A stretch of DNA of 35,690 nucleotides, taken from the NCBI GenBank assembly GCA_018821305.1, contig JAHJMN010000211.1, positions 1 to 35,690 on the forward strand. Direction: 5' to 3'. This document shows, one piece after another, positions 1 through 35,690 of this stretch. Below the pieces are notes generated by a model. It was not told the DNA's origin, did no database searches, and saw only the letters and a program-made list of their open reading frames with translations. Each line of letters opens with the position of its first letter. Position 1 is the first letter of the stretch. The stretch is from Myxococcota bacterium. GTDB taxonomy: Bacteria > Myxococcota_A > Polyangia > HGW-17. Both the position numbers and the translations under genes were made by a program.

Positions 1-150
1 CTGATCCTGATCCTGTTTGCCTGATTACCTGAGTCCCTGTTAAAATATTTCAGGTAAACAGGAAATCAGCAGCAGGAACAGGACAATCAGGGTCTCTTTC
101 CTGAAGCTTTTCTTTAGAATAACTCACAATCGTATTACTCAGGAAGCGGT
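1..150 (+). repeat. Family A intergenic repeat, right part (left part outside window)
   Basis: CCTG/CAGG-rich sequence that can fold on itself (ACCTGA pairs with TCAGGT, CTGTT with AACAG). It ends in the family A right terminus TTACTCAGGAAGCGGT at 135-150. The same series of blocks is found at 31975-32213 and 33930-34212. The left terminus is not in the window. It lies downstream of the minus-strand operon ending at 371. No gene is visible in 1-370. Confidence 0.75.
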
Positions 151-174
151 ATAGACCCCATGCTGATCGATTAG

Positions 175-209
175 TGCCGTATTTGTTGATATTATTAACA
201 AATACAGCA
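175..209. repeat. Hairpin between two family A copies
   Basis: GTATTTGTT (179-187) and AACAAATAC (197-205) are perfect inverted arms around a 9-nt loop. TGC/GCA outside one mismatch extends the stem. It lies about 160 bp beyond the last gene of the minus-strand operon. No clear U-tract follows on the minus strand, so a terminator role is only a possibility. Confidence 0.45.
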
Positions 210-227
210 TTTAAATAAAACCAAGAA

Positions 228-327
228 CATTCAGGAAGTCAGAAACAGTATCAGAATCAGGAAATCAGGGGCCTTTCCTGAAGCATTTTTTTTAAACGAG
301 TCACAATCGTATTACTCAGGAAGCGTT
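228..327 (+). repeat. Family A intergenic repeat, partial second copy
   Basis: Shares the series CAGGAAATCAGGG, TTTCCTGAAGCATTT and CACAATCGTATTACTCAGGAAGCG with the other family A copies. It ends in TTACTCAGGAAGCGTT at 312-327, one base from the consensus end. The left half is missing or degenerate. With the copy at 1-150 it makes a tandem pair of right ends. Confidence 0.65.
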
Positions 328-370
328 ATAGACCGCTTTCGTAAGCAGTCAATATCTCTTACAATTCAGT

Positions 371-1219
371 CTAAAATGATTCCAGAGTTTGCTCAAAGAC
401 ACTTAAATTACCGTCAAGGACCTCTTCCAGTTTTTCTATACCATACAAGTCAGACTGTAACTTTCCAAGACCATTAGTTTTACTTCGATTTTCAGACATA
501 TTTACAAAAGAAATCCCCGTTTTAAAACCCATTACACTTAAGTATGATTCGTAATTTTCAGCTTCCATCTTTGACAAAGGATCATCGTTGATAACAGTGA
601 TAAATCGGGTATCAAGCAACAAATTATATATATAATTCGCTGTTTTCAATGATTTATTAGTGATTTCTTCTATTTTTTGTTGATTTTCCGACTTACCCTT
701 CCAGATTCTTTCCGTCATCTGCCGTATTTCAACGGCCAAATGATGAAGATTTTCAGACCAATTCTTCATCATTATAGGAACAGATAGAAGTTTTTGAGCC
801 TGTCCCGTTGGAGGAGCATCAAAAATAATAACACCACTGAATTCACGTGTATAATTTGATACCATTTCCCAAAGTGCCTGTTCTTCTATGCCAGGAGAAA
901 TGGAAAGAATATTTACAATTGCAGCACTGTTTAATGAATCAAGAAATCTGAAACGGGAGCGAATGTCTGATTTTGCTTTATTTACAGTTTCCGCAATGAG
1001 TTGAGAGACGTCAGGTTCAAAAATTGAGAGGTTTGAATTGATAAAAACAGGTTCAGATGCGGGAAGAGTTTTCCAGATAGAGGAAAGAGAATGGGCGGGA
1101 TCCAGACTTATAAGCATGACCCTGAATTTTCTTGAAAGATAAAGAGCCAGAATACTGGATATTGTACTTTTTCCCGTTCCTCCTTTGCCTGAAATAAAAA
1201 AAGACCCGGGATTTTTCAT
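371..1219 (-). CDS. ArsA/Get3-like P-loop ATPase
   Basis: A 282-residue single-domain ATPase of the ArsA/GET3 branch of the SIMIBI class. Visible motifs are a deviant Walker A loop GKGGTGKST near residues 12-20, the A-loop-like SLDPAHSLS around 38-46, SPGIEEQA near 108-115 (matching the family PGxxE motif) and a switch II-like DAPPTGQ around 134-140. No cysteine is present, so the CxxC zinc site of eukaryotic Get3 and the arsenite-binding Cys of ArsA are absent; an arsenic-pump role is unlikely. It is the last gene of the minus-strand run, 8 bp after the glycosyltransferase stop, with only a weak ribosome site. Related proteins move membrane-protein tails or other clients with ATP hydrolysis. 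The client is unknown here, but two neighbours have C-terminal membrane anchors. The family call is secure; the function is not. Confidence 0.85.
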   Translation of the reverse strand: MKNPGSFFISGKGGTGKSTISSILALYLSRKFRVMLISLDPAHSLSSIWKTLPASEPVFINSNLSIFEPDVSQLIAETVNKAKSDIRSRFRFLDSLNSAAIVNILSISPGIEEQALWEMVSNYTREFSGVIIFDAPPTGQAQKLLSVPIMMKNWSENLHHLAVEIRQMTERIWKGKSENQQKIEEITNKSLKTANYIYNLLLDTRFITVINDDPLSKMEAENYESYLSVMGFKTGISFVNMSENRSKTNGLGKLQSDLYGIEKLEEVLDGNLSVFEQTLESF

Positions 1220-1227
1220 ATTAAAAC

Positions 1228-2103
1228 TCAGGAACTTGTTCTGCGAACTACAACTTCAGCTAAAAGCCCCAGAGCGAGAACCTGAACAGATGACATTAAT
1301 AAAATTGTGCTTGAAGAATCCATGATTCGTCCCGTGGCGTAAAAACTGACCGGAAGAACGAGTATTCCAAGAAGAAACAAAAATATTGAAAACGGAAAAA
1401 ACACTCTAAGAGGCCTGAAATACATGATTGTCCTTACAATTAAAGACATAAAATTAAGAGTATCATAAACAGGTCTTATTTTGGATTTTCCCTTTCGATG
1501 ATGATAGTTTATTGGAACGTATTTAACCCTGTATCCATCCACAAGCATAGCGATTGAAATAGTTGAGGTAAAAGAAAAACCATCTGGAAGAAGATGAATA
1601 TATTTTAAAACAGCTTCTTTGCGCATTATCCTGAGTCCGCTGTTCAAATCAGGGATCTTCCGTGAACTCACGTACCCCGCTAGCCATGTAATAAAAGCTT
1701 TTGCAGGCCTTCTGATCAATGGAATATGAACACTGGCACCTGTTCTAGCCCCAATTATCATATCAGATTCATCCATAAATTCAGACAGATGAATAAGCTC
1801 GTCTTCTGGATATGTTCCATCGGCATCAATTATTGCAAACCAGGGCGTGTTACTACTGCGAATACCTGTTTTAAGTGCCGCTCCATATCCTCGGTTTTCA
1901 CTATGTCTTATGGTTCTGATGCCTGATTTTTGAACTATTTCACTTGTGCCGTCCGATGATCCATCATCTACAACGAGCAACTCCCATTTAAAGGGAGCCT
2001 CTGAAAGAGTTGATTTCAGCCTGTTTAGTACATTTTCAATTCCAGTGGCTTCATTATAAGCAGGAATAATTATCGTAATAGCTTTATCCGATTGATTTTC
2101 CAC
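1228..2103 (-). CDS. Family 2 glycosyltransferase, DPM1-like, with C-terminal membrane anchor
   Basis: A 291-residue GT-A glycosyltransferase resembling dolichol/undecaprenyl-phosphate sugar transferases. The N-terminal domain shows IIIPAYNE (11-18), the DD pair in VVDDGSSDGT (44-53), the metal-binding DADG (93-96) and NSGLRIM (154-160). Two hydrophobic spans at about 233-255 and 265-285 anchor it, with few residues after them. The likely reaction is transfer of a nucleotide-sugar to a polyprenyl phosphate on the cytoplasmic face of the inner membrane; the sugar cannot be read. The start is GTG (2103). An upstream ATG 8 nt away is out of frame, and AAAGG lies rather far upstream, so initiation may depend on coupling to the kinase gene ending 8 bp before. 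Confidence 0.88.
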   Translation of the reverse strand: MENQSDKAITIIIPAYNEATGIENVLNRLKSTLSEAPFKWELLVVDDGSSDGTSEIVQKSGIRTIRHSENRGYGAALKTGIRSSNTPWFAIIDADGTYPEDELIHLSEFMDESDMIIGARTGASVHIPLIRRPAKAFITWLAGYVSSRKIPDLNSGLRIMRKEAVLKYIHLLPDGFSFTSTISIAMLVDGYRVKYVPINYHHRKGKSKIRPVYDTLNFMSLIVRTIMYFRPLRVFFPFSIFLFLLGILVLPVSFYATGRIMDSSSTILLMSSVQVLALGLLAEVVVRRTSS

Positions 2104-2111
2104 AATAACAT

Positions 2112-3386
2112 CTAACCTTTTGTAAGCAATATAATAAGAATTATAAATATTATTAGAACAGTTGCACCTACCATCGCGTAAATATATTTCATGAGATCCG
2201 GAGCGGTTGATGACTTGATTTCTATATTTTCACTTGTTTTATTTACTTCTGGCAAATCTTCTTCAGGTTCATTATCACTGATTTCCCCGTCAATCTCCAC
2301 TTCCATTTCCATGACTTCCTGAAGATTGAAATCCTTTTTTACTATGGAATCAAAAGTCTCATGCCTGCCGGAGTCATTTGGATTTCCGTCAAAATTCATC
2401 TGGGAAACAATACTAATAAAATCTAACTCCGAACTATATTCTTCCGGAAAAAGACGTTTCATGAGATCTGAAAGTTCCTGAGGATTAAATCGGTATGGTT
2501 CAAGTAATTTTTCGAGATCTTCTGCAAACTTCTCCCCGGTCTGATATCTGTCCTCTCGTTCCCTAGCGAGAGCTTTTATCACTAAAGCATCCAGCTCCGG
2601 AGTAATTCGTCGATTAATTGATGACGGAGGATTTATTTCACATTTCCGTACTTTATCCATCAGTACGGTTTCGCTTTCCCCCTTGAAAAGGCGTTCCATG
2701 GTTAGCATTTCATAAAGTATGATACCCAAACTAAAAATATCCGTTCGACCGTCAAGAGGAAGACCACGAATCTGTTCGGGAGACATATAACTGAACTTAC
2801 CTTTTAATGTACCAATTTCCGAAGTAAATCTGGCTTTTGTTTTTGCAATCCCGAAGTCAATAATTTTTACATTTCCGTCATATGATATTCTTATATTTGA
2901 AGGACTGACATCACGATTTACTATATTCAGGGATTTTCCTTCTTCATCTTTTACATTATGGGCATAGTTGAGACCGCGCGCTACTTTAGAAATAATATAC
3001 AAGGATACAGGAACGGGAATACGCTGTTCGTTGAGTTGAACTTTCCTGAGAATGTGATTCAGATCTTTCCCACAAATATATTCCATGGTGAAAAAACAAG
3101 TGCCGCGATATCTACCGCCCTCATATGTTTCAACAATATTCGGATGCCTGAGCATGCTCGCCAGTTTGCCTTCAGCAAGAAACATATCCACGTACTTTTG
3201 TTCTTTTGCAAGTCTTTGCCTCATGCATTTTAAGGCAATGAGACTTGAATCATTCATCCTTCTCGCCTTATATACTTCAGCCATACCACCTTTTGCAATG
3301 AGGCCCAAAATAAGGTATTTACCAAAAATGGAAGGATTTTCGGGAGATCCCGGGTCAAGAGCAAGTTCTTCTGTTGATTTCTGCAT
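2112..3386 (-). CDS. Ser/Thr protein kinase with C-terminal tail anchor
   Basis: A 424-residue Hanks-type kinase. Visible are the glycine loop AKGGMAEVY (31-39), catalytic Lys53 in ALKCM, the catalytic loop NRDVSPSN (157-164), DFG at 177-179 and YMSPEQ (200-205). The usual His of HRD is Asn, while the catalytic Asp159 and metal-binding Asn164 are kept, so activity is expected. The DVSP(S/Q)N form is common in deltaproteobacterial kinases. An acidic linker follows the kinase domain (about 340-395), then one hydrophobic helix (about 402-421) with only three or so residues after it. The protein is thus a cytoplasmic kinase held by its tail, without a periplasmic sensor. It lies 116 bp after the larger kinase and 8 bp before the glycosyltransferase, in the same transcript direction. 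Confidence 0.93.
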   Translation of the reverse strand: MQKSTEELALDPGSPENPSIFGKYLILGLIAKGGMAEVYKARRMNDSSLIALKCMRQRLAKEQKYVDMFLAEGKLASMLRHPNIVETYEGGRYRGTCFFTMEYICGKDLNHILRKVQLNEQRIPVPVSLYIISKVARGLNYAHNVKDEEGKSLNIVNRDVSPSNIRISYDGNVKIIDFGIAKTKARFTSEIGTLKGKFSYMSPEQIRGLPLDGRTDIFSLGIILYEMLTMERLFKGESETVLMDKVRKCEINPPSSINRRITPELDALVIKALAREREDRYQTGEKFAEDLEKLLEPYRFNPQELSDLMKRLFPEEYSSELDFISIVSQMNFDGNPNDSGRHETFDSIVKKDFNLQEVMEMEVEIDGEISDNEPEEDLPEVNKTSENIEIKSSTAPDLMKYIYAMVGATVLIIFIILIILLTKG

Positions 3387-3502
3387 AAAAAAAACCCAAG
3401 TCCTTGGAAACAGTTGTAAAGCAAATCCTGAAAATCAGGGACCAAAACATCCAGAAAATGCACTGGAAAGATATTACAACAATAGAATTTGTTCCAGAAA
3501 AA

Positions 3503-5938
3503 TTACCTGTATTGACGATTGAAGTAATTCAACCAATCAAATCTAAGTTTTTCCAGATTAATTTTATCCATGCCAGGCAATTGTTCGCTTTTCTTAAGAA
3601 AAGCATCTTCAGAAAGGGGTATCGTAATTCTTTTTAAATTTGACTTTTTCAAGACGACGCCAAGATGTTTTAACGACACGTAGTTATCAACAATTGCACT
3701 TCTCAACATTATGCTCAAAAGATGCTTTCGTTTTGTGGCGAGGTTCTGGTCAAATGTGGATTTGTTTTCTGTTTCAAATGGATTTATATGAAAAATCGCA
3801 TCTTTAAGTTTATACAGATTCCGGTTCACTGGGAGCCTGGGAATGGATTTTTTAACTGGCCCATTTTCACTGCCCGGAGGTAAAACATATATTTTCTGTC
3901 CTTCACTCAGGAGATACTCAACAAAATTGACCGCAAGGTCATGATTTTGAGCATTTCTTAAAACGGAAACTGGATCTGGAGTAAAAGCAGCGGTTTTTTT
4001 AGGTAAAACAAAAACCATTCGTTGTGAAGTCATGATATCCGTTTCTGACTTCCAAAGATAATACAGAAAATCTATTGTAAAACCGCATACAACGTCAGGA
4101 TCATCGGTTATTTTGTGCATCACAGCAGAAGATGACTTGAGATAACCATCTTTAATGTTGGCACCTATGGTTATAATTGTCTGCCATCCGTCCTTCCATC
4201 CAAGACCCTGCAGAATCATCTCAAAAATCATCAGGGTTGAACTTGATGACGATGGATCTGCTGCAATTATACTGTTTCTGAGGTTTGAGGAAGCAAGATC
4301 TGTCCACTCTGTTGGCAACTTTATTTTTTTCTTTGCCAATTTTTCTTTATCACAAACATATCCGAAAGAACTCAGGGCTGTCCCAAACCAATGGCGGCCA
4401 GGATCTATAATATCAACCCCATTAATCTTTTCAGGAATATTCTGTAAAATCAATTTATTAAGATTGAGCTTCACAGAACATGGTGATTTGATCTTTTCCG
4501 TTGTAATACACTCTTCGCTTGCAAGATATCGGTGAAGTTGCTGTCCTCCCCCAAGCATCACATCTACATTTCCGCTATTTTCTTTTCGCTTCATTGACGA
4601 TTTGATTTTTGTTTTCAGGAAAAAAAGCTCATCCCGGGTGGAAATCCAACGGATTTCAACTTTACGATTGAACTTGTCCTTCATATATCGTTGGAAACCC
4701 AATTGATACTCTGCATTTAAATCAACGGGGTGAGAACTTAAAACATTGAGTTGTTCGAGAACGACGGGAACAGTAACCGGTTTCTTTTCATCTGTTGCTT
4801 TGCTTTTCTTTTTGTATTTCAGGGGATTTACAACGACTAAAACAGCAATAACCGCTGCCAAAACAAGAAACAGAAATGCGCCAAAGTAATTTCGTCCTTT
4901 TCTAACGGGAAGCGTGCCCATTGAAAAGTCAAGAAGTAACGGCCTGAGATTTTCTGAAAGTGTTTTTACATCAGATGGTCTTTTGTATGGATCTTTTTCA
5001 AGACATGTAAGAATTAATGTATTTAAATCTTCTGTAATATCAGCATGTTTAATTGGTGGTTCTGGTATGTCTTTAAGATGCCCAGTAATTACTTCAAGTG
5101 GATTTCCTCCCGTAAAAGGCTCTTTCCCTGTAAAACATTTATATAAAATCACACCAAAACTATAAATATCGCTGCGATGAGTAATATCTTCTCCCCGGCA
5201 TTGTTCCGGAGACATGTAGAGAGGGCTTCCTTTTATTACACCTTTTACCGTTTCATGAAGTGAATAACCTTCTTCTTTAAATTTGGCGATTCCAAAGTCC
5301 AACAGTTTTACCTGAGTTTTCCCTCCGGAATCCTTAACTAAAAATATATTTTCCGGTTTAAGATCACGATGAATAATCTGTCGATCATGAGCAGCTTCAA
5401 GGGATTCAAGAATCTGGGGTATGATTACCCAGGCTTCAGAAGGTTTAAACTTTCCTTCACGTTTGAGAAACGCTGAAAGACTCTCTCCTTCCAGAAGTTC
5501 CATTACAAAATAAAAATTTCCCGAAGATAGTTGGCCAAAAGAAAATATGTCTATTATCTTGCTGCTACGAATTTCATTTGCCGCTTTAGCCTCGTTCTTA
5601 AACGACTGTACAATATCGTTATCTTTACTGTATCGCGTTTTCAGAACTTTTATCGCTACCTTTTTCCCGATTATGGGATGTTCCCCACTGTAAACCCACC
5701 CCATACCGCCTTTTCCAATAATTCCCGTTACTTTATATTCTCCCACCATTTGTCCCACAAGAGAATCCGGAACATTTGAGAGAGAATCGGGATTAACTTC
5801 CTCGATTCTTAGATTCCGGGTTGTAACGGGAGCAGGAAGACCGATGGCCGTAGATATTTTAATGCTCTGTCCGCAGATTCCGCAGAATTTAACATGGGTT
5901 TCATATTTGTGTCCGCAATTTGGACAGATTATCGGCAT
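3503..5938 (-). CDS. Receptor Ser/Thr kinase: zinc ribbon, kinase, TM, periplasmic solute-binding domain
   Basis: An 811-residue protein in four parts. Residues 5-22 form a zinc ribbon (CPNC and CGIC). Residues 67-335 are a Hanks kinase with IGKGGMGWVY, Lys97, HRDLKPEN (190-197), DFG (214-216) and YMSPEQ. One membrane helix spans 351-371. The outer part from about 397 to 700 resembles an extracellular solute-binding protein (FbpA/SBP type): a strand-helix start NVLSS, a VDVMLGGG segment, and WTDLAS leading to IIAADPSSSSS, a pattern usual in iron/anion binding proteins. This architecture suggests a ligand-sensing transmembrane kinase with the binding protein as periplasmic sensor. The SBP assignment is by pattern and less certain than the kinase. 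The gene starts 15 bp after the symporter stop, so the two are probably co-transcribed. The ligand is not readable. Confidence 0.88.
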   Translation of the reverse strand: MPIICPNCGHKYETHVKFCGICGQSIKISTAIGLPAPVTTRNLRIEEVNPDSLSNVPDSLVGQMVGEYKVTGIIGKGGMGWVYSGEHPIIGKKVAIKVLKTRYSKDNDIVQSFKNEAKAANEIRSSKIIDIFSFGQLSSGNFYFVMELLEGESLSAFLKREGKFKPSEAWVIIPQILESLEAAHDRQIIHRDLKPENIFLVKDSGGKTQVKLLDFGIAKFKEEGYSLHETVKGVIKGSPLYMSPEQCRGEDITHRSDIYSFGVILYKCFTGKEPFTGGNPLEVITGHLKDIPEPPIKHADITEDLNTLILTCLEKDPYKRPSDVKTLSENLRPLLLDFSMGTLPVRKGRNYFGAFLFLVLAAVIAVLVVVNPLKYKKKSKATDEKKPVTVPVVLEQLNVLSSHPVDLNAEYQLGFQRYMKDKFNRKVEIRWISTRDELFFLKTKIKSSMKRKENSGNVDVMLGGGQQLHRYLASEECITTEKIKSPCSVKLNLNKLILQNIPEKINGVDIIDPGRHWFGTALSSFGYVCDKEKLAKKKIKLPTEWTDLASSNLRNSIIAADPSSSSSTLMIFEMILQGLGWKDGWQTIITIGANIKDGYLKSSSAVMHKITDDPDVVCGFTIDFLYYLWKSETDIMTSQRMVFVLPKKTAAFTPDPVSVLRNAQNHDLAVNFVEYLLSEGQKIYVLPPGSENGPVKKSIPRLPVNRNLYKLKDAIFHINPFETENKSTFDQNLATKRKHLLSIMLRSAIVDNYVSLKHLGVVLKKSNLKRITIPLSEDAFLKKSEQLPGMDKINLEKLRFDWLNYFNRQYR

Positions 5939-5953
5939 AGCAACCCTATTGTA

Positions 5954-7318
5954 TCAGGAAAGTGTTTTTCCTGTAAATAGCATAAATCCCAGGACAACCA
6001 TTATGGCAGCAGGTGCTGCAAACCATATAAGCGGCTTCATGATCAGGCTAAGAAATCTAAAGCGGTCAGCATTATGGTAAAGTTCATCTTCGGCATTTTT
6101 CAGTTTCCACTTGAATACAACAAATATGATAATTAAAAGTCCGCCAATTGCAAGGCTTAAATTGCCAAATAGAAAGTCCATTATACCCAGGAAACCTTTT
6201 TCTTCACCACCTATTTTAATAATAGAACTCAATGATTTAGATGCCCCAAGACTCAGGGCAGACGGAATTGCGATAACGAATGTTATACCGGATACAATCA
6301 ATGCCGCCTTTTTTCTGACCATTTTATACTCATCCATGAGCCAGGAGGCAGCCACTTCCAGAAGTGATATGGTGGAAGTGAGTGCTGCTATAGTCAGCAG
6401 AAGAAAAAACAGGGCTCCAAGAATCCTACCACCGGGAAGCGTACAAAAAAGTTCTGTTATTACAACAAATACCAGACCAGCTCCAGCTTTTTCAGGCGCA
6501 CCTCCAATGACAGGGAAAATAATGAGGCCCGCCATAATTGCAATAAGCGTATCAAAAAGAACAACAAGAAATCCCGCTTTAACGAGATTTTCTTTTTTAG
6601 AAAGATAGCTACCATAAGTCAACATTGCCCCCATCCCAAGACTGAGTGAAAAAAATGCTTGACCCAAAGCAAATATAAATGTTGTTTTTGTAAAATCTGA
6701 TGTCTTTGGAATAAGGTAATACTTGAGGCCCGCCGCAGCGTTATCAAGAGTAAGAGCATAAATAATCAGTCCAATCATCAGTAAAAAAAGGACTGGCATG
6801 AGGATCATACTTATTTTTTCGATTCCACCTTTAATTCCAGAGATCACAATTCCGGTAGTTAATCCTAAAAACACACCAAGCAAAACAAGTTGGTGGGGTG
6901 CAGATGCAACGAATTGTGAAAATGCCGTACCAGTATTTTCTCCTCCGAATCCTTGAAAAATGGCTTTTATAAAATACCAGATGGTCCATCCGGCAACAAC
7001 CGAATAATAAGAAAGTATGCCAATACCTGTTATTACTGCAAGATAGCCAATTATTTTCCAGAAACTACCGGGAGCCAGCTTTTCCATGGCTCCTACAGGT
7101 CCCCGCTGGGTAAAACGTCCCGTTGAAAGCTCAAGATACATTACGGGAAGCCCAATAGTGAATACTATAATAAGGTAGAGTAAAACAAATGATCCACCAC
7201 CATTTTGTCCGGTTATATAGGGAAATCTCCATATATTTCCAAGACCTATCGCACTTCCGGCGGCGGCTAGAATGAATCCGAGGGAAGAATTCCATTGTTC
7301 TCTAGATGGGCTACTCAT
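5954..7318 (-). CDS. Neurotransmitter:sodium symporter (NSS/SNF) family transporter
   Basis: A 454-residue polytopic inner-membrane protein of the LeuT-fold NSS family, which moves amino acids or related amines with sodium. The N-terminal signature GSAIGLGNIWRFPY (residues 21-34) is the unwound first helix that binds sodium and substrate, followed by NGGGSF. SYYSVVAGW in the third helix region and many later hydrophobic spans fit the 11-12 helix fold. The start was set at 7318 because AGGAGG stands just before that ATG; the ATG at 7351 has no ribosome site and would add 11 polar residues. It is the first gene of the minus-strand run and divergent from the Nfu gene. Substrate cannot be deduced; the next gene, a receptor kinase with a binding-protein domain, may sense a related compound. 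Confidence 0.94.
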   Translation of the reverse strand: MSSPSREQWNSSLGFILAAAGSAIGLGNIWRFPYITGQNGGGSFVLLYLIIVFTIGLPVMYLELSTGRFTQRGPVGAMEKLAPGSFWKIIGYLAVITGIGILSYYSVVAGWTIWYFIKAIFQGFGGENTGTAFSQFVASAPHQLVLLGVFLGLTTGIVISGIKGGIEKISMILMPVLFLLMIGLIIYALTLDNAAAGLKYYLIPKTSDFTKTTFIFALGQAFFSLSLGMGAMLTYGSYLSKKENLVKAGFLVVLFDTLIAIMAGLIIFPVIGGAPEKAGAGLVFVVITELFCTLPGGRILGALFFLLLTIAALTSTISLLEVAASWLMDEYKMVRKKAALIVSGITFVIAIPSALSLGASKSLSSIIKIGGEEKGFLGIMDFLFGNLSLAIGGLLIIIFVVFKWKLKNAEDELYHNADRFRFLSLIMKPLIWFAAPAAIMVVLGFMLFTGKTLS

Positions 7319-7592
7319 TTTATCCTCCTGAGGATCCAGATCTTTTAACATGCAAATAACTTATTTTTCAAGTTTTCTTATGGAAAACACTTCCTGCCTG
7401 TCAGTTATAGGAAAAAACGCCCCCCGGCGAATAATGGAATTTTTTCTCTTGTTTTCCACAGACCGAATGGTTAATTATCCTTCAGAAGTTTTTTTTCGAT
7501 GTATCGAACTACGGATTTTTCGACTTTGAAAAAAAATTTACCTTATTAATGTATATTACAAACTAACAATATACCTTTAGATGGAGTATGTT

Positions 7593-7832
7593 ATGACAAA
7601 CGATGAATTTAAAGTTAAAGTACAAACAGCACTTGATAAAGTCCGCCCTAATCTGCAGATGGATGGCGGAGATGTTGAACTTCTGGAAGTTACAGAAGAG
7701 GGTGAAGTAAAAGTCAGACTTCAGGGTCACTGCTATGGATGCCCGTTCTCTACAATGACGGTGAAAAATCTTGTTGAGAGAGTTGTCAGACAGGAAGTAC
7801 CTGAAGTTACACGCGTTACAAATGTTCCTTGA
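7593..7832 (+). CDS. Stand-alone Nfu-type iron-sulfur scaffold (NifU C-terminal domain)
   Basis: A 79-residue protein that is only the Nfu domain. It has RPNLQMDGGDVELLEV early, then the cluster-binding CYGC (Cys47, Cys50) followed by PFSTMTVKN, the standard Nfu signature. Such proteins take a 4Fe-4S cluster at a dimer interface through the CxxC and deliver it to apo-enzymes in the cytoplasm. The start at 7593 is preferred over an in-frame ATG at 7581, because GGAG ends six bases before 7593 while the earlier ATG has no ribosome site. It is a single gene, divergent from the symporter and followed by a repeat-filled gap. Family call is firm. Confidence 0.95.
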   Translation: MTNDEFKVKVQTALDKVRPNLQMDGGDVELLEVTEEGEVKVRLQGHCYGCPFSTMTVKNLVERVVRQEVPEVTRVTNVP

Positions 7833-7872
7833 TTTACATAGGAATACTCAGTTAAGCGATTTTCAAAGCTAA

Positions 7873-8029
7873 TCAGTTAATGTCCTGTAATACGATCTTT
7901 TCAACTTTACATCAAATTTGAACAAAGGACATTAAGAATGAAGACCTTGAAATTACTGTAGTGTTCTGAATAGTATGTTTTTTTGAACATGGTCTGTTTT
8001 GAAAAAATGAGTTTCAGGACACGAACTAA
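7873..8029 (+). repeat. Family B/C intergenic element, diverged copy
   Basis: Left end CAGTTAATGTCCTG and right end CAGGACACGAACTAA match the ends of the elements at 31886-32276 and 35553-35690. The first hairpin is TTAATGTCCT (7877-7886) with AGGACATTAA (7926-7935). Compared with the other copies, one base pair in this stem is changed on both sides. The interior between about 7940 and 8010 is not clearly alike. The gap 7833-8217 holds this element, the short copy that follows and the ribosome site of the lipoprotein gene. Confidence 0.65.
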
Positions 8030-8165
8030 TCAGCATGGAAAGACAACTGTTTTATTTTTGTTTCTTGACCACTGCTGGTTTCTGATCTTATAATTCGAAC
8101 TCTCGAACAGGTAGGATTCTGTTTTTTAAATCTTTCGATTATGAAGACAGGATGCTTTTTATCAC

Positions 8166-8193
8166 GTCCTGAAATACTTACAGGACACGAACT
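8166..8193 (+). repeat. Miniature remnant of family B/C element
   Basis: GTCCTGAAATAC is joined almost directly to ACAGGACACGAACT. These are the left- and right-end sequences of family B/C with the interior missing. It stands about 25 bp before the lipoprotein start and could affect its leader. It may be an internal deletion derivative. Confidence 0.5.
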
Positions 8194-8217
8194 TTATATT
8201 AATTCCGGAGGAATTCC

Positions 8218-8715
8218 ATGGTTCGTTTAATATCTCTGATTCTCTTTTCAACAATATTTTTTTCCGCTTGTGAAGACCCCTGTGATAAGGCTTTAAAAAA
8301 GGTAATGACCTGTGTTAAAAAAGAAGAAAAGAATCCAAGGGTAGTTGAAGAAAAGGAAAAAACTGAAAAACCATTGTTTCTTCAGGTGTGCAAACTCAAT
8401 AAATCTAAGTTTAAAAAATGTCTTGGAATTAATGACTGTCAGAAGTATCGAGAATGCCTGAGTAAAGCAGGAACAGATGAAAAAGCAAAATCTGAATATA
8501 TAAAATTAAATCCTGAAGACAACTCCGCACCCGCCGCTGACGCTATGAAAGAAACACCCGCCGCTGACGCTATGAAAGAAGCACCCGCCGCTGACGCTAT
8601 GAAAGAAGCACCCGCCGCTGACGCTATGAAAGAAGCATCCGCCGCTGACGCTATGAAAGAAGCACCCGCCGCTGACGCTATGAAAGAAGTTCCCGCCGCT
8701 GACGCTATGAAATAA
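8218..8715 (+). CDS. Cys-rich lipoprotein with seven 9-residue C-terminal repeats
   Basis: A 165-residue predicted lipoprotein of unknown function. The signal peptide ends in the lipobox FSAC with Cys18 as the lipidated residue. The mature part has six further cysteines (22, 32, 58, 68, 74, 80), in an arrangement that could form disulfides in the periplasm; two C-x9-C pairs are visible. A lysine/glutamate-rich stretch lies between them. From residue 104 to the end are seven copies of APAADAMKE with small changes at the second and ninth-to-first positions. The start is supported by a strong GGAGG eight bases upstream. The gene stands alone, between B/C remnants and the alpha-2-macroglobulin cluster. 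No homologue is recognised. Confidence 0.85.
   Translation: MVRLISLILFSTIFFSACEDPCDKALKKVMTCVKKEEKNPRVVEEKEKTEKPLFLQVCKLNKSKFKKCLGINDCQKYRECLSKAGTDEKAKSEYIKLNPEDNSAPAADAMKETPAADAMKEAPAADAMKEAPAADAMKEASAADAMKEAPAADAMKEVPAADAMK
8527..8712 (+). repeat. 27-bp tandem repeat, seven units, in-frame
   Basis: The unit encodes APAADAMKE; the core CCCGCCGCTGACGCTATG is the same in nearly every copy, so the array is young or homogenised. Variation is confined to the codons around the unit junction (ACA, GCA, GTT; CCC or TCC). Being a multiple of three, copy number changes would keep the frame and only alter length. Local GC is higher than in the surroundings. Confidence 0.95.
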
Positions 8716-9015
8716 TCTGCTTCCCCATTTTTGTCAGAAAACAGGATGGGTTGTAAATATATAATATCAAAGCGTAATCTGTTAATATTATCGTTTCCAA
8801 TATCGATCATTTTACTTTTTAATCGAGGCAAAAATACTATTACAAAGATGCCCATGTTAGTTGAGTTAGAGTATTGCAATATAAAATAATATATCTCGGG
8901 TAGCCAGGCAGTCAGGTAAACAGGGTCATAAACATTTAAGGAAGCGATATAATTCAATTACAATCCTGCTGGGGAAATCCTCCGGATCTACAATCTTGCC
9001 CTTTGCTGTAAAAAT
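8716..9015. other. Gene-free spacer before the alpha-2-macroglobulin leader
   Basis: AT-rich spacer between the lipoprotein and the first macroglobulin gene. At 8899-8965 are scraps resembling family A (CAGTCAGGTAAACAGGG, AGGAAGCGATAT), too degenerate to call a full copy. Reading frames across it on the minus strand are shadows of the repeat array. No promoter could be fixed with confidence. Confidence 0.5.
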
Positions 9016-9210
9016 CTTTTTTATAGTTGTGTTGACTTTTGTAAGGATGTACATTACGCCATGGATTTGTTTTGTTTTAAAAATAAGGGAGTACCTCGTT
9101 ATGAATAAAAAATATAAGCTGTTTGTCAGGCTTTTACCGGTGTTCTTATTACTTTTTGTTTCTTCCTGCCCCCAGAAACCTGGACCCTCCAGACGGGACA
9201 AAAAAGAAGA
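9016..9210 (+). repeat. Leader and signal-peptide block shared with second macroglobulin gene (copy 1)
   Basis: 195 bp that match 14879-15073 with only five mismatches by direct comparison. The block covers about 85 bp of untranslated leader, the ribosome site and the first 37 codons. Identity stops abruptly after GACAAAAAAGAAGA. The leader being kept implies that the duplication included it, and possibly a promoter. Confidence 0.95.
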
Positions 9211-12200
9211 CAATACCAATCTTCCACCTTTAAGGTATTCCGAAAATGCCGAAGTTTTTCCACCAGCCCTTGATAAAACAGCAATAAATCGCCCCGATTT
9301 TGATGGGCTTTATAAAGCTGAATTTCACAAAAAAGCATTTCCAAAGTTAGATGGCCCATATATTTCTTCAAGTGCATTTTGTAATTTTAATCAAATAAAG
9401 CCTGTAATATCAATATATTTTCCATCAGAAATGGTAGAGAAGTCAATTGTTGGAAAACCTGTAAATCCTAATGTGACGGTTATCCCATCAAAGGGTTCTT
9501 TTAAGTGGAATTCTGTCAATAGTCTTCATTTTACTCCAGAAGGTCCATATGTCGTCGGAGAAAGCATAAGAGTTACTGTTTTAAAAGGCTTCAAATCACT
9601 GGAAGGTGAAATCCTGGAAAAAGATGTATCTGAAACACTTACACTTCAAAGGAAATGCCATCTTGGTTCAAAGGTCCTCGGGTGGGATCCAGTTAAAGGC
9701 GACCCTCAACTTGCCGCTTTGACAAATTGCGACCGGAATAATTATGATTATGAAGGATCTTTTTTTCTAAAAAAACAGGGTCAATGTGTCTATTTTGATC
9801 AACCTGTGCCAGTGAAAACTGTTAAAGAGAAAATCATTCTGACAAAAGACGGTGTAAAGATTCCTTACATCATTAAGGTTCACAAGCAGGAGGATGTTAA
9901 ATTTGAAAAAGGACAGGCTTATCAGATTCTTCCAGTGGGCAAATTTGAACCTGGAACCAGAATCCTCTTTAATGTTGATGGAATGCTGACTACGCATGGC
10001 CAGATGGACAGAAAAAAATATCCGGGACTGAGAATTATCAAATCATTTACCATGCCGAAACCCATGGAGGCGGATACTCCTTTTTTTGATAAAAAAGGAA
10101 AAAGTACTGTAGAGAAAAAAGGAAAAAACCTGTTCAATCTCAAGGATGTTGCTGGGAAATTTTACATTAAGTTCTCCAATCCTGTTAAATATTATACAGA
10201 GGAAATTCTGCAAACTCTGGTTAAAATTACTCCAAAAGTGAAACTCTCAATGTGGGTTGATAATAATAATATTTCGGTTGAAGGATCATTTGAACCGAAT
10301 CGAATTTATACTCTCAAAGTTTCGGAAAAATTAGAGGACGACTATGGGTATAAATTAAATGCTCCTTTGATTCTTAAAATAATACCAGCTCAGTCTCCTT
10401 CTCTAATTAAATTTCCTTTCCGTAAAACTTATGAAAAAGAGCATTCAGTAAGTATGTCTACAGTGAATGTTTCTGAATTTACAACAGTATTTTATCCACT
10501 CAATAAGAACAACCTTGTTAAGGGCTTACTTATTGCCGAAATGGGAAAAGGAAATGTTAATAACTTTCCATCTGTCACAATTAGAAAAAAAGGTCTTGCT
10601 AAAGACAATAAAGAAAAAAGACATGTTTTCCCCTTTAAAGATATTCTAAAGGAAAACAAGAAACGACCTGTTTTATTTACAGTCAAGGATTCGATTCCAG
10701 ATGTTAATTATCCTGATAATGATTATTCCAAGCGTTTCGGGATTGTTCAGAACTCTCAAATTGGTGTTTCAGTAAAAATACTTCCGTCGGATACAGTTGT
10801 GTGGGTTAACAATATAACATCAGGCGCTCCACTGGGTGGAACTGAATTATCAGTATTTAATGAAAAAGGAATATTGCTGAGTACTAAAAAAACGGATGAG
10901 CAGGGAGTGGTTGTTATAAAAGACAAGAATCTGATGGATGCGGAAAGACTCTTTTTTGTAATGGAATATCAGGGTGAGCTTTCCTATTATATCCATAAAA
11001 ATTCGAATTCCATCAGAAGTTGGCGTTTTAAGATTCCTTCAAGTGGTGTTGACAACCAGGGAATATATCCATCTGGAATTTTCACAGAAAGAGGAATTTA
11101 TAAACCAGGAGAGACCATACTTTTTAAAGCATTTATCCGCAAGGAACGCGGGGAAAAAATGTTCGCAATTTCTGGAGAAGCTTTCAAAGTCAGTTTGATG
11201 GGACCTCATGGTGATGTTATTGAAACAAAAGAATTTGTATCCAATGATTTCGGATCATTATCCGGTTCTTTTATAACAATTCCAACGGGGAAAAGCGGGT
11301 ACCATGAACTTAAGGTAATTCGAAAATCTGAAGTCATTGCTTCAACACAGGTTCTGGTATCATCTTTTAGAAAGCCGAAATTCAAAGTAAAAATAACTCA
11401 TCTTAAACCTTCGCTCACAAAGGGAGAGAAAATGGCTACAGCGGTGGAAGGACGCTATCTGTTTGGATCTCCCATGGTGGGCGGTGTATTAACATATTCT
11501 ATTTATTCAAGTCCCGGAAATTTTGCACCGGAAGGATACGATGATTTTACCTTTGACCCGGATACAGGATATTCAAGAATGGAAACGCTTGAAACGGCCA
11601 AAGCAAGTCTTTCTCCAGAAGGTAAATTTAGAATTGAAAAGTTGCTGACTCCGGTTCGTCCGGGTCCGGTGCTGATAACAGTTCAGGGCGAAGTTCAAGA
11701 TATTGATAGACAGAGTATTAGCAGAATTTCGAATTTTATTCTTCATCCTGCGGAACACTATGTTGGACTTCGAGTTGTAAATGAGGAGCCAGAAGTAAGA
11801 AAACCAATTCATTTTGAAGCAGTAACTCTTGATCATCAGGGAAAACCGGTGTCAGGAAAACCTGTTAAGATTGGGATATATCGCCGTGTTTATAAATGGA
11901 ACTGGGAATCTGATTCTTTTGATATGTATCAGCAGTACAATGAAAATTATAACGATATTCTGGTTTCAGATTGCAAACTTACAAAATTAAAAGAAAAATT
12001 CAAATGCTCCGGAATTATAAAGGAACCTGGCTCATATAAAGTCATCGCCCGAACCAAGGATAGCAAAGGAAATACCGCAGAATCTGCCCAGTATTTTTAT
12101 GTAAGTGGTGAAGGGGATGCCGCAATGGGCAGAAGTACCTTTGTCCCCATCAGGTTAACTTTAAATAAAAAATCATACATCGTCGGTGAATCGGGAAAAG

Positions 12201-14869
12201 TTCTGGTAACAAGCCCATTTAAAAAAGCCAGTGTTTTATTAACTATTGAAAATCACGGAATTATATATAAACAAGTCCATAAAGTTAAAAATGGAGTAAA
12301 CTGGTTGAATTTTCCTATACCTTTAGAAGCATATCCCAATGGATTTGTTTCAGTGTACTTGCTGACTCCCAGGACTACGAATAAAAAAGATGGGGCCGGA
12401 AGAGATCTTGGTGTTTCTCAGCACCGGATCGGATACGCCCCTTTAATGACATCAACAAAAAGACACAGTATGGGAATTTCAATCACTACTTCAAAGGAAA
12501 AAGCAAAACCCGGTGACGAAGTTGATGTTAAAGTTGCATTAAAATCGCCGGAGGGAAATCCAATTGAAGGAGAAGTTGCTCTGATGGTAGTGGATGAGAG
12601 TGTACTCAGCCTCACTGATTTTCAAACTCCCGACCCACAGAAGGCTATTTTCAAGAAAATTGCACTGAATGTGAATATTACAGATTCCAGATCTGAGATG
12701 GAAGGAGCACTTCGAACTCTTTATGGAATGACTCATCCAGGTGGCGATGGAGATAGCAGTCCACCAAAACCAACAAAAGATTCTAATCCTGTCCGGAAAA
12801 ACTTTAAAAACACCATATATTTCAATCCTTTTTTAAAAACTGATCTGGGTGGGGAAGTAAAAGCAAAAATTTCTCTTCCGGACAACGTCACAACTTATCG
12901 GATTATGGCCGTTGCTATGGACAGAAAGTATCGCTTTGGGTCATCGTCAAAGGAAATCACTGTAAATAAACCCTTGATGGTTGAGCCTGCACTACCACGT
13001 TTTATAATCCACGAGGATAAGATAAGTGCGGGCGTCGTGGCACACAATATGACGACAAAGCCAGTGAAGGCAACGGTTACAATTGAGGCAAAAGGAATCA
13101 AAATTCTTTCCGCGCTCAGGTCGTCAGTTACCATTTATCCGCAGAAACCTGTGGAAATTCCATTTGAAATGAAAGCGGATACTATAGGTGAAGCAAAATT
13201 TACTTTTATTCTGGCAGGTGAAAATGGAGATATGGATAGAGTTCAGACTTCTATTCCGATAAAACCTCTGGTCAGGACCAGAACTCATTTTACAACTGGT
13301 ATGACTGATGATTCACATACTATGAATCTTGATTTTCCGAAAAATGCCCTGACTGGTGGAATGCTTGCTCTGGAAGTGACTTCAAATCCAATGGCTCCAT
13401 TAAAAGAAAGTGTTGATTTTCTTGTAAAATATCCCTATGGATGTGTGGAGCAGACAACATCAAGCACTTATCCCCTTCTTGCGTTGATGGATATTCTACC
13501 CACAATGGGAAGTTCGAAACATAAACCTGAAAAACTTAAAGCGATGGCTCAGACCGGAATTTACAGGCTTTTAAAAATGTCCACTAACTGGGGAGGTCTT
13601 TCCTACTGGCCTGGTGGTTCAGATCCCCACCTTTATGGTACTGCCTATGCGATGCTGGCAGTAAATGCAGCTTTAGATAAAGGTCTCCATCTGCCTGCAG
13701 ATTTTCATAAAGGGATAACAAAATACCTGGAGGGAAAACTCAATGAATCCAATGTACCTTTTAATGAAGAATCATTTATAGTTTATGTACTTTCCAGAGG
13801 AAAGAAGAATTATGCCTCCAGTATTTTCAGATTATTCAAAAATAGAAAAAAACTGAGTATCGAAGGAAAATCATACCTTATGATGACAATGTTGGCAGTA
13901 AATAAAAATGATCCACGAATTGATACTGTTCTTTCAGAATTGGTAGGATCTTTCGACGAAAATGGAAAAATACAAATAAAAGAGGATCGTGATTATGACT
14001 TGTTTGGTTCTTCTTTAAAAACGTACTCCGTAGTCCTTATGGCTCTTCTTGAGTCAGATAAATACAGCGTGTTAGCTCATAAAATTATGAAAAAAATTAT
14101 GATTTCTATGAAGGATGGGTATTTCGGAACTACTCAACAAACAACTTTTGCTCTTATGGCACTGGCTGCCTATGTAAAGAAACTGAATATTTCGGTTATA
14201 CCTCCGGTTTTCAAGGTTACTCTGGATGGAAAATCACTTAATTTTAATGGGTCTGGAACCTCAATTTTTGTCCATAATTTTGATTTTCCGTCTGTTATTG
14301 CAAAAGGAAAGCAGAAACTCACTATTACCTCTCTTAAAAAGGGAAAGCCTGTATTTTTCACTCTGAAGACGAAATTTTCTGAAACTCCGCCGAAAAATGG
14401 TGTGACAGCTTACAGTACCGGTATTTCCGTGTACAAGCGGATAGAAGATGTAAAGGGTAATGCAGCCATGGAAATACAGGGAGGAAAGGTAGTCAGGGTC
14501 AGATTATTTGTGCATATTCCATCCTCTGTAGGTAAAGTGAGATACCTTGCCATAGATGATCCATTGCCTTCCGGATTAGAAGCAATCAACACAGATCTTG
14601 CGACATCTGCAAAAGTAACAACCGGAAACGATACAGCCTACAACCTCGCAAGTTATACGGAGTCCAATATTTCATTTAGAGAATTCCGGGAGGATCGGGT
14701 TTTGTTTTTTGCGGATAGTATAAATTCAGGGTTCTGGGAATTTACTTATCTGGCCCGGGCAACGACCATCGGAAGTGGTTTTGTACCACCGGTTTCAGTT
14801 CACGCCATGTACGATCCCGAGACCCACGCCAGCTCAAACCCTTCCAGACTGACAGTTAAATCCAGGTAG
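9101..14869 (+). CDS. Bacterial alpha-2-macroglobulin lipoprotein, paralogue 1
   Basis: A 1922-residue YfhM/ECAM-type alpha-2-macroglobulin. The signal peptide ends in the lipobox VSSC with Cys23 lipidated and Pro next to it, not the inner-membrane retention Asp of E. coli. A chain of beta-sandwich (MG) domains follows; GIFTERGIYKPGETILFKA near 665 is the typical MG start. VVDESVLSLTDF (about 1163) leads into the proposed bait segment (about 1170-1230), then NVTTYRIMAVAMD. The thioester motif is GCVEQ with Cys1448 and Gln1451. Known relatives trap proteases that cut the bait, covalently linking them through the thioester. Start: ATG 9101 has GGGAG upstream; an in-frame ATG at 8996 would bury the signal peptide. 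The gene lies upstream of a second copy and pbpC. Confidence 0.96.
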   Translation: MNKKYKLFVRLLPVFLLLFVSSCPQKPGPSRRDKKEDNTNLPPLRYSENAEVFPPALDKTAINRPDFDGLYKAEFHKKAFPKLDGPYISSSAFCNFNQIKPVISIYFPSEMVEKSIVGKPVNPNVTVIPSKGSFKWNSVNSLHFTPEGPYVVGESIRVTVLKGFKSLEGEILEKDVSETLTLQRKCHLGSKVLGWDPVKGDPQLAALTNCDRNNYDYEGSFFLKKQGQCVYFDQPVPVKTVKEKIILTKDGVKIPYIIKVHKQEDVKFEKGQAYQILPVGKFEPGTRILFNVDGMLTTHGQMDRKKYPGLRIIKSFTMPKPMEADTPFFDKKGKSTVEKKGKNLFNLKDVAGKFYIKFSNPVKYYTEEILQTLVKITPKVKLSMWVDNNNISVEGSFEPNRIYTLKVSEKLEDDYGYKLNAPLILKIIPAQSPSLIKFPFRKTYEKEHSVSMSTVNVSEFTTVFYPLNKNNLVKGLLIAEMGKGNVNNFPSVTIRKKGLAKDNKEKRHVFPFKDILKENKKRPVLFTVKDSIPDVNYPDNDYSKRFGIVQNSQIGVSVKILPSDTVVWVNNITSGAPLGGTELSVFNEKGILLSTKKTDEQGVVVIKDKNLMDAERLFFVMEYQGELSYYIHKNSNSIRSWRFKIPSSGVDNQGIYPSGIFTERGIYKPGETILFKAFIRKERGEKMFAISGEAFKVSLMGPHGDVIETKEFVSNDFGSLSGSFITIPTGKSGYHELKVIRKSEVIASTQVLVSSFRKPKFKVKITHLKPSLTKGEKMATAVEGRYLFGSPMVGGVLTYSIYSSPGNFAPEGYDDFTFDPDTGYSRMETLETAKASLSPEGKFRIEKLLTPVRPGPVLITVQGEVQDIDRQSISRISNFILHPAEHYVGLRVVNEEPEVRKPIHFEAVTLDHQGKPVSGKPVKIGIYRRVYKWNWESDSFDMYQQYNENYNDILVSDCKLTKLKEKFKCSGIIKEPGSYKVIARTKDSKGNTAESAQYFYVSGEGDAAMGRSTFVPIRLTLNKKSYIVGESGKVLVTSPFKKASVLLTIENHGIIYKQVHKVKNGVNWLNFPIPLEAYPNGFVSVYLLTPRTTNKKDGAGRDLGVSQHRIGYAPLMTSTKRHSMGISITTSKEKAKPGDEVDVKVALKSPEGNPIEGEVALMVVDESVLSLTDFQTPDPQKAIFKKIALNVNITDSRSEMEGALRTLYGMTHPGGDGDSSPPKPTKDSNPVRKNFKNTIYFNPFLKTDLGGEVKAKISLPDNVTTYRIMAVAMDRKYRFGSSSKEITVNKPLMVEPALPRFIIHEDKISAGVVAHNMTTKPVKATVTIEAKGIKILSALRSSVTIYPQKPVEIPFEMKADTIGEAKFTFILAGENGDMDRVQTSIPIKPLVRTRTHFTTGMTDDSHTMNLDFPKNALTGGMLALEVTSNPMAPLKESVDFLVKYPYGCVEQTTSSTYPLLALMDILPTMGSSKHKPEKLKAMAQTGIYRLLKMSTNWGGLSYWPGGSDPHLYGTAYAMLAVNAALDKGLHLPADFHKGITKYLEGKLNESNVPFNEESFIVYVLSRGKKNYASSIFRLFKNRKKLSIEGKSYLMMTMLAVNKNDPRIDTVLSELVGSFDENGKIQIKEDRDYDLFGSSLKTYSVVLMALLESDKYSVLAHKIMKKIMISMKDGYFGTTQQTTFALMALAAYVKKLNISVIPPVFKVTLDGKSLNFNGSGTSIFVHNFDFPSVIAKGKQKLTITSLKKGKPVFFTLKTKFSETPPKNGVTAYSTGISVYKRIEDVKGNAAMEIQGGKVVRVRLFVHIPSSVGKVRYLAIDDPLPSGLEAINTDLATSAKVTTGNDTAYNLASYTESNISFREFREDRVLFFADSINSGFWEFTYLARATTIGSGFVPPVSVHAMYDPETHASSNPSRLTVKSR
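14282..14390 (+). repeat. Near-identical internal block of macroglobulin pair (copy 1)
   Basis: 109 bp matching 20154-20262 with two mismatches, inside coding regions that differ much more on either side. It encodes DFPSVIAKGKQKLTITSL and the following stretch to SETP. Confidence 0.93.
14667..14862 (+). repeat. Near-identical 3' block of macroglobulin pair (copy 1)
   Basis: 196 bp matching 20539-20734 with four mismatches. It covers the C-terminal part from ISFREFREDRV to the final LTVKS; identity ends a few bases before each stop codon. Confidence 0.94.
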
Positions 14870-14878
14870 TAATAAGTT

Positions 14879-15073
14879 CTTTTTTATAGTTGTAATGACT
14901 TTTGTAAGGATGTACATTACGGCATGGATTTGTTTTGTTTTAAAAATAAGGGAGTACCTTGTTATGAATAAAAAATATAAGCTGTTTGTCAGGCTTTTAC
15001 CGGTGTTCTTATTACTTTTTGTTTCTTCCTGCCCCCAGAAACCTGAACCCTCCAGACGGGACAAAAAAGAAGA
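14879..15073 (+). repeat. Leader and signal-peptide block (copy 2)
   Basis: Second copy of the 195-bp leader block, starting 9 bp after the stop of paralogue 1. The two differ at five positions, one of which (GT to AA) breaks a TTGACT hexamer found only in copy 1. This argues against that hexamer being a shared promoter element. Confidence 0.95.
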
Positions 15074-18000
15074 AATGCCGCATATGCAGTTTCCTTCTGC
15101 AGTGAATGTATTTCCTCCTCCGGTTGATAAATCCCCACTAAATCGCCCGGATTTTGCAAAACTGTATGAGCCTGAAACATATAAAAAGACCTTCTCTCAT
15201 TATTCCGAACCGTCAGTTCATACAGAAGGCTTCTGTAATCAGACAAAACTGAAAGGAGTGATATATATTTCCTTTTCAGATCAAATGGTTGAATGGGATA
15301 AAGTTGGGAAAAAGGCTTCGCCTCCCATTTCAATAAATCCACCTGGTGGTATGTTTATCTGGGAATCTCCAGACATATTAAGATTCCACCCTGCTGGTCC
15401 ATTTTCCGGGGAAATGAAGTACCAGGTTTCGGTACCGAAGGACTTGAAATCAATAAAGGGTGGAACCCTTAAAAAGGCATTTACTAAAACTGCAACCATG
15501 AAATCCATGTGTAACATTGGTGGCAAAATAATTGAATGGGAGCCTATAATTGGAAAACCACAAATAGCAGGATTGAATGGTTGTTCTTATTGGGGTAACA
15601 ATATATTAACGAAAGATGGACAATGTGTATATTTTGATCAGTCAGTATCAGCAAAATTTGTTAAAGAAAAAATTGTAGTCACAGTAAATGGAGTGAAAAA
15701 TCCATATCTTCTGAGAGAACAATATTCAAAAGACTCAAAATTTGAGAGAGGACAGGCTTATCAAATAATTCCGAAAGGTCCTTTTAAACCCGGGACAAAA
15801 ATTGTTTTTACGCCGGATAAATCCATTGCTTCCCATGGGCAGACTACACCTGGTAAATTTAGAGACAATTGGTTTATTACTACTCTTACAATGCCCAAAC
15901 CCATGGAAGCCCTGGAACCATCGGTTCCCAAATCCGGAGGGACAGTAAAGAAAATCAGTAAAAATAAATATGAATTATATAATCTGGGTTTCAGGTTTTA
16001 TCTCAAATTTACTAATGAAATTCAAGGATATTCAAAAAAAGAATTCGAAAGATTGATTACTATAACACCTCGAGTGAATCTGACCTTTGAAAATTACGGA
16101 AGCAAAATCTTTATTTTTGGAGACCTTGATCCTAATAAACAATATACAGTTCATGTTTCTAATCGACTGCAGGATCAATACGGGTATTATTTGAAAGAGC
16201 CACAGACGATTATCCTTAAACCAAGGCCACTTTTGCCATCGTTCAAGTACGCCTTTAATAAATCAAGAGAAAAAACAAAAGAAATCGAAATTTCTACGGT
16301 AAATGTTTCGGATTTTACATTGAATGTATATCCTTTGACAAAACAGAATATTATTAAAGGGTTACTTCTTGCGGAAACAGGGAAAGGGAGTATTGCAGAT
16401 ATTCCATTTGTCAAACTGGAGAAAAATAAAATTGTTAAAGATAATAAGGTAAAATTGCACAATTTTTCTTTAAAGGATCATCTGAAAGAAAAATTAATTG
16501 GGCCTGTGCTCTATACTCTTGCCAATTCCGTTCCAAAAATAAACCAACCTGCCAGCGAAGAATTTCGAAAACATTGGCTTTTACAATTTACGCAAATGGG
16601 ATGTTCAGTAAAGATTCTTCCTGATGAATTAATTGTCTGGCTTACCAATATTACTACCGGGGCTCATGTTTCAGGAGCAGAATTGTCCGTTTATGATGAA
16701 AAGGGTAAGCTGCTTCATACAAAAAAATCAGATGAACATGGAGTTGTCCTGATAAAAGAGAAAAATAGACTAATTGCAACAAGACTTTATTTTATTATTG
16801 AACATAAGAATCATCTTGCCTACCATATTCACAAAAAAGAAAAGACGATTGCAAATTGGCGATTTAAAATTCCACAGAGTGGGATCAATTCAGCTGGTTA
16901 TAATCCGGCAATGATTTTTACAGAACGTGGAGCTTATAATCCAGGAGAAACCGTTTTTTTTAAAGCCCTAATAAGGAAGGGATCCGGAGAGGATATGGTT
17001 GCCTTAACTGGAGAAAAAGTTACCGTTGGGATATTTGGACCCTATGATGAAAAAATTGATGAAAAAGTGCTGAATCTTAACGAATTCGGTACTGTATCTG
17101 GTTCATTCAAGACAATTCCCACGTTTCAAAGCGGGAGTCATACTTTAAAGGTTTTTTATAACAAAAACAATATAGCATCAACCACAGTACAGGTTACGGC
17201 GTTCAGAAAACCAAAGTTCAGAGTGAACATAACCACTGAAAAAAGTTCATATATAAATGGTGGGCAAGTACCAATTCAAGTTGAAAGTCGATATTTGTTT
17301 GGTTCGCCCATGGGCAGTGCTGACCTGACATTTTTTTATTTTTTAAGTAAAGGAAAATTTGTCCCAGATGGATATGCAAAATTCTCCTTTAATCCCTTGG
17401 ATAATTATATTGAAACGCCTTATCCAAATAGTTGGAGGGAGACTCTTTCAAGCGATGGAAAATATAATATTAATAAATCATTGAAATTTAATAGCAAAGG
17501 TACCTTAAATGTAATCTTTCAAGCTGATGTTCAGGATATTGACAGACAGACTGTAAGCAGAACTTCAAATATTACTGTCCATCCTGCAGCACATTATGCA
17601 GGTGTTAGAATTGTGGATTTGGAACCAAAAGTTGGAAAACCAACAAAATTTGAAGCTGTTACTCTCGACCACAAAGGAAATCTCTTAAAAGGGAAACCTA
17701 TGAAAGTACAGATTCATAGGCGAACATACACCTGGTATTGGGAATCCGATGGAGGAGATGATAACCAGAGCTTTTATGAAGGATACCGTAATAAATTAGT
17801 CACGGAATGTAAAATAATTCGTACAGGTGAAAAGTTTGAATGCCGCCACATTTTTAAGGAGCCGGGTCTTTATGAGGTCGTTGCACAGACAAAAGACTCA
17901 AAGGGAAATATATCTGAGGGTGCGATGGCTTTTTATGTAATTGGTGAAGGTGAATCTGCCCTTGGCCGAAGTACTTTTGTTCCCATGAATCTAATACTTG

Positions 18001-20747
18001 ATAAAAATATTTATACTGTTGGAGAGGAAGGAAAAGTACTTCTATCAAGCCCGTTTAATAAAGCCAAGGTTCTATTAACTGTGGAAAATCATGGAATTCT
18101 TTACAGGCAGGTTCATGATGTAAAAAAGGGGGTAAACAGAATTTCATTTCCGGTTCCTTCAGGAGCATTTCCCAACGGTTATGTTTCTGCGTATCTTCTG
18201 ACTCCCCGTACCACTGACAAAAAAGACGGTGCCGGAAGGGATCTCGGTGTTTCTCAATTCCGAGTTGGATACGCCGCCTTGAGGACAACAACAAATAAAC
18301 ACAATATGGGTGTTAAAATTACCACTTCGAAGGAAAAAGCAAGACCGGGAGACCAAGTTGATATTAATATTGCGCTTACATCTCCTGAGGGAAATCCTGT
18401 TTCCGGCGAAGTCGCCCTGATGGTTGTGGATGAAAGTGTACTAAGTCTCACAGATTTTCAGACTCCTGATCCGAAGAAAGATGTTTTTCGAAAAATTGGT
18501 TTTAGAGTACGTATATCAGATTCACGTACCGAAATAGAAGGCGAACTCAAAACCCTATACAGTTTGACCCATCCCGGAGGTGGACCGGATATTTCAGTGT
18601 ATGAAGTGCCTAAAATAAAAGATTCAGTACGAAAAACTTTTAAAAATACACTGTATTTTAATCCATCACTTGTCACGGATGCTCAGGGGAAAGTTACTAC
18701 TACAATAACCCTGCCGGACAACGTCACAACATATCGTATTATGGCTGTAGCAATAGATAAAAAATTTCTGTTTGGCTCATCTTCAAAGGAAATAACCGTA
18801 AACAAACCACTGATGATTGAGCCCGCTTTGCCTCGTTTTTTAATCAGTGGTGATAAAATTAAAGCCGGAGTTGTCGCGCACAATATGACGACAAAGCCAG
18901 TGAAAGCAACGGTTACAATTGAGGCAACTGGTATTAAACTGCTATCCACTCCCCGAACGTCAGTTATTATCCATCCACAGAAACCAGTAGAAATTCCATT
19001 TGATATGAAAGCGGATACCATTGGACAGGCACATTTTACATTCTCGGTAAAAACTGAAACTGGTGAGTCTGACAAAGTTCAGACGTCCATTCCTGTAAAC
19101 CCTTTTATCAGGAGCAGAATTCATGTTGCCACTGGGATGACATATGAATCTCATAGTTTAACTCTGGATTTCCCGGAAACGACACTCAAAGAAGGAATGT
19201 TGTCTTTAGAAGTTACTTCAAATCCTCTAACTACTTTAAAGGAAAGCATTGATTACCTCATAAAATATCCGTACGGATGTGTTGAGCAGACAACTTCAAG
19301 TACATATCCTCTTCTGGCCCTGATGGATATACTTCCGACACTTGGAAGTTCCGAGCACACTCCTGAAAAACTTAAAGCTATGGCTCAAAAAGGAATAGAA
19401 AGGTTTTTAAAAATGACTGTGTGGGATGGAGGTCTTGCTTACTGGCCGGGAGGCAACAATTCTCATCCTTATGGTACTGCCTATGCAATGCTTGCAATTA
19501 ATGCTGCCGCTGAAAAAGGCCTTCAAATGCCCCTGAACTTTCGTAACAGAATCGGTGTATACTTGGCAAAAGTACTGAAGGAAAGTGTTGAGAGCAATGT
19601 AAATGCTTATATTATTTATGTGTTGTCTCAAATAAAAAAACATCAGAGCTCATATATTTCAAATTTATACAAAGATAGAAATAAACTGAATATTGAAGCA
19701 AAATCGTGGCTTTATATGGCTATGAATGAAGCAAATAATAATGATCCTAGACTTGAGACACTCCTTAATGAAATAGTCGGGAATTTTGATGAAAACGGTA
19801 ACGTCATTCCCAAAAAGCCACAGAAAAACCTGAATACCAAGACAGATGGACAGGAATATCGAAATTACGGAATGTTCGGATCTCCAATGAAGACCCTGTC
19901 GGTTGTGCTTATGGCTCTTTTATATTCTGATAAATATGTGTCTCTTTCACAAAAACTCGTAACCAAAATCCTTGCATCACAAAAAAATGGATATTTTGGG
20001 ACCACCCAGCAGACCAGTTTTGCCCTGATGGCTCTAGTTGCTTTTGCGAAAAAGCATAATATTGGGTCACAATCTCCAATATTCAAGGTTACGCTGGATG
20101 GTAAACCACTTCAATTTGTCAGTGTGGGGAAAACAGTTTATACCCACAAGTTTGATTTTCCGTCTGTTATTGCAAAAGGAAAGCAGAAACTCACAATTAC
20201 CTCTCTTAAAAAGGGAAAGCCTGTATTTTTCACCCTGAAGACGAAATTTTCTGAAACTCCGCAAAAAGATTATGTATCTGCATACAGTTCCGGGATTTCA
20301 GTGTACAAGCGGATTGAAGATGTTAAGGGTAAAACTGCTCTGGAAGTAGAAGGGGGAAAATTGGTCCGGGTAAGGCTTTTTGTACATATTCCGCAATCGA
20401 ATGAAGACATAAAATACCTGGTAATTGATGATCCACTGCCTTCTGGATTAGAAGCAATCAACACAGACCTTGAGACATCTGCAAAAGTAGCAACAGGCAA
20501 AGAAACGGGATACAAGTTAGCTAATAAAACAAAAGAATATATTTCATTTAGAGAATTCCGGGAGGATCGGGTTTTGTTTTTTGCGGATAGTATAAATTCA
20601 GGGTTCTGGGAATTTACGTATCTGGCCCGGGCAACGACCATCGGAAGTGGATTTGTACCCCCGGTTTCAGCTCACGCCATGTACGATCCCGAGACCCACG
20701 CCAGCTCAAACCCTTCCAGACTGACAGTTAAATCAAATGGGAAGTAA
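14964..20747 (+). CDS. Bacterial alpha-2-macroglobulin lipoprotein, paralogue 2
   Basis: A 1927-residue paralogue of the preceding gene with the same order: signal peptide with lipobox VSSC (Cys23), MG domains (MIFTERGAYNPGETVFFKA is the matching MG start), VVDESVLSLTDF, bait segment, NVTTYRIMAVAID, thioester GCVEQ (Cys1439, Gln1442) and the same C-terminal end. Both thioester residues are intact, so both copies should be able to trap proteases. The bait segment differs strongly from copy 1, with GPDISVYEVPKIKDS against GDSSPPKPTKDSNP. The start has the same GGGAG and spacing as copy 1. Only 94 bp separate the genes, and pbpC starts 3 bp after this stop, so the three are probably one transcript. 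The N-terminal third is the most diverged part. Confidence 0.96.
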   Translation: MNKKYKLFVRLLPVFLLLFVSSCPQKPEPSRRDKKEEMPHMQFPSAVNVFPPPVDKSPLNRPDFAKLYEPETYKKTFSHYSEPSVHTEGFCNQTKLKGVIYISFSDQMVEWDKVGKKASPPISINPPGGMFIWESPDILRFHPAGPFSGEMKYQVSVPKDLKSIKGGTLKKAFTKTATMKSMCNIGGKIIEWEPIIGKPQIAGLNGCSYWGNNILTKDGQCVYFDQSVSAKFVKEKIVVTVNGVKNPYLLREQYSKDSKFERGQAYQIIPKGPFKPGTKIVFTPDKSIASHGQTTPGKFRDNWFITTLTMPKPMEALEPSVPKSGGTVKKISKNKYELYNLGFRFYLKFTNEIQGYSKKEFERLITITPRVNLTFENYGSKIFIFGDLDPNKQYTVHVSNRLQDQYGYYLKEPQTIILKPRPLLPSFKYAFNKSREKTKEIEISTVNVSDFTLNVYPLTKQNIIKGLLLAETGKGSIADIPFVKLEKNKIVKDNKVKLHNFSLKDHLKEKLIGPVLYTLANSVPKINQPASEEFRKHWLLQFTQMGCSVKILPDELIVWLTNITTGAHVSGAELSVYDEKGKLLHTKKSDEHGVVLIKEKNRLIATRLYFIIEHKNHLAYHIHKKEKTIANWRFKIPQSGINSAGYNPAMIFTERGAYNPGETVFFKALIRKGSGEDMVALTGEKVTVGIFGPYDEKIDEKVLNLNEFGTVSGSFKTIPTFQSGSHTLKVFYNKNNIASTTVQVTAFRKPKFRVNITTEKSSYINGGQVPIQVESRYLFGSPMGSADLTFFYFLSKGKFVPDGYAKFSFNPLDNYIETPYPNSWRETLSSDGKYNINKSLKFNSKGTLNVIFQADVQDIDRQTVSRTSNITVHPAAHYAGVRIVDLEPKVGKPTKFEAVTLDHKGNLLKGKPMKVQIHRRTYTWYWESDGGDDNQSFYEGYRNKLVTECKIIRTGEKFECRHIFKEPGLYEVVAQTKDSKGNISEGAMAFYVIGEGESALGRSTFVPMNLILDKNIYTVGEEGKVLLSSPFNKAKVLLTVENHGILYRQVHDVKKGVNRISFPVPSGAFPNGYVSAYLLTPRTTDKKDGAGRDLGVSQFRVGYAALRTTTNKHNMGVKITTSKEKARPGDQVDINIALTSPEGNPVSGEVALMVVDESVLSLTDFQTPDPKKDVFRKIGFRVRISDSRTEIEGELKTLYSLTHPGGGPDISVYEVPKIKDSVRKTFKNTLYFNPSLVTDAQGKVTTTITLPDNVTTYRIMAVAIDKKFLFGSSSKEITVNKPLMIEPALPRFLISGDKIKAGVVAHNMTTKPVKATVTIEATGIKLLSTPRTSVIIHPQKPVEIPFDMKADTIGQAHFTFSVKTETGESDKVQTSIPVNPFIRSRIHVATGMTYESHSLTLDFPETTLKEGMLSLEVTSNPLTTLKESIDYLIKYPYGCVEQTTSSTYPLLALMDILPTLGSSEHTPEKLKAMAQKGIERFLKMTVWDGGLAYWPGGNNSHPYGTAYAMLAINAAAEKGLQMPLNFRNRIGVYLAKVLKESVESNVNAYIIYVLSQIKKHQSSYISNLYKDRNKLNIEAKSWLYMAMNEANNNDPRLETLLNEIVGNFDENGNVIPKKPQKNLNTKTDGQEYRNYGMFGSPMKTLSVVLMALLYSDKYVSLSQKLVTKILASQKNGYFGTTQQTSFALMALVAFAKKHNIGSQSPIFKVTLDGKPLQFVSVGKTVYTHKFDFPSVIAKGKQKLTITSLKKGKPVFFTLKTKFSETPQKDYVSAYSSGISVYKRIEDVKGKTALEVEGGKLVRVRLFVHIPQSNEDIKYLVIDDPLPSGLEAINTDLETSAKVATGKETGYKLANKTKEYISFREFREDRVLFFADSINSGFWEFTYLARATTIGSGFVPPVSAHAMYDPETHASSNPSRLTVKSNGK
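20154..20262 (+). repeat. Near-identical internal block of macroglobulin pair (copy 2)
   Basis: Partner of 14282-14390, two mismatches in 109 bp. The flanking sequences on both sides fall to ordinary paralogue-level similarity. Confidence 0.93.
20539..20734 (+). repeat. Near-identical 3' block of macroglobulin pair (copy 2)
   Basis: Partner of 14667-14862, four mismatches in 196 bp. It ends just before the stop, where the two genes diverge into different tails. Confidence 0.94.
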
Positions 20748-20750
20748 TGG

Positions 20751-23174
20751 ATGAGGCAATCTGATAAATTTACGGACGGAATTTTAAAAAAAAGATTACG
20801 TGGTCCGCTATGGGCAAAAATAATTCTGGTACTTCTTTCTTTAACTCACATTCTGATCTGCAGTTTCTGGCATACAGTGAATACTGAGGATTATCCGGTA
20901 GATAGACTCTTTCATATTTCTCCACCATCAATTCAGTTTTTTGATATGAGAAAAGTTCTCCTCAGAGAGTTTTCAGCAGAAAAGTCACGTTTTCAGCAAT
21001 GGGTGAATTTGAAAAAGATATCTCCCAACCTGATAAATGCTACCATCGCAGCGGAGGATATTTCGTTTTTTAAACATGATGGTGTGGATTTCGGTGCACT
21101 TTTTCGAGCATTAAAAGATAATCTGTTTTCTCGCCGGATAATTTCCGGAGCTTCCACCATAACCATGCAACTTGTGAGGCTTTTACACAGGCGGGAGAGA
21201 TCCTATGTTTCAAAGGTCGTTGAAATAATTGAAGCTTACAGGTTGGAAAAGATTTTATCCAAGGATCAGATTCTTGAACAATATTTCAATCGTCTTTTTT
21301 ATGGAAATGGAGCGGTGGGAGTAGAAGCTGGAGCATGGAGTTATTTCAGAAAGCCGTCAAGTCATCTTTCTCTGGCGGAATCTGCGTTTTTAGCAGTTAT
21401 TCCGAGATCTCCCGGCTTATATAATCCCTATAAGAATTTCAACCGGGTAAAAAAAATGCAGGAAAGGGTACTTGGACGAATGAAATCCATGGGGTACTCT
21501 TCTGAAGAAATTACAGCGGCTTTTGATGAAAAAATACAGATACAAAAGCCATCGTATCCTTTTATGGCTCCTCATTTTACACGGTTTTTAAAGAATCAGT
21601 TGGCCCATGATTTTCCCGGGGTAAAATTTCAGAAAGTCCATACGACTCTTGATTTTGATTTACAACGAAAGATTGAAGGTATAGTGCGCCGGGAAATAGC
21701 TCAACTGAAGGAAAAGAGCGTTACAAATGCCAGCGTTCTAGTTATGGAAAACGATACAGGTAAAATCCTCGTCTGGGTTGGATCAGAAAATTTTGCCAAT
21801 GAAAAAAACAGCGGGCAAGTCGATGGAGTTGTTTCTCTGAGGCAACCGGGTTCGACGCTTAAACCTTTTACATACGCTCTCGCTCTTATGAAAGGTCATA
21901 CTGCAGCCACGATTATGGAAGATGTGGAAACCCATTTCACTATCGCAAAAGGCCACAGTTTTGTGCCTAAAAACTATTCAAATCATTATTATGGGCCCGT
22001 GAGAATACGTTCTGCTCTTGCTTCTTCCCTGAACGTGTCCGCATTTGCAGCAGCAAAATTTGCAGGACAAAAAAATCTCCTTGAAACCCTTCAGAGTTTA
22101 GGATTTTCATCACTTACAAAGAAAACAGATTATTATGGTCTTGGACTTACTATGGGTAATGGGGAAGTCACCCTTTTAGAACTGGTGACCGCGTATGCTG
22201 CTTTGGCCCGGGGCGGTGTTTATAAAAAACCACAGTTTTACACGACACTGGATGAGACAGACGGAAAAATTAAAAAGTATGAGGAATCACCATTACGCCG
22301 AGTACTTCCGGAAGATATCAGTTACCTTATTACCCACATTCTTGCGGATCCCAATGCCCGCATTGCTGGTTTTGGTCTCCTGACTCCGTTTAATTTTCCT
22401 TTCCATGTGGCGGTCAAGACCGGGACATCCAGTAACTGGCGGGATAATTTTACTCTGGGTTTTACAAAAACGCACACCATCGGGGTCTGGGTTGGTAATT
22501 TTGATGGTCATCCCATGAGACATGTGTCCGGAGCAACAGGGGCAGGGCCAATTTTTCGATATATAATCATGGCATTGACGGAAGGAAAACGGCCTGATTC
22601 TTTTACTCCACCAACTCCGCTGGTAACGAGAACCATCTGCCCACTTTCGGGAAAACTGCCTGGTTCTAATTGTCCTCACACCATGCAGGAAATCTTTATT
22701 CCAGGAACAGAACCAACGGAAAGTTGTAATTTTCATCAATTTGTATCTATTGATAGACGCAATGGACTTCTTGCTGGTCCCCGATGTTCTCACGGTGTTT
22801 TAAAACCTTTTGCTGTTTATCCACCTCAGTACGCAACATGGGTTAAAACAGAAAAAATCCCAACGGCTCCAATTAAGTATTCACCTTTTTGTCCCGGTGA
22901 AACCAGAGAAATGAAGGCCCCCATAATAAAATATCCTAAAAATGGTGCACATTTTCTAGTGGATCCATCCCGTTCCATGGAGTTTCAGCAGCTGCCACTA
23001 AAAGCTTTGGTTTTTCAGGAAAACCCACGATGCACGTGGTATTTAAATGACAAACCAGTAGCTACGGTTTATTCACCCTGTACTTTTTACTGGCCACTAT
23101 CAAAAGGAAAATATCAAATAAAAGTAGTAGTGAAGGGTATTGTGAGCAAGCCTGTAACAATAACTGTCCGATAA
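20751..23174 (+). CDS. pbpC: Penicillin-binding protein 1C
   Basis: An 807-residue bifunctional class A PBP. After a signal-anchor helix (about 20-40) comes the GT51 glycosyltransferase with catalytic Glu102 in AAEDISFFKHDG and the SGASTITMQLVR motif. The transpeptidase domain has the nucleophile Ser368 in STLK, SLN at 426-428 and KTGTS from Lys556. The C-terminal BiPBP_C-like domain has NDKPVATVYSP and ends in KPVTITV. It polymerises and crosslinks peptidoglycan on the outer face of the inner membrane. In known genomes pbpC is paired with alpha-2-macroglobulin, as here, with repair of the wall after attack the proposed role. The start ATG has GGGAAG ahead and follows the macroglobulin stop by 3 bp, so translation may be coupled. 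Confidence 0.97.
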   Translation: MRQSDKFTDGILKKRLRGPLWAKIILVLLSLTHILICSFWHTVNTEDYPVDRLFHISPPSIQFFDMRKVLLREFSAEKSRFQQWVNLKKISPNLINATIAAEDISFFKHDGVDFGALFRALKDNLFSRRIISGASTITMQLVRLLHRRERSYVSKVVEIIEAYRLEKILSKDQILEQYFNRLFYGNGAVGVEAGAWSYFRKPSSHLSLAESAFLAVIPRSPGLYNPYKNFNRVKKMQERVLGRMKSMGYSSEEITAAFDEKIQIQKPSYPFMAPHFTRFLKNQLAHDFPGVKFQKVHTTLDFDLQRKIEGIVRREIAQLKEKSVTNASVLVMENDTGKILVWVGSENFANEKNSGQVDGVVSLRQPGSTLKPFTYALALMKGHTAATIMEDVETHFTIAKGHSFVPKNYSNHYYGPVRIRSALASSLNVSAFAAAKFAGQKNLLETLQSLGFSSLTKKTDYYGLGLTMGNGEVTLLELVTAYAALARGGVYKKPQFYTTLDETDGKIKKYEESPLRRVLPEDISYLITHILADPNARIAGFGLLTPFNFPFHVAVKTGTSSNWRDNFTLGFTKTHTIGVWVGNFDGHPMRHVSGATGAGPIFRYIIMALTEGKRPDSFTPPTPLVTRTICPLSGKLPGSNCPHTMQEIFIPGTEPTESCNFHQFVSIDRRNGLLAGPRCSHGVLKPFAVYPPQYATWVKTEKIPTAPIKYSPFCPGETREMKAPIIKYPKNGAHFLVDPSRSMEFQQLPLKALVFQENPRCTWYLNDKPVATVYSPCTFYWPLSKGKYQIKVVVKGIVSKPVTITVR

Positions 23175-23182
23175 CTTTTTAG

Positions 23183-23263
23183 AGCGCTTCATGAGTACCC
23201 TGTTTACCTCAAACCCTGTAAAAAAATCAGGGAAGCAGTGAATCATTAGCAGGATCGGGACAA

Positions 23264-23266
<3 letters not shown>
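23183..23266 (+). repeat. Family A repeat, truncated, overlapping the end of cheB
   Basis: Begins with GCGCTTCATGAGTA, close to the family A left terminus. It continues with CCTGTTTACCTC, AATCAGGGAAGCAGT and AGCAGGATCGGGACAATCAGG, which match internal blocks of other copies. The right terminus is missing. The last bases (23264-23266) are the stop codon of cheB on the other strand. It fills the space between convergent pbpC and cheB. Confidence 0.65.
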
Positions 23267-25130
<1,864 letters not shown>

Positions 25131-25160
25131 GATGCTATCCGGGTCTCGGGTTAGAGCATT

Positions 25161-25190
25161 GCGGGGATCTCCTGAGAAGATCCCCGCTTT
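25161..25190. terminator. Strong hairpin between mcp and cheR
   Basis: GCGGGGATCT (25161-25170) pairs perfectly with AGATCCCCGC (25177-25186 region, one-base uncertainty in loop) around a loop of about seven bases. On the plus strand it is followed by TTTTCACAGTTTTT, the form of an intrinsic terminator for antisense transcripts. On the minus strand no U-tract follows, so for the operon it may act as a stability or partial-attenuation element. Confidence 0.6.
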
Positions 25191-25199
25191 TCACAGTTT

Positions 25200-28094
25200 T
25201 TAGAATTCTTTGAAATCCGGATCGTCATCCATGGGGATGATGTCTTCCGGCGCCATTCGAGATGGTTTGGCTCCCCCAAGACGTTTTGGAGGTTGTGGTC
25301 GGCTGGAGCGACCGGGAGCTGCAGGTTTTCCGCCGCCAGAGGTGAGTTTGCGGGATCGGGTATCACGATTGTGATTAAGAACAAACTTATCAACCATGGC
25401 TGCAAGTTCCTGAGCCTGACTTGCAAGTTCTTCTGCTGCGGAGGAACTTTCTTCGGCGTTTGCCGCGTTGTGCTGAGTTACTTCATTCATTTGAGCCACA
25501 GCACTATTTACCTGCTCGATACCGCGGGATTGTTCCTGGGATGCGGCAGCTATTTCTTTAATTATTTCGCCAACTTTGCTGATGCCATTCACCATTTCTT
25601 CCAGTCGTTTACGCACTTCCTGGGAAATATTGGCACCGTGTTCAGACTGAACCACGGATTCTTTGATGAGGCTTTCAGTTTTCTTTGCCGCTTCTTTTGA
25701 TCTCAGTGCAAGGTTTCGGACTTCTTCGGCGACAACTGCAAAACCACGTCCTGCTTCACCGGCACGGGCAGCCTCAACGGCAGCGTTTAGTGCGAGAAGG
25801 TTAGTCTGGAACGCGATTTCATTGATGTCTTTAATGATTTCAGAAGTGCCTTCTGCTGAATGACGGATTTTACCCATGGCGTCGATGAGGCGCTCCATTT
25901 CTTTGGATCCCTGATTTGCCGCTTCACGGGCAGCCCCCGCAAGGGAGTTTGCATGCAGGGAATTATCAGCGTTCTGTTTGGTCATGGAAGCCATTTCCTC
26001 AAGGGACGAAGATGTTTCTTCAAGACTGGAAGCCTGTTCCGATGCACCTTCTGCGACGGCCTGAGAACTGGAAGCAATCTGACTTGCGGCACCCTGAATC
26101 TGCTCTACAGCTTCTGCAACCTGTAAGAGCGCATCATGAAGAGCTTCACCAAGGTTATTGATGTAATTAACAAGATCCGCGTGTTCGCCCTTATAGATAC
26201 CTGCTACACGGGCACGAAGGTCATAGTTAGCAAGTTGTTCAATAATTCCGCGACATTCTTTGACGGGGTTGAGTACAGCGTCAAGAGTTTCATTAACTCC
26301 ACCGACGATGGCACGATAATCACCCTGATGTTTCGTCGCATCCGCCCTGGTATTCAAACGGCCTTCCACAGCGGCAACACTGAGCATTTTTGCATCACCG
26401 ATCATCTCGTTTACCGCATCAATACAGGTATTGAGGTTGTTTTTGATGATGTTGAAGTCACCGTTGTAGGAATCGGTGATTTTCGGAGGCATGTTACCCA
26501 TGGATATTTTAGCAACATAATCCGCGGCGACATTCAGAGGTCCAATCACCGCATCCAGAGTGTTGTTTACGCCGGAAACGATTTTCTGATAATCCCCATG
26601 ATGCTTTGAAGCATCCGCTCTGGTGGCAAGGCGTCCATCCACAGCTGCTTTTGAGAGCATAACCGCATCGGCAATGAGATTGTTGACGGCATCAATGCAT
26701 GTGTTGAGGTTGTTTTTGATGATATTAAAGTCACCGTTATAAGAATCGGTGATTTTTGCGGGAATATCTCCCATGGAGATTTTAGAAACGTAATCCGCAG
26801 CGACATTCAGAGGCCCGATAACTGCATCAAGGGTCTCATTTACCCCAGCAACGATTTTTCTGTAGTCCCCTTGATGTTTTGTCGCATCCGCTCTGGTGGC
26901 AAGGCGTCCATCCACGGCGGCTTTAGCGAGCATCATGGCATCCTCTGAAAGCATATTTATAGCGTCAACTGTTTCTTCAAGGGCATTATTTATTTTAGTA
27001 AAATTCTCATTTACAAGTTTAGTATCCTGGTCTGCCTCGGCAAGATTAGTGTCTATTTTGAGATCACCCACGGCAACTTTTTCAAGGTTTTTAATGACTC
27101 CAGAAACAGCTTCATCAGTGTAAAGAGCAATTTTTTCAGCTATGCGTGCGGCAGCTTTAATTGTTGTCTGATCCATAACGACTTCGAAGGCACCGATGAT
27201 GTTTCCATCGGCATCTTTTACGGGAACGCCGGTGTATTCAATGTCGAGATTATGCCCGCCGGGATGAGCATCAGTGGAGGAAGTTGTTGCGTTTCTGCTG
27301 GCCATGGCCGCAGCGCAGGCACATTTGGGTGTGTTGCAGTCGCTGGTTTTAAAGTGGCCGTAGCACTTGGTTCCAAGGATCTGATCTCTTGGTAAACCAA
27401 TAACTTTTGCCCCCGTGGTGTTCATGTAATTGACGGTATAGTCTTTACTGATGATCATGGCGGGTATGGGCATGGAGTCGAGGTGTGTTGTTACGGAATC
27501 GAGAGCATAATTGAAGTATTTGGATATTTCTGCAAATTCGCCCTTGTGTTTGGTTAAATCAATTCGGCGCAGAAGGTGTCCTTCCATTGCAGCTCTTGAA
27601 AGCATGAGGACATCTTCCATCATGTTGGCAAGTCCTGTTGAAGCTTCCATGCGATGAAGCAGGGAAACAATATTTTTAACAATGGTCGAAACCAGAGTCA
27701 ATTCATCGTTTAAAAAGGGACCTTCATCCGCTTCCGGTTTTTTCTCAATGTAAATAACTTTGACTTCCCCGACTTTTTTCCCGTTTATTTCGATTGGTTC
27801 TGATATTGCCCATCTAGATTTTTTAAAGTCATCCGTTTCGTAGGCTTTTCCTTCATACGTGATCTGGGCTGCACAGACGTCAGGGTACTGGAATGCCGGA
27901 GGAATTATTTCCACCAGTTCTGTAAGAGCTTCCTCAATTGAATTGGCAGCGGAAACTATGTCGTTCATGCTGTATACACAGTCCAGTTCTTTTCTTCTTT
28001 CTGCAAGATCCAGTTCAAGTTTTGCGATACGATCGAGAAGATCCTGTGAGGATTGTTCCTCTGCAATGGGTGTTTCATTCTTCTTTGATGTCAT
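25200..28094 (-). CDS. Soluble methyl-accepting chemotaxis protein with GAF-like, PAS and tandem HAMP-like units
   Basis: A 964-residue receptor without a signal peptide or membrane helix, so it should be cytoplasmic. A coiled coil (about 15-40) is followed by a GAF-like region (45-145), a half HAMP-like unit (168-201), a PAS domain (about 205-310) with clustered cysteines 244, 253, 258 and 260, then two full 91-residue HAMP-like repeats (392-482, 483-573) and a third partial one. The signalling tip is recognisable by [21 protein letters not shown] and [13 protein letters not shown]. The tail DFKEF fits the aromatic-x-x-aromatic pattern of CheR/CheB-tethering pentapeptides. GGAGG stands before the start. 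It is between cheW and cheR in the operon and is probably their dedicated receptor. The input signal is unknown. Confidence 0.96.
26274..26921 (-). repeat. 273-bp tandem coding repeat within mcp
   Basis: Two full units (26649-26921 and 26376-26648) and about 100 bp of a third. Each unit encodes a 91-residue HAMP-like pair beginning [12 protein letters not shown] and running through [10 protein letters not shown] and [15 protein letters not shown]. The nucleotide similarity between units 1 and 2 is high over long stretches, so unit number could change by recombination. Confidence 0.92.
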
Positions 28095-28136
28095 TTTAAC
28101 CTCCGGTATATAAAAACGATTGATGTTTAAATCCTG

Positions 28137-28637
28137 TTAATTTCCTAATACTTTGTCTATATCTAATAAAAATATTACTTTTTTTCCTGATTTACCGATG
28201 CCGAGGATGAAATCCAGGCTTGTGGCATCGGAACCCATTGATGGAGGTGGCTCAATCTGATTGGCAGTTATATTCATAACTTCGAGGACTTCATCCACTA
28301 ATATCCCCATCGTGCTTTCACCATGTTCTGTTGAAATCTGAACAACAATGATGACCGTTTGATCCGTAGCTTCCGCTTCCTGCATTCCGAATTTCAGCCG
28401 CAGATCCACCACGGGTATTACTTTTCCTCGCAGATTGATTACACCTTTAATGAAATAATCTGACTTGGGAACCCGCGTAATGTCCATGAGACCTATGATT
28501 TCACGAACTTTCATAATCTGCAGCCCGTATTCTTCATCCGCAAGCTTGAATGTCATGAATTTCCCTTCAAGATCTTCTGACATCTGCTGATCTGCGGCGG
28601 ATTTCTGGGCCGTACTCTCTCGCATATTTTCTGCCAT
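28137..28637 (-). CDS. cheW: Chemotaxis coupling protein
   Basis: A 166-residue CheW. After a polar N-terminal extension of about 25 residues comes the SH3-like CheW domain: FMTFKLADEEYGLQIMKVREII, then VPKSDYFIKGVINLRGKVIPVVDLR-type core, and VLVDEV-like ILVDEVLEV toward the end. It links the receptor to CheA in the signalling array. A very good AAGGAG stands six bases before the start. It follows cheA by 27 bp and precedes the receptor gene by 42 bp. Confidence 0.97.
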   Translation of the reverse strand: MAENMRESTAQKSAADQQMSEDLEGKFMTFKLADEEYGLQIMKVREIIGLMDITRVPKSDYFIKGVINLRGKVIPVVDLRLKFGMQEAEATDQTVIIVVQISTEHGESTMGILVDEVLEVMNITANQIEPPPSMGSDATSLDFILGIGKSGKKVIFLLDIDKVLGN

Positions 28638-28664
28638 GTTATACTCCTTTACTGAAATGGATAT

Positions 28665-31610
28665 TTATTGTTTCGGCATTTCTTTTTCTGACTTTAATTT
28701 ATTCTTATTGTAGTAGCCGGATTTTGCATACATTGCGATTTGTTCAATATTTAAAATCAGACCTACACGACCGTCGGATAGAATTGCTGCTCCGGAGAAC
28801 AACTCAACCTTTTTTGTCCCCACATCAACGGGTTTAATTACGACCTGCTGCTGTTTTACGATATCATCTACCAGAAGGCCAATACGCTGACCATAAGTTT
28901 CAAGTATAACTACAAGTCCTTTTGTAGGATCATTAATGGCATCTTCAATTCCAAACATCCGGGAAAGACGGAGCAGTGGTAGAATACTGCCGAAAAAGTC
29001 GATGAATTCAACATTGTCCGCAAGAGTCGAAAGTAATGCGGGATTTGGCTGAAGGGAACTGATAATTGAGAGAGTTGGAATTATGTATCGGGAGTCCCCA
29101 CAGGTGACGATCATTCCGTCGATTATTGCTGTGGTCAGGGGCAGGACAATGCGAAATTTAGTACCGCGCCCTGGATTTGTTTCAATGAGGACTTTCCCTT
29201 GAAGAGATTCAATATTCCGGCGGACTACATCCATTCCGACGCCTCGCCCGGAGATCTCCGTGACTTTTTCCGCTGTGGAAAAACCCGGTGCAAATATCAA
29301 ATTATAGATTTCGGCATCTGATGGTTTGTCGCTTTCCGCAATGATGCCCTGCTTGAGGGCTTTTTTCAGAATTGCTTCCCGATTTAAACCACGGCCATCA
29401 TCAATAATTTCAATTATTATTTTACCGCCCTCCTGAAAAGCGTTCAGGGTGACATTACCTGCGGCGGGTTTTCCAGCTCTAAGCCGATCTGCTTCCGGCT
29501 CAATTCCATGATCAACACTGTTACGGATCATGTGAACCAGTGGATCTCCAAGGGATTCAACAATGTGCCTGTCTATTTCAGTGGTTTCACCGTTCTGAGT
29601 CATGGTGATGTTTTTCCCACTTTTTCGGGACAGATCTCTCACCATTCGAGCCATTTTCTGGAACAGTCCTTTTACGGGAACCATTCTCATCATCATACTG
29701 ACATTCTGAAGATCACGAGTAATTTTATTCAGTTGGTTTATGTTTTTGCGTAAATTGATCGAGACGATCTTTTCAATTTCCGGTGCACTGACAACCATAG
29801 ATTCGACAATTACGAGTTCACCAATCATTTCAACAAGATTGTCAACTTTTTCAAGATCTATTTTTACGGTTTCCTTAAGTTTAGCACCCTTGGCATCGGT
29901 ACGTGGAGCATTATCAGAGTCATCATCAGAGCAGGTTTTCGTCTGCGCTGGTTTATTTGAAGTAAAAGCTTGAGGAGGTTCACGCTGTTCGATGTTTTCT
30001 TCATCCTCAGGATCTTTTACTGCTGTCAAATTAGAACGTGTAATACGCTGGGTTCTCAGAGCATGGCCGATATCGGCGGGTTTTACGGCTTTTTCCTCCA
30101 GAAGTTGTTCTCCAAGGCGAAGATTTTTAATTTCAGCTTCCTTCAAAGCACCTTCTACGGTTTGTTCATCGATTATTTCGTTTTTAACGAGGATTTCACC
30201 GATGAAATCACCGGGATCCGCTTTCAAATGAATGGGTAGAGGTATCTGACCTGAAAGTGCAGCATCCAGATTGTTAAGAAGCACTGAAAGTCCATCGGGA
30301 GTTGATACCGGTATGCCTTTTTCGATTGCAGATCGAATATCATCCATCATGATTCGCATTATTTCGGTGGAATCAAAGACGAGATCTATGAGACCTCCTT
30401 CAAACTGCATTTCCCCTTTTCGAACCTGATTGAGTAGACTTTCCGTGGAATGAGCCAGTTTTTCAATAGCTTTGAGTTCAAGAAATCCGGCAACGCCCTT
30501 TATTGTGTGATATGCTCTGAAAATATCGTTTACTTTTTCAGCGTCAATTCCTTCGGATTCAATATTGATGAGAATTTCATCCACCCGGGTAAGGCCTTCG
30601 CCACCTTCATTGAGGAATTCTGCAAGCATATTAACAGTTTCTTCATCCCAGTTCGGATAAATAACATCAAATGTGTATTGAATTGCTGCCTGAATCCGGG
30701 GCTCAACAACTTGACCTTGAGAAATATCACTCTCTTTTTCAATGGTTGGGCTGTTTTCAATCACGATTTCTCGTTCGGTAGAAGATCTTGGTGATGGTTT
30801 TGATTTTACGGGAATATTTTCGTCAGGGGGAGTAAGGTAAAAAGTTGATTCGGAATCCTGAAAACCTGAATCAGATTCATTAAAGTCGTTTTCTTCGGCA
30901 TCCGGACATTCTTGTGTGTCTTGCGCATCCTCCATCGTATTAACAATTAGACTTATGACTCCAGAATTATCAGGGTAGGAGTAGTTTGCATAAGCGGAAA
31001 AAGCTCCAGCAAGCCAATCCAGAGTCTTGAGAACTACGTCCACCTTTGTGGAAATCTCGAGATCAGAAAGTATAAGATCTTCAATACGATGGCAGACATC
31101 CTGAACGTTCAGCATGTCTAAAACGCCGGATTCACCCTTCATAGTGTGAAACAGCCCCTTGAGTTCACCCAGTGCGTCATCATCACCGTTTTCCAGCGCT
31201 AAAACCAGTCCTTCCATTTCCTCAAGAGTCTGTTTAGTCCCCGAAAGGAAATCACGGAAAGTACTTTCATCCACCCAGATTGGAAGTTCAAAAGCCCGCT
31301 CATCTTTTTGATCTTCTTGAATTTCCTTTTTTTCAACCGATGAATATTCGTTTTTCAAAGTTGAAATGATTTCATCAAGTTTACAAGATGTTTCAGAATA
31401 AAGTTCTTTATCAGAAATCCAGCCCTCAAAAATTTCCAGGGCTTTCTGAATGTTTGAAGAAATACTTTTCTTGGTGTTTTTAGGAAGTTTAGTACTGGCC
31501 TCCCGGAAGAAATCTGCGGTTTGAGAGACGGCACTTGCGTCCGCAGGATCAAGCAAAAGGAGCTGGGTTTCCAGTTCCTCCAGAATTTCAAAGAACTGCT
31601 TTTTGTTCAT
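28665..31610 (-). CDS. cheA: Chemotaxis histidine kinase with two HPt domains and an MshEN-like insert
   Basis: A 981-residue CheA. A helical region (1-90) precedes HPt 1 with His155 in LFHTMKGESG and HPt 2 with His368 in AYHTIKGVAG; both keep the phosphorylated His and the following Lys-Gly. Residues 467-523 (IGEILVKNEIID, then LGEQLLEEKAV) look like an MshEN/GspE-N helical repeat, a fold that in other proteins can bind cyclic di-GMP. Dimerisation (about 580-640), ATPase (HMIRNSVDHG at 693-702, DDGRGLN, GRGVGMDVV) and CheW-like P5 domains follow. It phosphorylates CheB and an unlinked regulator. GGAG stands 10 bases before the start. First gene of the che operon. The insert call is by pattern only. 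Confidence 0.97.
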   Translation of the reverse strand: MNKKQFFEILEELETQLLLLDPADASAVSQTADFFREASTKLPKNTKKSISSNIQKALEIFEGWISDKELYSETSCKLDEIISTLKNEYSSVEKKEIQEDQKDERAFELPIWVDESTFRDFLSGTKQTLEEMEGLVLALENGDDDALGELKGLFHTMKGESGVLDMLNVQDVCHRIEDLILSDLEISTKVDVVLKTLDWLAGAFSAYANYSYPDNSGVISLIVNTMEDAQDTQECPDAEENDFNESDSGFQDSESTFYLTPPDENIPVKSKPSPRSSTEREIVIENSPTIEKESDISQGQVVEPRIQAAIQYTFDVIYPNWDEETVNMLAEFLNEGGEGLTRVDEILINIESEGIDAEKVNDIFRAYHTIKGVAGFLELKAIEKLAHSTESLLNQVRKGEMQFEGGLIDLVFDSTEIMRIMMDDIRSAIEKGIPVSTPDGLSVLLNNLDAALSGQIPLPIHLKADPGDFIGEILVKNEIIDEQTVEGALKEAEIKNLRLGEQLLEEKAVKPADIGHALRTQRITRSNLTAVKDPEDEENIEQREPPQAFTSNKPAQTKTCSDDDSDNAPRTDAKGAKLKETVKIDLEKVDNLVEMIGELVIVESMVVSAPEIEKIVSINLRKNINQLNKITRDLQNVSMMMRMVPVKGLFQKMARMVRDLSRKSGKNITMTQNGETTEIDRHIVESLGDPLVHMIRNSVDHGIEPEADRLRAGKPAAGNVTLNAFQEGGKIIIEIIDDGRGLNREAILKKALKQGIIAESDKPSDAEIYNLIFAPGFSTAEKVTEISGRGVGMDVVRRNIESLQGKVLIETNPGRGTKFRIVLPLTTAIIDGMIVTCGDSRYIIPTLSIISSLQPNPALLSTLADNVEFIDFFGSILPLLRLSRMFGIEDAINDPTKGLVVILETYGQRIGLLVDDIVKQQQVVIKPVDVGTKKVELFSGAAILSDGRVGLILNIEQIAMYAKSGYYNKNKLKSEKEMPKQ

Positions 31611-31885
31611 AGAAATCTTACTCCGAAAGTTGTATGTTTATGTCCGTCTATAAAATTTTAAAAGAATCGGACGAAACTGTTATTATTTTTCACTGAATTA
31701 CTTCGGCACTTAAATTGAATTTATGAAGGGAGAATTTTCTTTTTTTACATTTTTTTATCGCCTGAAAACAGACTCTTAATTCTATTATTAGAGAAAAAAA
31801 TATTAATATTATTAAAGGAAATACTATTTGTGGAAAAGATCTTACATTATTGTGTGGATGTAAATAAAAAAGAAAATAAGGCTAA
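31611..31885. other. AT-rich upstream region of the che operon
   Basis: No open frame of note. Very AT-rich with A- and T-tracts, for example around 31735-31750 and 31790-31820. It probably carries the cheA promoter on the minus strand, but no hexamer pair was convincing, and neither a sigma-54 nor a sigma-28 site was seen. The rest of the gene-free stretch to 32297 is taken by the B/C and A elements. Confidence 0.5.
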
Positions 31886-32276
31886 TTAGGTACTGTCCTG
31901 AAATACAATAAATCAAATTTTTCGCTGAATTTTTGCTCAGGACAGTAACCGCAAGGTGTTGAAAATATTACTAGACCGCTTCATGAGTAAAAGGATCGAA
32001 ATCTAAAGAGTGAATACTTTCTTTCGGTCTTTGTAATTATGCTTTGATATTGAATGTTTATGACCTGTTCCTGTTCCTGTTTGCCGGACTACCTGAGTCC
32101 CTGTTTAAAATTTCAGGGATACAGGTAAGCAGTAGCAGGAACAGGAAATCAGGGGGCTCATTCCTGAAGCATTTCTTTAAACCGAGTCACAATCGTATTA
32201 CTCAGGAAGCGGTATAGTGGCCGGATAGAATTTTTAATAAAATTCTTCGCGAAGCGAATTTCCGGACACGAACTAA
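31886..32276 (+). repeat. Family B/C element interrupted by a family A element
   Basis: Left end TTAGGTACTGTCCTG (31886-31900), right end CGGACACGAACTAA (32263-32276). First hairpin TACTGTCCTGA (31891-31901) with TCAGGACAGTA (31937-31947). Second hairpin CCGGA (32221-32225) and AGAATTTT (32227-32234) with AAAATTCT (32239-32246) and TCCGG (32261-32265). Between the two hairpins lies a whole family A element. Without it the element would be about 150 bp, as in the copy at 35553. Confidence 0.8.
31975..32213 (+). mobile_element. Family A element, complete, MITE-like
   Basis: 239 bp bounded by ACCGCTTCATGAGTAA (31975-31990) and its near-perfect inverse TTACTCAGGAAGCGGT (32198-32213). Just outside are CTAG and ATAG, which extend the ends imperfectly. 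The interior has CCTG/CAGG-rich palindromes and no open frame. Compared with the uninterrupted B/C element at 35553, it sits exactly at an ATTATAG site, in a way that fits duplication of TA. That points to a non-autonomous element moved by a TA-specific (IS630/Tc1-like) transposase; the transposase is not in the window. Confidence 0.75.
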
Positions 32277-32297
32277 TTATAAAGAAGATTAGAGGAT

Positions 32298-33398
32298 TTA
32301 TGGAAAACGAAAACCGATTCCTGCATTGAACTGGTGGGAAACTATATCTGTCGAATCAGATATTCGAGTGTAATCAAATTTTATTACTACATTTTTAGCA
32401 GGAAAATAGCTCACGCCAGTTGTTATGAGATTTCGTTTGCCCTGAGGATATGCTTCAAAACCATCAAACATCTTGAATTGTGTATTTATGTGTTCATACC
32501 TTATAAACAATTTCAGTGCATGTGAGTTTAATCTGGTAACTAAGGAACGAGGTAAAGAAACAGCCGATTCAATATAAAAACCGAGCATACTTTCTGCAAC
32601 TCCAGATGGTAATAAAATGGAATTTTCAAGTTTAGTAAATGCAAATTCCCCGGTAATTTCGAGGAGACTATACCTGAATTGCAAATCTGCTGCAATCATT
32701 GTAAAAAGACTATCAACCTGATTGTCTATTCCTTTATTTGATCTATTTACTTTGCCTGAAAAAAACGATACCCCTGTTGACAAGTATGCGTTTTTACGGT
32801 CAAAAGGAGTCATCACAAATCTGCCTAATGCTGAAGGGCTGTCTATTCCCGGTCTTTCTTTTACACGTCCACCTCGAATACCATCTATAGAATTAAATCC
32901 GCTTCCGTCAAGACCACCCGCAATGCCAAGTAAAAAATTAAACCATCCTTTTTTTCCCGAGATCATTATTCCATCGGAACTCCATGTTGATGGAATTAAA
33001 CTTTTTGCGAACAGTGGACGTTCAACGCCATTAAAAAAGACTGGCTCGTGAAATTGATTTATTAGTCCAATCGGTGTCAAAAAACGTCCTGCCGTAACTT
33101 TAAAAACATTGTTAATCTTAAAATCAATGTTTGCAGATTCCAGCATCAGATACCCGCCTGATTCGGAATCCACAAATGCATGTTCAATTTCGATTTCTGA
33201 GTTAAACCGTATTTTTTTACTGAATTGGTAACCAATATAGGTGACGATTCTATGCAAATCAAAAGAATCCGGGTCAGAACCTTTATTAATGTTTAAATGG
33301 ATATCTCCATATCCACCGATGCTGAGTTTTTCAATTTTATCCTGCGCATGTGAAGAAAAACTGAAAATTAATAAACAAAAAAAGACTAAAAATTTCAT
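32298..33398 (-). CDS. Outer-membrane porin, OprO/OprP-like
   Basis: A 366-residue predicted beta-barrel. The signal peptide is cleaved probably after SHA (residue 18). The mature chain shows alternating amphipathic strands: LSIGGYGDIHLN, RIVTYIGYQFSKKIRFNSEIEIEHAF, then a segment AGRFLTPIGLINQFHEP that is typical of phosphate-selective porin O/P-like proteins, and it ends in GIGFRFP with Phe next to last rather than last. It should form a channel in the outer membrane; the solute is unknown. AAGGAA stands upstream of the start. It is a single gene divergent from rnpB, with its 3' end 21 bp from the B/C element. Confidence 0.85.
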   Translation of the reverse strand: MKFLVFFCLLIFSFSSHAQDKIEKLSIGGYGDIHLNINKGSDPDSFDLHRIVTYIGYQFSKKIRFNSEIEIEHAFVDSESGGYLMLESANIDFKINNVFKVTAGRFLTPIGLINQFHEPVFFNGVERPLFAKSLIPSTWSSDGIMISGKKGWFNFLLGIAGGLDGSGFNSIDGIRGGRVKERPGIDSPSALGRFVMTPFDRKNAYLSTGVSFFSGKVNRSNKGIDNQVDSLFTMIAADLQFRYSLLEITGEFAFTKLENSILLPSGVAESMLGFYIESAVSLPRSLVTRLNSHALKLFIRYEHINTQFKMFDGFEAYPQGKRNLITTGVSYFPAKNVVIKFDYTRISDSTDIVSHQFNAGIGFRFP

Positions 33399-33529
33399 AT
33401 TAAAGCATTCCTTTTTCGAGAGGGTTAGTTTTATTCCTGAGTTATTGATTTATAAAACAGGAAGACAAACATGTATTTGTTAGACGTGTCTATAAATGTC
33501 AAGAAAAAAGTGGTTTTTGTAATCAATTA

Positions 33530-33557
33530 TTGACGGAGATTTGTTTTGTGGTAGTGG
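33530..33557 (+). promoter_or_regulatory. rnpB: Possible rnpB promoter
   Basis: TTGACG at 33530-33535 is a good -35 hexamer. With a 16-bp gap TAGTGG (33552-33557) would be a weak -10, placing the transcript start at about 33565, where the first helix of the RNA begins. The spacing supports the call; the poor -10 limits it. Confidence 0.35.
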
Positions 33558-33564
33558 TGTCAAC

Positions 33565-33918
33565 GGAGGATGGGGTGGTGATCGCCGGAAATAATAGATT
33601 TTCGGAGGAAAGTCCGGGCTCCTCAGGGCAGGACGCTGGGTAACGCCCAGTCGAGGTAACTCGAAGGAAAGTGCCACAGAAAATATACCGCTGAGGCTTT
33701 GGTTCCTCAGTAAGGGTGAAAAGGTGCGGTAAGAGCGCACCGGTTTTTCGGTGACGGAAAACGCATGGTAAACCCCGTCTGGAGCAAGGTAAAATGGCGT
33801 ATGGCTCTGCCCGGGCCTTTTACGCCAGGTAACCGCTTGAGCTGCATGGAAACATACAGCCTAGATGAATGATCGCCCCTCGCAAGAGGAACAGAACCCG
33901 CGCTTACAACCATCCTCC
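33565..33918 (+). ncRNA. rnpB: RNase P RNA, bacterial class A
   Basis: About 354 nt. The ends pair as helix P1: GGAGGATGG (33565-33573) with CCATCCTCC (33910-33918). The universal core is clear: GAGGAAAGTCCGGGCTCC (33605-33622), GCCACAGAAAATATACCGC (about 33671), AGGGTGAAAAGGTGCGGTAAGAGCGCACC, AACCCCGTCTGGAGCAAG, and the 3' part AGATGAATGATCGCC with ACAGAACCC. This is the catalytic RNA that matures tRNA 5' ends. A run of seven T (33921-33927) follows at once and may end transcription. Reading frames drawn across it are not real. Confidence 0.97.
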
Positions 33919-33929
33919 ACTTTTTTTAT

Positions 33930-34212
33930 ATTGCTTCCTGAGTAAAAGGATCGAAGCGTTAAAAACAAATGTTATCATCACAACACTTTGGAATTATGAA
34001 TTAATATTGAATGTTTGCGCCCTGATCCTGAACCTGATCCTGACTTCCTGATTACCTGTTAAAAAAATCAGATATTCAGGTAAACAGTAGCAGGAACAGG
34101 AAAATCAGGGTCTTTTTCCTGAAGGTATTTCTACAAAATTAAACACAATAGTATTAACTCGTAAGCGGTCTATCTTTAAAACAAGTCACTATCCTATTAC
34201 TCAGGAAGTGGC
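33930..34212 (+). mobile_element. Family A element with doubled right end, after rnpB
   Basis: Left end GCTTCCTGAGTAA (33933-33945) then AAAGGATCGAAGCG, matching the complete copy. There are two right ends: TTAACTCGTAAGCGGTC (about 34153-34169) and TTACTCAGGAAGTGGC (34197-34212). The interior has the usual ATATTGAATGTTT, CCTGATTACCTG and CAGTAGCAGGAACAGG blocks. It fills most of the gene-free gap 33919-34294; the rest (34213-34294) shows nothing recognisable. Confidence 0.7.
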
Positions 34213-34294
34213 ACTGTCCACTGGCAATTCGCAATGTAGTTCACGATGCAAGGCAAAAACAGGGCCGCAAGCGATCTAAAACTTCTAAACCGAT

Positions 34295-35446
34295 TTAACC
34301 TGGGGGAACTATAATAAGATGAATGACGGGAACTTTACCGCTGTGGACGATGGGAGCAGTCCACACTGTTCCAACTAAAACCTTTGATTTGATGCTTGTT
34401 TTTAATATGCTCGCGGTGTCAAAAGTATCACTTATCTGATTGTTAATTTCAGGAAATCTTATTGCCAGTTCTGTGTTTCCAAAATCACTACCACAAGTAA
34501 TTCCTCTGAAAATATGCTTAGCCGCTTCGTTAAAGAAAACAATTCTGTTTTCAGAATCAATAATTAAGGAAGAAAAAGGACTCTGATTCACCATGAGTTG
34601 GACAGCATCTTCTACGTTGAATTCACTTATTTTGGTATCCGGATCCAGGCAATGGGTATCAGAATGAAAAAGATGCAGGTTGTTTATAACTTTTTGAAAG
34701 GTTTCCGATCGTTTTTCCGGTGGTCCCAGATAATCGGAAATAATAGTGTGCAGTTCATCATCTGAACTAAAACCAGGAAGAACCAGTTTTCCATGGACAT
34801 CAAAATCCGGAAGTCGTCGAAATAGAAGTTCAAAACCAATTATTCCGCAGGCATAAATATCCATAGAAGGCTCGGGAGCATTTCCCGATAAGATTTCCGG
34901 TGCGAGATATTCTTTTGTTATGCCAGATATTTTCCAGTCCCCAAGTCTCCTTTTGGGCATAATATCAAATATTTTAACTTGAAAATCTGGTGAATTGGGA
35001 GTGATTATAAAAATATTTTCCGGTTTTATATCTCCATGAATTATATCGTTTTTATGAAGAAAATAAATTATTTCAGAGATACTGGATAAGATTCTCAAAA
35101 TTAATTTAGAAGAAAAAGAAACCCCTTTTTTCATAAGACCAGATAGAGTATCTCCGTGTAAATACTCCATGACCATAAAGGGACCGGATACTGGATCCGT
35201 GCCGAAATCATAGGTTTTTACCAATCCGGAATGAGTTAAATCTGATGTAAGGCGAGCTGCAGCGAGAAAATGCCTGGAAAGTTGAGTTGAATCAAGATTT
35301 TCAGAGGGGAGAAGGAGTTTTACAGCAACTTCAAGATGTGTTTCAAAATCAAGAGCTTTATAAACGGCTCCCTGACCCCCTGTATTAACAAGTTTTAACA
35401 GTTTGTATCGGTTTTTAATGATAATTTGATGTTCCATTTGATCCAC
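34295..35446 (-). CDS. Atypical Ser/Thr kinase fused to a C-terminal PAS domain
   Basis: A 383-residue protein with no membrane helix. The kinase fold is recognisable by TGGQGAVYKA (22-31), Lys43 in VAVKLL, HGDIKPEN (137-144), and YLAPE with DIYACGIIGFELL. The catalytic loop has HGD in place of HRD, and DFG is replaced by DIM (161-163), while Lys43, Asp139, Asn144 and Asp161 are all kept. It may be a weak or non-RD kinase. From about 282 to 380 a PAS-like domain is seen (SSLIIDSENRIVFFNEAAKHIF), suggesting control by a small molecule or redox state. The start is GTG at 35446 with GGAAAG 10 bases upstream; an ATG at 35437 is an alternative. It stands alone. Confidence 0.87.
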   Translation of the reverse strand: MDQMEHQIIIKNRYKLLKLVNTGGQGAVYKALDFETHLEVAVKLLLPSENLDSTQLSRHFLAAARLTSDLTHSGLVKTYDFGTDPVSGPFMVMEYLHGDTLSGLMKKGVSFSSKLILRILSSISEIIYFLHKNDIIHGDIKPENIFIITPNSPDFQVKIFDIMPKRRLGDWKISGITKEYLAPEILSGNAPEPSMDIYACGIIGFELLFRRLPDFDVHGKLVLPGFSSDDELHTIISDYLGPPEKRSETFQKVINNLHLFHSDTHCLDPDTKISEFNVEDAVQLMVNQSPFSSLIIDSENRIVFFNEAAKHIFRGITCGSDFGNTELAIRFPEINNQISDTFDTASILKTSIKSKVLVGTVWTAPIVHSGKVPVIHLIIVPPG

Positions 35447-35552
35447 GTTCAGTGACTTTCCGCAAAAGGACTATATCCGCTACACGTGAAGTTGAGCAAG
35501 GAAAATCACCATTATGTCAGAACGGTTCCAAAGTAATGTGATAGTGACTTAT

Positions 35553-35690
35553 TTAGTTACTGTCCTGAAATACCGAAAATCAAATTTTTCGCCCGATTTT
35601 TGCTCAGGACAGTAACCGCAAGGTGTTGAATTTATTATAGTGGCCTGTTAGGATTTTTAATAAAATCCTTCGCGAAGCGAATTACAGGAC
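35553..35690 (+). repeat. Family B/C element, uninterrupted (right end outside window)
   Basis: Left end TTAGTTACTGTCCTG (35553-35567). First hairpin TACTGTCCTGA (35558-35568) with TCAGGACAGTA (35604-35614). Second hairpin CCTGT (35644-35648) and AGGATTTT (35650-35657) with AAAATCCT (35662-35669) and ACAGG (35684-35688). It reads straight through ATTATAGTGGCC where the copy at 31886 has a family A element. The window ends about 8 bp before the expected end. Confidence 0.8.

Follow-up and report, generated by a model that had tools for sequence, protein, structure and literature searches.

The window analysed here, a whole stretch of 35,690 nucleotides, is contig C29 of a draft genome of 5.22 Mb in 216 contigs. 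Two very large paralogous genes of about 1950 aa lie in tandem (8996-14869 and 14895-20747) and look alpha-2-macroglobulin-like when read by eye; a penicillin-binding-protein-1C-like gene comes after them. The two resemble each other at 85-97% in their 3' ends and signal regions, which suggests gene conversion. A small lipoprotein-like gene carries a 27-bp tandem repeat (8500-8742; unit APAADAMKE), and near the far end lies a class A RNase P RNA gene (33565-33922; 310.6 bits). As a preliminary description had stated, no transposase is found in the window on reading by eye. The short elements of families A, B/C and D present in the window, with the target duplications that flank them, are as follows.

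1..151, + strand: family A copy, cut off on the left by the contig start but intact at its right end; TA at 152-153
154..328, + strand: related family D; left end GACCCCATGCTGATCG, right half similar to A; in tandem with the A copy at 1..151, the TA being held in common
7876..8026, + strand: B/C-type MITE, 151-bp variant, with a perfect 6-bp duplication TAATCA
23199..23273, + strand: family A fragment (inner CCTG-rich part) in an intergenic gap
31883..31888, no strand: B/C 6-bp target duplication, left copy TAATTA
31889..32273, + strand: B/C MITE split by A, own length ~142 bp
31889-31971: left half of the split B/C element, starting GGTACTGTCCTG
31972..31973, no strand: TA target duplication, left copy, in the context C-TA-(G of element A)
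31974..32214, + strand: complete family A MITE of 241 bp with imperfect terminal inverted repeats, GACCGCTTCATGAGTAA / TTACTCAGGAAGCGGTA; long hairpin
32215..32216, no strand: TA target duplication, right copy, followed by the G of the target CTAG
32217-32273: right half of the split B/C element, ending here CCGGACACGAAC versus the consensus end CAGGACACGAAC
32274..32279, no strand: B/C 6-bp target duplication, right copy TAATTA
33929..34213, + strand: degenerate family A copy enlarged to 285 bp, beginning a few bases past the RNase P RNA 3' end; TA at its left side only
35556..35690, + strand: B/C MITE lacking A and truncated where the contig ends; ATTATAGTGG at its mid-site, the C of CTAG missing

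From 31883 to 32279 the order is thus TAATTA, left B/C half, C-TA, A (241 bp), TA-G, right B/C half, TAATTA. The preliminary description had proposed that a mobile element with inverted ends interrupts the B/C copy near 31886 and that the copy near 35553 preserves the empty site, an observation that is right in substance and requires correction in its details. The interruption itself is confirmed (the copy near 35553 reads GTTGAATTTATTATAGTGGCC, and the filled copy resumes with TAGTGGCC). The two B/C copies, which are 89% alike on either side of A, are not the same up to ATTA as had been thought (GTTGAAAATATTA versus GTTGAATTTATTA), and the insert consists of 241 bp (31974-32214) together with a single TA, rather than of 239 bp. 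If this TA is counted a single time, the flanks of the filled site join to ATTACTAGTGGCC (ATTACTAGTGG across the join), whereas the copy at 35556 reads ATTATAGTGGCC, with one C fewer, and exact restoration of the empty site therefore fails for this pair. It holds for other B/C copies of the same genome: an exact empty site in the sampled genome (L083) aligns with the joined flanks over 118 bp, ungapped, at 97.5% and reads GTTGAAAATATTACTAGTGGCC, and the motif TTACTAGTGGCC is present in 18 of the 37 distinct empty B/C sites. These exact TA-once empty sites bear out the earlier claim that A is or was mobile.

Family A is abundant and dispersed. The 16-base motif of its end occurs 325 times in the genome versus 3 times for the reversed control, a difference that excludes chance, and a scored search, in which 40 of 561 candidates were scored, gave 53 matches, most of them near full length; the genome search for further copies and common ends that the preliminary description had proposed thus found both. 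Density was assessed in a sample of 436 kb, comprising twenty 20-kb stretches and the window, in which 61 A intervals were present, 26 of them at least 200 bp long. Scaling gives ~730 and ~310 genome-wide, respectively, numbers that are estimates and may lie slightly too high, because the stretches come from long contigs and several of these were known beforehand to contain copies. Within the sample, A makes up 2.2% of the sequence, and long reading frames cover 77% of the bases but only 1% of those in A. Head-to-tail A copies with one common TA occur. Family D (start GACCCAATGCTGATCGGTTA) also adjoins TA, has a CCTG-rich inner part and resembles A in places in its right half; its start has 8 matches in the 436-kb sample, and members lie at window 154-328, L083 8813, L089 2989 and 17485, and L071 (- strand).

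As a single strand, A folds into a long hairpin (z = -6.3). Together with the intergenic placement and the one copy lying directly behind the RNase P RNA gene, this strong hairpin fits a reading in which A is maintained because it has a function, as a structural or regulatory repeat (e.g., a transcription terminator or an RNA processing hairpin), and its mobility is incidental. Such a reading is unlikely, however, as hairpins and intergenic locations are usual for MITEs, nothing shows that the position of A is conserved, and the stretches read from the rnpB and cheA flanks of the related species are without A copies. In the congener G001 (same genus), the cheA and rnpB neighborhoods were found to be too diverged or rearranged for a base-exact comparison with an orthologous empty site, and both A and B/C are absent from the cheA/rnpB stretches read there. 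As a separate observation, the degenerate, enlarged A copy next to the RNase P RNA gene could have displaced or changed what natively lay downstream of that gene.

The 241-bp window copy begins and ends GACCGCTTC...GAAGCGGTA, the canonical ends are GACCGC...GCGGTC, and the element is short and encodes no transposase between its terminal inverted repeats (GACCGCTTC/GAAGCGGTC). The inverted ends that the preliminary description had derived from the filled site are therefore real, while its boundaries lie a few bases away from those given here because the target is CTAG. Amongst 46 complete copies of 200-300 bp (commonest sizes 241-243 bp), TA immediately flanks the left end of 40, the right end of 39 and both ends of 35, compared with about 1-8 of the 46 copies at positions shifted by 3 to 9 bases. 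The target duplication of TA proposed earlier, as in IS630/Tc1 transposition, is accordingly seen at the flanks of other copies, which also have common ends. In approximately one quarter of the complete copies TA is missing from one side or from both, presumably as a result of decay or recombination. The target is CTAG in 14 of 35 cases (40%), against a background in which 0.8% of genomic TA lies within CTAG, and in 4 of 19 once nested and tandem copies are removed (binomial p about 1e-5). The target of A is thus C^TA^G with TA duplicated, as in IS630.

Repeat recombination, rather than mobility of A, might have placed A-like DNA inside B/C, since the genome is full of repeats and two loci (L030 and L085) have a recombination-like look, with A next to B/C sequence on one side only. 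This explanation is highly improbable. At another locus (L088), a second A copy, which belongs to a different subfamily and has the opposite orientation, occupies precisely this TA in a further complete B/C copy, both halves of the host being intact. Such an arrangement makes transposition far likelier than one event of recombination. There are also exact empty sites with TA once, and the TA and CTAG bias is found at unrelated sites too. Equally hard to credit is a 4-bp duplication of CTAG with A one base shorter at each end (ACCGC...GCGGT), which at CTAG targets yields a sequence identical to that of the TA reading but is rejected at non-CTAG targets, where the inner G and C are constant and the outer base varies on one side only (e.g., left CTAA, right CTAG in L006, L010 and L019), so that the duplication is TA and not CTAG.

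A search of the genome for PF13358, the IS630-type DDE domain, identified two fragments, on contigs C56 and C10 (PF13358 E 3.6e-19 and 7.6e-9; NF033545 E 6.6e-20 and 4.3e-7), which Pfam and NCBIfam likewise assign to the IS630 family, with NCBIfam scores under the whole-protein cut-off, as expected of fragments. Both adjoin ends of the A type: the DDE_3 fragment on C56 is frameshifted near its end and followed by ACAATCGTATTACTCATGAAGCGGTCTA, an A-type right end, and that on C10 lies just inside a preceding A-type end. At the starts of contigs C44 and C56 lies an A-type left end, behind which MKILSIDLR runs straight into HSGYVINE-stop, the C-terminus of the transposase. These derivatives are internal deletions in which the start of the gene is joined to its end, as expected when a MITE arises. 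Of 59 genomes, 2 matched A-type ends, one being the window's own genome and the other the congener G001, in which this 28-bp end stands in front of an N-terminus of IS630-like type (MKILSLDLRMRIVESYESG; assigned from its position, from its similarity to the derivatives of the window's genome and from a Tc1-type HTH model that it matches weakly). The congener also contains a 290-bp derivative with A-type ends around a piece of the 3' part of the transposase. A therefore has 28 bp of its ends in common with IS630-type remnants, all of them frameshifted or truncated; no intact autonomous copy was found, and neither this assembly nor that of the congener contains an intact IS630 transposase. Because contigs end inside these sequences, the intact parent may lie hidden in gaps of the assembly or may have become extinct. 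The search for a transposase gene with the same terminal repeats, suggested in the preliminary description, thus yielded IS630-family remnants in both genomes. With no gene of its own, many copies with common ends and these remnants, A conforms to the non-autonomous MITE that had been predicted.

B/C, treated earlier as the landing site of A, does serve as such, but it is not merely that. Complete copies are 141-142 bp long, with a variant of 151-153 bp, have the ends GTTACTGTCCTG and CAGGACACGAAC, and are flanked by a 6-bp duplication TANNTA that is exact in 26 of 52 copies and within one mismatch in 41 of 52 (controls: 0-2 when slid, and 2.8 on average with the flanks re-paired). The possibility that B/C is an IS630-type MITE with a TA duplication is ruled out by this 6-bp length. 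At the start of contig C216 (L108; G000:C216:1-1632) is an ISNCY-family transposase gene (NCBIfam NF033593, PF01609; 294 bits against NF033593, under the curated cut-off of 325), and the right end of this insertion sequence (IS) reads CAGGACAGTAAC, then TATTTA. Its left end, GTTCGTGTCCTG, follows TATTTA or TAACTA at the ends of six further contigs (L139, L140 and L142-L145), the flanks being read on different copies because contigs break inside the IS. The 12-bp ends of B/C are identical to both IS ends, GTTCGTGTCCTG and CAGGACAGTAAC, and the duplication has the same length in both, so that B/C belongs to a transposase other than that of A. B/C is itself a second MITE, unrelated to A. The IS is multi-copy and ~1.7 kb long; its left ends are nearly identical in the six further contigs, and it is therefore probably recent. 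Many draft contigs stop within B/C, at one and the same base or close to it (window 35556-35690, C75, C201, C81, C119, C206, C117, C89, C17 and C210), which makes this repeat a main cause of assembly breaks. B/C was not found in seven related genomes, in a search without a positive control, and no relatives of the ISNCY transposase were confirmed in the named genomes.

Taken together, the data make it very probable that family A is an IS630/Tc1-mariner-type MITE that was moved in trans into TA and later landed in B/C, itself an ISNCY-type MITE. A is a non-coding, hairpin-forming DNA of 241 bp that retains the terminal sequences of an IS630-family IS, and in the mechanism proposed an IS630-family DDE transposase acting in trans would cut it at its ends. 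Insertion at TA, preferably within 5'-CTAG-3', would then duplicate the TA, with chemistry that is presumably cut-and-paste. In the window, B/C would have come earlier, inserted by an ISNCY-family transposase with a 6-bp TANNTA duplication, and one A copy would then have landed in the CTAG in the middle of B/C. The B/C duplication TAATTA is intact around both elements, which argues that A is the later arrival.

The two families are new representatives of kinds that are already known, and IS630-type MITEs have been described previously, e.g., RUP of Streptococcus pneumoniae, which is 107 bp long, has ends like those of IS630-Spn1 and is present in about 110 copies (PMC3049150). Like RUP, A is a small, non-coding, hairpin-forming, intergenic, high-copy repeat with ends resembling a resident IS630-family element. 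Sequence and host are unrelated, and A is longer (241 bp), more numerous and accompanied by visible internal-deletion derivatives of its parent. The established TA behavior of IS630 and ISY100 (PMC2170065) provides the model for the mechanism of A, and IS630 of Shigella sonnei is described, in work cited there, as transposing preferentially to the TA in 5'-CTAG-3' (Tenzen and Ohtsubo 1991; also Tenzen et al. 1990; cited in PMC2170065). A resembles these elements in its TA duplication, in its CTAG preference (reported for IS630) and in the DDE_3/IS630-family remnants that have its ends; unlike them, it has no gene, and its parent is seen as remnants only. B/C likewise differs from the ISNCY-family IS on C216 (NF033593, PF01609) in having no gene, while sharing both 12-bp ends and the 6-bp duplication. 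Other MITEs, too, are reported to reach several hundred copies, as ERIC does with 711 in Photorhabdus (PMC10969869). A search of the phage collection gave no match, and the exact 22-base end of A was found in none of the named genomes.

Although the picture of how such elements work is unchanged, the genome offers a fully documented bacterial MITE case, in which the exact empty sites, the duplication of TA at CTAG targets, remnants of the parent and intermediates with internal deletions can all be seen, and in which a second MITE family stands alongside its own multi-copy parent. The repeats also explain why the assembly breaks often there. More tentatively, since the first base of A is G and its last is C, each insertion at a CTAG would rebuild CTAG on both sides and create new preferred targets, which may favor tandem and nested arrangements. 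The central CTAG of B/C would then act as a landing pad, and, in a genome that otherwise has few CTAG sites, two MITE families with different transposases might make up an ecology of nesting repeats that feeds itself. We regard this idea as possible though somewhat doubtful; if true, it would explain the tandem A arrays and the nests of A in B/C.

In both species, IS630 remnants were additionally observed fused to a second recurrent segment (...GAATTTGAGTCTGTAGGTTACTGCTGCGAGTTCGTCGAG...; L039 about 1850-2280, L112, L126 and L128), which is possibly another mobile family or a fixed cargo.
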